Origin: Lysinibacillus contaminans
GTDB lineage: Bacteria; Bacillota; Bacilli; Bacillales_A; Planococcaceae
DNA: 64,000 nucleotides
Assembly (NCBI RefSeq): GCF_001278945.1
Contig: NZ_LGRV01000007.1
Span: forward strand, 176,842-240,841
Direction of reading: 5' to 3'
Position numbers and translations under genes: made by a program. The notes beneath the pieces are model-generated. The model was not told the DNA's origin, ran no database searches, and saw only the letters and a program-made list of their open reading frames with translations. Each line of letters opens with the position of its first letter. Position 1 is the first letter of the stretch. This document shows positions 1-64,000 of this stretch, one piece after another.

Positions 1-68
1 AAAAGTGATAGACCGACGATAATAGCAGCAGTAATCGTATACTTAGGCTTAAAATGTCGAGCTTGCAT
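1..68 (-). CDS. Start of an unidentified membrane or secreted protein (cut by the window edge)
   Basis: Only the first 22 codons lie in the window. They read MQARHFKPKYTITAAIIVGL and onward: a basic N-terminus followed by a hydrophobic stretch, as in a signal peptide or first membrane helix. The ATG at 68 is preceded on the minus strand by the ribosome site AAGGGGAG at good spacing. It is divergent from topB. Too little is visible to name the family. Confidence 0.55.
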   Translation of the reverse strand, partial: MQARHFKPKYTITAAIIVGLSL

Positions 69-240
69 TTTTTCTCCCCTTTCTTTTTAGCTGAAGAATC
101 CGGCACTTCAATATATGTTAGGGGTTTTAGAGTATGCGAATTCGACTGAAGTTTTTTGATGATTGAAGAATACCTAACGCACTACGAATATTTGCAAGCT
201 ATGCTATAGTAAAAGGAAGGAACTAGAGAGGATGACATAC

Positions 241-2433
241 ATGGCAAAGAGCTTAGTTTTAGCTGAAAAACCATCTGTGGCACGCGATATTGCGCGTGTA
301 CTAAATTGTAATAAAAAAGGAAACGGCTATCTTGAAGGAGATAAATATATTGTCACTTGGGCACTCGGGCATTTAGTGACATTAGCAGATCCTGAAAGCT
401 ATGACGTGAAATATAAAACGTGGAATTTAGAAGATTTACCGATGTTGCCGGAACAACTAAAGTTAACGGTCATCAAGCAATCGGGTAAACAATATAATGC
501 TGTGAAATCACTATTAACGCGTGGTGATGTCAATGAAATCATTATCGCCACAGATGCAGGACGTGAAGGGGAGTTAGTAGCCCGCTGGATTATTGCTAAA
601 GCAAAAGTGAATAAACCAATCAAACGACTTTGGATTTCATCAGTAACAGATAAAGCAATTAAAGAAGGCTTTGCCAATTTAAAACCGGGCAAAGCTTATG
701 AAAACTTGTATTTTGCTGCTGTAGCACGTTCGGAGGCAGATTGGTACATTGGACTAAATGCGAGTCGTGCGCTTTCCACAAAATTTAATGCACAGCTAAA
801 TTGTGGCCGTGTACAAACGCCGGTTGTAGCAATTATTGCGAAACGTGAGGACGAAATTAAACACTTCAAGCCACAGACGTATTACGGTATCGAAGCGCAA
901 ACAAGTGAGAACTTAAAATTAACTTGGCAAGATAAAAACGGCAATAGCCGTAGCTTTGACAAAGAAAAAACGGATACTATCGTGAAAAAGTTAGGCACTA
1001 AAGATGCCGTTGTAACGGATATTGATCGCAAGCCGAAGAAATCCTTTGCGCCAGGTCTATATGATTTAACTGAACTGCAACGTGATGCCAATAAAATCTT
1101 TGGCTACTCAGCAAAAGAAACACTGAACATTATGCAAAAACTATACGAGCAACACAAAGTATTAACATACCCTCGTACAGATTCACGTTACTTATCATCA
1201 GACATTGTGGGTACACTGTCAGATCGTTTAAAAGCTTGTGCCATCGGGGAATATCGTACATTAGCAAATAAAGTATTAACGAAGCCCATAAAAGCTTCAA
1301 AATCTTTTGTCGATGACAGCAAAGTATCAGATCACCATGCGATTATCCCGACTGAGGGCTATGTGAATTTCTCAGCTTTCACTGATAAAGAACGTAAAAT
1401 TTATGATTTAGTGGTGAAGCGATTCTTAGCAGTATTATATCCTGCATATGAATATGAGCAGTTAACGTTAAATGCAACAATTGGTGATGAGAAGTTTGTC
1501 GCACGTGGTAAAACAATACTTAGCGCAGGTTGGAAAGAAGTCTATCAAAATCGATTCGATGACGAAGAATCTACGGATGATTTAAAAGAGCAAATCCTGC
1601 CTCGTATTGAAAAAGGGCACATACTAAAGACAAAACTAATCGTTCAAACATCAGGGCAAACAAAACCACCTGCACGTTTTAACGAGGCAACTTTGCTAAC
1701 GGCGATGGAAAACCCAACGAAGTATATGGAAACAAACGATAAACAGCTGGCAGATACATTGAAATCGACAGGTGGACTCGGTACGGTTGCTACACGTGCA
1801 GATATTATTGAAAAGCTATTTAATTCCTTCTTAATTGAAAAGCGCGGCGGAAAAGACATCTATATCACATCAAAAGGTCTTCAACTTTTGGAATTAGTAC
1901 CAGAGGAATTAAAGTCTCCAACTTTAACAGCTGAATGGGAAAAGAAACTAGAGCAAATTGCTAGTGGTAAATTGAAGAAGGACGTCTTTATTTCAGAAAT
2001 GAAGAACTACACGAAGGAAATTGTCTCTGAGATTAAAGGCAGCGAAAAAAAATACAAGCATGATAACATCTCAACGAAATCTTGTCCTGATTGCGGGAAA
2101 CCAATGCTTGAAGTCAACGGTAAAAAAGGCAAAATGCTTGTGTGCCAAGATCGTGAATGTGGCCACCGTAAAAACGTTGCCCGTGTCACTAATGCACGCT
2201 GCCCACAATGTAAGAAAAAACTAGAATTACGTGGTGAAGGTGAAGGCCAAATCTTTGTATGTAAATGTGGTCACCGTGAGAAGTTATCTGCCTTTGAAGC
2301 TCGTCGTAAAAAAGAAGGCGGCGGTAAAGTAGATAAAAAATCTGTGCAACAGTATATGAAGCAACAACAAAAAGAGGAAGAACCAATTAATAATGCTTTT
2401 GCGGATTTATTAAAAGGGATGAAATTTGATTAA
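241..2433 (+). CDS. topB: DNA topoisomerase III (type IA)
   Basis: Type IA topoisomerase that breaks and passes single strands, mainly to resolve recombination and late-replication intermediates. The 730-residue protein has an N-terminal Toprim domain (AEKPSVARDIARVL near residue 10, DAGREGE starting at Asp105) and the catalytic Tyr310 in YPRTDSRYL. The C-terminal tail carries Cys clusters (CPDCGKPM, CQDRECG, CPQCKKKL, CKCG, about residues 615-680), the zinc-ribbon type tail common in TopB. Length fits the Bacillus enzyme. ATG 241 is preferred over the in-frame ATG 232 because GAGAGG at 226-231 sits 9 nt before it; AAGGAAGG at 213-220 could serve ATG 232, so the start is not certain. Single-gene unit ending at a strong terminator. 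Confidence 0.96.
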   Translation: MAKSLVLAEKPSVARDIARVLNCNKKGNGYLEGDKYIVTWALGHLVTLADPESYDVKYKTWNLEDLPMLPEQLKLTVIKQSGKQYNAVKSLLTRGDVNEIIIATDAGREGELVARWIIAKAKVNKPIKRLWISSVTDKAIKEGFANLKPGKAYENLYFAAVARSEADWYIGLNASRALSTKFNAQLNCGRVQTPVVAIIAKREDEIKHFKPQTYYGIEAQTSENLKLTWQDKNGNSRSFDKEKTDTIVKKLGTKDAVVTDIDRKPKKSFAPGLYDLTELQRDANKIFGYSAKETLNIMQKLYEQHKVLTYPRTDSRYLSSDIVGTLSDRLKACAIGEYRTLANKVLTKPIKASKSFVDDSKVSDHHAIIPTEGYVNFSAFTDKERKIYDLVVKRFLAVLYPAYEYEQLTLNATIGDEKFVARGKTILSAGWKEVYQNRFDDEESTDDLKEQILPRIEKGHILKTKLIVQTSGQTKPPARFNEATLLTAMENPTKYMETNDKQLADTLKSTGGLGTVATRADIIEKLFNSFLIEKRGGKDIYITSKGLQLLELVPEELKSPTLTAEWEKKLEQIASGKLKKDVFISEMKNYTKEIVSEIKGSEKKYKHDNISTKSCPDCGKPMLEVNGKKGKMLVCQDRECGHRKNVARVTNARCPQCKKKLELRGEGEGQIFVCKCGHREKLSAFEARRKKEGGGKVDKKSVQQYMKQQQKEEEPINNAFADLLKGMKFD

Positions 2434-2928
2434 TTTAGGAAGTTGTTATTAAAAATAGAACTTTCTGAAATGCCCTTAAAATAAAGTAGGTGGAGAAAAA
2501 CGACCAGTTTTTCTCCACCTACTTTTTGGTTTTTGCTTATTTCGTGGAAAGTAGCGAAGTGAATACCTGCTACTTTCAGTAAATCGTGGGCAATGCCATA
2601 ATCCCATAGAAAAATCGTCTTGGGCCAACAGATGTTTATATGTAGCGAGAGGCGAATGTAGTCAACTACACTTGCCCAGCCTTCCACTCCAAGCAACTAG
2701 TGTAATAGTAGAATAAAGTAGTTTTATTTTACGAGATAAACTGGTCTAATTTTACTAGTAGTAAGCGACATGTCTTATCTAAAAATATTAAAAGCATCAT
2801 GTTTATTAGCTATATTAATGGTGCTCCCGGGGGAAAGAACGTAGATTTTTGCTTTTCCTCCATCTTTGTGAACGATTTATTCACGCGATTGCTATTGATA
2901 ACATACTTTTTTTATTTAATGAGTTGCA
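2434..2928. other. Gap after topB: terminator plus a relic of a dispersed repeat
   Basis: After the terminator, about 2557-2700 is not convincingly coding. It holds a segment near 2640-2690 (TGTAGCGAGAGGCGAATG, then ACTACACTTG) that recurs in altered form at about 8583-8633. It also holds GGGCCAACAGATGTT near 2616, which resembles part of the dispersed repeat at 60.2 kb. An open frame on the minus strand (2430-2696) looks like a by-product of this repeat. Confidence 0.5.
2483..2527 (+). terminator. Terminator after topB
   Basis: Perfect 19-bp inverted repeat (AAAGTAGGTGGAGAAAAAC, loop GACCA, then its complement) followed by T residues. It lies 50 bp after the topB stop codon. Confidence 0.9.
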
Positions 2929-3792
2929 TCATTTTACATCTTTTGTCCATTCTGCAACTTTATCTTCATTTTCTTTAATCCATTTTTTTGCTGCATCCTT
3001 AGGATCAGTGCCTTCCATAATATCAAACATAACACTTTCTATATCTTCTGCAGTCCAGTGGAAGTTATCGAGAACTTTGTATGCTTCCGGACTATCTTCT
3101 TTAAACCCTTTACGTGCAAATGTACCAATATACTCTTCATCTCCATATACACCTTTAGGATCATCTAAATATTTCAAATCATAAGCATTAAATTTCCAGT
3201 GAGGAGACCAACCTGTAACGATAATTTCTTCTTTTTTCTCAATTGCTTGACCAAGTGCTGCTGTCATTGCACTGCCAGAAGAGGTAAGTACCGTCCAGCC
3301 GTCAAGGTTTGGATAAACCTTATGAGCATTTTCTGTAGCTAGTGTCATATTTGCTCCTGGATCAATGCCTGTGATCGTCTTATCGGCTTCATTTGTTAAA
3401 TCTTCGATAGAGTTCACATCCATATAACTAGGCACTACCATCCCGAGCTTTGCACCTGTTAGATTTTCACCCAAATCGTCTAAATCATCCTTGTATTTCT
3501 CCACTTGTGGGGCGTGTGTTTGTGGTAGCCAAGCAGAAACCATACCATCAACTTCGCCCTTAGAAATTGCTTCCCACATAATACCATTGTCAAGTGGTGT
3601 TAGTGTGACATCATATCCTAAATCCTCAAGTACTTGTCCAATTACATGTGTAGAAGCAATTTCAGTATCCCATTCCACATAGGTTAGGTTGACTTCTTTA
3701 TTTTTTGTGTCTTCATCACCTGAGCCACAAGCAACTAATAATAAACTTAATCCTAAAGCCAATCCTAACTTAGATAATCTACCAAATCTCAT
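2929..3792 (-). CDS. Glycine betaine/choline-type ABC transporter substrate-binding lipoprotein
   Basis: 287-residue OpuAC-type binding protein. It has a signal peptide with lipobox LLVAC (lipid anchor Cys22), so it should sit on the outer face of the membrane. Aromatic-rich motifs expected for a quaternary-ammonium cage are visible: VEWDTEIAS, SAWLPQTHAP and GWSPHWKFNAYDL. The ATG at 3792 is chosen over an upstream in-frame start because AAAGGGAG sits 5-6 nt before it and the signal peptide begins there. No permease or ATPase gene is adjacent, so it either serves a transporter encoded elsewhere or lost its partners. Its promoter overlaps a 10-bp inverted repeat, suggesting repression. Substrate is inferred from the family, not shown. 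Confidence 0.9.
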   Translation of the reverse strand: MRFGRLSKLGLALGLSLLLVACGSGDEDTKNKEVNLTYVEWDTEIASTHVIGQVLEDLGYDVTLTPLDNGIMWEAISKGEVDGMVSAWLPQTHAPQVEKYKDDLDDLGENLTGAKLGMVVPSYMDVNSIEDLTNEADKTITGIDPGANMTLATENAHKVYPNLDGWTVLTSSGSAMTAALGQAIEKKEEIIVTGWSPHWKFNAYDLKYLDDPKGVYGDEEYIGTFARKGFKEDSPEAYKVLDNFHWTAEDIESVMFDIMEGTDPKDAAKKWIKENEDKVAEWTKDVK

Positions 3793-3854
3793 GAAATCTC
3801 CCTTTCTAACTGTAGTCTTTAATTTTATTAAGTGATTTATAACCATAAATTAGT

Positions 3855-3890
3855 AAGTAACAACCTAATATTAAAGGTAAGTTGTTACTT
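3855..3890. promoter_or_regulatory. Inverted repeat over the promoter (candidate operator)
   Basis: AAGTAACAAC at 3855-3864 and its exact complement GTTGTTACTT at 3881-3890, 16 bp apart. The two arms bracket the -10 box and lie in the spacer next to the -35 box, the usual place for a repressor. The regulator is unknown; none is encoded beside it. Confidence 0.55.
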
Positions 3891-3897
3891 TTGTCAA
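3868..3897 (-). promoter_or_regulatory. Sigma-A promoter of the betaine-type binding protein
   Basis: On the minus strand: TTGACA (complement of 3892-3897), an 18-bp spacer, then TAATAT (complement of 3868-3873), 76 bp upstream of the start codon. Confidence 0.65.
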
Positions 3898-4302
3898 ATA
3901 GCCAATGAAAATGGAAGGTTTGGAGTTTTAAGGAGTAGGTACAGTGATTGTAAAAGTTTGATTAATCATTAAAGAGTAACTTTCTTGTGAAAAGGGGAAG
4001 AATAATCAACTCTCTTATATCTGAACGTATCAAAAAAGAGGTACTGTGGAAAACTACATTTAAACAAGATAAAAATGAGGTCAAGTGGTTTTTTAGTTGG
4101 CAATTTAAGTATTACTTGTATAGAGAGTAATAAGTTAGCATGCCGCTTCAAATTGTTAGATCGAATATAGACTTTTTCTACATACTAAATTTACCGACCG
4201 GGTATAAGTGATTCACAACACTCAATAATTTTGTGAATTTTTTTTGTGAAGCTGTATACATTCTGCCTACTCATTCGTTAAAAAGGTGAAGGCAATGAAA
4301 AC

Positions 4303-4851
4303 ATGAAAGTGAGAAGGGTAGCGGTGACAGATGATTTAATTACATCACTATATAAAGAAAAAGCAGTTATTATCAAAAAATATTTAATAAAGAATGGATG
4401 TAGTTTGTTAGATGCTGAAGATATCGTACAAGGAACATTTGTAAAGGCAATTCAATATATGGTAGAGCTTCATGAAAAAAATCTTTCAGCCTGGCTGTTT
4501 AAGGTAGCGCTGCATGCTTACTATGATTTATGTAGAAAAAACAATCGATTTCCAAGCTGCTCTTTAGAAGATCAAAATCAATTTTTCACTGGATTAGCAG
4601 ATGAACTTGATGGAGAAAAGTTGCTTTTATCCAAAGAAAAAGCTGAAGAAATAACACAAGTCGTTAATATGCTAAACCCTAATCAACGAAATCTTTTGCT
4701 ACTAAAATATGAAATGGAACTCTCATATAAAGAAATCGCAGAACTTACGGATATGGATGAAAAAACGATTAAAACCTATTTGTATAGGGCTCGTTTAGCT
4801 TTCAAAAAGAAATGGGAGGAGACGAATAATGAAAAAATCAAAGATAGATGA
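4303..4851 (+). CDS. ECF-family RNA polymerase sigma factor
   Basis: 182-residue group 4 (ECF) sigma factor that redirects RNA polymerase, usually to an envelope-stress regulon. Region 2 is seen in LLDAEDIVQGTFVKAIQYM and AWLFKVALHAYYDLCRKN (about residues 35-90). Region 4 is seen in LNPNQRNLLLLKYEMELSYKEIAEL followed by a recognition helix (about 125-170). The next gene overlaps by 23 bp and is a typical anti-sigma factor, so the pair should be co-translated and held inactive until a signal. Start at ATG 4303 is supported by AAAAGGTGAAGG at 4281-4292. Confidence 0.92.
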   Translation: MKVRRVAVTDDLITSLYKEKAVIIKKYLIKNGCSLLDAEDIVQGTFVKAIQYMVELHEKNLSAWLFKVALHAYYDLCRKNNRFPSCSLEDQNQFFTGLADELDGEKLLLSKEKAEEITQVVNMLNPNQRNLLLLKYEMELSYKEIAELTDMDEKTIKTYLYRARLAFKKKWEETNNEKIKDR

Positions 4852-5797
4852 TTTATTTGATTTCGAAAATGTCGATACAGAAAAAATGCTAAAAGAAGCA
4901 AAAGGGAAAAGCTACGCTCGAATAATCTTAATTAGTTTAAGTATGGCAATTTATATTTTTGGATTAATTTATTTAGAAAAGATACAAATCACACCTTTTC
5001 TACTTGATAATAAAATTTCAGAAATAGATTCTTATTACAGTGTGTATGGAGCGAATACTCACCTAGGAATATGGGATGAAGAGTATCGTTTCATTGGTAG
5101 TAGTGCAACAGCTCCAAAATATAAAATTATTGATGGAAAACCAGTAAGCTTAGGAGAGGTAAAAGTACCATGGAAAGTAAACTTTAATGAATTCTCGCTA
5201 AATTCTAACTGGCCAACAACAGACACGAAAGATGTATTTACGTACGATGGAGTTAGAAAGCTACAATTCTATCATCCATCTGTAACTTACGAGGAATATA
5301 AAAACGATTTAAGTTTAATAGCAGAAATTCCTGATTTTAAAAAAATAGAGATGGGAATCTCTTTTGACAAGCCATACACATTACAAGAAGTTCAAAATAT
5401 GCTACCAAAAAACGTGAAATTTCAATGGGCATGGGTAGATATTTATGATGAAACGTACTTACAAGGATTGAAATCATCAGATGGAACGCCTTCAGTAGTT
5501 GTATCCGAAGAGTATGCCGCGGGATTTCATTTATATGATCAAGTAGGAGAGGCAATCAAAAACCCGAAAGAAAAATTTGTTGAAAACTTAGAACTAGCTT
5601 TAAGGAATAAAAGCGATTACTATAACGATTTAAAAACAATAGACGATTTTCTAAAACAAGAAAATGAAGCAATCAACACCGATAATATCATGATTGTTGG
5701 CGCTGTTATTACAGGCAGTCCAAAAGATATTTTAAGTGTACAACATAAAGAATACGTAAAAGCGGCTGTTTTAGGAGCCGTTGTAGATAAGTATTAA
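4829..5797 (+). CDS. Membrane-anchored anti-sigma factor (Sigma_reg_N/C type)
   Basis: 322 residues: a short cytoplasmic N-terminus (about 1-28) expected to bind the sigma factor, one membrane helix (about 31-49, ARIILISLSMAIYIFGLIYL), then a large outside domain of the kind found C-terminal in Bacillus anti-sigma regulators of this family. The gene starts inside the end of the sigma gene, with GGAGGAG 8 nt before the ATG. The signal it senses cannot be read from sequence. Confidence 0.82.
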   Translation: MKKSKIDDLFDFENVDTEKMLKEAKGKSYARIILISLSMAIYIFGLIYLEKIQITPFLLDNKISEIDSYYSVYGANTHLGIWDEEYRFIGSSATAPKYKIIDGKPVSLGEVKVPWKVNFNEFSLNSNWPTTDTKDVFTYDGVRKLQFYHPSVTYEEYKNDLSLIAEIPDFKKIEMGISFDKPYTLQEVQNMLPKNVKFQWAWVDIYDETYLQGLKSSDGTPSVVVSEEYAAGFHLYDQVGEAIKNPKEKFVENLELALRNKSDYYNDLKTIDDFLKQENEAINTDNIMIVGAVITGSPKDILSVQHKEYVKAAVLGAVVDKY

Positions 5798-5808
5798 AGG
5801 AGTGAAGA

Positions 5809-6168
5809 ATGGTGAAGGTTTTTATGGAAAATAGACCGATTCTATTTGGCGGTTTAGCATTTGGACTAGCCTCTCTTGTGCTAAATTGTTTGTATATTAT
5901 TTTTTTCAACATGGCTCATGTTTATGATGTGATACATGTTATCCCAATAATTTTTTTGATGGATCCTATTGTAGAAAAAATAGGATATATGGCTACTCCG
6001 TTTATGCTTCTACCAATAGCTATTATTCTAGATTTTATTTGTGGCTTGCTTTTCGGGTGGATTGCGAAGAAACTTACAAAAACACTACTCGCTTACGTAG
6101 TAGCTCTATTACTTTTATTTGGCTTCTACTGGGTCGTGATTACGTATCAATGGATTTTGATTTTATAA
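5809..6168 (+). CDS. Small membrane protein of the sigma-factor operon, function unknown
   Basis: 119 residues with about four hydrophobic segments (near 10-30, 40-55, 60-85 and 92-117). It begins 11 bp after the anti-sigma gene with GGAG ahead of the ATG, so it is probably co-transcribed and may be regulated by, or help control, the sigma factor. I do not recognise the family. Confidence 0.75.
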   Translation: MVKVFMENRPILFGGLAFGLASLVLNCLYIIFFNMAHVYDVIHVIPIIFLMDPIVEKIGYMATPFMLLPIAIILDFICGLLFGWIAKKLTKTLLAYVVALLLLFGFYWVVITYQWILIL

Positions 6169-6244
6169 GTAGATAAAGCTAAAGGTACTTTAAATTTAAC
6201 TTCAATAATTTCGTAGCTCCAAACAACGTGTAAAATATTTATTT

Positions 6245-6280
6245 CCTGTTCATTGATTAGTAAAATGGACAGGTTTTTTA
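6245..6280 (+). terminator. Terminator of the sigma-factor operon
   Basis: Ten-base-pair stem CCTGTTCATT/AATGGACAGG (one G-T pair), nine-base loop, then seven T. Confidence 0.85.
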
Positions 6281-6559
6281 TTTTATCCAATTCGCAACAG
6301 CATATGAAAAAACGTTAAAAAAATAAGTATTGAAAGATACTTCGATTAGGCTATTTACGATACGACTTATCTAAAAATAAGTGAAAAAGAGTAACATAGA
6401 CAGGGGGAAGTGAAGTTTATTTATGAAAGCACATTGAAAAAATATGATACTAAAGATGCACCATGCATTTTCAATGTGGCATTAAACATTTTATTGAGAC
6501 GATGCCGGTACAAAAGCGTGCCTATTATGAAAGTTAGTGCGTAAACTAGAATGAATTCA

Positions 6560-6942
6560 AAAAAAGCTTTATCTTCATTCAGAAGATTCCCTCCACTATA
6601 GATTGTGAGTGGAATGGGAGTTTAGTTTTTTCAGTGGGTATCTAAACGCTGACTGAAAGAAGATAAAGCCTCCAGCCGATGTCACAGATGTTTTTTGCGC
6701 GAAAGCGAAGCGTCAGCAGCAGATTTTTAGGGAGTCAATTTAGGAAGTTAGCCTAAGGTCGTAGCATCCATGCGACAACGGCTAACAGACCTACATCGTG
6801 TAGGCCTAAGCACAATTCAAAATCTAGACGCATTGTTTTTCTATGCGAAAGCGAAGCGTCAGCAACAGTCGCATTGTTTTCCTGTGCGAAAGCGAAGCGT
6901 CAGCAACAGGTACAATTACGCTGAGTCGTAATTGATTGAATA
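6560..6942 (+). repeat. Modular hairpin-rich dispersed repeat, copy A
   Basis: About 380 bp, matching the reverse complement of 60003-60380 and, in reduced form, 19072-19285. Left module: GCTTTATCTTC (6566-6576) pairs with GAAGATAAAGC (6659-6669). Next is the 24-mer GCGAAAGCGAAGCGTCAGCA (about 6698-6717, again near 6845 and 6887). A nested structure follows: AGATTTT/AAAATCT (6721, 6819) encloses GTTAGCC/GGCTAAC (6747, 6780) and CCTAC/GTAGG (6790, 6800). It ends in a small palindrome, AATTACG/CGTAATT (about 6914-6933), 18-28 bp before the next start codon. Whether it acts as DNA or RNA is unknown. Confidence 0.8.
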
Positions 6943-6960
6943 ATGATGGGGTTGACTAGA

Positions 6961-8076
6961 ATGAACGAGGATTTACAAAGATTACAACCGAAGTTAGTTG
7001 AGATTTTTAAACATTTACATGAACATCCCGAAATTAGTTGGCAAGAACAGCAAACGACGAAATACATTGCAAATATATTGAAAGATGCAGATATGGAACC
7101 ACATGTGTTCGAAGATATCCCTGGACTTTATGTCGATATCGGAAAAGGAACACCAAAAGTTGGGTTTCGAACAGATATGGATGCGCTCTGGCAAGATGTA
7201 GATGGGGTTTTTAAGGCGAATCATTCTTGTGGACATGATGGTCATATGACGATGGCTATTGGGACGGCATTACTTTTAAAAGAGATGGAGTCCGTTCTTT
7301 CTGGTGCAGTACGGATTATTTTTCAGCCCGCTGAGGAAAAAGCGGAGGGTGCCCATGCCTTAGTCCAAAAAGGTCTTATAGATGATCTAGATTATTTATT
7401 CGGCGTACACGTTCGTCCACTAAAAGAATTGCCGGATGGCACACATGCACCAGCAATTTATCATGGAGCAGCCAAGATTTTTACAGGAACGATTATTGGT
7501 GAAGATGCACATGGATCACGTCCTGAACATGGCATTAATGCTATTGAGGTAGGCGCAGCAATAGTTGAAGGTTTACAAAAAATTTGGACGGATTCGAATG
7601 TATCGGCATCAGCCAAAATGACGCAATTCCAAGCAGGAGGTTCCTCAGCGAATATTATCCCTGGAAAAGCGACATTTAGTATTGATGCACGTGCTCAAAC
7701 GAATGAAGCGATGCTTTCATTAACTAAAGGTATTGAGCGTGTGAAAACTTCAGTGGAAATACTTTATGGTGCAATGATAGATTTACGAGCAGATGTACAC
7801 GTTGTTGCTGCTTTAGTAAATGAGGATGCAGTGGAAATTATGCGAACGGCTATTATTGAGGTTGTTGGTGAGGAAGCATGTGCACCGCCAGTTGTTACGC
7901 CAGGCGCTGAAGATTTTCATTTTTATACGTATGAACGGCCTAACCTGAAAGCGACGATGCTTGGATTTGGATGTGGTGTAACACCAGGATTACATCATCC
8001 AAAAATGACATTTAATAGAGAACGACTTATGACGGGTGTAAGTATTATTACACGAGCCATTTTGCGTGCGTTATAA
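6961..8076 (+). CDS. M20-family metal-dependent amidohydrolase (aminoacylase/hippurate-hydrolase type)
   Basis: 371-residue M20 peptidase-family enzyme that hydrolyses an amide bond, typically of N-acyl amino acids. Seen: HLHEHPEISWQEQQT at the N-terminus, metal ligands in SCGHDGH (Cys90), RTDMDAL, FQPAEEKAEGAHAL with the catalytic and ligand acidic pair, GSRPEHG in the lid/dimer domain, and TPGAEDFHFY near the C-terminus. ATG 6961 is preferred over 6943/6946 because GATGGGG lies about 9 nt before it, but the upstream ATGs are possible. It stands alone; its 5' leader is the end of repeat copy A. The natural substrate is not evident. Confidence 0.9.
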   Translation: MNEDLQRLQPKLVEIFKHLHEHPEISWQEQQTTKYIANILKDADMEPHVFEDIPGLYVDIGKGTPKVGFRTDMDALWQDVDGVFKANHSCGHDGHMTMAIGTALLLKEMESVLSGAVRIIFQPAEEKAEGAHALVQKGLIDDLDYLFGVHVRPLKELPDGTHAPAIYHGAAKIFTGTIIGEDAHGSRPEHGINAIEVGAAIVEGLQKIWTDSNVSASAKMTQFQAGGSSANIIPGKATFSIDARAQTNEAMLSLTKGIERVKTSVEILYGAMIDLRADVHVVAALVNEDAVEIMRTAIIEVVGEEACAPPVVTPGAEDFHFYTYERPNLKATMLGFGCGVTPGLHHPKMTFNRERLMTGVSIITRAILRAL

Positions 8077-8101
8077 AGACGAGAAAGTAAACTTAGAGAT
8101 T

Positions 8102-8141
8102 TCCCCTTTAATGTAATGAATGATATTAAGGGGATTTTTTG
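8102..8141 (+). terminator. Terminator after the M20 gene
   Basis: TCCCCTTTAAT pairs with ATTAAGGGGA with a one-base bulge, followed by TTTTTT. Confidence 0.75.
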
Positions 8142-8159
8142 TCTTTACACCAAAAGCTG

Positions 8160-8182
8160 TTCATGCAAAATATTTGCATGAA
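8160..8182. promoter_or_regulatory. Perfect 10-bp inverted repeat, candidate operator
   Basis: TTCATGCAAA, three bases, TTTGCATGAA. No T-run follows, so a protein-binding site is more likely than a terminator. It lies about 930 bp before the LysR gene, so the target is unclear. Confidence 0.35.
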
Positions 8183-8263
8183 TTCTGAGCATGTCCAAAT
8201 CGTGAGGTCACATTCATTTTTCTTACGAGCGAAAACTGAACAACAAATTCTTTTAGAATATTT

Positions 8264-8394
8264 TTCAAACGCTAAAAAGCCTATTTGTCGAAATTGATAT
8301 ACGACATATTAAAAAATATGTGATAAATAGATGCTAAAGACCTAAAATGACACTTATTAAAAAATAAGTTGTATATCAAAATCGAGCGTTTGAA
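8264..8394. repeat. Nested inverted repeats (131-bp possible cruciform)
   Basis: Outer arms TTCAAACGCT (8264-8273) and AGCGTTTGAA (8385-8394). Inner arms TTGATATAC (8294-8302) and GTATATCAA (8371-8379). Two small hairpins lie inside: ACATATT/AATATGT (8304-8321) and ACTTATT/AATAAGT (8352-8369). It could be a MITE-like element or a structured RNA; no target duplication was seen. Confidence 0.6.
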
Positions 8395-9114
8395 TTAATT
8401 CGAGATTGTTTAAGTCAGTGTTAGAATTCAACTGTGTCAAAACGAAATGAACTCGATAAAATTTTGAGAGAAAATGTGGCTTGAGCGTCCTCCTAGCAAC
8501 TACCGCTTCCTCTTTCGTCGCAAAAAAAAGTTTCGCTGCGTTTTGTGCGGGGTCTGAAGGCTCACACGCTTTTCTTGCTGGATGTAGCGAAAGGCGAATG
8601 CTATCAGCTACACTTGTTACCCTCCGTTCCATGTGCTTATAAAAAAGCAAACTTTCTTTTAAAGTAAAGTCCAGGTTTTGTTAATGATCCAAATAATTAA
8701 TGATCTAAATTCGGAAATATTATTATTTTTGCTGCTCTAATTCTATAAAATGCATTTTTCTGATTGAAATCAGCATTTTTATAGTCTGTTTTATCAGAAA
8801 GAACATAAGTCTATTGCCCTATCTGTGTTAATTTGTAGAGTGGTCAGCGGAGAGAAAATGGCTCTGTTTTTAGTTGTTATTGTACTTTTTTTGGTGTTTT
8901 TGTAAGTATAAGTGCAATATTATTTGGCGCATACCTATGAATGAAACTATTTTAGTAGAATGACATAGGGTGCCTCTTGATTGGAAAAAAAGAGTGAAGT
9001 ACATATTTTAGTGTAATGCCAATCTTTTTTATATAAGTTTTTATTGGGTATTGAAGGGAAAAAGGGGACCCAACACTAATAAGTAACAGATAGAGTGGAA
9101 TGGAGTTGGTGAGA

Positions 9115-10026
9115 ATGGAATTAAGAGATTTAAACATATTTATGGCAATTGTGAAGCATGGAAGTTATACGAAGGCGTCGGAAGTGTTATTTATTTCGCA
9201 ACCTACATTAAGTAAAAGTGTGAAGCGTCTTGAAAATGAGTTGCAGGCGCAATTACTGCAGCGAACGACAAGGCAGTTACAAGTTACAGATATTGGCTCA
9301 GTTGTATACGAACATGGACAAAAAATTTTATATAATCTGCAGGAATTAGGTCAGTCAATCCAAGATATACGAGATGTGCAATTAGGGACGATTAAGTTAG
9401 GCATTCCACCATTGATTGGCACATTGTTTTTCCCTGAAATTGCGCGTACCTTTCATCAACAATATCCAAAAGTAACATTAGAACTCGTGGAGCGCGGGGC
9501 TAAGTTAATTAGTGAATTAGTACATTCTGGGCAAGTGGATGTTGCCTTTGTGGTATTGCCGATTGAGGAGCCTGCGTTTACGATCGAGCAGTTTATTGAA
9601 GATGATTTTGTTTTATATGTACATAAAGAGCATCCTTTAGCGCAGTGTGCAGAAGTGTCTGTAGAAGAATTAAAAAACGAAAAATTTATTTTATTTTCCA
9701 ATGAGTATGCCTTACATGATTTTGTTATTCGTGCATGTGAAAATGGGGGTTTTTCACCTGACATTGTTTATAAAAGTTCGCAGTGGGATTTAATTGTGGA
9801 ATTGATTGGGCTCAATTTAGGGCTCACGATTTTGCCTAGAGCAATTTACGAGAAGCAGTCAAATCCCAATGTGAAAATTATTCCGCTGACCAATTCACTT
9901 ATTTGGAAGTTAGGCTTAGTCAGTTTAAAAGATCGTTACAAATCCTTTGCCCTACAGGAATTAGTGAAAATGATTCGAACAGAATCGTGGTCTTGGCAGT
10001 CATTTATTCCATTAAAGAATGAATAA
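9115..10026 (+). CDS. LysR-family transcriptional regulator
   Basis: 303 residues. An N-terminal winged helix-turn-helix (MELRDLNIFMAIVKHGSYTK, then SQPTLSKSVKRLE, residues 1-60) is followed by a periplasmic-binding-like effector domain (about 90-295, from LGTIKLGIPPLIG). Closest in character to Bacillus CidR/YwbI-type regulators. ATG 9115 is preferred to ATG 9100 because GGAG is 9 nt upstream and LysR proteins normally begin MELRDL. It lies 77 bp before scoA on the same strand, so acetoacetate or short-chain acid use is a plausible target; effector unknown. Confidence 0.93.
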   Translation: MELRDLNIFMAIVKHGSYTKASEVLFISQPTLSKSVKRLENELQAQLLQRTTRQLQVTDIGSVVYEHGQKILYNLQELGQSIQDIRDVQLGTIKLGIPPLIGTLFFPEIARTFHQQYPKVTLELVERGAKLISELVHSGQVDVAFVVLPIEEPAFTIEQFIEDDFVLYVHKEHPLAQCAEVSVEELKNEKFILFSNEYALHDFVIRACENGGFSPDIVYKSSQWDLIVELIGLNLGLTILPRAIYEKQSNPNVKIIPLTNSLIWKLGLVSLKDRYKSFALQELVKMIRTESWSWQSFIPLKNE

Positions 10027-10103
10027 CATGCTATATATGTATTTTTATTATGGAAATAAATGGACTAACATTATAGTACATATAAGTATAAGGGGTGATA
10101 GGG

Positions 10104-10805
10104 ATGACAAAAGTAAAACGATCATTTGAAGAAGCGCTTGTAGATTTAAAAGATGGACAAACCGTGATTGTGGGTGGTTTTGGACTATGTGGGATTCCTG
10201 AAAAAGCGATTGAGGCAATCCGTCAAAAAGGTACGAAGGATTTAACTGTGGTCAGTAATAACTGTGGGGTTGATGATTTTGGCCTTGGACTTTTATTAGC
10301 GAACAAGCAAATTAAGAAAATGGTGGCATCTTATGTAGGTGAAAATAAAATATTTGAGCAGCAATTTTTGAGTGGGGAGCTTGAAGTGGAGTTAACGCCT
10401 CAAGGTACATTGGCAGAGCGTATTCGTGCGGGTGGTGCAGGGATTCCAGCCTTTTATACAGCAACTGGCGTAGGAACACCAATTGCAGAGGGGAAGCCTA
10501 CGAAGGAGTTTGACGGCAAAGTGTATTTAGAAGAACGAGCAATTGTTGGCGACTATGCATTTGTAAAGGCATGGAAGGCGGATACACTTGGCAATTTAGT
10601 GTACCGTAAAACAGCACGCAATTTTAATCCACTTGCAGCAACAGCTGGGAAAATTACGATTGCTGAAGTAGAGGAAATTGTGGAAGTCGGCGCATTAAAT
10701 CCTGATGAAATTCATACACCTGGTGTATATGTGCAACATGTTTTAGTGGGCGAAAACTACGAAAAGCGGATTGAACGACTATTGACTGCTAAGGAGGTTG
10801 GATGA
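10104..10805 (+). CDS. scoA: 3-oxoacid (succinyl-CoA:acetoacetate) CoA-transferase, subunit A
   Basis: 233-residue alpha subunit of a type I CoA-transferase that moves CoA between acyl-CoA and a free acid, here most likely acetoacetate. The conserved CoA-contact loop [15 protein letters not shown] (about residue 24) and [12 protein letters not shown] are present. Start ATG 10104 has AAGGGG eight bases upstream. The end overlaps scoB. Placed just before the leucine-breakdown operon, whose lyase makes acetoacetate, so this pair would convert that product to acetoacetyl-CoA. Confidence 0.93.
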
Positions 10806-11458
10806 CTATGTCTGAAACAAGAGATCGTATAGTACGTCGTGCTGTGCAAGAAATCGAAAATGGCATGAACGTTAATTTGGGTATCGGGATGCCGACATTA
10901 GTAGCAAACGAAATTCCTGCGGATTATCAAGTGTTATTACAATCTGAAAATGGTCTTTTAGGCATTGGCCCGTATCCGACAGAAGCGGAAGTAGATGCTG
11001 ATTTAATCAATGCGGGTAAAGAAACAGTAACAGCCGTGGCAGGTGCTTCTTATTTTGATAGTGCGGAATCGTTTGCAATGATTCGTGGGGGCCATATCGA
11101 TTTAGCGATTTTAGGTGGCATGGAAGTTTCAGAGACTGGTGATTTAGCTAACTGGATGATCCCAGGAAAGATGATTAAAGGCATGGGTGGTGCAATGGAT
11201 CTTGTACAAGGAGCAAAGCGTGTCATTGTCATTATGGATCATATGTCTAAACATGGGGAGTCCAAGGTAAAAAAAGAATGCACACTGCCGTTAACAGGAC
11301 AGGGTGTAATTCATCGTTTGATTACGGACTTAGCGGTATTTGATTTTACACCGAGTGGAATGGTGTTAGTAGAAAAAATAGCTGATTTATCTGTGGAAGA
11401 AATTCGTGCTCGAACGGAAGCATCGTTTACTGTAAGTGATGGTTTGAAAGTGTATTGA
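10802..11458 (+). CDS. scoB: 3-oxoacid CoA-transferase, subunit B
   Basis: 218-residue beta subunit. Carries the catalytic glutamate in [10 protein letters not shown] (Glu49), the residue that forms the glutamyl-CoA thioester, and the downstream [18 protein letters not shown] motif. Starts at ATG 10802, overlapping the scoA stop (ATGA), or at ATG 10808, which is better spaced (10 nt) from AAGGAGG at 10791-10797. No clear terminator follows. Confidence 0.93.
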
Positions 11459-11624
11459 TAAAAATTCTGCTTAATGAAGTTTATATGCTCGAAACGACAT
11501 GAATCGACTTAATTATCACTGGACATCCATTTTTTAGAATGCTATATTGAATTTGTCTTAATATTTTGCTAGATAGGTAAAATGAGTAGTGAAGTTCAGA
11601 GTAACAAATGAGGGATAGATGCTT

Positions 11625-12272
11625 ATGGTGAAGAAAACGTTAAAACAACGGATTGTAGAGGCTTCCCTAATACTGTTTCAGCAAGATGGTTATCATGGCG
11701 TGACAGTCGATCGTATTGTCGAATATATTGGTGCATCAAAAGGTGGATTTTATCATAATTTCAAATCAAAAGATGAGTTGTTATATGAAATTCATGATGT
11801 CTTCATTTCTTATGTTATCAAAAAATCACAAGATGCCTATGATCAATACAATACACCAATCACCAGATTATGCGCGATGATCCAAACACTTACCGAAGTG
11901 TTTGACGTGTATCAGGCACATATCACGGTTTTTTACGAAGAAAGCGGTTCGTTGCCAGAAGTGTACAGTGAACTTATACACAAAAAACGCAATCAGTATC
12001 GTGGAATTTTACAGAAGGTCATTGTTGAAGGGCAGCAGACAAATGATTTTCGTTCAGAATTACCGGGTACGATTGTGACGATGGCAATCGTGGGCATGAT
12101 TAACTGGACATATAAATGGTATAAGCAAACAGGGCCACTGACAATGGAAGAAATTACAGTAGTATTTATGGACATGATTTTACATTCAATTGTGACCGAA
12201 CAAGCTAGGGAAGAAGCAACTCAATTTATGATCGCAATGAAGCCAGCTACAGAGACTGGTTTTATTAATTAG
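11625..12272 (+). CDS. TetR-family transcriptional repressor of the leucine-breakdown operon
   Basis: 215 residues with an N-terminal TetR helix-turn-helix (LKQRIVEASLILFQQDGYHG, then DRIVEYIGASKGGFYHNFKSKDEL, residues 4-52) and a helical ligand domain of the acyl-CoA-sensing kind. A perfect 18-bp palindrome at 12279-12296, between this gene and the acyl-CoA dehydrogenase, is the likely operator. ATG 11625 is favoured over ATG 11619 because GAGGGA is 9 nt upstream. Ligand (an acyl-CoA intermediate) is inferred from context. Confidence 0.88.
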   Translation: MVKKTLKQRIVEASLILFQQDGYHGVTVDRIVEYIGASKGGFYHNFKSKDELLYEIHDVFISYVIKKSQDAYDQYNTPITRLCAMIQTLTEVFDVYQAHITVFYEESGSLPEVYSELIHKKRNQYRGILQKVIVEGQQTNDFRSELPGTIVTMAIVGMINWTYKWYKQTGPLTMEEITVVFMDMILHSIVTEQAREEATQFMIAMKPATETGFIN

Positions 12273-12278
12273 TAATAC

Positions 12279-12296
12279 AAACCGACTAGTCGGTTT
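12279..12296. promoter_or_regulatory. Perfect palindrome, candidate TetR operator
   Basis: AAACCGACTAGTCGGTTT is an exact 18-bp palindrome, 7 bp after the tetR stop and 35 bp before the acyl-CoA dehydrogenase start. The ACCGACTAGTCGGT core is typical of TetR-family sites. Confidence 0.8.
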
Positions 12297-12330
12297 AACT
12301 TTTTTAGCAGATGCAAAGGGGGAGCTAGGG

Positions 12331-13473
12331 ATGAACTTTGAACTAACGAAAGAGCAAGAGATGATTCGGGATATGGTTCGTGATTTTGCAGAGAAGGAAA
12401 TTAAGCCATATGCACGTGAAGTGGATGAAACTTCAACAATGCGAATAGAAAGCTTTGAAAAAATGGCTGAACTCGGTTTGATGGGTATCCCATTTCCAGA
12501 AGAGTACGGTGGTTCGGGTGGAGACACAGTTTCTTATGCGATTGCTGTTGAAGAAATTGGCCGCGCCTGCGGGGGTACAGGTTTAAGCTATGCAGCTGCG
12601 ATTAGTTTAGGTGCTGCACCCATTTATAATTTTGGGACAGAAGAGCAAAAACGTGAATGGCTGGTTCCTTTAGCAAAGGGTGAGACGCTCGGTTCATTCG
12701 GTTTAACCGAACCCAATGCAGGGTCAGATGCAGGTGGAACGCTTACAACAGCAGTTGTGGATGGCGATGATTACGTGATTAACGGCGAAAAATGCTGGAT
12801 AACGAATGCGGGTCATGCGCGTCAAATCATCGTCACAGCTGTAACGGGTAAACGTGAAGATGGTAAAAAAATTATTTCATCGATTATCGTGCCAACCAAT
12901 ACACCTGGTGTCACAATTAACTGTAATTATGACAAGATGGGTGTGCGTGGATCTAATACGTGTGAGATTGTATTGCAAAATGTACGTGTACCAAGAGCTA
13001 ATTTGCTAGGTGATGAAAAGCGGGGCTTCAGTCAATTTTTAAATACTTTAGATGGTGGACGAATTTCCATTGCGGCATTATCAGTAGGGATTGCACAAGC
13101 AGCTTACGAGAAGGCGCTACAATTTGCAAAAGAGCGTAAACAATTCGGCGTATCCATTTCAAAATTCCAAGCAATACAATTTAAATTAGCCGATATGGCA
13201 ATGGAAATAGAGCTTGCTCGTACGTTAGTACATAAAGCGGCATGGCTTAAAGACCAGAAGAAACCGTTTGGTAAAGAAGCGGCGATGGCAAAATTATTTG
13301 CCTCCGAAATGGGCTTCCGTACTTGCAATCAAGCAATTCAGATTCATGGTGGTTCAGGTTATATGAAGGAATATGATGTAGAGCGTCATTTGCGTGACAT
13401 TAAGTTAATGGAAATTGGTGAAGGTACTTCTGAAATTCAACGTCTCGTTATTTCTCGTTTAATTGGCTGTTAA
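12331..13473 (+). CDS. Acyl-CoA dehydrogenase, probably isovaleryl-CoA dehydrogenase (YngJ-like)
   Basis: 380-residue FAD enzyme that puts a double bond into an acyl-CoA. Seen: FGLTEPNAGSDAGG and WITNAGHARQIIV (FAD/substrate loop, about 125-160), GRISIAALSVGIAQAAYEKAL, and GEGTSEIQRL at the C-terminus with Glu364 at the catalytic-base position used by short and medium chain enzymes. Human-type isovaleryl-CoA dehydrogenase uses a different position, so the isovaleryl assignment rests on the operon, which matches B. subtilis yngJ-yngE gene for gene. First gene of the operon, just after the palindrome. Confidence 0.92.
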   Translation: MNFELTKEQEMIRDMVRDFAEKEIKPYAREVDETSTMRIESFEKMAELGLMGIPFPEEYGGSGGDTVSYAIAVEEIGRACGGTGLSYAAAISLGAAPIYNFGTEEQKREWLVPLAKGETLGSFGLTEPNAGSDAGGTLTTAVVDGDDYVINGEKCWITNAGHARQIIVTAVTGKREDGKKIISSIIVPTNTPGVTINCNYDKMGVRGSNTCEIVLQNVRVPRANLLGDEKRGFSQFLNTLDGGRISIAALSVGIAQAAYEKALQFAKERKQFGVSISKFQAIQFKLADMAMEIELARTLVHKAAWLKDQKKPFGKEAAMAKLFASEMGFRTCNQAIQIHGGSGYMKEYDVERHLRDIKLMEIGEGTSEIQRLVISRLIGC

Positions 13474-13505
13474 AAAATTCAATAGCAAATACAAGGAGGA
13501 TTTTC

Positions 13506-15140
13506 ATGGCAGAGCTTGTATATCAAACAATTGGTCAGTTGCTAGATGAACAAAGTGAAAAGTATCCGAAACGTGAAGCGCTTGTGTATGCAGATAGAGA
13601 CTTACGAATGACTTATGAGGAGTTTAATAGACAGAGCCGCTTAGTTGCTAGAGGTTTGATGGCCCTTGGGATTGAAAAAGGCGATCATATTGCTGTGTGG
13701 ACGACGAATGTTCCTGAGTGGGTGCAATTACAGTTCAGTACAGGGAAAATGGGCGCTCCCCTTGTAACGGTAAACACAAATTACCGAGCGAGTGAATTGG
13801 AATATTTACTTAAACAGTCTGATTCAAAAACCATTATTTTAATCGAAAACTATCGAGATCATTCTTTCATAAATACACTACAAGAATTGTGTCCTGAACT
13901 TGAGCATTGCGAACCTGGAAATTTACAGTCTAAGCGTTTACCTTTATTGAAGAATGTTATTTTAATAGGCGATGCGAAATATCCAGGGGTGTTAAATTGG
14001 TCGGACGTATTAGCTGCCGCTGAGCAAGTGAAGGAAGAGCAGTTAGATATCAGACAAGGAACTTTGCATTATGATGATGTCATTAATATACAATATACAT
14101 CTGGAACGACTGGTTTTCCAAAGGGTGTTATGTTAACGCATTTTAACCTAGTTAATAATGCGGTCAACATTGCAGAATGCATGAAATTAACGCATGAGGA
14201 TCGTTTGTGTATTCCCGTTCCATTTTTCCACTGTTTTGGCTGTGTCCTTGGTACGTTGGCCATTACAACAAGTGGAGGCACGATGGTACCTGTACAAGAG
14301 TTTTCGCCGGAAGAAGTATTGCGAACGGTAGAAAAGGAAAAGTGTACAGCATTACATGGTGTGCCGACTATGTTTATTAGCGAATTGAATTTACCGAATT
14401 TTTCGTCATTTAATTTATCAACGCTACGTACTGGAATAATGGCAGGCTCAAACTGCCCGGTCGAAGTGATGAAAGCTGTTATCGAAAAAATGGGCATGAG
14501 AGATATAACAATATCTTATGGACAAACAGAGTCTTCGCCAGTTATTACGCAAACGAAAGCAGATGATCCATTCAATTTAAAGGTCGAGACAGTCGGCCGT
14601 GCATTACCAAACTTAGAAGTGAAAATTGTGGATCCTGATACAAATGAGGAAGTGGCACCAAATGAGCAAGGGGAGCTATGTACAAGAGGCTACCACGTGA
14701 TGAAAGGGTATTACAATAATCCAGAGGAAACCGGTCTGGCTATTGATCGTGATAACTGGCTTCATACGGGGGATTTAGCGACAAAGGATGAAGCAGGTTA
14801 TATACGCGTGACGGGTCGTTTAAAAGACATGATTATTCGCGGTGGAGAAAATCTCTATCCTCGTGAAATTGAAGAGTTTCTTTATACACATCCGAAAATT
14901 TTCGATGTGCAAGTTGCGGGTGTACCTGATCCAGTTTACGGAGAAGAAGTGGCGGCTTGGATTATTTTACGTGAAGGCGAGCAGGCAACAGCTGAAGATA
15001 TTCGAGACTTTTGCCGAAATAAAATTTCAAAACAAAAAATACCAAAACATATTTTCTTTATCGATAGCTATCCAATGACAGCTTCGGGTAAAGTGCAAAA
15101 GTTTAAATTACGTGATGAATTTGTTATAGCAGTGAGGTAG
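13506..15140 (+). CDS. AMP-forming acyl-CoA synthetase (YngI-like)
   Basis: 544-residue ANL-family enzyme that activates a carboxylic acid to acyl-CoA through an acyl-adenylate. The ATP motif YTSGTTGFPKGVML (about residues 197-210), the YGQTESSP motif, TGDLATKDEAGY and the hinge/lysine region GRLKDMIIRGGENLYPREIE are intact. AAGGAGG precedes the ATG; 32 bp after the dehydrogenase. In this operon it may activate isovalerate or a related branched acid from outside; substrate not proven. Confidence 0.93.
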   Translation: MAELVYQTIGQLLDEQSEKYPKREALVYADRDLRMTYEEFNRQSRLVARGLMALGIEKGDHIAVWTTNVPEWVQLQFSTGKMGAPLVTVNTNYRASELEYLLKQSDSKTIILIENYRDHSFINTLQELCPELEHCEPGNLQSKRLPLLKNVILIGDAKYPGVLNWSDVLAAAEQVKEEQLDIRQGTLHYDDVINIQYTSGTTGFPKGVMLTHFNLVNNAVNIAECMKLTHEDRLCIPVPFFHCFGCVLGTLAITTSGGTMVPVQEFSPEEVLRTVEKEKCTALHGVPTMFISELNLPNFSSFNLSTLRTGIMAGSNCPVEVMKAVIEKMGMRDITISYGQTESSPVITQTKADDPFNLKVETVGRALPNLEVKIVDPDTNEEVAPNEQGELCTRGYHVMKGYYNNPEETGLAIDRDNWLHTGDLATKDEAGYIRVTGRLKDMIIRGGENLYPREIEEFLYTHPKIFDVQVAGVPDPVYGEEVAAWIILREGEQATAEDIRDFCRNKISKQKIPKHIFFIDSYPMTASGKVQKFKLRDEFVIAVR

Positions 15141-15155
15141 GGAGGGGGCAGGGAA

Positions 15156-16514
15156 ATGTTCAAGAAGGTTTTAATTGCAAACCGTGGTGAAATAGCGAGG
15201 CGTATTATCAGAACATGTAAACGATTAAATATCCAAACGATCGCAGTGTACTCGGAGGCAGATGCTGAGGCGCTACATGTAAGAGACGCAGACGAAGCCT
15301 ACTGTATTGGTAAGCCACCTGTAGCGCACAGCTATTTAAATATCGAGCGTATTCTTGAAGTTGCGAAGGAAAGCAATGCAGATGCAATCCATCCAGGCTA
15401 TGGCTTGTTATCGGAAAATGCGAATTTTGCTAAACGTTGTGCGGAGGTAGGTCTTGTCTTTATTGGACCAAATGCTGATGTGATTGCGTCGATGGGCAGT
15501 AAATTAGAAGCGCGTAAGACGATGAAAGCAGCGGGAGTACCAATTGTGGAAGGTGTGGAAACGCCGGTGAAGGATGCAGCCGAAGCTGTAGAAATTGCAG
15601 CACGCATTGGCTATCCAATTATGTTGAAAGCATCAGCTGGTGGCGGTGGTATTGGTATGCAACTTGTAGAAAATGCCGAGGAGTTGACGAAAGCCTTTGA
15701 AGGCAATCAAAGACGTGCGGAGTCTTTCTTCGGTGATGGCACGATGTACATGGAGCGATTTATCGCCAATCCGCACCATGTAGAAGTGCAAATCATTGCT
15801 GATCATCACGGAAATGTTGTTCCATTATTTGAACGCGAGTGCTCGATACAAAGGCGTAATCAAAAAGTAGTCGAGGAGGCGCCATCCCCGTTTATCTCAG
15901 AGGAAACAAGAAAGCAGATGCTAGATGCTTCTGTGCAAGCAGCCGAACATATCGGTTATGTGAATGCAGGCACAATTGAGTATTTAGTAGATGCAGACCA
16001 AAATTTTTATTTCTTAGAGATGAATACGCGCTTACAAGTCGAACATCCGGTGACGGAAGAGATTACGAAGCTAGATCTTGTAGAAGAACAATTGAAGGTA
16101 GCGGCAAGACAGCCACTAGCGTTTACACGTGACACGATTGAAATACAAGGACATGCGATTGAAGTGCGAATTTACGCAGAAAACCCGACGACGTTTTTCC
16201 CGTCCCCTGGCAAGATCACAGAGCTAGAGCTACCGACGGGTGTTGGTATTCGCCATGAATGTGGTGTAGAAGCAGGCTCAATTGTAACACCATTTTATGA
16301 TCCAATGATTAGTAAATTGGTGGTGTGGGGCGAAACACGTGCGATTGCATGCGAGCGTCTTACACAAGCTTTAACAGATTACAAAATAGAAGGTATTCAA
16401 ACAAACATCCCTATGCTTTTGAAAACTGTAACCCATGAGCAGTTTTTAAAAGGCTCTACAACGACTAAGTTCGTTGAGGAGTACTATTTACCCCAACTAG
16501 AAGAAATGAAGTAA
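15156..16514 (+). CDS. Biotin carboxylase subunit of an acyl-CoA carboxylase, probably methylcrotonyl-CoA (YngH-like)
   Basis: 452-residue ATP-grasp protein that carboxylates carrier-bound biotin using bicarbonate and ATP. Seen: ANRGEIARRIIRTCKRL (start), HPGYGLLSENANFA, glycine-rich KASAGGGGIGMQ (about 160), and EMNTRLQVEHPVTE with the catalytic residues (about 288-300). Length equals that of free-standing AccC. Pairs with the small carrier at 17082 and carboxyltransferase at 19302. A terminator-like hairpin and a 450-bp repeat insertion separate it from the carrier gene, which is unusual. Confidence 0.94.
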   Translation: MFKKVLIANRGEIARRIIRTCKRLNIQTIAVYSEADAEALHVRDADEAYCIGKPPVAHSYLNIERILEVAKESNADAIHPGYGLLSENANFAKRCAEVGLVFIGPNADVIASMGSKLEARKTMKAAGVPIVEGVETPVKDAAEAVEIAARIGYPIMLKASAGGGGIGMQLVENAEELTKAFEGNQRRAESFFGDGTMYMERFIANPHHVEVQIIADHHGNVVPLFERECSIQRRNQKVVEEAPSPFISEETRKQMLDASVQAAEHIGYVNAGTIEYLVDADQNFYFLEMNTRLQVEHPVTEEITKLDLVEEQLKVAARQPLAFTRDTIEIQGHAIEVRIYAENPTTFFPSPGKITELELPTGVGIRHECGVEAGSIVTPFYDPMISKLVVWGETRAIACERLTQALTDYKIEGIQTNIPMLLKTVTHEQFLKGSTTTKFVEEYYLPQLEEMK

Positions 16515-16517
16515 ACA

Positions 16518-16562
16518 TGGAGGAGTATTGCAAAGATTTGTTGCAATACCTCCACATTTTTG
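16518..16562 (+). terminator. Terminator-like hairpin after the biotin carboxylase gene
   Basis: TGGAGGAGTATTGCAA pairs with TTGCAATACCTCCA (two-base bulge), followed by CATTTTT. A near copy of the same hairpin is at 17020-17052, on the far side of the repeat insertion. It would reduce transcription of the second half of the operon. Confidence 0.65.
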
Positions 16563-16616
16563 AAAAACAATAACGACAATAAATGCTTTATGAACGTTTA
16601 TGAGAGTTTGTTCAAG

Positions 16617-16945
16617 GGACCCGTTGATTTCCGTTCCAGGCGGACGCGTTCCAGGGGGCGAGCCTTGAGCCGCTTCGTCGCTTACGCTCCTGCAGGGTCT
16701 CAAGTTGCTCGCTGATCCCCTAGGAGTCGCCGCCTTTCACTCCAATCAACTAGAATTTTCTTGGATCATCACCAAAAGCCGGAGATGACATTTTGAATAA
16801 AGTGTTTGTTGATTGGAGTGAAGCCAGCGTGACTCCTTGGGGACTAGCGTCACAGATAAGACCCTGGAGCGAGCATAGCGAGTGAAGCGGCTTATCGGAC
16901 GCCCCCAGGAAAGCACGCTGGCGCAACGGAAATCAATCCCATGTT
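16617..16945. repeat. Inverted pair of a structured dispersed repeat
   Basis: Left copy about 16617-16756 and right copy about 16806-16945, head-to-head around a 50-bp centre. Each is about 135 bp, bounded by TTGATTGGAGTGAA and ACGGAAATCAA, with CTCC, GACCCTG and GAGCG blocks in between. Each copy's two ends pair with each other by different bases: GGCGG/CCGCC on the left, GCCAGCGTG/CACGCTGGC on the right. I recognise this general repeat from Bacillaceae genomes but know no accepted name. Confidence 0.75.
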
Positions 16946-17019
16946 TTGGTATAGAGACCATTTTTAAGAACAATTTTTTTCGCGCTATTTCTATGGATAA
17001 AATACTTTATCAACGGAAT

Positions 17020-17052
17020 GGAAGTATTGCGATGTCTTGTTGCAATACTTCC
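17020..17052. repeat. Second copy of the flanking hairpin
   Basis: GGAAGTATTGC, ten-base loop plus T, GCAATACTTCC. It matches the hairpin at 16518-16554 closely (both have TATTGC and TTGTTGCAATAC), so the repeat pair is bracketed by a duplicated sequence. It lies 15 bp before the ribosome site of the carrier gene. Confidence 0.7.
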
Positions 17053-17081
17053 TTACTATCAACTATTTGGAGGGATTTATG

Positions 17082-17294
17082 ATGGAAGTTGTAAAAGCGA
17101 GCATGGCAGGAACTGTTTGGAAAATTGTCGTAGCAGAGGGCGATCAAGTAACGGCAGGGCAAGATGTTGCCATTTTAGAATCAATGAAGATGGAAATTCC
17201 GATTGCAGCGGAAGAAGGTGGCGTTGTCACAAAAATTATTGCCAATGAAGGTGATTTCATTAACTTAGATGATCCAATTTTAGAAATCGGATAA
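17082..17294 (+). CDS. Biotin carrier (biotinyl-lipoyl) subunit of the acyl-CoA carboxylase (YngHB-like)
   Basis: 70-residue biotinyl domain. The biotinylation motif ESMKMEIP is intact with Lys36 as the modified residue, and the fold's symmetric halves (GTVWKIVVAEGDQV and GGVVTKIIANEGDF) are evident. ATG 17082 is chosen over 17079 because TTTGGAGGG is then 7 nt upstream. It carries the carboxyl group between the carboxylase and carboxyltransferase of this operon. HMG-CoA lyase starts 12 bp later. Confidence 0.93.
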   Translation: MEVVKASMAGTVWKIVVAEGDQVTAGQDVAILESMKMEIPIAAEEGGVVTKIIANEGDFINLDDPILEIG

Positions 17295-17306
17295 GGGGGC
17301 ACAGTT

Positions 17307-18224
17307 ATGCACCTACCAAAACATGTGACGTTAAAGGAAGTTGGCCCTCGGGATGGTCTACAAAATGAAAAGGTACACATGGCTACTGCCGATAAAGTAC
17401 AGCTTGTGGATTTACTCAGTCAGACGGGACTAAATTATATTGAAGTAACGTCTTTTGTACATCCAAAATGGATTCCACAACTGGCAGATGCAGTGGAGGT
17501 GTTGCAAGCCATTAAGCGTGAAAAAGATATTACGTATGCAGCACTCATACCAAATTTGCGTGGCTTAGAACGTGCGTTACAGGCAAATATAGATGAAGCC
17601 AGTGTCTTCATGTCAGCAAGTGAAAGCCATAATCAAAATAATATTAATAAAACGGTAACTGAGACATTTCCTGTGTTAGAGGAAGTCGTTTTAGGGGCAA
17701 AGGCAGCTGGAAAGCGAGTACGTGGCTATATTTCAACAGTGATTGGTTGCCCATATGAAGGCTACATACAGCCGGAGCAAGTTTTACGTGTAGCAGACAA
17801 ATTACTTGAAATGGATGTTGCTGAAATTTCGTTAGGCGACACGATTGGCGTTGGCGTTCCGACACAAGTAGAGCGTCTATTAGAAGAATTGTTAAAACGA
17901 TATCCGGCAGAAAAATTTGCGATGCATTTTCACGATACGCGTGGTACAGCGCTTACGAATATAGTAAAGTCCCTAGAAATGGGGATTACAAAATTCGATA
18001 GTGCGCTTGGTGGACTCGGTGGGTGTCCTTATGCAAAAGGAGCATCTGGCAATGTGGCCACAGAGGATTTATTGTATCTATTTGATGAAATGGGTATTCA
18101 TACGGGTATTGAAATGAATGCAGTGCTAGAAGCGGCGACATTTGTTGAGAAAAAACTTGGTAAACCAGTTGCATCAAAACAAATGGCAATTGTCCGCAAC
18201 GAAAGGAGTGGGCAGGCACTATGA
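17307..18224 (+). CDS. mvaB: Hydroxymethylglutaryl-CoA lyase (YngG-like)
   Basis: 305-residue TIM-barrel enzyme that cleaves HMG-CoA to acetoacetate and acetyl-CoA, the last step of leucine breakdown. Seen: EVGPRDGLQNEKV (about residue 11, metal and catalytic Arg/Asp), MHFHDTRGTALTN (metal-binding His pair) and the signature GGLGGCPYAKGASGN with the catalytic Cys (about 230-245). Strong ribosome site (AAGGGGG). Overlaps the hydratase gene by four bases. Confidence 0.96.
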   Translation: MHLPKHVTLKEVGPRDGLQNEKVHMATADKVQLVDLLSQTGLNYIEVTSFVHPKWIPQLADAVEVLQAIKREKDITYAALIPNLRGLERALQANIDEASVFMSASESHNQNNINKTVTETFPVLEEVVLGAKAAGKRVRGYISTVIGCPYEGYIQPEQVLRVADKLLEMDVAEISLGDTIGVGVPTQVERLLEELLKRYPAEKFAMHFHDTRGTALTNIVKSLEMGITKFDSALGGLGGCPYAKGASGNVATEDLLYLFDEMGIHTGIEMNAVLEAATFVEKKLGKPVASKQMAIVRNERSGQAL

Positions 18225-19003
18225 CACAACTTGTTCAGTTTGAATTACTAGGTGATGGTGTAGGGATCATAACATTGATGAGACCTGAAGCGGCAAACGC
18301 CATGTCTGTACAGCTCTTAACAGATCTAGGTGATATGCTCGATCAAGTAAATAAAAATCCAGCGGTACGTGTCGTGTTACTAACAGGAGCTGGAGAAAAG
18401 GCCTTTTGTGCAGGCGCAGATTTAAAAGAGCGTCAAGGCATGTCTGACCGACAAGTGAAGCAGATTGTGCAATTAATCGGTGGGACAGTGGCTAAAGTAG
18501 AAGCGCTCGCACAACCAGTGATTGCGGTACTAAACGGCGTCGCATTTGGCGGTGGGCTAGAGCTAGCACTTGCTTGTGATTTACGTATTGCCGCATCACA
18601 TGTAAAAGTAGGTCTTACGGAAACATCGCTTGGTATTATTCCAGGAGCAGGTGGAACTCAGCGTTTACCACGACTTATTGGTATCGGAAAAGCAAAGGAA
18701 TTAATCTATACAGCACGACGTTTAAATGCGGTAGAAGCGAAAAGTTATGGAATTGTAGAGTACGTATATGAAGGTCATGAACTTCAAGAAAAAGCCCAAC
18801 AACTTGCACTGGAAATAGCAAAAAATGCACCTTTATCTTTAGTGCAAGCGAAAATCGCCATTAATCAAGGGGTGGAAGTCGATTTAGCAACGGGTTTGAA
18901 AATTGAATCACTGGCATATAGTGCACTTATTCCAACAGAAGATCGTTTGGAAGGATTGCTCGCTTTCCAAGAAAAGCGAACGCCGCAATATTCAGGACAG
19001 TAA
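18221..19003 (+). CDS. Enoyl-CoA hydratase/isomerase, probably methylglutaconyl-CoA hydratase (YngF-like)
   Basis: 260-residue crotonase-family protein. Oxyanion-hole segments FCAGADLKERQG (about 65) and GVAFGGGLELALACDLRIAA (about 105-125) and the catalytic region TETSLGIIPGAGGTQRLPR (about 130-148) are intact. In this operon the missing hydration step between methylcrotonyl-CoA carboxylase and HMG-CoA lyase is exactly this reaction. ATGA overlap with the lyase gene, AAAGGAG 12 nt upstream. Confidence 0.92.
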   Translation: MTQLVQFELLGDGVGIITLMRPEAANAMSVQLLTDLGDMLDQVNKNPAVRVVLLTGAGEKAFCAGADLKERQGMSDRQVKQIVQLIGGTVAKVEALAQPVIAVLNGVAFGGGLELALACDLRIAASHVKVGLTETSLGIIPGAGGTQRLPRLIGIGKAKELIYTARRLNAVEAKSYGIVEYVYEGHELQEKAQQLALEIAKNAPLSLVQAKIAINQGVEVDLATGLKIESLAYSALIPTEDRLEGLLAFQEKRTPQYSGQ

Positions 19004-19301
19004 ATTAATTTAATTCAGTGGTAGTTCATTATCTATTTAGATAGTGAAATGAAATATCAGGTTCAGTGTTGATTCAGTAGGCATTCAAACACCTACTGAA
19101 TTAAATTAAAGCCTCCGGCGGATGTCATGGATTTTGAAAGGAGTTAATTGTGCGAGCACAATTCAAAATCCGGACGCATTGTTTATCTGCGCGAAAGCGA
19201 AGTGTAACGAAGCGTCAGCGGCAGATGTTTTTTGTACCGAAAGCATAGCGGCAGGTACAATTGCGCCGAGGCGTATTGATTGGAATAAGGAGGAATGGAA
19301 C
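19004..19301. other. 298-bp gap inside the leucine operon filled by repeat copy B
   Basis: 19004-19071 has no clear feature apart from the short inverted run TATCTATTTAGATAG near 19030. The remainder is repeat copy B. No consensus promoter was recognised for the last gene. Confidence 0.5.
19072..19285 (+). repeat. Modular dispersed repeat, copy B (short form)
   Basis: Hairpin ATTCAGTAGG/CCTACTGAAT (19072, 19092); then GCCTCCGGCGGATGTCA, as in the other copies. The outer stem GGATTTTGAA/TTCAAAATCC (19129, 19162) encloses only a simple AATTGTGC-GA-GCACAATT hairpin in place of the larger cluster of copies A and C. Next come a GCGAAAGCGAAG core and a terminal near-palindrome (AATTGCGCC, GGCGTATT). 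It ends just before the AAGGAGG of the carboxyltransferase gene. Confidence 0.75.
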
Positions 19302-20840
19302 ATGAGCAATGTAACGACAGATAATACGGCGAATTCGATGAAGGAACAAATTTTAACTGGGGGTCAGCCAAAATATCACGAGAAAAATACCCAACAAGGA
19401 AAATTATTTGTACGTGAGCGCCTCGAATTATTATTAGATGATGGATTACAATCAGAGGATGGCTTATTTGCAAACTGTTTAGCGGGTGATTTGCCAGCAG
19501 ACGGTGTTGTCACAGGGATTGGCAAAATCCATGGTCGTACAGTATGTATTATGGCGAATGATTCAACGATTAAAGCTGGTTCTTGGGGAAAACGCACAGT
19601 AGAAAAAATTATTCGTATTCAAGAAACGGCTGAAAAGTTAAATTGTCCGTTATTGTATTTAGTCGATTCAGCGGGCGCACGTATTACGGATCAGTTAGAA
19701 ATGTTCCCAGGACGCCGCGGTGCAGGACGTATTTTCTACAATCAAGTAAAACTTTCAGGAAAAGTACCGCAAGTTTGCTTATTGTTTGGTCCTTCTGCAG
19801 CAGGTGGCGCTTACATTCCAGCATTTTGCGATATCGTTGTAATGGTGGAAGGCAATGCATCGATGTACTTGGGCTCACCACGTATGGCGGAAATGGTTAT
19901 TGGTGAAAAAGTAGATTTAGAAACAATGGGCGGTGCTAAAATGCATTGCTCGGTATCTGGTTGTGGTGATGTGCTTACAAAAACAGAGCAAGAAGCTATT
20001 GCATATGCACGCAAATATTTGGGCTACTTCCCGAATAATTACGCTGAGCGCAGTAAAGTAGAGGCGCCGAAGCCACCAGCATCCTTTGAAAAGTCAATAG
20101 AAGAATTAATTCCAAAAAATCAAAATGTGCCTTTTGATATGTACCAATTAATTGATCGATTAATCGACGAAGATTCGTTTTGCGAAGTGAAGAAGTTATT
20201 CGCACCAGAATTAATCACAGGGCTAGGGCGCATTAATGGGCAATCGGTTGGGATTATTGCCAATCAACCTCGTGCAAAAGGTGGGGTATTATTCCACGAT
20301 TCCGCGGATAAAGCAGCGAAATTCATTTCATTGTGTGATGCGTTTAATATTCCGCTTATTTTCTTAGCAGACGTACCCGGCTTTATGATTGGGACGCAAG
20401 TCGAGAAAGCTGGTATTATCCGTCATGGCGCGAAGATGATTTTTGCAATGAGCGAAGCGACTGTACCGAAGCTGACGGTTATTGTGCGTAAAGCTTACGG
20501 GGCAGGACTTTATGCAATGGCAGGCCCCGCATTTGAGCCAGATTGCTGTATTGCCCTATCCAACGCACAAATTGCCGTAATGGGACCTGAAGCGGCGGTA
20601 AATGCAGTATATGCAAATAAGATTGCTGCGCTTCCAAAAGAGGAACAGGCAGACTTTATCGCAGAGAAGCGAAAAGAGTACCAAGAGGAAATTGACGTTT
20701 ATCGTCTAGCATCAGAGCTGATTATTGACGATGTCATAGAGCCAAATGATTTGCGTAAAGCACTTGAGACTCGTTTGGAACTATATATGTCGAAGTATGT
20801 TCTATTCTCACAACGAAAGCACGGCGTCAACCCAGTATAA
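19302..20840 (+). CDS. Carboxyltransferase subunit of an acyl-CoA carboxylase, probably methylcrotonyl-CoA (YngE-like)
   Basis: 512-residue carboxyltransferase that moves CO2 from carrier biotin to the acyl-CoA. Paired crotonase-like halves are visible: ANDSTIKAGSWGKRTVEKI, LVDSAGARITDQLEMFPG and GPSAAGGAYIPAFCD in the first, FLADVPGFMIGTQVEKAG and KAYGAGLYAMAGPAF in the second. ATG 19302 has AAGGAGG eight bases upstream; a longer open frame from 19122 is only read-through of repeat copy B. Last gene of the operon, separated from the hydratase by 298 bp of repeat. Confidence 0.94.
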   Translation: MSNVTTDNTANSMKEQILTGGQPKYHEKNTQQGKLFVRERLELLLDDGLQSEDGLFANCLAGDLPADGVVTGIGKIHGRTVCIMANDSTIKAGSWGKRTVEKIIRIQETAEKLNCPLLYLVDSAGARITDQLEMFPGRRGAGRIFYNQVKLSGKVPQVCLLFGPSAAGGAYIPAFCDIVVMVEGNASMYLGSPRMAEMVIGEKVDLETMGGAKMHCSVSGCGDVLTKTEQEAIAYARKYLGYFPNNYAERSKVEAPKPPASFEKSIEELIPKNQNVPFDMYQLIDRLIDEDSFCEVKKLFAPELITGLGRINGQSVGIIANQPRAKGGVLFHDSADKAAKFISLCDAFNIPLIFLADVPGFMIGTQVEKAGIIRHGAKMIFAMSEATVPKLTVIVRKAYGAGLYAMAGPAFEPDCCIALSNAQIAVMGPEAAVNAVYANKIAALPKEEQADFIAEKRKEYQEEIDVYRLASELIIDDVIEPNDLRKALETRLELYMSKYVLFSQRKHGVNPV

Positions 20841-20845
20841 ATATG

Positions 20846-20891
20846 AAAACCGTTTTAAAAGCCGAGTAAAAGGTTTTTAAAACGGTTTTTT
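20846..20891 (+). terminator. Terminator of the leucine-breakdown operon
   Basis: AAAACCGTTTTAAAA pairs with TTTTAAAACGGTTTT (15 bp), then TT and a T-rich tail. Confidence 0.9.
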
Positions 20892-20969
20892 GCTATATTT
20901 ACCCCATTGCATAGGTAGGCATATCGTATTAAAATATGAGATGGATAAAAGGGAGTAGGTGGTGATGGA

Positions 20970-21539
20970 GTGGCGAAAAATAATATAGCGAATGTGCAGG
21001 ATGATACCAAGCTTCCATTGCCGTACCGCGTGTGGATTGATAAATATTACATGGAAATAAAATTCACAGGTTGGCTACTGTTTAGTGTTTACTCTTGTAT
21101 AGCGTTTTATAAACTAGTGATTGATCGTCTAGTAAACGTTGTACTCGTTTTGTTCCGTGGAGAATATACATTAGGTGAACTTGGTCTATTCGATTATAGT
21201 ACGTGGCGTGGAACAACTAATTTTGTACCGTTTGATACGATCATGCGATACATAAATTACTCACAGTATTTTAATATAGATTTAATTGTTGTTAATTTAC
21301 TTGGGAACTTATTGATTTTTACACCGATGGGCTTTTTGCTACCGTTATTATCGAAGCGTTTTCGAAGAGTATGGCCGGTAATTCTTATTGGATTTCTCTC
21401 AAGCCTAGCTGTGGAAACGGTACAATTTATTTTCAGAGTGGGTTCGACGGATATTGATGATTTAATTTTAAATACGGCTGGTGCTTTTATTGGTTACGTA
21501 GCTTATAAATGTATGTTGCAGTTTTCAAAAAGTAAATAA
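20970..21539 (+). CDS. VanZ-like family membrane protein
   Basis: 189 residues with about four membrane helices (near 34-55, 65-80, 108-130, 135-160 and a last one at 165-183). VanZ-family marks are NLLGNLLIFTPMGFLLPLL (about 108) and ETVQFIFRVGSTDIDDLILN followed by TAGAFIGY. VanZ itself gives low-level teicoplanin resistance; most relatives have no known role, so none is assigned. Translation starts at GTG 20970 with AGGTGG seven bases before; no in-frame ATG is available. Confidence 0.85.
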   Translation: MAKNNIANVQDDTKLPLPYRVWIDKYYMEIKFTGWLLFSVYSCIAFYKLVIDRLVNVVLVLFRGEYTLGELGLFDYSTWRGTTNFVPFDTIMRYINYSQYFNIDLIVVNLLGNLLIFTPMGFLLPLLSKRFRRVWPVILIGFLSSLAVETVQFIFRVGSTDIDDLILNTAGAFIGYVAYKCMLQFSKSK

Positions 21540-21552
21540 ATAACTTCTTAAG

Positions 21553-21580
21553 GCTACGTAAAATCCACGTAGCTTTTTTT
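21553..21580 (+). terminator. Terminator after the VanZ-like gene
   Basis: GCTACGT, loop AAAATCC, ACGTAGC, followed by seven T. Confidence 0.88.
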
Positions 21581-21781
21581 GTGGAAATAAAAAGCCTTAA
21601 GACCTATGCAAGAAGGTTCATTTTTAACTATCTGTAAAAAAGTAGGGAAGACCACTTTAGTTTATTTGTGAAAATTCCGATAATAAGTGTACAGATTCTG
21701 TTTAGTGGGTAAAAGTGTAGTTAATAAAAAGTTCATATATATTAAATAACTTACATATTATAGGGAGTAGAGGTGAATACT

Positions 21782-22582
21782 ATGAAAATTTCTGGTTTAA
21801 TCCAACAAGAGAGAATTGCAGCCTTAGAGGATCGTAGAAAAATCCTACAACGTAAAGGGGTTGGAGATGTATATCGCAAAAATCTCCAGTATTTTCAACC
21901 AAAGAAAAACCCCGCTTTAATAGAGTTAGAGAATCTATTGTTTGGTCATAAAGATCATGATTTGTATGAAAAACATAAAGAAGAATCGAAAGAAGTCACA
22001 CATCAAGAACAGGCAACCATTCGAGAAATGCAACAAACTGAAAAAAGTGTGCGTGCACATGAGCAGGCACATAAAGCAGTTGGTGGGGATGTAACGGGCC
22101 CAATTTCGTATACACATACAACAGGCCCTGAAGGCGAGCGATACATTACAGGTGGCGAAGTTTCTATTACAGCTGGAGCTGGATCAACTGAAGAAGAAAC
22201 GCTTCAAATCTTAGAAAAAGTTAGAAGCGCAGCGTTAGCACCTGTAGATCCTTCACCGCAAGATTTACGTGTAGCAGCGAGTGCTGGTGAGCAAATTCAG
22301 CAAGTGCAGGCAAAACTAAATGGTACTGAAATAGAAGAAACTAATGATTTGGATGAAGAGCCAGCGTTTGTTCGAGAACCGATTGAAATAAAGGTACCGG
22401 AGCGATTCTCAAAAGAATTGAAATTAGACCCATTTGCAGATACAATTTTCGGTAGGAGCTATGAGGAATCGTATATGGCGAACATTTTTAAACATGTAGC
22501 CGCTAAATATACAGCACATTCTGAAATGGCGAAGAACGGCTATCTACCGAGGTATGAACCTACGTTTTCGTGGACAGCCTAA
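21782..22582 (+). CDS. SprA-related putative metalloprotease (HExxH)
   Basis: 266 residues. A HExxH zinc motif is seen in RAHEQAHKAVGG (His93-Glu94-His97), followed by GPISYTHTTGPEGERYITGG and a VDPSPQDLRVAASAGEQIQQVQ block, the conserved core of the SprA-related / CJM1_0395-like family often called putative metalloprotease. No signal peptide, so probably cytoplasmic. ATG 21782 follows GGGAGTAGAGGTG; a GTG nine bases earlier is overlapped by the ribosome site. Substrate unknown. Confidence 0.8.
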   Translation: MKISGLIQQERIAALEDRRKILQRKGVGDVYRKNLQYFQPKKNPALIELENLLFGHKDHDLYEKHKEESKEVTHQEQATIREMQQTEKSVRAHEQAHKAVGGDVTGPISYTHTTGPEGERYITGGEVSITAGAGSTEEETLQILEKVRSAALAPVDPSPQDLRVAASAGEQIQQVQAKLNGTEIEETNDLDEEPAFVREPIEIKVPERFSKELKLDPFADTIFGRSYEESYMANIFKHVAAKYTAHSEMAKNGYLPRYEPTFSWTA

Positions 22583-22605
22583 TTGCATAAATGGGGGATT
22601 TTCAC

Positions 22606-23100
22606 ATGGCTAAAGCGAAACATGTTAAAACAAATGCAGTGCGACTATTAGAGCAACAAAAAATTCAGTTTGATGTGATGGAATATGAGACTGGTGATGG
22701 TCAAGTGGACGGGATTTCTGTAGCTGAAAAAATTGGACATCCCGTTTCTCGTGTGTTCAAAACATTAGTGGCTAAGGCAAGTGCACAAAAACTATTTGTC
22801 TTTGTTATTCCCGTTGCGGAAGAACTCGATTTAAAAGCAGCGGCAAAAGTCGTTGGGGAAAAGAAAATTGAGATGCTACCTGTGAAGGAATTACTTGGGT
22901 ATACTGGCTATGTACGCGGTGGTTGTTCACCAATTGGTATGAAGAAATTGTATCCCACGGTTATTGATGAATCTGCGCGTGAGCAAGGGAGTATCATTGT
23001 GAGTGCAGGTAAAATAGGCATGCAAATACACGTCCAGATTGATGATTTACTGGCGGTGACGAAAGGGCAACTTGCCCCAATTACGACCATCCATGATTAA
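22606..23100 (+). CDS. ybaK: Cys-tRNA(Pro)/Cys-tRNA(Cys) deacylase, YbaK/EbsC type
   Basis: 164-residue YbaK-fold editing enzyme that removes cysteine mis-attached to tRNA-Pro. Seen: [19 protein letters not shown] with the catalytic-lysine region (about 45-60), [22 protein letters not shown] and the motif [14 protein letters not shown] (about 103-116). ATG 22606 follows GGGGGA; the upstream in-frame ATG at 22591 overlaps that site. Confidence 0.9.
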
Positions 23101-23119
23101 TTTTATGGATGGTTTTTTT
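23086..23119 (+). terminator. Terminator overlapping the end of ybaK
   Basis: ACCATCCAT (23086-23094) pairs with ATGGATGGT (23105-23113), followed by T residues. The left arm lies inside the last codons. Confidence 0.85.
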
Positions 23120-23228
23120 ATTTTCATTTATCTCAGCAGCTAGTGAGATAAATGAAGAAAAAATCTCCGGAGGATGGAAAAAATATGATACAGTAAAGCA
23201 ATCTTATACATAAGGGGAAGTTTGTAAA

Positions 23229-23864
23229 ATGCGAAGGGTTATTGGATGGCGTTGGACGTTTTTTATTGCCGGGATGTTGATTATGTCGCTCGGTATTACG
23301 ATGTCGATTAAAGGGAAAGTTATTGGAACAAGTCCATGGGATGTGTTACATGTAGGGTTATTCCAAAACTTCGGTTTAACTATTGGCACATGGTCAATTT
23401 TAACGGGACTACTTATTATCACATCGACATCATTGGTGCTAAAAGAATGGCCGAAACTGGGCACTTGGTTAAATATGTTCTTGATCGGACTGTTTATTGA
23501 TGTGTTTAATTGGCTATTGCCCGCGACTGATGTTTATGTGTTACAAATCGCATATTTTGTAGTTGGTGTGTTTATATTAAGCTTTGGCTGTGGAATGTAT
23601 ATCGCACCAAATATGGGAGCGGGTCCACGAGATACACTAATGATGATACTTGTAGAAAAATTTGGTGGGACCATTAAAAGTGCACGAATGGGCATTGAAG
23701 TATTAGTAACGATTTTGGGCGGGCTACTTGGTGGGCCAGTTGGTATCGGAACAGTTTTAATTGCGCTAACATCAGGTTACATTGTGCAATATTCATTACC
23801 GTATTGTCGAAAAGTGTTACTGAAATGCATTGGGAATATGGAAGGCGTAAAGCCATTTTATTAA
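23229..23864 (+). CDS. YczE/YitT-like integral membrane protein
   Basis: 211 residues, about five membrane helices, with family features MSLGITMSIKGKVIGTSPWDVLH near the N-terminus, FGCGMYIAPNMGAGPRDTLMM (about 118-138) and GTVLIALTSGYIVQY. Homologues of B. subtilis YczE are membrane proteins of unclear biochemical role. ATG preceded by AAGGGGAAG. Single-gene unit with its own terminator. Confidence 0.85.
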   Translation: MRRVIGWRWTFFIAGMLIMSLGITMSIKGKVIGTSPWDVLHVGLFQNFGLTIGTWSILTGLLIITSTSLVLKEWPKLGTWLNMFLIGLFIDVFNWLLPATDVYVLQIAYFVVGVFILSFGCGMYIAPNMGAGPRDTLMMILVEKFGGTIKSARMGIEVLVTILGGLLGGPVGIGTVLIALTSGYIVQYSLPYCRKVLLKCIGNMEGVKPFY

Positions 23865-23873
23865 AATTATCGG

Positions 23874-23907
23874 GCTACTTTTATCAAATATGATAAAAGT
23901 AGCTTTT
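23874..23907 (+). terminator. Terminator after the YczE-like gene
   Basis: GCTACTTTTATCA, loop AATA, TGATAAAAGTAGC, then TTTT. Confidence 0.85.
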
Positions 23908-23964
23908 CATGTTTTTAGGAGATGCGTCATATAATGCAGGGCAGAAGGTAAAGGGGGAAGGACA

Positions 23965-25041
23965 ATGAACGGAAATGTTACTTATTATTATGGACATGCA
24001 CTGACGGGACAGGGGAGAAAGCATTTATATAAAGAAATGATGGACGAAGCAGCGCTTGTTTATATACTGCAAGGGGCACCGACCTATAGAGGGTCAGAGC
24101 TATTAAAAGAGCTTGGCTATTTCTATGTGAAACAAGGTTTTGCGGTAGAATGGTTCAAACATGCATTGCTCGAAGAGATTGTGGAAGCGGTCTTCATACG
24201 AGAATGTAATTATCTTTTTGTATGGTCTTCAGAGTGGAATCTTGAGCCATCATTACTGGGCACAAAACATCGCGTTATTTCTTTCTATGACTGTTTGGAA
24301 GAAAAACAGTTAGAAGGTGTAGGCGGGCAGTTGGCTACAGCCATGAGGGACCGGGAACTATGGCGTGAAAAATGTATTTGTATGTTAGAGATTGCAAAGA
24401 AATTGCATGATGACTGGGAAGTGGTTACGCAAAGTTGTATGGACTGGCAAGCATTAGATGACCAGATTACTAGTTTGAAGACAGATCTTTTCCAATCGAT
24501 GACACTCAACAAAACAGGCATACGTACACATCGTTTACTTGGAACTTTAACGCCAACTGGTGCGCAAAACACAGTGGAAAGCATGACGAAAAATTTAAAA
24601 CGACGGTTGATGATTAAAGGAAAGCCAGGTACAGGTAAGTCTTCATTAATGAAGAGCTTGGCAGATGAAGCAAATACAAGGGGACTAGATGCTCAAATTG
24701 TTTGGTGTGGCCTTGATGCAGGGTCAGTAGATATGATCATTATTCCTGAGTTGAACTTTTGTATTTTCGATAGTACAGATCCGCATATTTTCGATCCGGA
24801 AGAAGGACGCAGTGGGGATGCCATTTTCGATATGGGTCAGCATTGCAAGCTAACAGAAGAGGCAGAGGCGGAAATTGAAGATATTCGTGCAGCCTATAAA
24901 GAGTCCATGCAAAATGCAATGGGTTATGCGGTACGATATGCAGAAGTAGAGCATACGATTCGTCAACTAATGGACCGTTGCTTGTCGACATCAGCGTGGC
25001 GAGAAAAAACTGCGCCATTATTTCAAAGATTACGAAAATGA
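23965..25041 (+). CDS. Tandem P-loop ATPase-like protein (PRK06851-like), first site degenerate
   Basis: 358 residues. The C-terminal half has an intact Walker A, GKPGTGKSS (residues 219-227), followed by LMKSLADEANTRGLDAQIVW. The N-terminal half repeats the same layout (LVYILQGAPTYRGSELLKEL, residues 31-50, then GFAVEWFKH), but the loop GAPTYRGS lacks the Gly-Lys of a working Walker A. I recall this arrangement from a conserved family of unknown function in Bacilli and Clostridia. Strong ribosome site (AAGGGGGAAG). No substrate or pathway can be given. Confidence 0.8.
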   Translation: MNGNVTYYYGHALTGQGRKHLYKEMMDEAALVYILQGAPTYRGSELLKELGYFYVKQGFAVEWFKHALLEEIVEAVFIRECNYLFVWSSEWNLEPSLLGTKHRVISFYDCLEEKQLEGVGGQLATAMRDRELWREKCICMLEIAKKLHDDWEVVTQSCMDWQALDDQITSLKTDLFQSMTLNKTGIRTHRLLGTLTPTGAQNTVESMTKNLKRRLMIKGKPGTGKSSLMKSLADEANTRGLDAQIVWCGLDAGSVDMIIIPELNFCIFDSTDPHIFDPEEGRSGDAIFDMGQHCKLTEEAEAEIEDIRAAYKESMQNAMGYAVRYAEVEHTIRQLMDRCLSTSAWREKTAPLFQRLRK

Positions 25042-25109
25042 ATTATTTTAATAGAGTATGAATGTGCTAAACTAGGAACAAGTACGGTTTTTTAGAAAGG
25101 ACGATACTA

Positions 25110-26300
25110 GTGTCTAAAATATTAAATGCATTTTTAGATGAAAACTTACAAGCCTTACGTGAGCAAGGTTTATACAATGAAATTGACCCAGTAGAAAGTG
25201 CAAACGGACCAGTTATTCAGGTGCGTGGCAAACAACTCATTAACCTATCTTCCAATAACTATTTAGGTTTAGCAACAAATGACGAATTAAAGCGCATTGC
25301 CAAAGAAGCGACAGATAAATATGGTGTAGGGGCAGGGGCAGTACGTACAATTAACGGTACACTTGACCTTCACGTAAAACTAGAAGAAAAGCTAGCAGAA
25401 TTTAAAGGAACAGAAGCGGCGATTTCTTATCAATCGGGCTTTAATTGTAATATGGCAGCAATTTCTGCTGTTATGGATAAAAATGATGCCATTCTATCCG
25501 ACCAGTTAAATCATGCTTCAATCATTGATGGCTGTCGATTATCACGTGCGAAAATCATCGCATACAATCACTCTGATATGGATGATTTACGTGCGAAAGC
25601 AAAAGATGCAACGGAATCAGGTTTGTACAACAAAGTGATGGTTATTACAGATGGTGTGTTCTCAATGGACGGCGATATTGCCAAGCTTCCAGAAATCGTG
25701 GAAATCGCAAAAGAGTTCGACTTAATCACGTATGTGGATGATGCACATGGCTCTGGTGTAACCGGTAAAGGCAAGGGTACAGTGAAGCATTTCGGTTTAG
25801 AAAAAGAAATCGACTTCCAAATCGGTACGTTATCAAAAGCAATTGGCGTAGTGGGCGGTTATGTAGCAGGTAAGAAGAACCTAATCGACTGGTTGAAAGT
25901 ACGCTCTCGTCCGTTCCTATTCTCAACAGCTTTACCACCAGGTGATGTAGCGGCTATTACCGCTGCAGTACAAATGCTCATCGATTCTACGGAGCTTCAT
26001 GATAAGCTTTGGGATAACGGGGATTACTTGAAAGCTGGACTTGCGAAATTAGGCTTCAATATCGGTAATTCAGAAACGCCGATTACGCCATGTATTATTG
26101 GTGGTGAGAAATTAACACAGGAATTCTCGCGCAGACTATTTGAAGAAGGTGTCTATGCAAAATCAATTGTCTTCCCAACGGTCCCAGCAGGTACAGGGCG
26201 TGTTCGTAATATGCCAACTGCAGCGCATACGAAGGAAATGCTTGATAATGCACTAGCGATTTATGAAAAAGTAGGGCGCGAATTAGGAATTATACAATAA
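25110..26300 (+). CDS. kbl: Glycine C-acetyltransferase (2-amino-3-ketobutyrate CoA ligase)
   Basis: 396-residue PLP enzyme of the alpha-oxoamine synthase family. It splits 2-amino-3-oxobutyrate with CoA into glycine and acetyl-CoA, the second step of threonine breakdown. Seen: [44 protein letters not shown] and [17 protein letters not shown] with PLP-binding Lys243. Starts at GTG 25110 with AGAAAGGA eight bases before. Its usual partner, threonine dehydrogenase, is 9.5 kb downstream (35752) and not in the same operon. Confidence 0.94.
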
Positions 26301-26310
26301 TATTGGAAAC

Positions 26311-26346
26311 AGGGATGCCACAATAAATGAGGCATCCCTCTTTTTT
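26311..26346 (+). terminator. Terminator after kbl
   Basis: AGGGATGCC (26311-26319) pairs with GGCATCCCT (26331-26339), then CTTTTTT. Confidence 0.9.
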
Positions 26347-26446
26347 GAAGAGATTTAAGGTTAAGACGGATAAAGTTGTGAAATCGATGGATAAAAACTC
26401 CAAAGTGACGGTTAACTTCGGCTTGCCCTAAATATTTGTCTCTATT

Positions 26447-27580
26447 TTAGGCTTTCACCAACTGTAACTTACGTGCCTCTGCAATACTTGAAGCACCAGC
26501 AAGCGCTAACGATACTTTAAATTCTTCGTAAATATTTTGCATCACTTGTTCAACACCTGCTTGCCCGGCTAATGCAAGACCGTAAACAAATGGACGACCA
26601 ATCGCAACCGCATCTGCGCCAAGTGCTAATGCCTTTAACACATCAATCCCGCTATACACGCCGCTGTCTAAAATGACAGGTACGCGTCCTGCTACAACCT
26701 CCACAATTGAGGGAAGTGCATCTAAGCTGCCGATGACACCATCTAATTGACGGCCACCATGATTGGAAACGATGATCCCATCGATTCCGTTTTCGAGAGC
26801 AAGCTGAGCGTCGTCAGGATGTAAAATGCCTTTTAAGTAGATTGGCAGCGTTGTGCGCATTTTCAGCTCTGCGACATGTTCCCACGTCATATGAGGGTGG
26901 TATATATTATCGATGACTGAAGCAACATAGCTGTCAAAGCTGTCATCAGGTAAAGCTTCTGTGAAAACAGGGTCTTGCATGTAATTTCCTTTGGCAAAAC
27001 CTAATTTTAATGGAGAGAATTGATTGCGCACATCTTCTGTTCGCCAGCCAAGCATCACTGTATCAATCGTAAGAACGATGGCTGAGAAGCCTGCTTTTTC
27101 AGCGCGTTCCACCATGCTATAGGAAATATCCTCGTTTTTTGACCAATACAATTGGAAGAGACGCGTGCTATTTGGTGCGGCTTTCGCAACGTCTTCCATT
27201 GAATAAGTCGACACTGTACTTTGGATGTATGGTATCGATAATTTTTCTGCAGCTTTTGCAACAGCAGGTTCACCATCTGGATGCTCCATGCCGTTCATAC
27301 CAACTGGCGCAAAAAGAAGCGGTGTTGGGAAGGTTTTGCCGAACAATGAAATCGACGTGTCTAACTGCGATACATCTCGTAAAAAACGAGGTGTAATACT
27401 ATATTTTTCGAAGGCTGTACGGTTGTTACGAAGTGTTTGTTCGTTACCAGCACCAGATTGAATATAACCAAATGGACCTACTTCTAGTTTTTCTTTTGCA
27501 GCTTTTTCTAAGTCTGAAAAGGCGATAGGAAAGGGCTTTTCAGCTTTGATGTTTTGTAAAAGTAAATCACTATTTGTCAT
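26447..27580 (-). CDS. FMN-dependent alpha-hydroxy-acid oxidase (lactate-oxidase type), last gene of the S-box met operon
   Basis: 377-residue TIM-barrel flavoprotein oxidising an L-alpha-hydroxy acid to the oxo acid. Seen: GPFGYIQSGAGNEQTL near the N-terminus, LFAPVGMNGMEHPDG, FQLYWSKNEDI, SNHGGRQLDG with the catalytic His and Arg, and DSGVYSGIDVLKALALGADAVAIGRP (FMN phosphate site). ATG 27580 follows AGGTG; the frame also opens at GTG 27589. It starts 9 bp after metI with no terminator between, so it should be under the SAM riboswitch. Lactate oxidase is the usual label, but the context suggests a methionine-related hydroxy acid. Confidence 0.88.
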   Translation of the reverse strand: MTNSDLLLQNIKAEKPFPIAFSDLEKAAKEKLEVGPFGYIQSGAGNEQTLRNNRTAFEKYSITPRFLRDVSQLDTSISLFGKTFPTPLLFAPVGMNGMEHPDGEPAVAKAAEKLSIPYIQSTVSTYSMEDVAKAAPNSTRLFQLYWSKNEDISYSMVERAEKAGFSAIVLTIDTVMLGWRTEDVRNQFSPLKLGFAKGNYMQDPVFTEALPDDSFDSYVASVIDNIYHPHMTWEHVAELKMRTTLPIYLKGILHPDDAQLALENGIDGIIVSNHGGRQLDGVIGSLDALPSIVEVVAGRVPVILDSGVYSGIDVLKALALGADAVAIGRPFVYGLALAGQAGVEQVMQNIYEEFKVSLALAGASSIAEARKLQLVKA

Positions 27581-27589
27581 GATAATCAC

Positions 27590-28261
27590 CTAATCCTTTT
27601 TAAGTTTATTGGCTACACGGTTACCAAATGATTGAATGCTTTGTACAAGAATGATTAATAAGAATACCGTGACATACATAATGTCGACTTCATAACGTAA
27701 ATGACCGTAGCGGTAGGCAAGGTCACCAAGACCACCAGCACCGACAAGACCTGCCATTGCAGTTGCACCGATTAAGCCGATCGTTGCAATTGTTAAGCCA
27801 AGCATCATCGAAGGGCGAGCTTCACGTAATAATACATGCCATACAATTTGTGTACGCTTAATGCCCATTGCTTTGTAAGCTTCTAATACGCCTGATTCAA
27901 CTTCGAGTAAGGCAGTTTCGATTAAACGCGCTAAATAAGGTGCTGTATAAATGACAAGTGGCACGATAGCTCCTTTTACTCCAATTGTTGTGCCGACAAT
28001 CTCTTTCGTTAATGGCAAAATAAAGAATAATAAAATAATGAACGGTACCGAGCGAATAATGTTGATGATTAAGTTTAATAGTTGATAGAAAAATTTATTG
28101 GCATACATTTGCCCAGGGCGTGTCAGTACAAGAAGCGCGCCAAGGGGAACACCGATAAGTATAGAAAATAACAGTGAAATACTTACCATTTGGAATGTTT
28201 GTAGGGCTGCTTCAAATATAATTTCCCACCACTGGTCGATAAAATCAGTTATCAAATTCAT
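27590..28261 (-). CDS. metI: Methionine ABC transporter permease
   Basis: 223-residue permease with about five membrane helices and the ABC-coupling loop EAYKAMGIKRTQIVWHVLLREA (about residues 120-140), typical of MetI. Overlaps the metN stop by four bases. Forms the membrane channel of the MetNIQ importer for methionine and close analogues. Confidence 0.94.
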   Translation of the reverse strand: MNLITDFIDQWWEIIFEAALQTFQMVSISLLFSILIGVPLGALLVLTRPGQMYANKFFYQLLNLIINIIRSVPFIILLFFILPLTKEIVGTTIGVKGAIVPLVIYTAPYLARLIETALLEVESGVLEAYKAMGIKRTQIVWHVLLREARPSMMLGLTIATIGLIGATAMAGLVGAGGLGDLAYRYGHLRYEVDIMYVTVFLLIILVQSIQSFGNRVANKLKKD

Positions 28262-29280
28262 ACACTAGTTCCTCCTAACACTTCCGTGATCACACCGCTC
28301 GCTTGGAAAAACTGCAATGCTTTTTGTACGTCAGCTTGTTCGCCGTTAATATGTGTCACAATATTGCCGACAACACCGTTTTTAAGCTCAATAATATTGG
28401 CAGTCAAAATATTTGGTTTCACATTAAATTGGAGAGCCGCTTCAGTAATAAGTGGATTTCCTGTGCTTTCACCAACAAAGGTAAGTCGTGTGACAGCACC
28501 AGATAAATTTAAATGCTCGATTAATGAAGGTGCTAATGTACGTTGTGAAATTGTATTGAGAAACTTTTGTGTTGTTTTATGTGCAGGTTTTGTAAATAAA
28601 TTAATAGCTGAACCTTGCTCAACGACTTTTCCGTTTTCAAGAACTGTGACTTGGTCGCAAATTTTTTGGATGACGTTCATTTCATGCGTAATGAGTAAAA
28701 TCGTAATGCCTAATTCTGCGTTGATTTTTAGTAGTAGGTCTAAAATTGAATCGGTTGTTTCGGGATCGAGTGCACTTGTTGCTTCATCACTTAGTAAAAT
28801 TTCAGGTTCCTGCGATAGTGCGCGGGCAATCGCGACACGTTGTTTTTGCCCACCGGATAGCTGGCTTGGATAGCTTTGCTGACGATCTGTTAAGCCAACA
28901 ATAGTTAAGTATTTGTCAACGCGTGTTGCGACTTCTTTTTTGCTATAACCAAGCAAGCGTAGAGGAATCGCTACATTTTCATATACAGTCGCAGTTTTTA
29001 GTAGGTTGAAGCCCTGAAAAATCATACCAATTTTTTGGCGTGTTTTACGTAGCTCGCTTTCAGATAGCTTGGTTAAATCAACACCGTCAATTTGGACGTT
29101 ACCTGAAGTAGGTCGCTCCAATAAATTCACGCAGCGAATTAGCGTACTTTTCCCGGCACCACTGTAGCCAATTACACCGTGGATTTCACCTTTTTCAACG
29201 TGCAAATTAATATCATCAACAGCTCGAACTATGCCACTTTTCGTTTGAAATTGTTTCGTAATGTTTTGTAATTGAATCAT
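28258..29280 (-). CDS. metN: Methionine ABC transporter ATP-binding protein
   Basis: 340-residue ABC ATPase. Walker A GYSGAGKST (about 38), Q-loop, signature LSGGQKQRVAIARAL (about 140), Walker B EILLSDEATSALD and the H-loop ITHEM are intact. The extra C-terminal 75 residues fit the NIL domain, which binds methionine and shuts transport when cell methionine is high. AAGGAG precedes the ATG. Confidence 0.95.
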   Translation of the reverse strand: MIQLQNITKQFQTKSGIVRAVDDINLHVEKGEIHGVIGYSGAGKSTLIRCVNLLERPTSGNVQIDGVDLTKLSESELRKTRQKIGMIFQGFNLLKTATVYENVAIPLRLLGYSKKEVATRVDKYLTIVGLTDRQQSYPSQLSGGQKQRVAIARALSQEPEILLSDEATSALDPETTDSILDLLLKINAELGITILLITHEMNVIQKICDQVTVLENGKVVEQGSAINLFTKPAHKTTQKFLNTISQRTLAPSLIEHLNLSGAVTRLTFVGESTGNPLITEAALQFNVKPNILTANIIELKNGVVGNIVTHINGEQADVQKALQFFQASGVITEVLGGTSV

Positions 29281-29302
29281 GTTGTCACTCCTTTTTTTGA
29301 AA

Positions 29303-29333
29303 GATAAAAAGCTACCGTGAGTAACGGTAACTT
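29303..29333 (-). terminator. Terminator-like hairpin between metQ and metN
   Basis: On the minus strand AGTTACCGT pairs with ACGGTAGCT (one G-T pair), followed by TTTT. It would let metQ be made in excess over metN-metI, as is common for binding proteins. Confidence 0.7.
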
Positions 29334-29348
29334 TTTAGAAATAATGCA

Positions 29349-30170
29349 TTACCAAGTTGGGATGATAGAACCACCAAATTCTTCTTCAATAAACTTACGT
29401 ACCTTTTCCGAGTGGTAAGATTCAATAAGTGTTTTCACAACAGCATCATCTTTATTTTCAGCGCGTACAACTAGATGGTTAGCATAAGGAGAATCGATTG
29501 CTTCAATTAACAATGCTTCTTCAGATGGATTAATACCTGCATCAAGTGCGTAGTTAGTGTTAATTGCTGCTGCATCTACTTCAGGTAATTGCTTAGGAAT
29601 TTGTGCAGCCTCTAATTCGATAAATTTAAGGTTTTTAGGATTTTCATCTAAATCATGAATTGTAGCTTTTGCATGGTTTTCTTCATTAATTTTGATGTAA
29701 CCAGCATCTTCTAAAATATAAAGTGCGCGAGTGCTATTCGTTGGATCATTTGGAATACCGATTGTTGCACCGTCTGGAACATCATCAAAGCTATCAAATT
29801 TATCAGAGTAGAAGCCCATTGGACTAATATAAGTAGCGCCAACAGATACTAGATTTGTTCCTTTATCTTCATTAAATTGCACTAAGAAAGGGCTATGTTG
29901 GTAGCTGTTTGCATCAATCGAGCCTTCATCAAGTGATGTATTTGGTAATATATAGTCGGAAAATACTTTTAGCTCGATATCTAAGCCTTTTTCCGCTGCT
30001 ACTTCTTCTACAACCTCCATGATTTGTTCATGTGGGCCTGCTGTCACGCCGATTAATAATTTATCTTCACTTAATGCTTGTCCTTTTTCCACATCATCAC
30101 TACCACAAGCAGCAAGTGCCCCAGTTAAAATAATTGCTGATAAAAATAAACCGAATTTGTTTTTCTTCAT
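29349..30170 (-). CDS. metQ: Methionine-binding lipoprotein of the MetNIQ transporter
   Basis: 273-residue NLPA-family lipoprotein. Signal peptide MKKNKFGLFLSAIILTGALA then lipidated Cys in LAAC. Family marks: GVTAGPHEQIMEVV, DYILPNTSLDEGSIDANSYQH, NDPTNSTRALYILE and INTNYALDAGINP. ATG 30170 is chosen because GGAGG lies 10 nt before it and the signal peptide starts there. First gene after the SAM riboswitch; metQ first is a less usual order than metN-metI-metQ. Confidence 0.95.
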   Translation of the reverse strand: MKKNKFGLFLSAIILTGALAACGSDDVEKGQALSEDKLLIGVTAGPHEQIMEVVEEVAAEKGLDIELKVFSDYILPNTSLDEGSIDANSYQHSPFLVQFNEDKGTNLVSVGATYISPMGFYSDKFDSFDDVPDGATIGIPNDPTNSTRALYILEDAGYIKINEENHAKATIHDLDENPKNLKFIELEAAQIPKQLPEVDAAAINTNYALDAGINPSEEALLIEAIDSPYANHLVVRAENKDDAVVKTLIESYHSEKVRKFIEEEFGGSIIPTW

Positions 30171-30217
30171 GTGTGTTATTCCTCCAATGTATATATGTAT
30201 AGTTGGTATTTTGAAAT

Positions 30218-30376
30218 TTAAAAAGCCTCTCAAGATGTTTCGGCAGGAGAGGCACGGAAATAACCTCTCTTATCTTTCAAAACAAAAACTGTTTTGCAGG
30301 ATTTAGCACCTTTCTGATGTTCAGATGGTTGCCGAGCTTCACAGGGCCAGTCCCTCAGCTACTCTTGATAAGAGAT
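30218..30376 (-). ncRNA. SAM-I (S-box) riboswitch with terminator, controlling metQNI and the oxidase
   Basis: On the minus strand the aptamer runs from CTCTTATCAAGAG (P1 5' side, about 30376) through GAGGGACTGGCCC, CTCGGCAACC and AGGTGCTAAATCC to GATAAGAGA (P1 3' side, ending about 30266). All are hallmark S-box sequences. The expression platform follows: GCCTCTC pairs with GAGAGGC (30225-30253) ahead of TTTTT. SAM binding should favour the terminator, so the operon is on when SAM is low. Confidence 0.97.
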
Positions 30377-30459
30377 ACTTATTAAATTAAAAACTATTGA
30401 AATAACAATATATTAAAAAACTTTATAAATCAAGAACTTTTCAGAAAATGATAAATATT

Positions 30460-31635
30460 CTACATTTTCGCAGAGAATAAGCCTAATTTATCGATTCTTA
30501 CCATCGTTTCACGTAGCCGATCTTCGCTTACAAGTAAACCAACACGGACATAACCTTCACCATATTCACCAAAACCATTCCCAGCAGCTACAGCGATATC
30601 TGCTTTTTCGAGAAGAAGATTGGCGAAGTCTTCGCTACTGAAACCACTAGGGACAGGAAGCCATGCAAAGAATGAACCTTTTGGTGCTGTCACTTGCCAA
30701 CCGATACGCTCTGCTTCTTCCACAAGTACGTCGCGACGACGCTCATAAGTTGCTCGTAGTTCATTAGCGCACTCTTGAGAAGCAGTGAGTGCGACTGCTG
30801 CTGCTTGTTGGACAGCCGGGAACTGGCTACAAAATAGATGATCTTGAATGAGATTAATAGCTTCAATAATTTTAGCATTCCCTACAGCAAAGCCGATACG
30901 CCAGCCTGCCATATTGTACGTTTTCGATAATGTGTACATTTCAATGCCTACATCTTTGGCACCTTCTGCTTGCATGAAGCTGACAGGTTTAACGCCATCA
31001 AAACCAATTGCACCATAGGCAAAATCGTGAGAAATGACAAGGTCGTGTTCTTTTGCGAAGCGAACAGTTTCCTCAAAGAATGCCAGATTTGCTGTGCCAC
31101 CAGTTGGGTTATTTGGATAGTTTAAATAGAGTAACTTAGCACGTTCTTTTACTTCATCTGATACGTTGTTGTAATCCGGTAGAAAGTCATTTTCAGCTAA
31201 AAGCGGCATCACATGATAATTGACGTCACCTAACACAACACCGGATAAATAATCCGGGTAGCCTGGATCAGGGAGTAGCATGTAATCACCAGGATTTAAA
31301 ATGGCCATTGGTAGTTCGACGAGCCCGATTTTTGTTCCGCCGAGAATCGCTACTTCGGTATCTGGATCGATATCAACATTGTATTCGCGTTTGTAAAAGT
31401 CTGCTGCGGCCTGACGTAATTCTTGTACACCTCTAAACGGAGGGTACTTATGATTTTGTGGGTTTTCAGCCGCTTCTTGTAATGCCTTGATAATATGTGG
31501 AGGTGTTGGTTGGTCAGGATTTCCTTGACCAAGATTAATGACATCGCGACCTTCTGCTAGTGCAGCATTTACTTTTTGCACAAGTGCGGCAAAAAATTGA
31601 GTCGGGAGTTGTTGTAGTTTTTTCGAAAATTCCAT
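30460..31635 (-). CDS. mtnE: PLP aminotransferase, probably MtnE of methionine salvage
   Basis: 391-residue class I aminotransferase. Seen: INLGQGNPDQPTPPHI, GGTKIGLVELPMAILNPGD, NYPNNPTGG, DFAYGAIGFDG and SLSKTYNMAGWRIGFAVGN with the PLP lysine, and a C-terminal YVRVGLL. In B. subtilis the neighbour pair ykrU-ykrV (mtnU-mtnE) acts in methionine salvage, MtnE transaminating 4-methylthio-2-oxobutyrate to methionine. Here it is divergent from an MtnU-like gene and next to the S-box met operon, which supports that role. ATG 31635 has AAGGTG seven bases before; ATG 31641 is too close. Confidence 0.85.
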   Translation of the reverse strand: MEFSKKLQQLPTQFFAALVQKVNAALAEGRDVINLGQGNPDQPTPPHIIKALQEAAENPQNHKYPPFRGVQELRQAAADFYKREYNVDIDPDTEVAILGGTKIGLVELPMAILNPGDYMLLPDPGYPDYLSGVVLGDVNYHVMPLLAENDFLPDYNNVSDEVKERAKLLYLNYPNNPTGGTANLAFFEETVRFAKEHDLVISHDFAYGAIGFDGVKPVSFMQAEGAKDVGIEMYTLSKTYNMAGWRIGFAVGNAKIIEAINLIQDHLFCSQFPAVQQAAAVALTASQECANELRATYERRRDVLVEEAERIGWQVTAPKGSFFAWLPVPSGFSSEDFANLLLEKADIAVAAGNGFGEYGEGYVRVGLLVSEDRLRETMVRIDKLGLFSAKM

Positions 31636-31730
31636 GTACATTCACCTTTTTCAGAATATAATAATTACTAATAGATTATGTTGCAAATACTATTACTTTT
31701 TTTACTAAATGTCTAGAGGAGGATGAAATC

Positions 31731-32522
31731 GTGAAAATAGGTTGTATCCAATTAAATGTAGGTTTTGGCAAGGTGGAAGAAAATTTTGCACGAGCAGAAG
31801 ATAAAATTCGAGAAGCTGCAAGTCTTGGAGCAGAAATTATTGTCTTACCGGAAATGTGGAATACGGGCTATGCACTCGAAAAATTACCAGAGCTTGCAGA
31901 CGTTGATGGTGAACGTACGAAAGCATTTTTACAAGGCTTGGCTAAGGAACTGAGTGTGCATATTATCGGTGGATCTGTTTCAACGAAGAAGGACGATAAA
32001 TTTTACAATACGACGTACACGTTCAATAAAGATGGTGAGCAGGTAGGCGAATATAGTAAGGCTCATTTATTCCGTTTAATGGACGAGCATTTATATCTAG
32101 AAGCAGGGGATAGCATGAATCGTTTCCAACTGGGAGATATCGAAGCTGCAGGTGTGATTTGTTACGATATTCGCTTCCCAGAATGGCTGCGTGCCCATGC
32201 ACTAGACGGTGCAAAAGTAATATTCGTGCCAGCACAATGGCCAACACCACGTATTGATCATTGGAAAACATTATTACAAGCACGTGCCATCGAAAACCAG
32301 TGCTTTGTGATTGCTGTTAACCGTATTGCCAACAAAGTAGAAAACTTTAATGGACAATCCATGGTTATTCAGCCATGGGGTGAGGTACTTTGGGTTGGAG
32401 CTGAAGATGAAGAGGTTGCTGTCATTGACGTCGATTTCTCAATTGTCGATGAAGTACGCGGAAGAATCCCCGTCTATGAGGATAGACGACCAGAGCTTTA
32501 CGGGGGAGTAGTAAAAAAATAA
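31731..32522 (+). CDS. mtnU: Carbon-nitrogen hydrolase (nitrilase family), probably MtnU/omega-amidase
   Basis: 263-residue nitrilase-superfamily amidase. The Glu-Lys-Cys triad is visible: LPEMWNTGYA (Glu), YSKAHLFRLMDEH (Lys) and GVICYDIRFPEWLRA (Cys, about 142). Starts at GTG 31731 with GAGGAGG eight bases upstream. Divergent from mtnE as a pair; omega-amidases remove the 2-oxoglutaramate left when glutamine is the amino donor for MtnE. Confidence 0.85.
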   Translation: MKIGCIQLNVGFGKVEENFARAEDKIREAASLGAEIIVLPEMWNTGYALEKLPELADVDGERTKAFLQGLAKELSVHIIGGSVSTKKDDKFYNTTYTFNKDGEQVGEYSKAHLFRLMDEHLYLEAGDSMNRFQLGDIEAAGVICYDIRFPEWLRAHALDGAKVIFVPAQWPTPRIDHWKTLLQARAIENQCFVIAVNRIANKVENFNGQSMVIQPWGEVLWVGAEDEEVAVIDVDFSIVDEVRGRIPVYEDRRPELYGGVVKK

Positions 32523-32531
32523 CGATAAAAT

Positions 32532-32570
32532 AAACCCAGCAGATGCACCACTTTTTCTGCTGGGTTTTTA
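32532..32570. terminator. Terminator after mtnU
   Basis: AAACCCAGCAG pairs with CTGCTGGGTTT (11 bp), 14-base loop, then TTA on the plus strand. Its right end overlaps the stop codon of the small minus-strand gene. Confidence 0.88.
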
Positions 32571-32666
32571 AAGCATGAGGTAGGCAAGTCGTATTATAAG
32601 CACGAAGAAAGCGCAACCAGCTAACAGCAGTAATAGTTGCATTCTTTTTTTTAATGTATCATCCAT
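32568..32666 (-). CDS. Tiny membrane protein, 32 residues
   Basis: Too short for usual gene finders. Reads MDDTLKKRMQ, then a leucine-rich hydrophobic helix (LLLLLAGCAFFVLIIRLAYL), ML, stop. A near-perfect AGGAGG sits seven bases before the ATG. Convergent with mtnU and sharing its terminator region. Function unknown; small single-helix proteins often modulate a membrane complex or act as toxins, but nothing here decides. Confidence 0.6.
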   Translation of the reverse strand: MDDTLKKRMQLLLLLAGCAFFVLIIRLAYLML

Positions 32667-32939
32667 TCATATCCTCCTGCTGCATAAACATTAAGTTAGA
32701 AAGGAGAGAACTACCGCCATAGATTAAAAAGGTAATATGACCCCTGTTACGGATAAAAGACCAAGTGTTATACAGATATTATGTGTAATTTGGAACGCTA
32801 ATAAACTGGAAATACTAGCAACCATCAATGCCATGAAAGAATTGCTGGCATGTACTGTAATAAGGACAATCTGTGGGACGAACATATCGCTCTTGATGCG
32901 CCACGATGACCTTACTTACAACAATTAGAAAACCTTGAA

Positions 32940-33265
32940 GGTTGTAAGGATCCTAAAAGGTAATATGGTACCAAGATTTTGCCTCGTTTACAGTGCGTGC
33001 TATACTTTCAAGCTCAAAAATTATCTCCACCAATAGCGCAACAATTAATCCATAAAACGGCCATTCGAATTTTTTAGTTGTTCAATATCTAGTATGGCCA
33101 CCCCAAACAAAACTAAAAACCCTAGTATGTAAAAAAAAGCTGCTTTGAAATAATAAACTCGTAGTCTGTTCAAAAACTACACTATTAGAATGTACAAAAA
33201 GACAACTGATTACGCCGAGTATAATTAAACTAATTACTACACTTTTATGAGGCCACTGAAAACTC
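32940..33265 (-). pseudogene. Decayed gene for a small membrane protein
   Basis: Minus-strand reading shows coding-like pieces in shifting frames: WPHKSVVISLIILGVISCLF (about 33255-33195), then FKAAFFYILGFLVLFGVAIL and DIEQL (about 33150-33075), then KKFEWPFYGLIVALLVEIIF and ELESIARTVNEAKSW (about 33070-32965). The breaks fall at an eight-base and a six-base A-run and at an internal stop, as expected for frameshift decay. No intact frame or start remains. Family not recognised. Confidence 0.45.
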
Positions 33266-33305
33266 TAAATTGGTATTTTTTCACACTAGTATAATTTTAT
33301 TATGC

Positions 33306-33359
33306 AAGGATTTAGTGCGACTTACGCTGTGTCTGCGAACGCTAGAGCGCTAAATCCTT
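33306..33359. repeat. 13-bp inverted repeat (hairpin)
   Basis: AAGGATTTAGTGC (33306-33318) pairs with GCGCTAAATCCTT (33347-33359) with one G-T pair, 28-base loop. No T-run of terminator type follows directly. Confidence 0.55.
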
Positions 33360-33730
33360 AAGGTCATATTTTTGTTAAAGAATTTATTGGGAAATCACTT
33401 TTTCAGTGCCCTTACTTCTATCAACCCTTCTTTTTATCACTATTCCAACAACCTACTATATTTATTTAAATTAAGTGGCGGTGCACTTAAAAAGTTTCAA
33501 ATTAGAGATTGGAAAATACTCACTTGAACAATAAGCGTTTAATGCTGCAATAGCCAATTCAATTTGAATGAATAGTAATGGTACTGATGTTATTAACCGA
33601 TTCATTATGTAATCAATAATATATTTAGTTTTCAAGGCAAATCTTTGTGAAAATTTTACAAAAAAATCACACAGGCTTTATATCTCAACATTATGCTTAC
33701 TAGTAAGAGTGAGTGAAGGAGCCTAAGAGG

Positions 33731-35401
33731 ATGCGTTTTTTTAGTTACATAAAAGTAAAGGATAAGTTACTTGTACTAATGATTGTCTGTGTACTGTCCA
33801 ACGTACTGCTAGGAGTGTTTAGTGTAGATTATTTGCGAAAAACGTCATGGCATGCGAGTAAAAGTTATACGCAGGGGCTTGTCCCGATTGGATGGTTAAA
33901 TGAGTTAGAGGAAGCCCAACGACAAATGGATTTTTTAGTGACAACGAGTGGTAATCTTCAGGAGTTAGCTACGCTTTTACAAAATGTCGAGCAACCTTTA
34001 CATCAGTTAGAAAGCTTGGATATCGATAAAAAGATAAATCATCAGGTGAAAAAATATAAAACGCTACTAGCGCAACAAACAGAATTAGTAGACAACTATG
34101 GACAATTGAGTGGGGATTCTCTAAAGAAATTTTATGAACGATCGTATTTACCTGTGAGTCAGCAAAATCACACTCTATTAGAAGAAACACAAAGCTATTT
34201 GGTACAACGCGCGGAGGAACAGCAAGCGGCTTATCAAAAGGATGTGCAATTTGCCTATTGGTTACTAGGTGGTGTTTGTTTATTTGTAGTGCTACTTGTT
34301 ATCGCCATTGGTTATGTAGCGGCTAGGGCGGTCAATGTGCCAACGCGTCAGCTAAAATCTTTGTTAAAGCGTGCGGAGCAAGGTGATTTTACAGGGAGTG
34401 CTAGCTATGTGGCACAGGATGAGTTGGGAGAAGTTGTCCTTTCCTATAACCAAATGGTGACAGAGGTGAAGAGGCTTTTGCTGACTGTAACAAGTAGTGC
34501 ACATGAAGTTGAAGGGATGACGGAAAAATTGCAAGAGTCGTCTGAACAAGCAACCACGACAACGATGAAGATGGCGAAGGATATTAAAAAGATTTCAGAT
34601 TCAACAACCGTTTCGACAACGAAATTAGCCTCGAACACGGCTTCTTTAGATGAAGTGCTAAAAGGCGTGCAGATCATTGTAGAAAAAGTGAAGTCTGTTG
34701 AGCGGTTTGCCTATGAGGCGGCAAGTGATGCTGAAAGTGGGACTGACATTGTCCAGGCAAATTTATCGCAAATGCAGTTGATCAAGCAGGCCGTTGAAAA
34801 ATCAAATATAGCTATTTCAAATCTTCTCGAGCGGGCAGAGACCATTGATCAAATGGTGGAGGTCATTGAAAAAATAACGGCACAGACAAATTTATTGGCA
34901 CTGAATGCATCAATTGAAGCGGCAAGGGCGGGTGAACACGGAAAGGGCTTTGCGGTTGTTGCCAACGAAGTGCGGAAATTAGCTGAGCAAACCGTACGTT
35001 CAACACAAATGATCACGTCTATTGTGCAAAATATTCATGGTGATTCTCAGTATGCGGTGCAAATGATGGAAGGTGTATTGTCGGCGACTGATAAAGGAGT
35101 AGCAGTCACAGGACAAACAGCCACAAGCTTCGAGCACATTTTAGAAAAAGTGCATACGATTAAGCCGTATATGATGGAAGTATCGACAACGGTACAACAA
35201 ATTGCCAGCCATACAGAAAAGGTTAGCCAGGATGCACTTATGCTCACATCGTTTTCAGATGTGAATGCAACTTCTACTAAACATGTAGCGACACTGACAA
35301 CTGAACAGCTTAAAGCGCAGCAACATTTCCATAATTATATAAAGGAAGTGCGGAAGGTATCGAAATTGCTGCAAATTGCTGTGAAACGTTTTTCGATATA
35401 A
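33731..35401 (+). CDS. Methyl-accepting chemotaxis protein
   Basis: 556 residues. First membrane helix about 13-33, outside four-helix-bundle-like sensor (about 35-175), second helix about 178-202 ([20 protein letters not shown]), HAMP linker (about 203-256), then a long cytoplasmic coiled coil. The kinase-contact hairpin tip, [19 protein letters not shown], then [18 protein letters not shown], is intact (about 390-430). It should signal to CheA/CheW; ligand unknown. ATG 33731 has AAGGAG nine bases before; a GTG at 33713 overlaps that site. Confidence 0.94.
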
Positions 35402-35751
35402 TAAATAATGTGTAGTGTACGGAAATACTGGAATTTCGAGAAAAATGAGAACTTTACTTTATGGAATGTCATAGAGAGGGTTCTTTTTTTTTTATGGGGG
35501 AATCTATATTTGTGTTTTCTAGAAATACATATGTGTTTTTTTGCTAATTTCGGAACAATATTTACGAGGAATCATATACTGATAGTAGAGGTTTTTTTGT
35601 TGAATTTTCAAAAACTTTAGAATTTTGTATTGTGTTTTTAAAACGAACACATTATAATGGGGAACATCGAAAGTGTTAATTAATCAATGTTTAAGACAAA
35701 TATAATGTACTTTCTGAAAATACAAATGTTTGCTGTCGGAGGTTATTGGAT
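35402..35751. other. Gap between the receptor and threonine dehydrogenase genes
   Basis: A weak terminator may lie near 35447-35492 (AGAAC with GTTCT then a long T-run). The promoter above is the only other feature. The 70-codon frame 35408-35620 lacks a ribosome site and was not accepted. Confidence 0.4.
35630..35658 (+). promoter_or_regulatory. Sigma-A promoter of the threonine dehydrogenase gene
   Basis: TTGTGT, 17-bp spacer, TATAAT, about 94 bp before the start codon. The -10 box lies within the palindrome CATTATAATG. Confidence 0.6.
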
Positions 35752-36705
35752 ATGAAAAAGATTATGGTGACCGGAGCACTTGGTCAAATTGGTTCAGAAT
35801 TAGTTGAAAAGCTTCGTAGTGTTTATGGAGAGGACAATGTATTAGCTACAGACATTCGGAAGCATGAACATACAAATGGGCCATTTGAGATTTTGGACGT
35901 CTCAGATGGACAAAAAATGCATGATTTAGCAAAGGATTTTGGTGCAGATACGATGATGCACCTTGCAGCATTATTATCTGCAACGGCTGAAAAAAATCCT
36001 TTATTTGCTTGGAATCTAAATATGGGCGGGTTAATGAATGCTTTAGAAGTATCTCGTGAACTAGACATGCAATTTTTTACACCAAGTTCAATCGGGGCAT
36101 TTGGTCCATCAACGCCCAAGGACAATACACCGCAAGATACACTGCAGCGCCCAACAACGATGTATGGTGTGAATAAGGTAGCGGGTGAATTGTTATGTGA
36201 CTATTATTTCAATCGTTTTGGCGTAGATACAAGAGGTGTACGCTTCCCAGGTTTGATATCATATGCAACTCCTCCAGGTGGCGGAACGACAGATTATGCG
36301 GTTGAAATTTACTATAAAGCTATTGAGCAAGGTAAATACACTTCTTATATTAAAGAAGGCACATACATGGATATGATGTATATGCCGGATGCACTGCAAG
36401 CGATTGTTAGTTTAATGGAAGCAGATAGTAGCAACTTGATTCACCGAAATGCGTTTAACATTACGGCGATGAGCTTTGAGCCATCTCAAATCGCAGCTGA
36501 AATTAAAAAACACATTCCGCATTTCCGCTTAGATTATAAAGTCGATCCTGTGCGTCAAGCAATTGCAGATAGCTGGCCGAATTCTTTAAATATTGAAGCG
36601 GCACAAGCTGAATGGGGCTTTAAAGCGGAGTATGATTTAGCAAAAATGACAGAGGATATGCTAACGAAATTAAAAGTGAAGCTCCAACAGAAAGCCATTT
36701 CATAG
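35752..36705 (+). CDS. tdh: L-threonine 3-dehydrogenase, SDR (epimerase-like) type
   Basis: 317-residue extended short-chain dehydrogenase. NAD-binding [16 protein letters not shown] (residues 4-19), [36 protein letters not shown] with the serine, and catalytic YGVNKVAGE (Tyr-x3-Lys). [20 protein letters not shown] and the EYD C-terminus are marks of the GalE-like threonine dehydrogenases. It oxidises threonine to 2-amino-3-oxobutyrate, the substrate of Kbl (25110). ATG 35752 follows GGAGG by nine bases; the TTG at 35746 is too near. Confidence 0.88.
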
Positions 36706-36710
36706 GTTGA

Positions 36711-36745
36711 AAAACTCCGAAGCGTTTACAGGCTTCGGAGTTTTT
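36711..36745 (+). terminator. Terminator after tdh
   Basis: AAAACTCCGAAGC pairs with GCTTCGGAGTTTT, loop of eight, T-run. Confidence 0.9.
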
Positions 36746-36953
36746 GCATTTCATATGTATTTAAATTTCAAATATGATCATGTAGAAATACAAAATAAAG
36801 GAATTAAAAAGAAATTTTTGGAATATATGGCGTATTTATTAACTTTCCAATATAATTATATTCAGAATATTAATAGTATTCGAATAAGATTATTCTAGTA
36901 AGTATTTAACAGGGTATTGAGGGGAATTTCATAAGAGAAGGGATGAATGTTTT

Positions 36954-38579
36954 ATGATGCAAGCACCGTTAGTGTTAACGAATTTTTTCAAGAGGGCTGA
37001 AAGTTATTTTGCGAGAAAGACGATTGTTTCACGTACAAGCCCTACTAAAATTCACCGTTTAACGTATGGGGAGTGGGCAAAAAGAACTCGCCGATTAGCA
37101 GATGCATTGACAAAACTTGGTATGGAGAAGGGAATGAAAGTTGGATCCTTCGCATGGAATCAGCACCGTCATTTAGAGGCATATTTTGCAGTACCATGTT
37201 CTGGCGCAGTATTACACATGGTGAATATTCGCTTATCTGAAGAACATTTAATTTATATTATTAATCATGCAGAAGATCAAATTTTGATGATTGATGCAGA
37301 TCTTGTGCCGATTATTGAAAATATTGCATCAGAGCTTAAAACTGTAAAACATTATATTATTATGACGGATGAAGAGACGTTACCAGAAACAACATTGCCA
37401 AATGCATTATCATATGAAGATTTACTTGCTGCGGCAGATGAGAACTTCGAGTTCCCTGAGAATTTAGAAGAAGAAGCACCGGCTGGTATGTGCTATACAA
37501 GTGCTACAACGGGTAATCCAAAGGGTGTTGTCTATACGCATCGTGGATTAGTACTTCATAGTACGATGCTTAACATGGCAGATTCAATGGGCATTAGTGA
37601 GCGTGATGTCGTGATGCCGATCGTGCCGATGTTCCACGCAAATGCATGGGGCTTACCATTTGCGAGTGTAAATGTTGGGGCAACGCAAGTACTACCAGGA
37701 CCTCATTTTACATCGGATTTAATTTTAGATTTAATCGAACAGGAAAAGATTACGTTAACAGCGGGTGTACCGACAATTTGGTTGAGTGCTTTACAAGAGC
37801 AAGAAAAACGTGAACGTAATATTAGTTCATTACGTGCAATTTGCGCGGGAGGTTCTGCTTCACCAGCAGGATTAATTCGAACGTTTGAGGAGAAGTATGG
37901 TATACCATATATCGTGGTATATGGTATGACAGAAACGACTCCAATTGTGGCACTATCAAATTATATGTCATGGATGGAAGAATGGCCGATTGAGAAGCGC
38001 GTGGAAGCGCGTGGTATGCAAGGTATGACGATGCCTGGTATTGAGTCAAGTATCATTAATGAAGAGGGTGAAGTACCGTGGGACGGTGAGACGATGGGTG
38101 AACTACGTTTACGTGGCCCTTGGATTTCTCACGAATACTATCGAGATGAGCGCACGCAAGACGCATATCGTGATGGTTGGCTGTATACAGGTGATATTGC
38201 TGTGCGTTCGGCGGATGGCTTCTTTAAAATTATGGACCGTACAAAGGATCTGATTAAATCTGGCGGTGAATGGATTTCTTCAGTAGATTTAGAAAATGCG
38301 TTAATGACACATGAGGCTGTGTTTGAAGCGGCTGTTATAGCGATTCCACATGCGAAGTGGCAAGAACGTCCACTTGCTTGTGTTGTGTTGAAAGAAGGGA
38401 AATCAGTAACTGATGAGGAGCTACTAGCATTTTTAGAAAGTCAATTTGCAAAGTGGTGGGTACCAGACGATATCGTATTTTTAGATGAAATCCCGAAAAC
38501 ATCAGTTGGTAAGTTTTTAAAGGCGAAGTTACGTGACAATGTTGCGGAAATTTATCCAAAATTAAATTCGTTAGTGTAA
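36954..38579 (+). CDS. Long-chain (or medium-chain) fatty-acid-CoA ligase, AMP-forming
   Basis: 541-residue ANL-family acyl-CoA synthetase. ATP motif CYTSATTGNPKGVVYTH (about 181-197), VVYGMTETTPIVALSN, YTGDIAVRSADGFFKIMDRT and KDLIKSGGEWISSVDLE hinge, PKTSVGKFLKAKLR with the catalytic lysine. Resembles the AlkK/fadD3-like group of about 540 residues. Starts ATGATG at 36954 after AAGGGATGAATG. A single gene; chain length of substrate not decidable. Confidence 0.92.
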   Translation: MMQAPLVLTNFFKRAESYFARKTIVSRTSPTKIHRLTYGEWAKRTRRLADALTKLGMEKGMKVGSFAWNQHRHLEAYFAVPCSGAVLHMVNIRLSEEHLIYIINHAEDQILMIDADLVPIIENIASELKTVKHYIIMTDEETLPETTLPNALSYEDLLAAADENFEFPENLEEEAPAGMCYTSATTGNPKGVVYTHRGLVLHSTMLNMADSMGISERDVVMPIVPMFHANAWGLPFASVNVGATQVLPGPHFTSDLILDLIEQEKITLTAGVPTIWLSALQEQEKRERNISSLRAICAGGSASPAGLIRTFEEKYGIPYIVVYGMTETTPIVALSNYMSWMEEWPIEKRVEARGMQGMTMPGIESSIINEEGEVPWDGETMGELRLRGPWISHEYYRDERTQDAYRDGWLYTGDIAVRSADGFFKIMDRTKDLIKSGGEWISSVDLENALMTHEAVFEAAVIAIPHAKWQERPLACVVLKEGKSVTDEELLAFLESQFAKWWVPDDIVFLDEIPKTSVGKFLKAKLRDNVAEIYPKLNSLV

Positions 38580-38582
38580 GAG

Positions 38583-38617
38583 AAAGAGCGATTTCCCTTG
38601 GTGGAAATCGCTCTTTT
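38583..38617. terminator. Shared terminator between the acyl-CoA ligase and trpB
   Basis: GAAAGAGCGATTTCC pairs with GGAAATCGCTCTTTTC across a six-base loop; it lies between two converging genes. Confidence 0.88.
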
Positions 38618-38622
38618 CAGTA

Positions 38623-39786
38623 TTATTTGTTTAGCATATGGAAAACTTGTTCAACGTCCTTATCACCACGCCCAGAGATGTTGATGATGATGCTTTCTTC
38701 TTTTGATAGAGTAGGTGCAAGTTTTAATGCATGTGCAACCGCATGAGAACTTTCGAGTGCTGGGATAATCCCTTCAACTTTAGATAGAGTTTGGAACGCT
38801 TCTAGCACTTCTTCATTTGATATAGTTACATATTCGGCGCGACCGATCGTTTTTAAATGGCTATGCTCGGGGCCTACTCCAGGGTAGTCAAGACCTGCTG
38901 CGATTGAATACGTTGGCATAGGATTACCTTCTGCATCTTGTAGTAGTAAACACTTGAAGCCGTGTAAATTACCTGGTGTACCTTCATTTAACGTAGCTGC
39001 TTTATCCGGTTCTATACCGATTAAACGGACTTCATCGTCTGCAATGAATTCTGCGAAAGCACCAATTGCATTACTTCCTCCACCAACACAAGCAAGTACT
39101 GCTGTAGGTAGCTTACCTTCTTTTTCAAGAATTTGTTCACGGCTTTCTCGACTAATGACTGATTGGAAGTGCTTTACCATAGATGGGAATGGGTGCGGTC
39201 CCACTGCTGAACCTAGTAAATAAAATGTTGTTTCATAATTCTCTACTAAATCAGCAAAAGCTTCGTCTACAGCATCTTTAAGACGCCCTTGCCCTTTATC
39301 AACAGCAACCACTTTAGCCCCTAATAACTCCATGCGGAACACATTTAATGCTTGGCGTTTTGTGTCCTCAAGGCCCATATAAATCGTACAGTCCATTCCG
39401 AACATCGCACAAGCTGTCGCTGTTGCAACGCCGTGCTGACCAGCGCCTGTTTCAGCGATCACACGATTTGCACCCATACGCTTTGCAAGTAAAATTTGTC
39501 CTAATACGTTATTAATTTTATGTGAACCTGTATGATTTAAATCTTCACGTTTTAAGTAAATCTTCGCGCCACCTAATTGTTTTGTTAAGTTTTCAGCTAA
39601 ATATAGTGGTGATTTGCGGCCGACATATTCACGGAAATAGTATTCTAATTCATTTTGGAAATTTTCATCTTCTTTATATTTTTGGAAGTTTTCATCTAAG
39701 ATAGTTAATACGTTTTGAAGTTCTTCAGGAACAAAGCTACCTCCAAATTCACCAAAATATCCTTTTTTCTCTGCTATTATACTCAT
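38623..39786 (-). CDS. trpB: Tryptophan synthase beta chain, stand-alone
   Basis: 387-residue PLP enzyme that joins indole and serine to make tryptophan. Seen: [33 protein letters not shown] with the PLP lysine, [30 protein letters not shown] and [10 protein letters not shown]. Sequence is of the TrpB1 type, which normally works with TrpA, yet no trpA or other trp gene is in the window. It is preceded by a tryptophan-specific T-box, so it is induced when charged tRNA-Trp is low. Confidence 0.96.
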
Positions 39787-39819
39787 CTAATCTCGACTCC
39801 TCTATTCTGATTTTGACCA

Positions 39820-40045
39820 TAAAAAAAGCCACTTCAATCCCTTTATAAAAAGGACGAGTAACCGTGGTGCCACCTTTGTTCGCAATAGTTGCGCACTCAA
39901 ACCTCCTGTAACGGGGAGTATCACCGTCCTCACATTTTGATGAGGATGCTCCGAAGTCCATTCGCAAGTGTGTACTGCTGATTTACACCAACCATCAGCT
40001 CTCTATAAGTACAAAAGCTTGTTACTACTCTTCATCTACGCATGT
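39820..40045 (-). ncRNA. T-box riboswitch specific for tRNA-Trp, upstream of trpB
   Basis: On the minus strand: Stem I with AGAGAGCTGATGGTTGG, the specifier segment GCGAATGGACTTCGGAG (codon UGG, complement of 39958-39960), and the T-box core AAGGTGGCACCACGG (complement of 39862-39876). A terminator follows whose right side ends GTGGC and then TTTTTTT. The bulge TGGC can pair with a GCCA tRNA end, fitting tRNA-Trp. Uncharged tRNA-Trp should prevent termination and allow trpB expression. Confidence 0.95.
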
Positions 40046-40056
40046 TATTGAAATGA

Positions 40057-40085
40057 ATTTTAAGTTATTTTCAGAATAGTGTCAA
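40057..40085 (-). promoter_or_regulatory. Sigma-A promoter of the T-box-trpB transcript
   Basis: TTGACA, exactly 17 bp, TAAAAT on the minus strand, just ahead of Stem I. Confidence 0.8.
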
Positions 40086-40097
40086 CAAATCTTTTTT

Positions 40098-40125
40098 CTG
40101 TGCGAAAGCGAAGCGACAGCAACAA
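40098..40125. repeat. Fragment of the dispersed-repeat core
   Basis: CTGTGCGAAAGCGAAGCGAC then AGCAACAA: the 24-base core found in copies A-C, alone here, between the trpB promoter and the queT terminator. Confidence 0.6.
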
Positions 40126-40145
40126 CTCTTTTCTCCGCGAAAGCA

Positions 40146-40178
40146 ATAAAAAAGACGAATCTCAGTAGAGACTCGTCT
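40146..40178 (-). terminator. Terminator after queT
   Basis: On the minus strand AGACGAGTCTC and GAGATTCGTCT pair with one mismatch across a four-base loop, followed by six T. Confidence 0.85.
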
Positions 40179-40185
40179 GAAAACG

Positions 40186-40668
40186 TCAGATTAAGTTTTT
40201 GAAATTTAAACGTTTGTTTAGGGCATACATAATCGGTGCACCAACAGCTAATACAACGAATTCACCAACTGCGACTGTCAGCCATGTCCATAAGAATGGC
40301 AATTCAAGTGCTAAGTTTAATTCGAATGCGATGATGAACATCGTACATGTAAATAATAAGGTATTAATGATAAGACGTGCCCAGATGTTTTTCACGAACT
40401 TACAGATGAGGATAAATAGGCTAAGTGTAATCACAGAATGCCCTACCCCAAAAACAAGATCATACACGCCGAGTGGTGAAAATAAGTTGGAGATAAAGAC
40501 ACCAATAATAATACCCACAGCAAAGCGTGGATTAAAGGCAACTAAATGGTTGAACATTTCCGATACCCGGAATTGCACCTCTGTAAAGCCAAACGGTGCT
40601 ACAAGCATCGTCACAGCAATATACAAAGCAGCAATAATACCACTTGTTGCTAAAAATTTTACTTTCAT
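40186..40668 (-). CDS. queT: QueT-family transporter for a queuosine precursor
   Basis: 160-residue membrane protein with about five helices. Family marks: YIAVTMLVAPFGFTEVQFRVSEM at the N-terminal half, HLVAFNPRFAVGIIIGVFISN and LGVYDLVFGVGHSVITL. QueT proteins are energy-coupling-factor type S components for preQ1 or related deazaguanines. The preQ1-I riboswitch directly upstream supports this. ATG 40668 has AAGGAG eight bases before; ATG 40674 is too close. Confidence 0.92.
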   Translation of the reverse strand: MKVKFLATSGIIAALYIAVTMLVAPFGFTEVQFRVSEMFNHLVAFNPRFAVGIIIGVFISNLFSPLGVYDLVFGVGHSVITLSLFILICKFVKNIWARLIINTLLFTCTMFIIAFELNLALELPFLWTWLTVAVGEFVVLAVGAPIMYALNKRLNFKNLI

Positions 40669-40675
40669 ATTCATT

Positions 40676-40717
40676 TCTCCTTAGTTTTTTTTCGTGGGAT
40701 GGTTACGAACCACGGTG
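40676..40717 (-). ncRNA. PreQ1-I riboswitch overlapping the queT ribosome site
   Basis: On the minus strand: ACCGTGGTTCGTAACCATCC, CCACG, then AAAAAAAACTAAGGAG. P1 is CGTGG/CCACG; the A-rich tail with CTAAGGAG is the diagnostic 3' part, and it contains the Shine-Dalgarno AAGGAG. Ligand binding should hide that site and block translation of queT. Confidence 0.92.
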
Positions 40718-40733
40718 TTTTGCACAAGTAGGT

Positions 40734-40762
40734 ATTTTAGTATAACGCTGAAGAGAAGTCAA
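40734..40762 (-). promoter_or_regulatory. Sigma-A promoter of preQ1-queT
   Basis: TTGACT, 17-bp spacer, TAAAAT on the minus strand, about 17 bp before the riboswitch. Confidence 0.75.
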
Positions 40763-40961
40763 ATGTCAGAAAACTAGTGTTGCCAAAAAAATGCGCTACT
40801 TGTAAAGAGCAAAATTTGCTAAATTGACATAAAAATTTTTTATATTCTACAAAAATGATTAAAGCTACTAAAATCGCGTAGTTTAGCGGTTTAAAGCGAC
40901 GAATTAATAGAAAAGATAAAATATTTAGTCATATTTAAAAGTCAGAACATTCATAATGTTA

Positions 40962-40990
40962 TTGACGAACCTCATTAATAACGATAATAT
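40962..40990 (+). promoter_or_regulatory. Sigma-A promoter of the TrpXYZ-like ABC operon
   Basis: TTGACG, exactly 17 bp, TAATAT. The leader to the start codon is about 85 nt and contains a small GTACC/GGTAC hairpin near 41021-41038, but no T-box. Confidence 0.7.
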
Positions 40991-41081
40991 AGCGATACAT
41001 TCATACTTTGCTAGGATGAAGTACCATATTATTGGTACGGTATAGCATGATAATGAGACAAAATGTCGAGGGGGATAATTT

Positions 41082-42092
41082 GTGAAGAATAATATGAAAA
41101 AACTTTCATTCCTTTTATTCGGTTTAGTGTTACTACTTGCTGCATGTGGCGGCGGTACTGAATCTAAAGGTGATGAAAAGAATAATGCAAGTGAGAGTGG
41201 TTCTAAAGGGGAAAAAACATATAAAATTGGGATTACTCAATACGTTGATCATCCTTCTTTAAACGCTGCAACGGATGGTTTCAAAAAAGCGATTGAAGAT
41301 TCTGGATTAAAGGTAGAATTCGATCCACAAACTGCTGCGGGGGATAGCAGTGTGAATACAACAATTGCTAATAATTTTGTAAGCGAAGGTGTAGATTTGA
41401 TTTTTGCTAATGCAACACCCTCAGCTCAAGCAGCTTTAGCAGCAACAGGTGATATTCCTATTGTTTTCACATCGGTAACAGATGCAGTTGGTGCAGAATT
41501 AGTCGCTTCAATGGAGGCACCTGGTAAAAATGCAACAGGTACGATAGATTTACACCCAGATACGATTGCAAAAACAGTAGCATTCCTAAAAGAATTAGGC
41601 GTTAAAAAAGTCGGTATGGTATACAGCGCTGGTGAGCAAAACTCAGTTGCTCAAGTAACAGAAGTGAAAAAAATAGCGGCTGAACATGGTCTAACTATAG
41701 TAGAAGCAAATGCAGCAACTTCAGCAGAAGTAAAGCAAGCTACGGAATCATTAGTAGGTAAAGCAGAAGCGTTTTACATTATTACTGATAACATTGTTGT
41801 ATCTGCATTAGAATCAGTTATTGATGTAGCTGAAACAAATAAATTACCATTAATTGTTGGTGAACTTGATTCGGTTGCACGTGGTGGCTTAGCTGCATAC
41901 GGCTTCCAATACTATGATATCGGTTATGAAGCGGGACAAATGGCTGTTAAAATTCTAAAAGGTGAGGCAGCCCCTGCAGACACACCAGTTCAATATCCAC
42001 AAAACTTAAAATTAGTAGTGAATAAAAAAGTAGCAGATAGCTTAGGAATCGAGATTAAAGATTCTTGGGGTGCAGAACTTTTAGAGCAATAA
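41082..42092 (+). CDS. ABC transporter substrate-binding lipoprotein (ABC_sub_bind family, TrpX-like)
   Basis: 336-residue lipoprotein: signal peptide and lipobox LLAAC, a charged Ser/Gly/Glu linker, then a type I periplasmic-binding fold (YKIGITQYVDHPSLNAATDG, TAAGDSSVNTTIANNFVSEG, IFANATPSAQAALAATGDIP, GKNATGTIDLHP). Resembles streptococcal TrpX. Starts at GTG 41082 because GAGGGGG is 7 nt upstream; ATG 41094 is too far. Substrate is inferred only: aromatic amino acid is likely given trpB beside it. Confidence 0.88.
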   Translation: MKNNMKKLSFLLFGLVLLLAACGGGTESKGDEKNNASESGSKGEKTYKIGITQYVDHPSLNAATDGFKKAIEDSGLKVEFDPQTAAGDSSVNTTIANNFVSEGVDLIFANATPSAQAALAATGDIPIVFTSVTDAVGAELVASMEAPGKNATGTIDLHPDTIAKTVAFLKELGVKKVGMVYSAGEQNSVAQVTEVKKIAAEHGLTIVEANAATSAEVKQATESLVGKAEAFYIITDNIVVSALESVIDVAETNKLPLIVGELDSVARGGLAAYGFQYYDIGYEAGQMAVKILKGEAAPADTPVQYPQNLKLVVNKKVADSLGIEIKDSWGAELLEQ

Positions 42093-42100
42093 TTTAAGAG

Positions 42101-42140
42101 TGAAGCGGGGATGTTCTAAACCCCGCTTTATCTTCATTTT
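42101..42140 (+). terminator. Partial terminator between binding-protein and permease genes
   Basis: AAGCGGGG (42103-42110) and CCCCGCTT (42121-42128), then TATCTTCATTTT. The broken T-run suggests partial read-through into the permease gene. Confidence 0.65.
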
Positions 42141-42169
42141 AAGAAAAATTTTTAGGAGATGATTCAACT

Positions 42170-43189
42170 ATGTTTACTGCAATATTTGGCTCAGTTGAGC
42201 AAGGAATCATCTATGCAATTATGGCACTTGGTGTGTATTTAACATTCCGCGTGTTAGATTTTCCGGATTTAACGGTTGATGGAAGCTTTGTAACAGGGGC
42301 AGCAACAGCAGCAACAATGATTCTGCTAGGCTATCACCCAATCTTAGCGACTTTAGTGGCAATTGTTGCTGGATTTATTGCTGGATGTATGACAGGAATT
42401 CTTCACACAAAAGGGAAGATAAACCCGCTTTTATCAGGAATTTTAATGATGATTGCGTTGTATTCTATTAATCTACGTATTATGGGGTTAACTGCAGAAA
42501 ATACGATAGGCCGTCCGAATATTCCACTACTGAACTCTGAAACTATTTTTTCACAGTTTCAAGGATTTTGGAGTAATTTAGGTATCGATGCTGCATTAAA
42601 TAACGTATTAAATAGCATCGGCATTCAGAGAGTACCAGGTACATGGGGTACGCTGATGGTAGTATTACTCATCACGATTTTAATTAAATTTATTGCTGAC
42701 TGGTTCTTAAAAACAGAGGTCGGACTTGCTATTCGAGCAACTGGAGATAATAAACGTATGATTCGTAGTTTCTCTGCGAATACAGATACACTTATTATTC
42801 TAGGACTTGGTCTTTCAAATGCACTTGTCGCATTTTCTGGAGCTTTAATCGCACAGTATTCGAAGTTTGCAGATAACGGAATGGGAATTGGGATGATCGT
42901 AATCGGTCTTGCTTCCGTTATTATCGGTGAAGCTATCTTCGGAACTAAAACAATTATGCGCACAACTCTTGCAGTTATCGCAGGAGCAATCATTTACCGT
43001 ATCGTACTAGCATTGGCGTTACGCGTAGATTTCCTAGATACTGGAGATATGAAATTAATCACAGCAGTTATCGTGATCATGGCATTAATTATTCCGCAAT
43101 TTGCGAATAAAAACAAAGAACGTAAACGTAAGGCGAAACGCGCACAAAGTGTAATAATAGCAAAGCAAGGAGGGAGTGACCTTGCTTAA
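42170..43189 (+). CDS. ABC transporter permease (TrpY-like)
   Basis: 339-residue permease of the branched-chain-type family with about eight to nine helices. Seen: FTAIFGSVEQGIIYAIMALG at the start, RVLDFPDLTVDGSFVTGAA, GLAIRATGDNKRMIRSFSAN and GLSNALVAFSGALIAQ. The basic tail (KNKERKRKAKRAQ) is cytoplasmic. AGGAGATG precedes the ATG. Overlaps the ATPase gene. Confidence 0.9.
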   Translation: MFTAIFGSVEQGIIYAIMALGVYLTFRVLDFPDLTVDGSFVTGAATAATMILLGYHPILATLVAIVAGFIAGCMTGILHTKGKINPLLSGILMMIALYSINLRIMGLTAENTIGRPNIPLLNSETIFSQFQGFWSNLGIDAALNNVLNSIGIQRVPGTWGTLMVVLLITILIKFIADWFLKTEVGLAIRATGDNKRMIRSFSANTDTLIILGLGLSNALVAFSGALIAQYSKFADNGMGIGMIVIGLASVIIGEAIFGTKTIMRTTLAVIAGAIIYRIVLALALRVDFLDTGDMKLITAVIVIMALIIPQFANKNKERKRKAKRAQSVIIAKQGGSDLA

Positions 43190-43976
43190 ATTAGATGGTA
43201 TTAACAAGATTTTCAACGAAGGTACACCTGACGAAAAAATCGCATTAGCGGACATAAATCTGCACTTGAAACCTGGTGATTTCGTAACGATTATCGGTAG
43301 TAACGGTGCTGGAAAATCGACGATGATGAACATGGTATCAGGCGCACTCACACCTGACTTCGGTACTGTATCGATTGATGGAAACAATGTAACGGCCTTG
43401 CCTGAATACAAACGCTCACAATTTATCGGTCGTGTATTCCAAGATCCTATGGCTGGTACAGCACCAACAATGACGATTGAGGAAAATGTAGCTTTAGCCT
43501 ACTCTCGCAATAAGAGGCGTGGTTTACGCATCGGTGTTGATAAAAAACGCCGTGAGTTTTTTAAAGAATCACTAGAGATGCTTGGCTTAAATCTAGAAAA
43601 CCGCTTGTCTGCGAAGGTTGGTTTACTATCAGGTGGGGAGCGCCAAGCGTTGTCACTACTGATGGCAACCTTTACAAAGCCCTCTATTTTATTGCTAGAT
43701 GAGCACACCGCTGCACTTGATCCTTCACGTGCAGAGCTCATCACTAGTATCACAAAGCATCTAGTCGAAAAAGACAATTTAACGACGTTAATGGTTACAC
43801 ACAATATGCAACAAGCTTTAGATCTAGGCAATCGTTTGATTATGATGGATAAAGGTCAAATTATTTTAGAAGTGGGTGAGGATCGCAAGCACGAACTAAC
43901 AATCCCAGACTTAATGGCAGAATTCGAAAGCATCCGCGGCGAGAAAATGAACTCCGACCGTGCATTATTAGGATAA
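43182..43976 (+). CDS. ABC transporter ATP-binding protein (TrpZ-like)
   Basis: 264-residue ATPase. Walker A GSNGAGKST (about 37-45), signature LSGGERQALSLLMA, Walker B ILLLDEHTAALDPS and H-loop VTHNMQQAL are intact. The best start is TTG 43182 (MLKLDGINKIF), with AAGGAGGG (43168-43174) seven bases before; the in-frame GTG 43176 is directly against the ribosome site. Overlaps the permease stop by eight bases. The 3-gene set lacks only a clear regulator. Confidence 0.92.
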   Translation: MLKLDGINKIFNEGTPDEKIALADINLHLKPGDFVTIIGSNGAGKSTMMNMVSGALTPDFGTVSIDGNNVTALPEYKRSQFIGRVFQDPMAGTAPTMTIEENVALAYSRNKRRGLRIGVDKKRREFFKESLEMLGLNLENRLSAKVGLLSGGERQALSLLMATFTKPSILLLDEHTAALDPSRAELITSITKHLVEKDNLTTLMVTHNMQQALDLGNRLIMMDKGQIILEVGEDRKHELTIPDLMAEFESIRGEKMNSDRALLG

Positions 43977-43984
43977 CTACTTTG

Positions 43985-44012
43985 CGCTCACACATTAGTG
44001 TGGGCGTTTTTT
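43985..44012 (+). terminator. Terminator of the ABC operon
   Basis: CGCTCACAC, loop ATTA, GTGTGGGCG, then six T. Confidence 0.88.
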
Positions 44013-44116
44013 GTGCGTTTGTAAGGGGGATGTCGATATTTTAGAAAAGTAGGGCGACAAATTTAACAACCTGTTCGATAAAAGCAAAACGCTGTCCTAT
44101 AAATCATAAATCTTTA

Positions 44117-44150
44117 TAAAAAAAACACCAGCCACAATTCGTAGCTGATG
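44117..44150 (-). terminator. Terminator after ilvA
   Basis: Minus strand CATCAGC pairs with GCTGGTG, 11-base loop, followed by eight T. Confidence 0.82.
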
Positions 44151-44157
44151 CAAAAAA

Positions 44158-45417
44158 CTATACTAATAATCCAAATAATTGAAGATCATTATTTACTTCT
44201 TTATAGTTGAAGCCGAATTGTTTCATACGGGCAAGCAGTCCTTCATAGTCGTCGCGATTACCGATTTCGATACCAACGAGAGCAGGGCCACTTTCCTTGT
44301 TGTTTTTCTTTGTGTATTCGAAGGTTGTAATATCATCGTTTGGTCCTAAAACGCTTGTTAAGAACTGGCGTAATGCCCCAGCGCGTTGTGGGAAGCTAAC
44401 GATGAAGTAGTAAAGTAATCCTTCATGAATTAATGATTTCTCTTTAATTTCTTGCATACGTCCAATATCATTGTTCCCACCACTGATGATGACTACGACA
44501 GATTTACCTTTAATTTCATCTTGATAGAGGTCGAGTGCTGCGACAGAAAGTGCACCAGCAGGCTCAGCAATGATTGCATGCTTATTATATAAATCTAGTA
44601 TTGTAGTACATACTTTACCCTCAGGTACGAGCACGATGTCGTCTAAATAGCGGCGACACACTTCGTATGTGTGATTGCCAACACATTTTACAGCGGCGCC
44701 ATCAACAAATTTATCGATCCAGTCAAGTGCAATCGTGCCACCTTCTGCAAAGGCTGCTTTCATACTAGCTGCACCAGCAGGCTCAACTCCGATAATTTTA
44801 CTATTTGGCGATAGGTTTTTCACGTAAGCAGAAACACCTGACATTAAGCCACCTCCGCCGATACTGCCGAATACGTAGTCGATAGGCTCTTCCATATCAT
44901 TCATTATTTCAACAGCGACAGTTCCTTGCCCAGCAATGACATCGAAATCATCAAATGGGTGGATGAATATTTTTCCATGTTCCTCGCAATAAGCCATAGC
45001 GCCCTCAGCTGCATCATCGAATGTATCACCAGCCAAAATTATTTCCACGAATTCACGACCAAACATACGCACTTGGTCGATTTTTTGTTTTGGTGTTGTT
45101 TGTGGCATGAAAATACTTGCATGGATCTTTAGTTGAGCACAGGCATAGGCAACACCTTGTGCGTGATTACCAGCACTTGCACACACAACGCCGAATTCAC
45201 GTGCTTCTGCTTCGATTTTTTTAATTTTATAGTAGGCACCACGAAGTTTGAAAGATCGTACATGCTGCAAATCTTCGCGTTTAAAATAAATAGTAGCTTC
45301 GTATTTCTCTGATAAATAGTCGTTTTTTTGTAATGGTGTGTGGACCACTACATCTTTTAAAAAATGATGTGCAATAAGAATGTTTTCGACCTGCACGGTT
45401 TTTGTAACAGTCTCCAT
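44158..45417 (-). CDS. ilvA: Threonine dehydratase (biosynthetic)
   Basis: 419-residue PLP enzyme that deaminates threonine to 2-oxobutyrate, the first step to isoleucine. PLP lysine in RSFKLRGAYYKI (about residue 51), glycine-rich GSIGGGGLMSGVSAY, IISGGNNDIGR, and a C-terminal regulatory ACT-like segment of about 85 residues (about 330-419, FPQRAGALRQFLTSVLGPND). Length fits the Bacillus enzyme with a single regulatory lobe. ATG 45417 follows GGAGGG by nine bases; a longer frame to 45456 lacks a ribosome site. Competes with Tdh/Kbl for threonine. Confidence 0.94.
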   Translation of the reverse strand: METVTKTVQVENILIAHHFLKDVVVHTPLQKNDYLSEKYEATIYFKREDLQHVRSFKLRGAYYKIKKIEAEAREFGVVCASAGNHAQGVAYACAQLKIHASIFMPQTTPKQKIDQVRMFGREFVEIILAGDTFDDAAEGAMAYCEEHGKIFIHPFDDFDVIAGQGTVAVEIMNDMEEPIDYVFGSIGGGGLMSGVSAYVKNLSPNSKIIGVEPAGAASMKAAFAEGGTIALDWIDKFVDGAAVKCVGNHTYEVCRRYLDDIVLVPEGKVCTTILDLYNKHAIIAEPAGALSVAALDLYQDEIKGKSVVVIISGGNNDIGRMQEIKEKSLIHEGLLYYFIVSFPQRAGALRQFLTSVLGPNDDITTFEYTKKNNKESGPALVGIEIGNRDDYEGLLARMKQFGFNYKEVNNDLQLFGLLV

Positions 45418-45507
45418 TGAATTTTTCCCTCCGAATTTAACTAAAACATACATCATTTTAACATAAAAAAGCTGTAAGGATACTAAATATTTTGTTAATT
45501 CTAAAAA

Positions 45508-45521
45508 TTAAAACGCTTTCA
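45508..45521. promoter_or_regulatory. cre-like site upstream of ilvA
   Basis: Minus strand TGAAAGCGTTTTAA matches the CcpA consensus TGWAARCGYTWNCW at 13 of 14 positions. It lies about 90 bp before ilvA but also abuts the T-run of the neighbouring terminator, so it may be chance. Confidence 0.35.
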
Positions 45522-45565
45522 AAAAAAGCAATTGTTCACGCCTGTTAAAAGCGAGAACAATTGCT
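45521..45565 (-). terminator. Terminator after the YjiH-like gene
   Basis: Minus strand AGCAATTGTTC-TCGC and GCG-TGAACAATTGCT form a long stem, followed by seven T. Confidence 0.9.
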
Positions 45566-45572
45566 ACATAAG

Positions 45573-46946
45573 CTAGAAAATTAGGTGTGCTATAAGTGCG
45601 GCAATTGGAAGTGAAATAAGGGTACGAAGTAAGAAAATCACAACTAAGTCTAAAAATTTCAGGGGTATTTTCGTACCTAAAATCAATCCGCCGACCTCAG
45701 ACATATAAATAAGTTGCGTTACAGAAACGACCGCAATCACAAAGCGTGTCATTTCAGATTCAATGCCCGCACCTAAAATAGAAGGGAGGAACATATCAGC
45801 AAAGCCCACAACCATCGTTTGTGCTGCTTCTGCGGCCTCTGGCAAACCAAGTACTGTTAAAATTGGTTCAAATGGTTTTCCTAAAATAGTGAAAATACTT
45901 GTGAATTCAGCTAGCATTAAGGCAACGGTACCGAATGCCATAACGATTGGTGCTACGCCAATCCATAAATCAAAGATGTTTTTAAAGCCATCTTTAAAGA
46001 ATTGACGAGGGTTACGATTTGCATCTGCAACAGCTAAAGCATTTGCCAATCCATGTGTCACAGAATTATAACCTTTTGGCAACTTTTCACGATTTAAATC
46101 TTGCGGGGAACCATCAATATACGTATCTTCTTTACCAGCAAGCGGGTAAATACGAGGCATAATAACGGCTAGCACCAACCCACACAGAACCACTGTTAAA
46201 TAATACGGGATAAAATAGCGTGATAGGTCCACAGTTTCTAAAACCACAATACAAAATGTAATAGACACAATTGAAAAACTTGTCGCAATAATGGCTGCTT
46301 CTTTTTTCGTATAGTTGCCCATTTCGTATTGTTTGCTTGTCATAAGGACACCAATTGTGCCATCACCAATCCAAGAAGTAAGTGCATCTATCGATGAGCG
46401 ACCAGGCGTTTTAAAGAGTGGACGCATAATATACACCATCATTGAGCCAAAAAACTCTAACAAGCCGAAGTTTGTTAAAAACGGTAATAATAAGCCAGCA
46501 AATAAGAAAATAGTGAATAAAAATGTAACTAATCCACCGTTTGGATCCATTAATAGTCCACCGGTGCTTTCATTTATAATAGCAGATGGGCCAAAGTCTA
46601 AAACAACCATGGACGCAAATATAAAGCCAACAAGGCGTGTAATCGTCCAAAACCAATTAACTCGGAATAGGGTATCTATAAAGCTCGGATGCTTCTCATC
46701 TTGTTGTGGAATAAATTTGACAATGAACGAACCGAAACTTGCAATTGCAAAAATAAATAAAGTAAAGTAGCTAATGACAGGGGCAACAAAATTTGCAAGT
46801 AAATTTGCCATAATCGCAATAGGTACTTTCCACCCATCATCCGTTAAGAGAGGTGTCATGAATAAAAGTACACCAATGAGCGAAGGGATGATGAAGAAAA
46901 AGTATGTAGAAACAGGATATTTCTTCATATTGTGTATAAACCTCAT
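45573..46946 (-). CDS. YjiH-like membrane protein with nucleoside-recognition (GATE) domains
   Basis: 457 residues with about ten membrane helices. GATE-domain features are LTSWIGDGTIGVLMTSKQYEMGNYTK (about 190-215) and VGFADMFLPSILGAGIESEMTRFVIAVVS (about 385-413), repeated helical hairpins with conserved Gly/Asp. Family members are presumed transporters of unknown substrate. Start at ATG 46946 or ATG 46928; neither has a strong ribosome site. Confidence 0.85.
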   Translation of the reverse strand: MRFIHNMKKYPVSTYFFFIIPSLIGVLLFMTPLLTDDGWKVPIAIMANLLANFVAPVISYFTLFIFAIASFGSFIVKFIPQQDEKHPSFIDTLFRVNWFWTITRLVGFIFASMVVLDFGPSAIINESTGGLLMDPNGGLVTFLFTIFLFAGLLLPFLTNFGLLEFFGSMMVYIMRPLFKTPGRSSIDALTSWIGDGTIGVLMTSKQYEMGNYTKKEAAIIATSFSIVSITFCIVVLETVDLSRYFIPYYLTVVLCGLVLAVIMPRIYPLAGKEDTYIDGSPQDLNREKLPKGYNSVTHGLANALAVADANRNPRQFFKDGFKNIFDLWIGVAPIVMAFGTVALMLAEFTSIFTILGKPFEPILTVLGLPEAAEAAQTMVVGFADMFLPSILGAGIESEMTRFVIAVVSVTQLIYMSEVGGLILGTKIPLKFLDLVVIFLLRTLISLPIAALIAHLIF

Positions 46947-47067
46947 TCTCTAGTTGTTATTGTTGAATAATTATACATAATACATGGTTATCTATGCGTT
47001 GTCCATAAATTGAGAAGTAGTGATACTTTTCAGTAAACTTATTATTCGCAAATAGATGAAAAATATA

Positions 47068-47106
47068 TAAAAAAAAGCACTCCGCTAAAAAAGAAGCAGA
47101 AGTGCT
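47068..47106 (-). terminator. Terminator after bshB2
   Basis: Minus strand AGCACT pairs with AGTGCT, a 19-base loop between, followed by seven or more T. Confidence 0.6.
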
Positions 47107-47111
47107 AGGGA

Positions 47112-47801
47112 TTATTTCTTATATTGGTCAGGGTCAACGATATAAAACTTTTCAACATTGAGCCAACTATCGCTCATTAGCTCGCCATCGTCGATTCGTT
47201 TTTCTGTTTCTTGCATCATCCAAGCCGTTTGTGAGGCGTGTGCCTTTAATGCGTTTACTTTATCCATTTTCATTTCGCTTACATCGATAAGGATATGAGG
47301 TTCACCATTTTTTTCGACTGTGTCATTGGCAAAGGCGCAACCTAAAATTTGTGGACGCGCTGCTTTTGGCATACGACGTACAGCTTCGACGACCGCACGT
47401 GCTGTAGCTTCATGGTCGGGGTGCACGGCAAAGCCTGGTAGGAAGGTGAAAATAAGTGATGGCATTAACTCTTCGATTAAGTCCTCTACAAGCTTCACCA
47501 TTTTTTCATCATCTTCAAATTCAATTGTTTTGTCGCGTAGACCGAGCATACGTAGATCTTGAATGCCCATTGCCTCTGCAGCGGCTACTAATTCCTTGCG
47601 ACGAATTTCTGGCAATGATTCGCGCGTTGCAAATGGTGGATTTCCTAAATTACGACCCATTTCACCTAATGTTAAGCAGGCATATGTAACAGGTGTATTC
47701 ATTTTCTTTGTATAGTAAGCAATCGTTCCGGCAATTGAAAAAGCTTCATCATCTGGATGCGGGTAAACGATTAAAATTTGACGTTGTGGTTGTAAATCCA
47801 T
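47112..47801 (-). CDS. bshB2: Bacillithiol biosynthesis deacetylase BshB2
   Basis: 229-residue LmbE-family zinc deacetylase. Metal motif YPHPDDEAFSIAG (about 13-24) and HPDHEATARAVVEA (about 126) are intact, with GEMGRNLGNPP between. It removes acetyl from GlcNAc-malate in bacillithiol synthesis. Second gene after yojF, 14 bp apart; same pair as B. subtilis yojF-yojG. Confidence 0.93.
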   Translation of the reverse strand: MDLQPQRQILIVYPHPDDEAFSIAGTIAYYTKKMNTPVTYACLTLGEMGRNLGNPPFATRESLPEIRRKELVAAAEAMGIQDLRMLGLRDKTIEFEDDEKMVKLVEDLIEELMPSLIFTFLPGFAVHPDHEATARAVVEAVRRMPKAARPQILGCAFANDTVEKNGEPHILIDVSEMKMDKVNALKAHASQTAWMMQETEKRIDDGELMSDSWLNVEKFYIVDPDQYKK

Positions 47802-47815
47802 GTCGTAGTCCCCCC

Positions 47816-48166
47816 TTAATAGGTAAATGGCGTTTCGCTAATTTCTAGCGCAATTGCCAACTTTCCAGAATAGTCTAATCCAGCCATCAGTAAACGGCCT
47901 TTGTCATCTAACTCATAGTGTGTAATGCCTTGTGCATACACCCAACCGTGCTCCATTTTTAAACCAACACGATGTGGTGAATCACTAACAACTTTCGCTA
48001 GCTCATAATTGATTTTCGCATTGCGAATAAAGGCACCTGCATTAAAAAATTTTTCATCATAGTGTGCTGCATAAGAACCGTTTGTCGTCTCAAGATGGAT
48101 ATAAACGTCTTTGTTGGCGAAAGAATTAAGTAAATTCTGTAACGCTGAAACTTGTACTTCCTGCAT
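47816..48166 (-). CDS. yojF: YojF family protein (DUF1806)
   Basis: 116 residues. Matches the small protein that accompanies bshB2 in Bacilli; seen: DVYIHLETTNGSYAAHYDE, GAFIRNAKINYELAKV and GLKMEHGWVYAQGITHYE. AGAGGAG precedes the ATG. Its role beside bacillithiol synthesis is not established to my knowledge. Confidence 0.88.
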   Translation of the reverse strand: MQEVQVSALQNLLNSFANKDVYIHLETTNGSYAAHYDEKFFNAGAFIRNAKINYELAKVVSDSPHRVGLKMEHGWVYAQGITHYELDDKGRLLMAGLDYSGKLAIALEISETPFTY

Positions 48167-48271
48167 CTTAACACTCCTCTCACGATCATTTCCCTTATAA
48201 GTATAGTCAAAAAAGGTGATGAAGGGAAATTGAATGCCCTTATTCTGTCAAACTAATAAGTAGTGTCAATG

Positions 48272-48285
48272 TGAAAACGGTTATT
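48272..48285 (+). promoter_or_regulatory. Weaker cre-like site upstream of the aldehyde dehydrogenase gene
   Basis: TGAAAACGGTTATT matches the CcpA consensus at 12 of 14 positions, 177 bp before the start codon. Confidence 0.3.
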
Positions 48286-48394
48286 AAATTTGATTTGTAA
48301 TAATAATGGAGAACTTATGAGTCTATTTTTTGAAAAGTCAATTTGCTTGTAAAAATTATAGTAGTGTATCAATATAAACCTAGTGAAGATAAAT

Positions 48395-48432
48395 TTGACA
48401 AAATGTGTCGCTTAATTTTGTATGCGTTTTCA
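48395..48432 (+). promoter_or_regulatory. Promoter with overlapping cre site for the aldehyde dehydrogenase gene
   Basis: TTGACA (48395-48400), 17 bp, then TTGTAT (a poor -10). At 48419-48432 the complement reads TGAAAACGCATACA, matching the CcpA consensus TGWAARCGYTWNCW at 13 of 14 positions. Over the -10/start region a cre site represses, so glucose repression is likely. Confidence 0.6.
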
Positions 48433-48461
48433 CAAATTAAAAATGCGGGGAGATTTTAATA

Positions 48462-49982
48462 ATGATTTATGCAAATCCTAATACGCCGGGTGCGGTAGTA
48501 AACTTCAAAGAGCATTATGATAACTTTATCGGTGGCGAATGGGTAGCTCCAGTAAAAGGCCAATATTTTGACAACAAAACACCTGTAACTGGACAAGTAT
48601 TCACAAAAGCAGCTCGTTCATCTGCTGAAGATATTGAGCTAGCACTAGATGCAGCACATGCAGCAAAAGATGCATGGGGTAAAACTTCTGCAGCAGAACG
48701 TGCAGCTATTTTAAATAAAATTGCTGACCGCATTGAAGAAAACTTAGAAATGATTGCTGTTGCTGAAACATGGGACAACGGTAAAGCAGTGCGTGAAACA
48801 TTAAACGCTGATATTCCTTTAGCAGTAGACCACTTCCGTTACTTCGCAGGTGTCATTCGAGCACAAGAAGGGCGTACATCACAATTAGATAACGACACAG
48901 TCGCTTACCATTTCCAAGAACCACTAGGCGTTGTTGGACAAATCATTCCTTGGAACTTCCCAATTTTAATGGCAGCGTGGAAAATAGCGCCAGCATTAGC
49001 GGCAGGTAACTGTATCGTCATGAAACCAGCTGAGCAAACACCGGTTTCTTTACTAGTTTTAATCGAAACAATTCAAGATATCTTGCCAAAAGGTGTTTTA
49101 AACATCGTAAATGGCTTTGGTATTGAAGTTGGTAAAGCGCTCGCAACAAATAAACGTATCGCTAAAATTGCCTTCACAGGTTCAACTGCAGTAGGCCGTC
49201 AAATTATGCAATACGCAACAGAAAACATTATTCCAGTAACATTAGAGCTTGGTGGTAAATCACCAAACGTATTTTTTGAAGACGTAATGGCAGCTGATGA
49301 TGAATATTTAAATAAAGCAATTGAAGGATTTGTCATGTTCGCCCTAAATTCAGGTGAAATTTGTACTTGTCCTTCACGTGCACTTATTCATGAATCGATT
49401 TACGATCAATTCATCGAACGTGCATTAGAACGCGTAAAAGCAATTAAAATTGGTAACCCACTTGATACAGAAGTAATGATGGGTGCCCAAGCTTCCGAGC
49501 AACAAAAACAAAAAATCATGTCTTACTTACAATTAGGTAAAGAAGAAGGCGCTGAATGTTTAATCGGCGGTGAAGAAAATATACTTGAAGGCGACTTAGC
49601 TGGTGGTAACTACATTAAACCAACAGTTTTCAAAGGTCACAACAAAATGCGTATCTTCCAAGAAGAAATCTTTGGTCCAGTACTGGGTGTTACAACATTT
49701 AAAGACTTTGATGAGGCAATTGAAATCGCAAATGATACAGAATACGGTTTAGGTGCTGGTGTTTGGTCACGTTCTGGTGACACTGCATACCGTGCTGGTC
49801 GTGCTATCCAAGCTGGCCGTGTATGGACAAATACGTATCACCAATACCCTGCTGGTGCTGCATTTGGTGGTTTTAAACTTTCAGGTATTGGCCGTGAAAA
49901 TCACGCAATGATGCTTGATCACTATCAACAAACTAAATGTTTACTAGTTGATTATAAAAAAGAAGCACAAGGTTTCTTCTAA
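48462..49982 (+). CDS. Aldehyde dehydrogenase (acetaldehyde-type, AcoD/ExaC-like)
   Basis: 506-residue NAD(P)-dependent enzyme oxidising an aldehyde to the acid. Seen: [22 protein letters not shown] (about 167), [25 protein letters not shown] with the general-base Glu (about 263), and the catalytic Cys in [15 protein letters not shown] (about 302). The CTCPSR context is typical of the acetaldehyde dehydrogenase group that is paired with DUF779, as here. GGGGAG precedes the ATG; a cre-like site overlaps the promoter. Confidence 0.93.
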
Positions 49983-50003
49983 GTCGAAAGGATGGGTAAG
50001 AAC

Positions 50004-50366
50004 ATGGTAGAACGTGTGATTGCAACAAAAGAGGCTTTGGAATTGGTAGGGCTTATTAAGAGCAGACATGGAGCTATCATGTTTTATCAATCAGGTGGAT
50101 GCTGTGATGGCTCTGTACCGATGTGCTATGTAGATGGAGATTTTAAGCTTGGCGACAACGATATCTATCTTGGTACAATAGGTGACGTTCCATTTTACAT
50201 TCACAGAGCACAATATGAGTATTTCAAACATACACAATTGATTATTGATGCGCTGGCGGGTAGAGGTGCAAGCTTTTCTTTAGATAGTGTGGAGGAAATG
50301 CACTTTATCACGAAATCTAAAGTGTTTACAGCAGAAGAGTATGAAGAAGTGAAAAAGTACTTTTAA
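50004..50366 (+). CDS. DUF779 family protein, partner of the aldehyde dehydrogenase
   Basis: 120 residues. Conserved HGAIMFYQSGGCCDGSVPMC core with a Cys pair and a third Cys, which could bind metal. The family is widely found directly after this kind of aldehyde dehydrogenase; a helper or activation role is an inference. ATG 50004 is preferred to ATG 49992, which lies on the AAAGG site. Confidence 0.88.
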   Translation: MVERVIATKEALELVGLIKSRHGAIMFYQSGGCCDGSVPMCYVDGDFKLGDNDIYLGTIGDVPFYIHRAQYEYFKHTQLIIDALAGRGASFSLDSVEEMHFITKSKVFTAEEYEEVKKYF

Positions 50367-50374
50367 TATAGTAA

Positions 50375-50419
50375 AAAAGCCACGATTCTCTCTTTTATGA
50401 CGAGAGAATCGTGGCTTTT
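50375..50419. terminator. Terminator after the DUF779 gene
   Basis: AAAAGCCACGATTCTCTC pairs with GAGAGAATCGTGGCTTTT (18 bp), nine-base loop. Confidence 0.92.
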
Positions 50420-50455
50420 GCTTGTTGAAGTTTCATTTTCACCACAGAAAAGGAT

Positions 50456-50490
50456 GTGCCATAATCCCTTAGGAGGCACGCTCTTTTTTT
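50456..50490 (+). terminator. Possible second terminator
   Basis: Short stem GTGCC/GGCAC with a 14-base loop, then GCTC and seven T. Weak stem. Confidence 0.4.
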
Positions 50491-50506
50491 GTTGTATGTA
50501 TCTTTT

Positions 50507-50788
50507 TTAATTACGATTAAGTTTTCGTTCAATGGAATCTAAACGATTGTTAACATGTTGTAATTGTTTATACATTTGTTTGTACTGTTTGTTTTGGTCT
50601 TGTGAACGCTCGTTTTCTAACTGTACAGCTTCTTCTTCTTCCTCTAAAGACAATATCGTAGCAAGAGTAGACAGTGAATAACCGAATGTTAACAATACGG
50701 AAGCTAAAACTTCAACTTTGGCAGCCGTTAATGCAGTAGATTCTAGCGTAGAATCCTCATGTGTTTCCGTTGAATGATTTTTTTTCAT
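50507..50788 (-). CDS. Small hypothetical protein with a hydrophobic segment and coiled coil
   Basis: 93 residues: polar N-terminus, hydrophobic stretch (about 24-46, ALTAAKVEVLASVLLTFGYS), acidic EEEEEA, then a charged predicted coiled coil (QDQNKQYKQMYKQLQHVNNR and onward). ATG 50788 has GGGAGGG six bases before. Family not recognised. Confidence 0.7.
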   Translation of the reverse strand: MKKNHSTETHEDSTLESTALTAAKVEVLASVLLTFGYSLSTLATILSLEEEEEAVQLENERSQDQNKQYKQMYKQLQHVNNRLDSIERKLNRN

Positions 50789-50963
50789 AAAAATCCCTCC
50801 CATTTATGATTAGTATATGGAGGGGGAAGCGGTGAGGTATCTTGTCCATTTTCTTTTAGGATTTATGTATATTTGTAATATTCGATGAATAAAATTGATT
50901 TTTCTAGAAAAATATAGCATTATAATAGAAATGAAGATTATGCTATTTTGAGGGGGAAATGCG

Positions 50964-51512
50964 ATGGAGAAAAAGTTTAAGTACTGTAGGGAATCGAGAG
51001 TAATGCGTACAAGTCGTGTTTTTCCAAACGATGTTAACAATCATAATACGCTTTTCGGGGGTCGTTTGATGAGCGATATCGACCAAGTTGCCTCGATTTC
51101 GGCTGCAAAACATAGTCGTAGAGACTGCGTCACAGCTTCAACCGATTCTGTCGATTTTTTGAATCCAATTCGTCCGACAGACTCTGTGTATTTCGAGTCT
51201 TATGTCACATGGACAGGCACATCATCGATGGAAGTGTTCGTGAAGGTTATTTCAGAAAATTTGAAAACAGGCGAACGAAAGGTTTCAGCAACCGCACTAT
51301 TAACTTTTGTTGCGTTGGATGAAAATAATCGACCTTCTCCAGTCCCTCAAGTCATTCCAGAGACCGTGGAAGAAACAAAATTACACGAAACGGCACCAGA
51401 GCGCGCAAGGATACGAACTGACCGTAAAAAGGAAAGTAAAGCACTGGCAACTTTCATTTCCATGAACGACCCATGGGACTATCGACTCGAACATATGGAA
51501 AATTATTTTTAA
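50964..51512 (+). CDS. Acyl-CoA thioesterase (hotdog fold, YkhA-like)
   Basis: 182 residues. Hotdog acyl-CoA hydrolase marks: SRVMRTSRVFPNDVNNHNTLFGG with the His-Asn-Thr-Leu-Phe-Gly-Gly active-site loop (about 25-33), DQVASISAAKHSRRDCVTAS and the C-terminal NRPSPVPQVIPETVEE. Hydrolyses acyl-CoA to free acid and CoA, cytoplasmic. GAGGGGG precedes the ATG. Confidence 0.9.
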   Translation: MEKKFKYCRESRVMRTSRVFPNDVNNHNTLFGGRLMSDIDQVASISAAKHSRRDCVTASTDSVDFLNPIRPTDSVYFESYVTWTGTSSMEVFVKVISENLKTGERKVSATALLTFVALDENNRPSPVPQVIPETVEETKLHETAPERARIRTDRKKESKALATFISMNDPWDYRLEHMENYF

Positions 51513-51559
51513 AAAGGCGTCTAGCAATCATGTATTTTGATTGCCAGACGCCTTTTTTT
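51511..51559 (+). terminator. Terminator after the thioesterase gene
   Basis: AAAGGCGTCT-GCAATCA pairs with TGATTGC-AGACGCCTTT with small bulges, followed by T residues. Confidence 0.9.
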
Positions 51560-51600
51560 ATGAAGCTTAATAAGTAAGTAAATTCCTTTTGAATATTTTC

Positions 51601-52620
51601 TGATGTTGAGCGGCCTACCCTTGATGTTGAGCGGGTTACCCTTGATGTGGAGCGACTTACAATTGATGTTGAGCGACTTACCCTTGATGTTGAGCGGCCT
51701 ACCCTTGACGTTGAGCGGTTTACCCTTGATGTTGAGCGGGATACCCTAGATGTTGCGCGACTTACCCTTGATGTTGAGCGACTTACCCTTGATGTTGAGC
51801 GGCCTACCCTTGACGTTGAGCGGTTTACCCTTGATGTTGAGCGGGATACCCTAGATGTTGCGCGACTTACCCTTGATGTTGAGCGACTTACCCTTGATGT
51901 TGAGCGGCCTACCCTTGACGTTGAGCGGTTTACCCTTGATGTTGAGCGGGATACCCTAGATGTTGCGCGACTTACCCTTGATGTTGAGCGACTTACCCTT
52001 GATGTTGAGCGGCTTACCCTTGATGTTGAGCGACTTAGCCTTGATGTTGAGCGACTTAGCCTTGATGTTGAGCGACTTACCCTTGATGTTGAGCGGCCTA
52101 CCCTTGATGTTGAGCGGTTTACCCTTGATGTTGAGCGGGTTACCCTTGATGTTGAGCGACTTAGCCTTGATGTTGAGCGACTTAGCCTTGATGTTGAGCG
52201 ACTTACCCTTGATGTTGAGCGGCCTACCCTTGATGTTGAGCGGTTTACCCTTGATGTTGAGCGGGTTACCCTTGATGTTGAGCGACTTAGCCTTGATGTT
52301 GAGCGACTTAGCCTTGATGTTGAGCGACTTACCCTTGATGTTGAGCGGCCTACCCTTGATGTTGAGCGGTTTACCCTTGATGTTGAGCGGGTTACCCTTG
52401 ATGTTGAGCGACTTAGCCTTGATGTTGAGCGACTTAGCCTTGATGTTGAGCGACTTACCCTTGATGTTGAGCGGCCTACCCTTGATGTTGAGCGGTTTAC
52501 CCTTGATGTTGAGCGGGTTACCCTTGATGTTGAGCGACTTACCCTTGATGTTGAGCGACTTACCCCTGAAGTTGAGCGACCTACTCTTGATGTTGAGCGA
52601 CTAGCCCCTGAAGTTGAGCA
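51601..52620. repeat. 21-bp minisatellite, about 48 units, with higher-order repeats
   Basis: Unit TGATGTTGAGCG-NNNN-TACCCT (21 bp). The four-base slot varies (ACTT, GCCT, GTTT, GGTT, GGAT) and orders the array. Three copies of a five-unit block (105 bp, marked by GGAT then TAGATGTTGCGC) run about 51664-51981. After a short run of other units, four copies of a six-unit block (126 bp, marked by ACTTAGCCT units) run about 52027-52530. Degenerate units (ACCCCTGAAG) lie at the right end. One plus-strand frame stays open for 329 codons as LTLDVER heptads, but it has only a GTG start with no ribosome site, so I do not call it a gene. Confidence 0.95.
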
Positions 52621-52667
52621 ATCTACATCATTATAGGATACCTCAACTCATATTCTCGAAATTACAA

Positions 52668-53498
52668 TTAGATTTCAGTTACTGTTACTTCTGGTGCACC
52701 GAAGCGTGATTTTGCGCCGTGCATTACAGGGCCAACATAGTCATTTAATGCCCAGCCGTTTGCAATGGCAGCTGATACAAATTCTTTTGCTTCAATTACA
52801 GCTTCTTTGACAGTAAGGCCGTTTGCAAGGTTTGCTGTAACAGAAGCGGCAAATGTACAGCCTGCACCGTGGTTATAAGTAGAAGCAACTTTGTCAGATT
52901 CTAATAAGTAGAATGTTTCACCGTCAAAGAATAGGTCAGTTGCTTTTTCTGTGGCAAGAGCTTTTCCGCCTTTAATAACAACTGCCTTCGCCCCAAGCTC
53001 ATGGATTTTACGAGCTGCAACTTTCATGTCGTCAATTGTTTTTGGTGTACCTGTGCCCGCTAATTGACCTGCCTCGAACAGGTTAGGTGTTGTCACTGCT
53101 GCAAGTGGTAATAAGTATTTCACCATAGCGTCAGTGTTGCCTGGGTTTAGCACTTCGTCATCACCTTTACAGATCATTACAGGGTCGATTACAACGTTTG
53201 TTGTGCCAGATTTAGCAATAGCATCACCAGCAATGCGGATAATTTCTTCTGTTGAAAGCATGCCAGTTTTCACTGCATCAATGCCTGTTGAAAGTGCCGT
53301 ATCAATTTGTTTTTGTAAAAGCTCTGTTGGTAATGGTGTTACATTATGTGACCAGCCGTTTGGATCCATCGTTACGACTACAGTGAGTGCAACCATTCCG
53401 TATGTACCATGCTCTTGGAATGTTTTAAGGTCGGCTTGCATGCCTGCGCCGCCAGATGTATCTGAACCAGCGATTGTTAATGTCTTTTTAAGAGCCAT
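52668..53498 (-). CDS. pdxK: Pyridoxine/pyridoxal/pyridoxamine kinase (ThiD-like fold)
   Basis: 276-residue ribokinase-family enzyme that phosphorylates vitamin B6 forms. Seen: LTIAGSDTSGGAGMQADLKTF (start), TGMLSTEEIIRI, VIDPVMICKGDDEVLNP, TPNLFEAGQLAG and the ATP/catalytic STYNHGAGCTFAASVTANLA. It follows the B. subtilis PdxK pattern (MDPN, VMICKG) more than ThiD, though ThiD activity cannot be ruled out. AAAGGAG precedes the ATG. Confidence 0.9.
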   Translation of the reverse strand: MALKKTLTIAGSDTSGGAGMQADLKTFQEHGTYGMVALTVVVTMDPNGWSHNVTPLPTELLQKQIDTALSTGIDAVKTGMLSTEEIIRIAGDAIAKSGTTNVVIDPVMICKGDDEVLNPGNTDAMVKYLLPLAAVTTPNLFEAGQLAGTGTPKTIDDMKVAARKIHELGAKAVVIKGGKALATEKATDLFFDGETFYLLESDKVASTYNHGAGCTFAASVTANLANGLTVKEAVIEAKEFVSAAIANGWALNDYVGPVMHGAKSRFGAPEVTVTEI

Positions 53499-53666
53499 GT
53501 GAAAAATCTCCTTTAGGATGATAGAATTTCATCTAGTATAGTCTGATTCTGATTCTATAAAAATAGTCAGAAATGAACATTTTTATAAGGTCAGTTTACA
53601 ATAAGCCTTGAATTCAGTGAAGAATTTTTGTACCTTTGTAAGGAGAGAAAGGGGCTTAATGTAGTG

Positions 53667-54347
53667 ATGCAACAATTTTTCCCGAATGATTGGCAATTGA
53701 TACTTGCTGATGAATTAGAAAAACCATATTATCTGGCATTACGCCAATTTGTAGCGCATGAATTTTCCACTCAAACGATTTACCCCCCCATGGACGACGT
53801 GTTAAATGCCTTTTCAACGACAGCTTATCGTGATGTGAAGGTCGTTATTTTAGGACAAGATCCATATCATGGACCAGATCAGGCACATGGCTTAAGTTTT
53901 TCAGTGAAGCCAGGAATCCCACATCCGCCAAGCTTACGCAATATGCTGAAGGAATTACAAGATGATGTAGGCTGTTCAATTCCCAAGGATGGTACGTTAA
54001 CAAAATGGGCGGAGCAAGGGGTTATGCTGTTAAATACAGTATTGACAGTACGAGCGGGCCAAGCGAATTCTCATAAAGGGCAAGGTTGGGAGCAGTTTAC
54101 GGATGCTGTAATTGAAAAGCTTGCGGCAAGAAAACGACCAATAATATTTGTTTTATGGGGCAAACCTGCACAACAAAAAAAGCAGCTTATTTTAAAATAT
54201 TCTGAGCAACATGTCATTTTTGAAGCGCCACATCCGAGTCCGCTAAGTGCATATCGTGGTTTTTTCGGAAGTAAACCGTATTCAAAGATCAATGCGCAAT
54301 TAGAGGCTTGGGGTGAACAACCAATTGACTGGTGTTTATCTTCATAG
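53667..54347 (+). CDS. ung: Uracil-DNA glycosylase
   Basis: 226-residue family 1 UDG that cuts uracil from DNA. Catalytic water motif [18 protein letters not shown] (about 66-83), [16 protein letters not shown] and the DNA-contact loop [19 protein letters not shown] are intact. ATG 53667 or the adjoining GTG 53664; AAAGGGG lies 9-12 bases before. First gene of the block that matches B. subtilis ywdG-ywfO order. Confidence 0.96.
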
Positions 54348-54438
54348 AGGAGCAATTAATAGTAGATTGCCACAAATCGTTTACTTTTAAGTGCCTAGTA
54401 ATCATGGTACAGTGAAACATGAAAGAGAGGGAGCAACT

Positions 54439-54618
54439 ATGCGAATTGATTGCTTTAAGTGCAAAAATTTTAAAGTAACGTGGGATCCTCAAAATCCACG
54501 TGGCTGCGCAGCTTATGGCTTCAAAACGAAACAGCTTCCATCCGTTGTAGTGAAGCAATCCTCTGGTATGGATTGCATGAAATTTGTGTCGAAAGCAGAA
54601 AGCGAGGGCAAACGATGA
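54439..54618 (+). CDS. Small Cys-containing protein between ung and ywdI
   Basis: 59 residues with four cysteines (positions 5, 8, 23 and 46: DCFKCKNF, RGCAAYG, MDCMKF), possibly a small metal site. GAGAGGGAG precedes ATG 54439. Overlaps the YwdI gene (ATGA). Such proteins are sometimes labelled uracil-DNA glycosylase by neighbourhood, but it contains no glycosylase domain. Confidence 0.8.
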   Translation: MRIDCFKCKNFKVTWDPQNPRGCAAYGFKTKQLPSVVVKQSSGMDCMKFVSKAESEGKR

Positions 54619-54881
54619 TTTCCTATCAAGCAGTACTACAGCAACTTGAAAAACAATTAGATGAAGCGAAGAAAGCAGCAAGTGAACAACAGATGAGAGA
54701 ATCATTAACAGCTGTTCGGGCATTGTGTGACGTTGTGCTAACACAATCAATAGAAACTTCAAAAACACAACCTAAGCATATCCCGCAAATGTTGACGCAA
54801 GGTCCAACGCAACAAGTACTATACACAGCGAAAATGGATGAGGAAGACGGAGCAAACGGCGATTCGCTTTTTGACTTCTAA
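54615..54881 (+). CDS. ywdI: YwdI family protein (DUF5327)
   Basis: 88 residues: helical, charged N-terminal half (SYQAVLQQLEKQLDEAKKAA, likely coiled coil, then SLTAVRALCDVVL) and an acidic tail (MDEEDGANGDSLFDF). Same position after ung as in B. subtilis. Translationally coupled to the small Cys protein. Function unknown. Confidence 0.82.
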   Translation: MISYQAVLQQLEKQLDEAKKAASEQQMRESLTAVRALCDVVLTQSIETSKTQPKHIPQMLTQGPTQQVLYTAKMDEEDGANGDSLFDF

Positions 54882-54907
54882 CTATATATAAGGTAGGTAT
54901 AAATAAG

Positions 54908-55288
54908 ATGAAAAGATTTATCGTAACTGGTGCACTTCATGGGTTTTTAGCAGTGGCACTCGGTGCATTTGGTGCACATGCTTTAGATGGTATATTAGAT
55001 GCTTATGGTCAAGATATTTGGAACAAAGCGGTGCAATATCAAATGTTCCATGCAACAGGCTTACTTGTGATTGGTCTATTAATGAGTAGTAAGATACTAG
55101 GAGAAGTTAAGCAATTAAACGTGGCAGGTATTGTCTTTAACCTTGGGATTGTATTTTTCTCGGGAAGTTTATATGTGTTAGCACTTAGCGGTATTAAAGT
55201 GCTTGGTGCCATTACGCCAATTGGTGGTGTCTTATTTTTAACGGGCTGGGTATGTATTATACTAGCAGCTATGAAACATGCAAGATAA
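54908..55288 (+). CDS. ywdK: DUF423 membrane protein (YwdK-like)
   Basis: 126 residues, four membrane helices, with the family signature ALGAFGAHALDG (about 18-29), AVQYQMFHATGLL and TPIGGVLFLTGW. Role unknown. 26 bp after ywdI, weak ribosome site (AAGGTAGG). Confidence 0.88.
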   Translation: MKRFIVTGALHGFLAVALGAFGAHALDGILDAYGQDIWNKAVQYQMFHATGLLVIGLLMSSKILGEVKQLNVAGIVFNLGIVFFSGSLYVLALSGIKVLGAITPIGGVLFLTGWVCIILAAMKHAR

Positions 55289-55297
55289 TAATAGATT

Positions 55298-55333
55298 ACC
55301 TTTTTCGTACTGTTATGCGGAGAAGGTTTTTTT
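55298..55333 (+). terminator. Terminator after ywdK
   Basis: ACCTTTTTCG pairs with CGGAGAAGGT (two G-T pairs), then seven T. Confidence 0.82.
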
Positions 55334-55435
55334 ATTCTCATTCACCAAAGTTCAATCCGTATTGTTTTTGTAAGAATTTTTAAGGTGCGCTATAATTATC
55401 AAAAGAGTTAGAAATAAGAAAGAAGGCTTGTACAT

Positions 55436-56614
55436 ATGGAAAAATTATTTGCGTTACTCGATGGAAACTATGAAGAGATGGTAGCAATCCGCCGTCACTT
55501 ACATGAATATCCTGAAATCTCATTTGAAGAAGTTGAAACACCTGCCTATGTGGCAGCTTTTCACCGAGCACTGGGACATGAAGTACGTGAACAGGTTGGT
55601 GGACGTGGAGTTGTTGCAATATTACGAGGAGCAAAGCCTGGAAAAACGGTTGCGTTGCGTGCAGATTTTGACGCGCTTGCCATTCAGGAAGAAAATGAAG
55701 TGCCATACAAATCAAAAGTAGCGGGGAAAATGCATGCGTGTGGACATGATGGGCATACGGCAACGTTACTTGGACTTGCAAAGGTACTTAATGCGATGAA
55801 AGATGAACTTGCGGGTACTGTGGTCTTCATTCATCAACATGCGGAGGAAATTGCGCCAGGTGGAGCGAAGCCAATGATTGAGGATGGATGTTTAGATGGC
55901 GTGGATGTTATTTTTGGTACACATTTATGGGCACCAACGCCACTTGGTGAAATTTTAGTACGTGATGGCGCAATAATGGCTGCTGCTGATAAAGTCGATA
56001 TTGTGTTACAAGGAAAAGGGGGCCATGGCGCAGAGCCACATCATTCTATTGATGCAGTTGTCCTAGCTTCTCAATTTGTGATGAATGTCCAACAACTCGT
56101 ATCACGCCGTATTGATCCATTGAAATCAGCGGTACTAACAATTGGACATTTTGAGGCCATTAATCCATTCAATGTTATCGCGGAACGTGTTGTATTAACG
56201 GGAACTGTCCGAACATTTGAGGAGCAAGTCCGTATACAAATGGAGAGGGAACTTGAGGCAGTACTAAAAGCTACTTGCCTTGCTTTTGGTGCTACCTATG
56301 AATATCAATACACAAGAGGTTATCCACCTGTGTATAACCATAAGAGGGAAACAGATTTTGTAGCAGAACTTGCAGTAGATGTGCCAGGTGTAGAAAAGGT
56401 TATTACGTGCCCTCCATTTATGATTGGCGAAGACTTTGCCTATTATTTAGAAAAAGTACCTGGTACATTTTTCTTCACAGGAGCTAAAAAGCCAGAGTGG
56501 GAAACTGCTTATCCACATCATCATGCACGTTTTGATTTTGATGAGCGTGCCATGCTTATTGCTGCAAAAACATTAGGAAAAGCGACATTAGAATATCTAA
56601 AAGAAAATAATTAA
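55436..56614 (+). CDS. M20-family amidohydrolase (N-acyl-amino-acid hydrolase type)
   Basis: 392 residues. Seen: IRRHLHEYPEISFEEVETP, ALRADFDALAIQEENEVPY, HACGHDGHTATLLGLAKVL (metal Cys about 103), HQHAEEIAPGGAKPM and GHGAEPHHSIDAVV in the lid domain, GEDFAYYLEKVPG. A full-length enzyme related to, but clearly distinct from, the one at 6961. AAGAAGG precedes the ATG. Substrate unknown. Confidence 0.92.
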   Translation: MEKLFALLDGNYEEMVAIRRHLHEYPEISFEEVETPAYVAAFHRALGHEVREQVGGRGVVAILRGAKPGKTVALRADFDALAIQEENEVPYKSKVAGKMHACGHDGHTATLLGLAKVLNAMKDELAGTVVFIHQHAEEIAPGGAKPMIEDGCLDGVDVIFGTHLWAPTPLGEILVRDGAIMAAADKVDIVLQGKGGHGAEPHHSIDAVVLASQFVMNVQQLVSRRIDPLKSAVLTIGHFEAINPFNVIAERVVLTGTVRTFEEQVRIQMERELEAVLKATCLAFGATYEYQYTRGYPPVYNHKRETDFVAELAVDVPGVEKVITCPPFMIGEDFAYYLEKVPGTFFFTGAKKPEWETAYPHHHARFDFDERAMLIAAKTLGKATLEYLKENN

Positions 56615-56617
56615 AAA

Positions 56618-56651
56618 AGTCAGCGAGAAGTTAAACTCTCGCTGATTTTTT
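56618..56651. terminator. Shared terminator between the M20 gene and gerQ
   Basis: TCAGCGAGA pairs with TCTCGCTGA, loop of eight, T-run on the right and A-run on the left, so it serves both converging genes. Confidence 0.9.
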
Positions 56652-56654
56652 ATG

Positions 56655-56990
56655 TTACGAACCTTGATTGAAATAATTCATTTCTTCATCGTACTCAGCG
56701 AAATCAAAATAAATCATCGGGAATAAGAAGCGGTGATTGGATTTAGCTTCACGCAAAATAACATGATCTCGGCCAGCAGCCTCGACAACACCACGTACTA
56801 CCTTTGTGTTTTTACCTGGTTCGATTGCATGTTCGAAAGAAAAGTGGAAAGTACCCGGTTTTCCTCGATTCAGACGTAAAATATTTTCAATATACGATTC
56901 CTCTCGTACGGGTGGCCGTCCGCTTGGAATCGGTCCTTGGGGTGGTGTCATTTGCTGCTGTGTTGTCGGTGTCCAATAGTAAGGCATCAT
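56655..56990 (-). CDS. gerQ: Spore coat protein GerQ
   Basis: 111 residues: Pro/Gln-rich N-terminus (YYWTPTTQQQMTPPQGPIPS), then the conserved core SYIENILRLNRGKPGTFHFS and AAGRDHVILREAKSNHRFLFPMIY. GerQ is cross-linked by transglutaminase in the coat and is needed for CwlJ localisation. It lies 20 bp after cwlJ, the same pair as in B. subtilis. Confidence 0.94.
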   Translation of the reverse strand: MMPYYWTPTTQQQMTPPQGPIPSGRPPVREESYIENILRLNRGKPGTFHFSFEHAIEPGKNTKVVRGVVEAAGRDHVILREAKSNHRFLFPMIYFDFAEYDEEMNYFNQGS

Positions 56991-57009
56991 AATAACAACC
57001 TTCTTTCAG

Positions 57010-57435
57010 TTATATTTGAGGGCAATCTTCTTCAGTTGGCGAGAAAAAGCAGTGTGATTTGTAACGACCTGAATTCCACTGACCGTACCATTGCGCAGGG
57101 CAGTCTCCCTCTGGTCTGAAAAACCAAAGTGACCGAGTAGCAGGGTGGAATCTCTCACCATTTATCACTCTTTTGGCTAATCTAATATCTTGCTCACGTG
57201 CACGCTGATAAAAATAACTTTGTGTCACTGCCTCAAAACCGCCGGGACTCTGATAAACCATATCCTCAATTGTTCGAATGTCTGTAAAATCTAGACAATC
57301 TGCTCGTACACGATTGACACCAACATTGCCGACCATAAGCATACCTAGTTCGCCTTCACCTTCTGCTTCAGCACGCATTAACCGAGCAAGTAAAGCTGTT
57401 TGTGCGTCATTCGTTTTAATAACAGCGATTTTCAT
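57010..57435 (-). CDS. cwlJ: Cell-wall hydrolase CwlJ (spore cortex-lytic)
   Basis: 141-residue Hydrolase_2 family protein that degrades spore cortex during germination. Seen: LLARLMRAEAEGEGELGMLMVGNVGVNRVR with the catalytic Glu (about 15-44), GFEAVTQSYFYQRARE, and RSLWFFRPEGDCPAQWYGQW. No signal peptide, as expected for a mother-cell-made coat enzyme. GAGGGG lies only two to three bases before ATG 57435, closer than usual. Confidence 0.94.
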   Translation of the reverse strand: MKIAVIKTNDAQTALLARLMRAEAEGEGELGMLMVGNVGVNRVRADCLDFTDIRTIEDMVYQSPGGFEAVTQSYFYQRAREQDIRLAKRVINGERFHPATRSLWFFRPEGDCPAQWYGQWNSGRYKSHCFFSPTEEDCPQI

Positions 57436-57449
57436 ACCCCCTCGCAGTC

Positions 57450-57457
57450 AGTATATG
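57450..57457 (-). promoter_or_regulatory. Possible sigma-E/K -10 box of cwlJ-gerQ
   Basis: Minus strand CATATACT fits the CATANNNT -10 pattern of mother-cell sigma factors, just upstream of cwlJ. No clear -35 was recognised. Confidence 0.4.
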
Positions 57458-57679
57458 CAGGACAATACCTTAGACATGTTTATTTTAAGAGAGAAAGTAT
57501 AATCACTTTTTGGATGGTGCGAGCATATTATAAAAATAATGGGCTTTTTAGTGAGAACGAAGTTGTTTAATTACATTTAAGATTTTTCTAGGGATAGGAG
57601 GGAATATAGCTAAAGAAAATCGAATGGGTTTTAAAAGGTTTTTTTGCATGTTTATTCAATAGCATGTGAGGTGAGAATA

Positions 57680-57850
57680 ATGAAAATTGGTATGTGGATT
57701 GCCATTTTATTAAGTGCAATTGTGGCATTTATTGTAGGAGACTTGTATGGTCAGCCACTCCATTGGTATCTCTTTATATTAATTGTCATCGTCGGTTTCT
57801 TCATTCATACAATTATTTTAATTTTAAAAGTAAAGGACGAAAATTCATGA
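57680..57850 (+). CDS. Small two-helix membrane protein, paralogue 1
   Basis: 56 residues, two hydrophobic helices joined by the polar turn GDLYGQPLHWYLF (about 20-32), with a short charged tail KVKDENS. ATG 57680 follows GTGAGGTGAG. Nearly the same layout as the next gene. Family unknown. Confidence 0.72.
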   Translation: MKIGMWIAILLSAIVAFIVGDLYGQPLHWYLFILIVIVGFFIHTIILILKVKDENS

Positions 57851-57862
57851 ATAATGAGGATT

Positions 57863-57906
57863 AGGTAAACATCATTAGGTTTATAGATGATGTTTACCTC
57901 TTTTTT
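57863..57906 (+). terminator. Terminator between the two small membrane genes
   Basis: AGGTAAACATCAT pairs with ATGATGTTTACCT, 11-base loop, then CTTTTTT. Confidence 0.9.
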
Positions 57907-58021
57907 GTTAAAATTTTATTACAAAAAATGAAAATACTCACTTCTAACAAGTATATAGAAATTCTATTGTCCCATACTATTACTGACAACAACTGACGTA
58001 CGTACTTGAAGGGGTGTTTCA

Positions 58022-58204
58022 ATGAATACTTTTGGTATATTTATAGCGATTTTCACAAGTGCATTTATAGCCCTTGGAATAGCGGATTACTACGATCAAC
58101 CGCACAATTGGTATTTATTTTTGCTAATGGTGTTGACTGGGGTTTTTATTCATATAATCATTCTTATATTAAAAGCAGACATTGATGAGGAAGAGGGAGC
58201 CTGA
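58022..58204 (+). CDS. Small two-helix membrane protein, paralogue 2
   Basis: 60 residues. Shares with the previous gene the turn ADYYDQPHNWYLFL and the closing FIHIIILILK, then an acidic tail (ADIDEEEGA). GGGGTG sits before the ATG. A separate terminator between the genes makes independent transcription likely. Confidence 0.75.
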   Translation: MNTFGIFIAIFTSAFIALGIADYYDQPHNWYLFLLMVLTGVFIHIIILILKADIDEEEGA

Positions 58205-58214
58205 ATCTACAAAG

Positions 58215-58253
58215 AAAAGCGCGAGTCCATTACTTTGGATTCGCGCTTTTGTT
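58215..58253. terminator. Shared terminator, paralogue 2 and hemQ
   Basis: AAAAGCGCGAGTCC pairs with GGATTCGCGCTTTT (one G-T pair), eight-base loop, between converging genes. Confidence 0.9.
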
Positions 58254-58256
58254 ACA

Positions 58257-59006
58257 TTATACAGTTAGGAATTTCACTAATTTTTCATTATCAAGTAGGT
58301 TACCTACGAAGAATGAACCAAACTCACCGTAGCGAGCAGATACTTCGTCGAAACGCATTTCGTATACTAGCTTTTTGAATTGTAATACATCATCCGCAAA
58401 TAGTGTTACGCCCCACTCGTGATCGTCAAAGCCAACAGAACCTGTAATAATTTGTTTCACTTTACCTGCGTAGCCACGACCAATCATACCATGTGAACGC
58501 ATTAATCCTTTACGTTCTTCCATCGGTAGCATATACCAGTTGTCATTGCCTTGACGACGTTTATCCATTGGGTAGAAGCACACGTATTTAGAACGTGGAA
58601 GTTCTGGATATAGACGTGCGCGTACATGTGCATTTTGATATGGATCTTCGTCTGAATCACCAGCTAAATAGTTTGAAAGCTCAACAACTGATACATAAGA
58701 ATATGTAGGAATTGTAAAATCAGCAATGGCTAATTTGTTGAACTCAGCTTCTAGTTCTTGTAGCTCGTCCATTGTTTCACGTAAAGTCATAATCATAAAG
58801 TCGGCTTTTTGACCTACAATTGCATAAAATGCGTGTGCGCCAGTCTTAGCCACATCTGCCTCATTTAATTTGTCTAAATAAGTGATAAATTCTTCAACCG
58901 CTGCTTGACGTTCTTCAGAAGAAACTAGTTTCCAAGAAGCCCAATCCATTGAGCGGAATTCATGTAAAGCGTACCAACCATCTAACGTAATTGCTGCTTC
59001 ATTCAT
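58257..59006 (-). CDS. hemQ: Coproheme decarboxylase HemQ (chlorite-dismutase family)
   Basis: 249 residues. HemQ converts coproheme III to heme b with peroxide in the coproporphyrin-dependent pathway of Gram-positives. Seen: [41 protein letters not shown] with the key Tyr (about 146), [15 protein letters not shown] with the heme-ligand His (about 170), and [29 protein letters not shown] precedes the ATG. Divergent from lipL, as in the B. subtilis ywf region. Confidence 0.95.
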
Positions 59007-59163
59007 AATTCAATACACTCCTTCTAATTGATAATCATTCACAAGTAAGTTTATCATAGTTTGTGTTAAAACAATAAGGTCATGCTAGCGATTTCACGAA
59101 TTTGACACCTGTAGTAGATGCGGTATGCTAAAAGTGAGAGAAGTGAATAAGGAGTACGACTAT

Positions 59164-59994
59164 ATGAAAAATAGTTTACAACAACCGATCTGGCGTTTTT
59201 ATGACCAATCGATTAGCGCGAAAAATAGCTCTCCACTAGAGTCATTTGCGATGGATGATACATTATGCCAATTAGTTGGGCAACTTGAGTCTCCACCAAC
59301 AGTACGTACGTGGGTTCACGATGCCTCAGTTGTGCTCGGTATACAAGATCATCGTCTGCCATATGTACAACAGGGGATGAAATTACTGCAAACGAAAGGT
59401 TATCATCCAATCGTCCGAAATTCTGGTGGTCTAGCTGTTGTACTTGATGCAGGTGTGCTCAATATTTCGATTGTGTTATCAGAGCAAACAGAATCACTTA
59501 GCATTAATGCTGGCTATGACGTGATGGTCGCTTTTGTAAAGGCGCTTTTCCCTGAAGTAGCAGAGAAAATTGAAGCGTATGAGATTGTCGGCTCTTATTG
59601 TCCAGGTTCATATGATTTAAGTGTTGATGGTAAAAAGTTTGCAGGTATTTCACAACGTCGTTTACGGCAAGGTGTTGCTGTTCAAATCTATTTATGTATT
59701 GAAGGTAGCGGTGCCAAACGTGCAGAACTTATCCGAGATTTTTACGAGGAAAGCTTGCAAAATGAGGAAACGAAATTTGCGTATCCACAAATTGTGCCAG
59801 AGGTAATGGCATCTCTAAGTGAATTGATTGACCCAATGCTTACTGTGGAGGCAGTCATGGTTCGCTTGCAGCAAGTGTTACACGGTTTTACAGATGAAGT
59901 CAGAGCGGAGCCACTACATGATGAAGAACTAGCATTATATGCATTTTATTTACAACGGATTTTAGAGAGAAATGAAAAAATGTTAGCACTGTAA
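59164..59994 (+). CDS. lipL: Octanoyl-[GcvH]:protein N-octanoyltransferase (amidotransferase LipL)
   Basis: 276-residue LplA-like transferase that moves octanoyl from GcvH to E2 subunits. Seen: SFAMDDTLCQLVGQLESPPTVRTWVH (about 21-46), GIQDHRLPYVQQG, VRNSGGLAVVLDAGVLNIS, and catalytic Cys in GSYCPGSYDLSV followed by GKKFAGISQRRLRQG. ATG 59164 has AAGGAG nine bases before; the longer frame from 59125 lacks one. Confidence 0.92.
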   Translation: MKNSLQQPIWRFYDQSISAKNSSPLESFAMDDTLCQLVGQLESPPTVRTWVHDASVVLGIQDHRLPYVQQGMKLLQTKGYHPIVRNSGGLAVVLDAGVLNISIVLSEQTESLSINAGYDVMVAFVKALFPEVAEKIEAYEIVGSYCPGSYDLSVDGKKFAGISQRRLRQGVAVQIYLCIEGSGAKRAELIRDFYEESLQNEETKFAYPQIVPEVMASLSELIDPMLTVEAVMVRLQQVLHGFTDEVRAEPLHDEELALYAFYLQRILERNEKMLAL

Positions 59995-60392
59995 ATTATC
60001 AATTCCGCCTTGGAGGAATTGTTGCTGACGCTTCGCTTTCGCACAGAAAAACATTGCGTCCAGATTTTGAATTGTGCTTAGGCCTGCGTGATGCAGGTCA
60101 GTTAGCCGTTGTCGCATGGATGCGACGTAATTAGGCTAACATCCTACTAATTTCAAAATCTGCTGCTGTCGCTACGCTTTCGCGCAAAAAACAACTGTGA
60201 CATCTGCCGGAGGCATTGGGCCAACAGGATGTTGGTCACTCAGGCGTTGCCGCAGGATGCGGCGTTCTTAGCCAGAGTTCCACTATTCAGCCGGTGTTTG
60301 GACTCCCACAAAAGATGCTAAACCTACATTCATCTCAATAGCTATAGAGGTGGGAGTTTTCCTCTGAATGAAGATAAAAAGAGGCGATGCCG
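59995..60392. other. Convergent gap between lipL and rsfA filled by repeat copy C
   Basis: Apart from the repeat nothing is seen. No classic terminator was found for either gene; the repeat's hairpins may do that job. Confidence 0.5.
60003..60380 (-). repeat. Modular hairpin-rich dispersed repeat, copy C
   Basis: Reverse-orientation match to copy A over most of its length. Contains two core units (60023-60046, 60162-60186), outer stem AGATTTTGAA/TTCAAAATCT (60062, 60152), GTTAGCC/GGCTAAC (60101, 60134), and CCTGC/GCAGG (60083, 60093) where copy A has CCTAC/GTAGG. It adds two small hairpins of the form CCAACATCCTGTTGG (about 60221-60235) and CCGCATCCTGCGG (about 60250-60262), absent from A. 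Ends in AATTCCTCC/GGCGGAATT at the left edge (60001-60020). Confidence 0.85.
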
Positions 60393-61040
60393 CTAACTAA
60401 GCGCATCGCCATTTTCTGGTTGAAAAGCAGGACTGCTTGCAACGAGATTACCGTTTTTCTCCATTTTAAATACAGGTGCAACTCGCTCTTCCTCTTCATC
60501 TAGTGTCACTAGACGTCTAGCGCGGTTCATAATTTGAACAAACTGCTCATAGTCTTTTCGAATCGCTCTATTTTCTTCTTCTAACTGTGTGATTGTTTTC
60601 TCTAGTTTTTTATTTTTCTCAGATGTAACATGCACGAGTTGACGCCATTTTGTAGACTCATTATTTAACTCACCAGAATGCTGTAAACGTAGTAAATAGG
60701 CTATTACAATATCAAGTGATAACGCAGAAAGAGGAATCGATTTGCCCTCTGTATCTGCACTTACTGTAAACATATTAGAAGAACGACGTCTTGCTGGTGC
60801 TCCTAAAACTCGCATTCTTTCTTTTCTTTCTTTTTTCGCCTCAGCTAATTGCTCTTCAAAAACCTTACGTACAACGGCATTCCAACGAAAACCACATGCA
60901 GCTGCGGTACGATTCAGTGCATCACCAGCTTCTTCAAATGCATTTAACTGTGTACTACCTTCTGTTACGTGACGAATCACCGCATCTGCTAATAATTCAT
61001 CGTTTTCTTCTAACCAAGCATCTTGTCTTACTTTACTCAT
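60393..61040 (-). CDS. rsfA: RsfA-like prespore transcriptional regulator
   Basis: 215 residues. N-terminal Myb/SANT-like domain ([50 protein letters not shown], residues 4-62) and a central coiled coil (about 140-170, [20 protein letters not shown]). Matches B. subtilis RsfA, which tunes sigma-F-dependent genes in the forespore. AGGAGG precedes the ATG. Confidence 0.9.
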
Positions 61041-61274
61041 CTTTTATCCTCCTACCATAATAGAACTTTCTTTATGTATTTCTATCATGACCAATCTTTT
61101 AACCTTTTATTCATCTATGTAGAATGAATTATGCTTGAATGCAAGGTGAAAAGTAGGATACAATACCGGTTGTAGGTTTGTACGTGTTCTACATACTTAA
61201 CTATGTGAATGTAGTACGCACATTTAATCATTTTTGTATGTAAAAAATACTATATAGAAAGGGTTGTTGACTAA

Positions 61275-61502
61275 ATGGCAAACGAATTTAAAGTTTGCGA
61301 TGAATGTCAGGCCGTTAACTTAAAAACGTTAATTCCAAAATTAAAGGGAATCGATCCTGATGCAACCATCGAAATTGGCTGTCACTCATATTGTGGCCCA
61401 GGTCGTAAAAAAACATTTACCTTTGTAAATAGTAGACCTGTCGCAGCACTAACTGAGGATGAGCTTATGGAAAAAGTATTAACAAAATTAAAAAGCAAAT
61501 GA
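61275..61502 (+). CDS. DUF1450 small protein (YuzB-like)
   Basis: 75 residues with Cys8-x2-Cys11 ([10 protein letters not shown]) and a second pair in [18 protein letters not shown], suggesting a metal site or redox pair. AAAGGG lies 11 nt before the ATG. Role unknown. Confidence 0.85.
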
Positions 61503-61508
61503 TAAAAT

Positions 61509-61540
61509 GCTATCTTCACTTAGATGAAGGTAGTTTTTTT
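61509..61540 (+). terminator. Terminator after the DUF1450 gene
   Basis: GCTATCTTCA pairs with TGAAGGTAG(T) with one G-T pair, followed by seven T. Confidence 0.85.
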
Positions 61541-61662
61541 ATGGACGAAATTTTGCACCTATAGCTACTTTAACTTATGATTATCCATAGAAATCCGTGT
61601 AAAGTGGCCATTTATTTCATATAATAGAAGAAATACAGAAAATGAAATGGGGTGCAATGCAA

Positions 61663-62967
61663 ATGACACATTATGCAGAAGCAAAATTGCAAGAGGAAAA
61701 AGTGTTTAAAGATCCTGTGCATCGCTATGTTCATGTGAGAGACCAGGCGATTTGGGATTTAGTGGGTACACGAGAATTTCAACGTTTACGTAGGATTCGT
61801 CAGCTAGGCACGACCTTTTTGGTGTTTCATGGTGCTGAGCATAGCCGTTTTAATCACTCACTGGGCGTCTATGAAATAATACGCCGCATTGTCGATGATA
61901 TTTTTGTAGGTCGTCCAGAATGGGATGAAAGCGAAAGACTACTAGTGCTTTGTGCAGCACTTTTACATGATTTAGGGCATGGTCCATTTTCACATGCATT
62001 TGAAAATGTGTTTGAACTCGATCATGAATACTATACGAGACAAATACTTCTTGGCGATACAGAGGTAAATGCAGTCCTGAGAAAAGTGGCACCAGATTTT
62101 CCAGAGAAAGTATCCCAAGTGATAGAAAAAACATACCCGAACAAGCTGGTCGTCAGCCTAATTTCGAGCCAAATTGATGCTGATCGCATGGACTATTTAC
62201 AACGAGATGCTTATTTTACAGGAGTAAGTTACGGACATTTCGATATGGAACGTATACTACGGGTTATGCGTCCTCGGGAAAATCAAGTGGTCATTAAATC
62301 GACTGGGATGCATGCAGTAGAAGATTATATAATGAGCCGCTATCAAATGTATTTACAAGTTTACTTCCATCCGGTATCACGCAGTGCGGAAGTCGTGTTG
62401 AATAACATATTAAAACGTGCAAAACAACTGAGTATGGAAGGCTATAAGTTTAAGCATGAGCCGACCCATTTTAAAGCATTTTTTAAAAATGATATAACGC
62501 TAGAGGATTATCTATCATTGGATGAAAGTATACTCTTTACATATTTTCAATTTTGGATGAAGGAAGACGATGAAATTCTTAGTGATTTAAGTCGTCGTTT
62601 TGTGAATCGTAAACTTTTCCAATATATAGACTTAGATCCATGTGCTGAACTGGACAAGTACCAAAAGCTTCAAGCGTTATTCAGACAAGCAGGTTTGAAT
62701 CCGGAATACTATTTAGTGCATGATACGACAGCGGACTTACCGTATGATTTTTATCGACCAGGTGAGGAAAACGTGCGCGTTCCGATTTTCCTAGAAATGA
62801 AAAACGGAGAGCTGCGTGAATTATCGACGGAATCCATTATAGTCGATTCTATTTCAGGAAAAATGAAGCGCGATCACAAAATCTATTTCCCTATGGATTT
62901 CCTAGAGGATACAAGCACGCATCATGATGTGAAAAAGAAAATATGTATGATATTACAAGGGAATTGA
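61663..62967 (+). CDS. ywfO: HD-domain phosphohydrolase (YwfO-like)
   Basis: 434 residues. HD metal site: HSRFNHSLGVYEII, LCAALLHDLGHGPFSHAFE (about 101-119) and SSQIDADRMDYLQRDAYFTG. Resembles dNTPase/SAMHD1-type HD proteins; B. subtilis YwfO is its counterpart and its physiological substrate is not settled to my knowledge. ATG 61663 has GGGGTG eight bases upstream; ATG 61642 and 61657 are less well placed. Confidence 0.92.
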   Translation: MTHYAEAKLQEEKVFKDPVHRYVHVRDQAIWDLVGTREFQRLRRIRQLGTTFLVFHGAEHSRFNHSLGVYEIIRRIVDDIFVGRPEWDESERLLVLCAALLHDLGHGPFSHAFENVFELDHEYYTRQILLGDTEVNAVLRKVAPDFPEKVSQVIEKTYPNKLVVSLISSQIDADRMDYLQRDAYFTGVSYGHFDMERILRVMRPRENQVVIKSTGMHAVEDYIMSRYQMYLQVYFHPVSRSAEVVLNNILKRAKQLSMEGYKFKHEPTHFKAFFKNDITLEDYLSLDESILFTYFQFWMKEDDEILSDLSRRFVNRKLFQYIDLDPCAELDKYQKLQALFRQAGLNPEYYLVHDTTADLPYDFYRPGEENVRVPIFLEMKNGELRELSTESIIVDSISGKMKRDHKIYFPMDFLEDTSTHHDVKKKICMILQGN

Positions 62968-63005
62968 CAGTGTTATGCACCATGTGTGCATAACACTGTT
63001 TTTAT
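62967..63005 (+). terminator. Terminator after ywfO
   Basis: ACAGTGTTATGCAC pairs with GTGCATAACACTGT (14 bp), five-base loop, then TTTTATTTT. Confidence 0.92.
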
Positions 63006-63618
63006 TTTATGAGAATTAAGGGTTTATATTTCACCTGAATGGTTCTAGAGACAAAATTGATAGCACATATGCGAGTTAGACAAAAGGGTATTCGGTGCGA
63101 GTGTTCACAAAAAAATAAGTTCGGTTATTACCATTTATATATTTTAAATGAATAATTTTTCTATATATAGTAATTATTTTGAAGATAATTTCAGATAACA
63201 CTGTTAAATGTGTATAAACCGTCGATAAAACTATAAATTACTTTTTTAGCATTTTAAGATCGATATACTTATTTTAATAGTAAAATCCATAATGGTGAGT
63301 GCTTTAGAACGGTTGTTCAGAAGATGTTTAATGCTAATCTATGTAATGGAGAGAAAAACTGAAAGGGGATGGGGCAATTTATCTTCGGCACAATAAAATT
63401 AAATACGAATACATGCAGCTATGCACCTCATGGCTTTACATACATCAAGATAACTTGCTTCTAAGTAGTTCCTTTTAGAAAAACGTGTATTCGAAGAGAC
63501 GATAAAAATATAGGGAGCAAAGACTAACATATGATAGTTTGTATAATCATTTACCTTTACTTAAGAGATTAGCATCGTCGACAAATTTGTTAGTTCTGGC
63601 CTTAGTCAGGAGAGAAAA
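62968..63618. other. 650-bp gap before the surface-protein gene
   Basis: After the terminator, no open frame or known RNA was recognised. A long leader is possible: GACGAT (about 63497) and ATCGTC (about 63574) could close an 80-base structured region that contains AGGGAGCAAAGACTAACA. It does not fit the c-di-GMP or SAM riboswitch patterns I know. Confidence 0.4.
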
Positions 63619-64000
63619 ATGAAGAAAAAACTAAATATCGCTATTCTAACGATGCTACTAGTGTTCCAAACAGTGCTATCGCCGATTTCAGTGTTTGCTG
63701 ATGAGGTTATACCTCCTGTAGCACCGCCAACTCCAGATGCTGGAGCTGGTCTTGGAGGAGCTGATGTAGTTGTAACAAGTGATGATTCAGCTGATGTGAT
63801 TGTACCAAAGAACGAGGTTAAACCATTAAATGTAGTGCCATTGGACAATCAAATTTTGGAGAACATCATTACTGATGTTAAGTTATGGAATAAAAGTGCT
63901 GTAAATGGTGTGATTCCTCCAGAGGCAGAAGAACTAAGTAAGACGAAACCTAAAGTTAGTGATATCGCCTATATTGAGTTTAATTGGAAAGTATCTACTA
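63619..64000 (+). CDS. Secreted surface protein, probably a cell-wall adhesin (cut by the window edge)
   Basis: First 127 codons only. Signal peptide MKKKLNIAILTMLLVFQTVL then SPISVFADE (cleavage after VFA), a Pro/Gly/Asp-rich spacer, then the start of what looks like an N-terminal adhesion domain (NIITDVKLWNKSAVNGVIPP, and IAYIEFNWKVST at the edge), as in collagen-binding or LPXTG adhesins. GGAGAG precedes the ATG. The anchor and repeat domains would lie outside the window. Confidence 0.75.
   Translation, partial: MKKKLNIAILTMLLVFQTVLSPISVFADEVIPPVAPPTPDAGAGLGGADVVVTSDDSADVIVPKNEVKPLNVVPLDNQILENIITDVKLWNKSAVNGVIPPEAEELSKTKPKVSDIAYIEFNWKVST

Follow-up and report, generated by a model that had tools for sequence, protein, structure and literature searches.

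Copies A, B and C, three sequences in a 64,000-nucleotide stretch of the Lysinibacillus contaminans genome (the window), belong to a dispersed, intergenic repeat with covarying hairpins and with hairpin cassettes nested in it at several positions. On balance, we favour a non-autonomous, MITE-like mobile DNA element, of which the three would be copies and whose hairpins would be recognised by an enzyme acting in trans. The first-pass annotation had described a modular repeat under selection for folding, and this part of its interpretation is supported, but the inner cassette already has a name and the RAYT-like mobiliser that it envisaged did not emerge.

Plan, copies and hosts of the element

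The window is G000:C2:176842-240841, in a genome of 4.10 Mb and 9 contigs. The similarity of A, B and C is far above chance, and their status as copies of a dispersed repeat is confirmed: the core GCCTCCGGCGGATGTCACAG, allowing up to 3 mismatches, has 36 matches in the genome and none in the reversed control. BLAST with A against the genome returned 64 matching pieces, A itself among them. A genome-wide search with a covariance model, as the first-pass annotation had advised, was run with model R1, built on 11 copies from this genome, and gave 38 matches at E ≤ 0.01, 3 of which are partial antisense matches on the stem II palindrome. The genome contains about 35–40 copies, which are strongly folded and measure roughly 120–380 bp.

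A, B and C share one plan (Table 1). From 5' to 3' it consists of a left TTTAA or TTTAT, stem I, AAAGCCTCCGGCGGATGTCACA, stem II, GGACGC, stem III and GAT, with the core GCCTCCGGCGGATGTCAC lying between stems I and II. Stem II is GATTTTG..CAAAATC with a variable apical hairpin, and stem III is AATTACGCC-GA-GGCGTAATT followed by GAT. Stem I, overlooked in the first reading, is the outermost and most variable stem (arms TTTATCTTCATTCAG/CTGAAAGAAGATAAA in A and TTAATTTAATTCAG/CTGAATTAAATTAA in B); it is either a simple hairpin (loop 4–33) or a version with a longer inner domain (loop 57–104). The 5' flank is TTTAT for A and C and TTAA for B. Copy B has a short stem II that lacks the Bacillaceae-1 cassette, and by eye a terminator-like hairpin and T-run lie upstream of C.

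Several details of the first description hold at the level of bases. The change from CCTAC/GTAGG in A to CCTGC/GCAGG in C is correct, as is the closing palindrome, AATTACG/CGTAATT in A and AATTCCTCC/GGCGGAATT in C, except for one mismatch in C. The 24-base core is common to all three copies as AGCACAATTCAAAATC(T/C)(A/G)GACGCA, but two positions vary and the longest identical string is 16 bases. The outer stem arm GATTTTGAA is unaltered in B and C, whereas A has GATTTTTAG instead, and B truly starts about 60 bases further 5' than first proposed.

Table 1. Features of the element in the window (window coordinates)
Feature	Position	Strand	Remarks
Copy A, whole element, 364 bp	6573..6936	+	ends AATTGAT directly before M20 peptidase gene
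Left target-like pentamer TTTAT of A	6568..6572	+	can pair with ATAAA, stem I 3' foot
Stem I 3' arm in A, CTGAAAGAAGATAAA	6653..6667	+	partner is 6568-6582
Conserved core of A, GCCTCCAGCCGATGTCACAGATG	6668..6690	+	
Mini-hairpin in A, core GAAAGCGAAGCGTCAG	6691..6721	+	two others at 6837-6867, 6878-6908
Bacillaceae-1 (RF01690) cassette within stem II of A	6737..6804	+	55.9 bits, E 1.5e-7
Stem III of A, AATTACGCTGAGTCGTAATT	6914..6933	+	
Copy B, whole element, 272 bp	19009..19280	+	enoyl-CoA hydratase gene on one side, carboxyl transferase gene on the other
Copy C, whole element, 376 bp	59998..60373	-	3 bases from stop of convergent lipoate ligase gene
Bacillaceae-1 cassette within stem II of C	60083..60150	-	56.5 bits
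Second Bacillaceae-1 cassette in C	60221..60287	-	replaces outer part of stem I 3' arm; 78.8 bits
Solitary mini-hairpin, rest of element absent	40094..40128	+	adjoins opposite-strand T-box leader

The window also holds ordinary T-box, SAM and PreQ1 leader RNAs (39847-40047, 30267-30374 and 40675-40719 (-), respectively) and, at 51647-52636, a 329-codon open frame made almost entirely of 7-residue repeats (e.g., LTLDVER) in a 21-bp repeat array.

R1 matches occur in 61 of 121 genomes of the family, our own included, and in 13 of its 19 genera, with up to 35 candidates scored per genome under stricter filters. A class-wide sample gave matches in 18 of 398 genomes, 16 from the same family and 2 from one other; here up to 10 candidates were scored per genome, so that weak matches were lost. 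An exact 31-mer retrieved 93 stretches from named genomes, mostly, among the 80 matches listed by name, from Sporosarcina, Psychrobacillus, Metasolibacillus, Filibacter and Lysinibacillus, and also from ‘Bacillus ndiopicus’ and ‘Arthrobacter beigongshangensis’. The assembly of the latter, REN13, carries many copies (L074, L079, L093, L099 and others) in loci of 39–45% G+C and is probably a mislabelled, Sporosarcina-like genome. The Sporosarcina copy L080 had no match among 72,556 plasmid records and 50,697 phage records. The single viral-contig match lies on a contig whose length (28,485) equals that of a Metasolibacillus contig from the 31-mer search, and is probably chromosomal. At the site of copy L025, several relatives (among L198-L226) have a divergent core, AAAGCCTCAGACGGA..ACAGATTTTGAC; this has the look of a sister subfamily, one that may escape R1.

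Covariation, strand and the choice between RNA and DNA

The proposal of a repeat under pairing selection is supported by covariation in 68 copies from seven genomes and four genera, chosen by BLAST or model score and not by the 31-mer. In this set, both partners have changed in 24 of 32 pairs, against a shuffle mean of 9.6 and with none of 500 shuffles reaching that number; 95.4% of cells pair, falling to 24–42% when the partner is slid by 1–3 columns; and the covariation score is 0.214 versus 0.087. A larger alignment free of covariation, the outcome that would have spoken against the proposal, was not obtained. The 98 copies (88 distinct) from the 31-mer loci behave similarly, with 96.8% of cells pairing and both-side changes in 22 of 32 pairs versus 6.5 in shuffles (0/500 reach 22). 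Both alignments were fitted to the model and hence lean towards it; a MAFFT alignment of 11 copies has both-side changes in 9 of 32 pairs and a covariation energy term of about zero. Stem I, which lies outside the model, occurs in many paired versions (TTTATCTTCATTCAG/CTGAATGAAGATAAA, TTTAACTTTATTCAG/CTGAATAAAGTTAAA, TTTGACCTTATTCTACAGG/CCTGTAGAATAAGGTCAAA and others), and at least 12 of its 16 bases are matched in 94 of 137 copies, the arms being chosen as best complements (5 further copies near locus ends were skipped).

Three Psychrobacillus species carry orthologous copies between fliF and fliG (L092, L096 and L131; genes by eye). Their stems II and III differ by paired changes, and the L092 copy is partly decayed; the differences reflect either compensation in place or the arrival of another copy in its stead. 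DNA folds of two copies prefer to pair the core GCCTCCGGCG at long range with CGCCGAGGC of stem III; this pairing was dropped because it does not covary: in one of its pairs, the partner of C is A in 32 and G in 22 of the 68 distinct copies.

Does pairing act in a transcript or in DNA? If pairs were kept in a transcript, G-U would be expected above A-C. We left the outermost pair of stem II out of these counts, as it is doubtful as a real pair; it is U-G in 83/88 and 58/68 copies. The first set then gave 23 G-U versus 45 A-C in the core with stems II–III, 11 versus 15 in stem I, and 16 versus 14 when counted by column; the second set gave 41 versus 33. With the outermost U-G pair left out, G-U is not in excess over A-C. 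This would fit pairing that is needed during movement, after which copies decay without strand preference, as an argument short of proof: the A-C count can be inflated by a single lineage, and the result would be reversed if the U-G pair, which speaks for RNA if real, were counted. Pairing in an opposite-strand RNA was considered from the A-C excess of the first set including stem I (60 A-C versus 34 G-U; p 0.01 under independence of cells, which does not hold); the excess was not repeated in the second set, so we assign no strand.

The orientation of the copies bears on the same question. Neighbouring genes within 600 bp were found for 122 of 137 copies, only 2 of which overlap a predicted gene; the setting counts are approximate, as the gene calls rest on raw ORFs. 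When strand bias was counted, as had been suggested at the outset, copies between codirectional genes were sense in 73 cases and antisense in 15 (24 and 2 in our own genome, 49 and 13 at other loci; p about 3e-10 if copies are independent). In 57 of 114 copies, the next 60 nt downstream contain a ribosome-binding-site-like motif with a start codon. Replication, instead of transcription, was examined as the source of the bias in G032, whose first gene is dnaA by eye: 12 of 19 copies lie on the leading strand, and in codirectional pairs all 9 sense copies are leading and all 3 antisense copies lagging, so that the two causes are confounded there. In G018, where the origin is only putative, 6 of 11 copies are leading and 5 lagging.

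The sense bias is not predicted by a DNA element unless targets or tolerance are biased, and it favours a different reading, namely that the repeat is mainly a functional RNA: a mobile 5'-leader or intercistronic mRNA fold that sets downstream translation or stability and is kept by selection. The motifs before start codons, the same-site fliG copies with their paired stem changes, the strong RNA folding (z -5.4, both for L063 and for A) and the frequent U-G pair point in that direction, and about half of the bcr repeats of Bacillus cereus are transcribed, in UTRs, operon spacers or ORF-free units, according to PMC3446304. The remaining pairs, however, have no G-U excess, decayed remnants occur at the L025 and B sites, and the flanking genes, judged by eye, have no evident function in common; in B. 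cereus, the same study correlates only bcr3 with decay rate. We regard a mainly functional RNA as unlikely. On the preferred reading, mobile DNA and not a working RNA may be the source of paired changes in intergenic RNA-like motifs.

Retroposition through an RNA copy, or insertion into transcribed single-stranded DNA, would also account for the sense bias and for positions after stop codons and terminators, and several copies do begin, by eye, within T-runs of terminator type or at the stop codon of an upstream gene. Both T-runs of terminators and TAA stops are, however, themselves sources of TTTAA or TTTAT in the sense direction, and we hold this route to be very improbable.

Insertion sites and the search for a mobiliser

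Two clean comparisons of filled and empty sites place the entry of the element 3' of TTTAA without target-site duplication. Between glpK and glpD (names by eye) our genome reads TTTTAA[CTTTATTCAG...AATTGAT]AATATAACCGATGGGGG, and in 21 relatives (L168-L188) the insert is absent, the sequence being TTTAAATCATAGCTAATGGGGG or similar; the flanks are about 75% identical, so that the ends are uncertain by a base or two. The glpK search covered 32 genomes, 2 of which were left out of the comparison; 8 further loci held a glpK relative with different neighbours. In Filibacter, L142 reads ATATTTAA[element]AGGAG (ATTTAA[element]AGGAG), against ATATTTAAAGGAG (ATTTAAAGGAG) in the empty Sporosarcina site L104. 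Both empty sites are of the TTTAA type, and TTTAA is present there in insert-free relatives too. L025 and B were set aside as empty sites, as many relatives hold decayed or divergent copies with undefined ends. Among the six comparisons, covering five locus pairs, to which the Filibacter case belongs, only L142 into L104 was clean: L120/L154 are both filled, and L043/L096, L104 into L142 and L130/L145 aligned too poorly.

A good stem I is present in 94 copies; 65 of these have the left end TTTANC and 29 do not. The form TTTA(A/T)C accounts for 64, and one more is of the TTTACC type (TTTAC). The 64 readable ends comprise 39 TTTAT, 24 TTTAA and 1 TTTAC. For 62 of 65 copies, the fifth base of the target is complementary to its partner in GNTAAA, the 3' foot of stem I (T-A 39, A-T 22, C-G 1), a concordance somewhat inflated by choosing the arms as best complements with the target base included. 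Because TTTAA pre-exists at both empty sites, this match suggests, but does not prove, that the target is chosen by pairing with an internal base.

MITEs are short, non-autonomous, dispersed elements with target-site duplications and terminal inverted repeats. The present repeat is likewise short, dispersed and non-autonomous, with presence and absence at orthologous sites. No duplication appears at the two clean empty sites, the right flank begins with the left pentamer in only 1 of 64 copies, and no terminal inverted repeats were seen between the two ends by eye.

Which enzyme could move it? Hairpin ends, duplication-free insertion 3' of a T-rich target and an internal match to the target base are features of the Y1 transposase class (IS200/IS605, RAYT). 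The element resembles in these respects a REP- or PATE-like derivative moved by a Y1 enzyme: its ends are hairpins, it enters 3' of a short, T-rich sequence with no duplication, and an internal base matches the target base. Yet our genome holds a single, truncated Y1_Tnp (PF01797) match, and across 121 genomes Y1 does not track the element (40/61 carriers, 35/60 non-carriers; Fisher p 0.46). Five of 13 genomes with at least 20 element matches lack Y1_Tnp, and the element core is absent from all 31 Y1_Tnp loci examined; searching with PF01797 and in these loci yielded no transposase for the element, no autonomous copy and no shared ends. We regard a Y1 mobiliser as unlikely.

Under the favoured mobile DNA reading, (i) an enzyme acting in trans would recognise the element in its folded, single-stranded DNA form; (ii) this enzyme would pick TTTA(A/T) targets complementary to the (T/A)TAAA that makes up the 3' foot of stem I, and the element would end with the stem III hairpin and GAT; (iii) stem sequences would drift and their pairs be kept because only pairing matters; and (iv) inserted copies would probably become transcript leaders or intercistronic spacers and mostly decay. 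Tens of copies per genome would then be natural leaders or spacers with a testable effect on operons. Going further, the element might represent a new class, in which a (T/A)TAAA guide reads TTTA(A/T), stem sequences can vary freely, cassettes from known RNA families such as Bacillaceae-1 hop from one such host to another and the enzyme is not Y1; we put this forward only tentatively, as an unlikely extension. If the pairing of guide and target is true, it would be a naturally variable targeting system.

Nested cassettes and known systems

The element had been said to match no named family. This stands for the whole element, which has no match in Rfam 15 (none at E ≤ 0.1 for the core in L063, L032, L080 and L081), but the inner hairpin cassette of A and C is RF01690, Bacillaceae-1. 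In A, B and C, only three cassettes pass the gathering score of 35 of its covariance model (Table 1), and copy B and the remainder of the element have no RF01690 match. Judged by eye, 11 of the 16 RF01690 matches in the genome lie in the element, two of them in L027 and L034, which are degenerate copies; 3 others belong to a different repeat and 2 stand alone. That the element is merely the known Bacillaceae-1 RNA, as matches at three places in A and C might imply, is scarcely credible: with 5 of 16 matches outside the element and none in B or in the core of the four loci, RF01690 is a cassette and not the element, and the idea is refuted for the whole element.

The different repeat is found at L022, L035 and L058 (G000:C1:516959, C1:1657249 and C2:479315). 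It reads GATTGGAGTGGAGGC.., or GAATGGAGTGGAGGC.. in L035, and its start resembles an inverted repeat at window positions 16736-16822.

A second cassette, a mini-hairpin of about 35 bases with the core GAAAGCGAAGCGTCAGC (up to 2 mismatches), occurs at 36 places against none in the control, at several positions in the element and also on its own. Its structure is claimed solely from paired changes of the arms seen by eye (TGCGC/GCAGCA, TGTGC/GCAACA, TGTACC/GGTACA); folded alone as single-stranded DNA, two mini-hairpins did no better than shuffles, of which 136 and 171 of 200 were as good. At L037 (G000:C1:1873454), a mini-hairpin sits within another sequence of repeat-like character (GGAGCGTAAGTCGGCGACTCCAGCGGG..), a hint that such hairpins may move between repeat families.

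A 2010 listing of candidate structured RNAs includes RF01690 (PMC2864571). A later paper, PMC4333381, calls its function unknown, proposes that its reverse strand binds CsrA as a sponge, and reports that its discoverers were unsure of the strand. Its nesting suggests a mobile cassette instead of a CsrA sponge, and an orphan Rfam family gains a host and an explanation. Compared with the Bacillaceae-1 RNA, the element contains it within stem II, and in C also in stem I, but that RNA is only a 67-nt module that occurs also in another repeat and alone.

REP/BIME sequences with RAYT and IS200/IS605-derived elements are hairpin-ended and non-autonomous and make no target duplication. The present element is like them in all three respects, but no linkage to, or correlated occurrence with, a RAYT/Y1 transposase was found.

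A literature search, with most subscription papers outside its coverage, found no description of the core element. Going by their description, the nearest known kind appears to be bcr1-bcr3 of B. cereus. According to PMC6542083 and PMC3446304, the 18 bcr families are intergenic repeats of 100–400 bp from one bacterial group; bcr1-bcr3 form group A, described as MITE-like and frequent in UTRs or operon spacers, and bcr1 is present in tens of copies, its mobility being associated with a TTTAT motif. The present element differs in its host group (16 family genomes and 2 of one other family in the 398-genome sample, which possibly lacks B. cereus) and in having TTTAT or TTTAA on the left only. Like bcr1, it is a short, intergenic, group-restricted repeat with TTTAT at the insertion, seen at 39 of 64 readable left ends.
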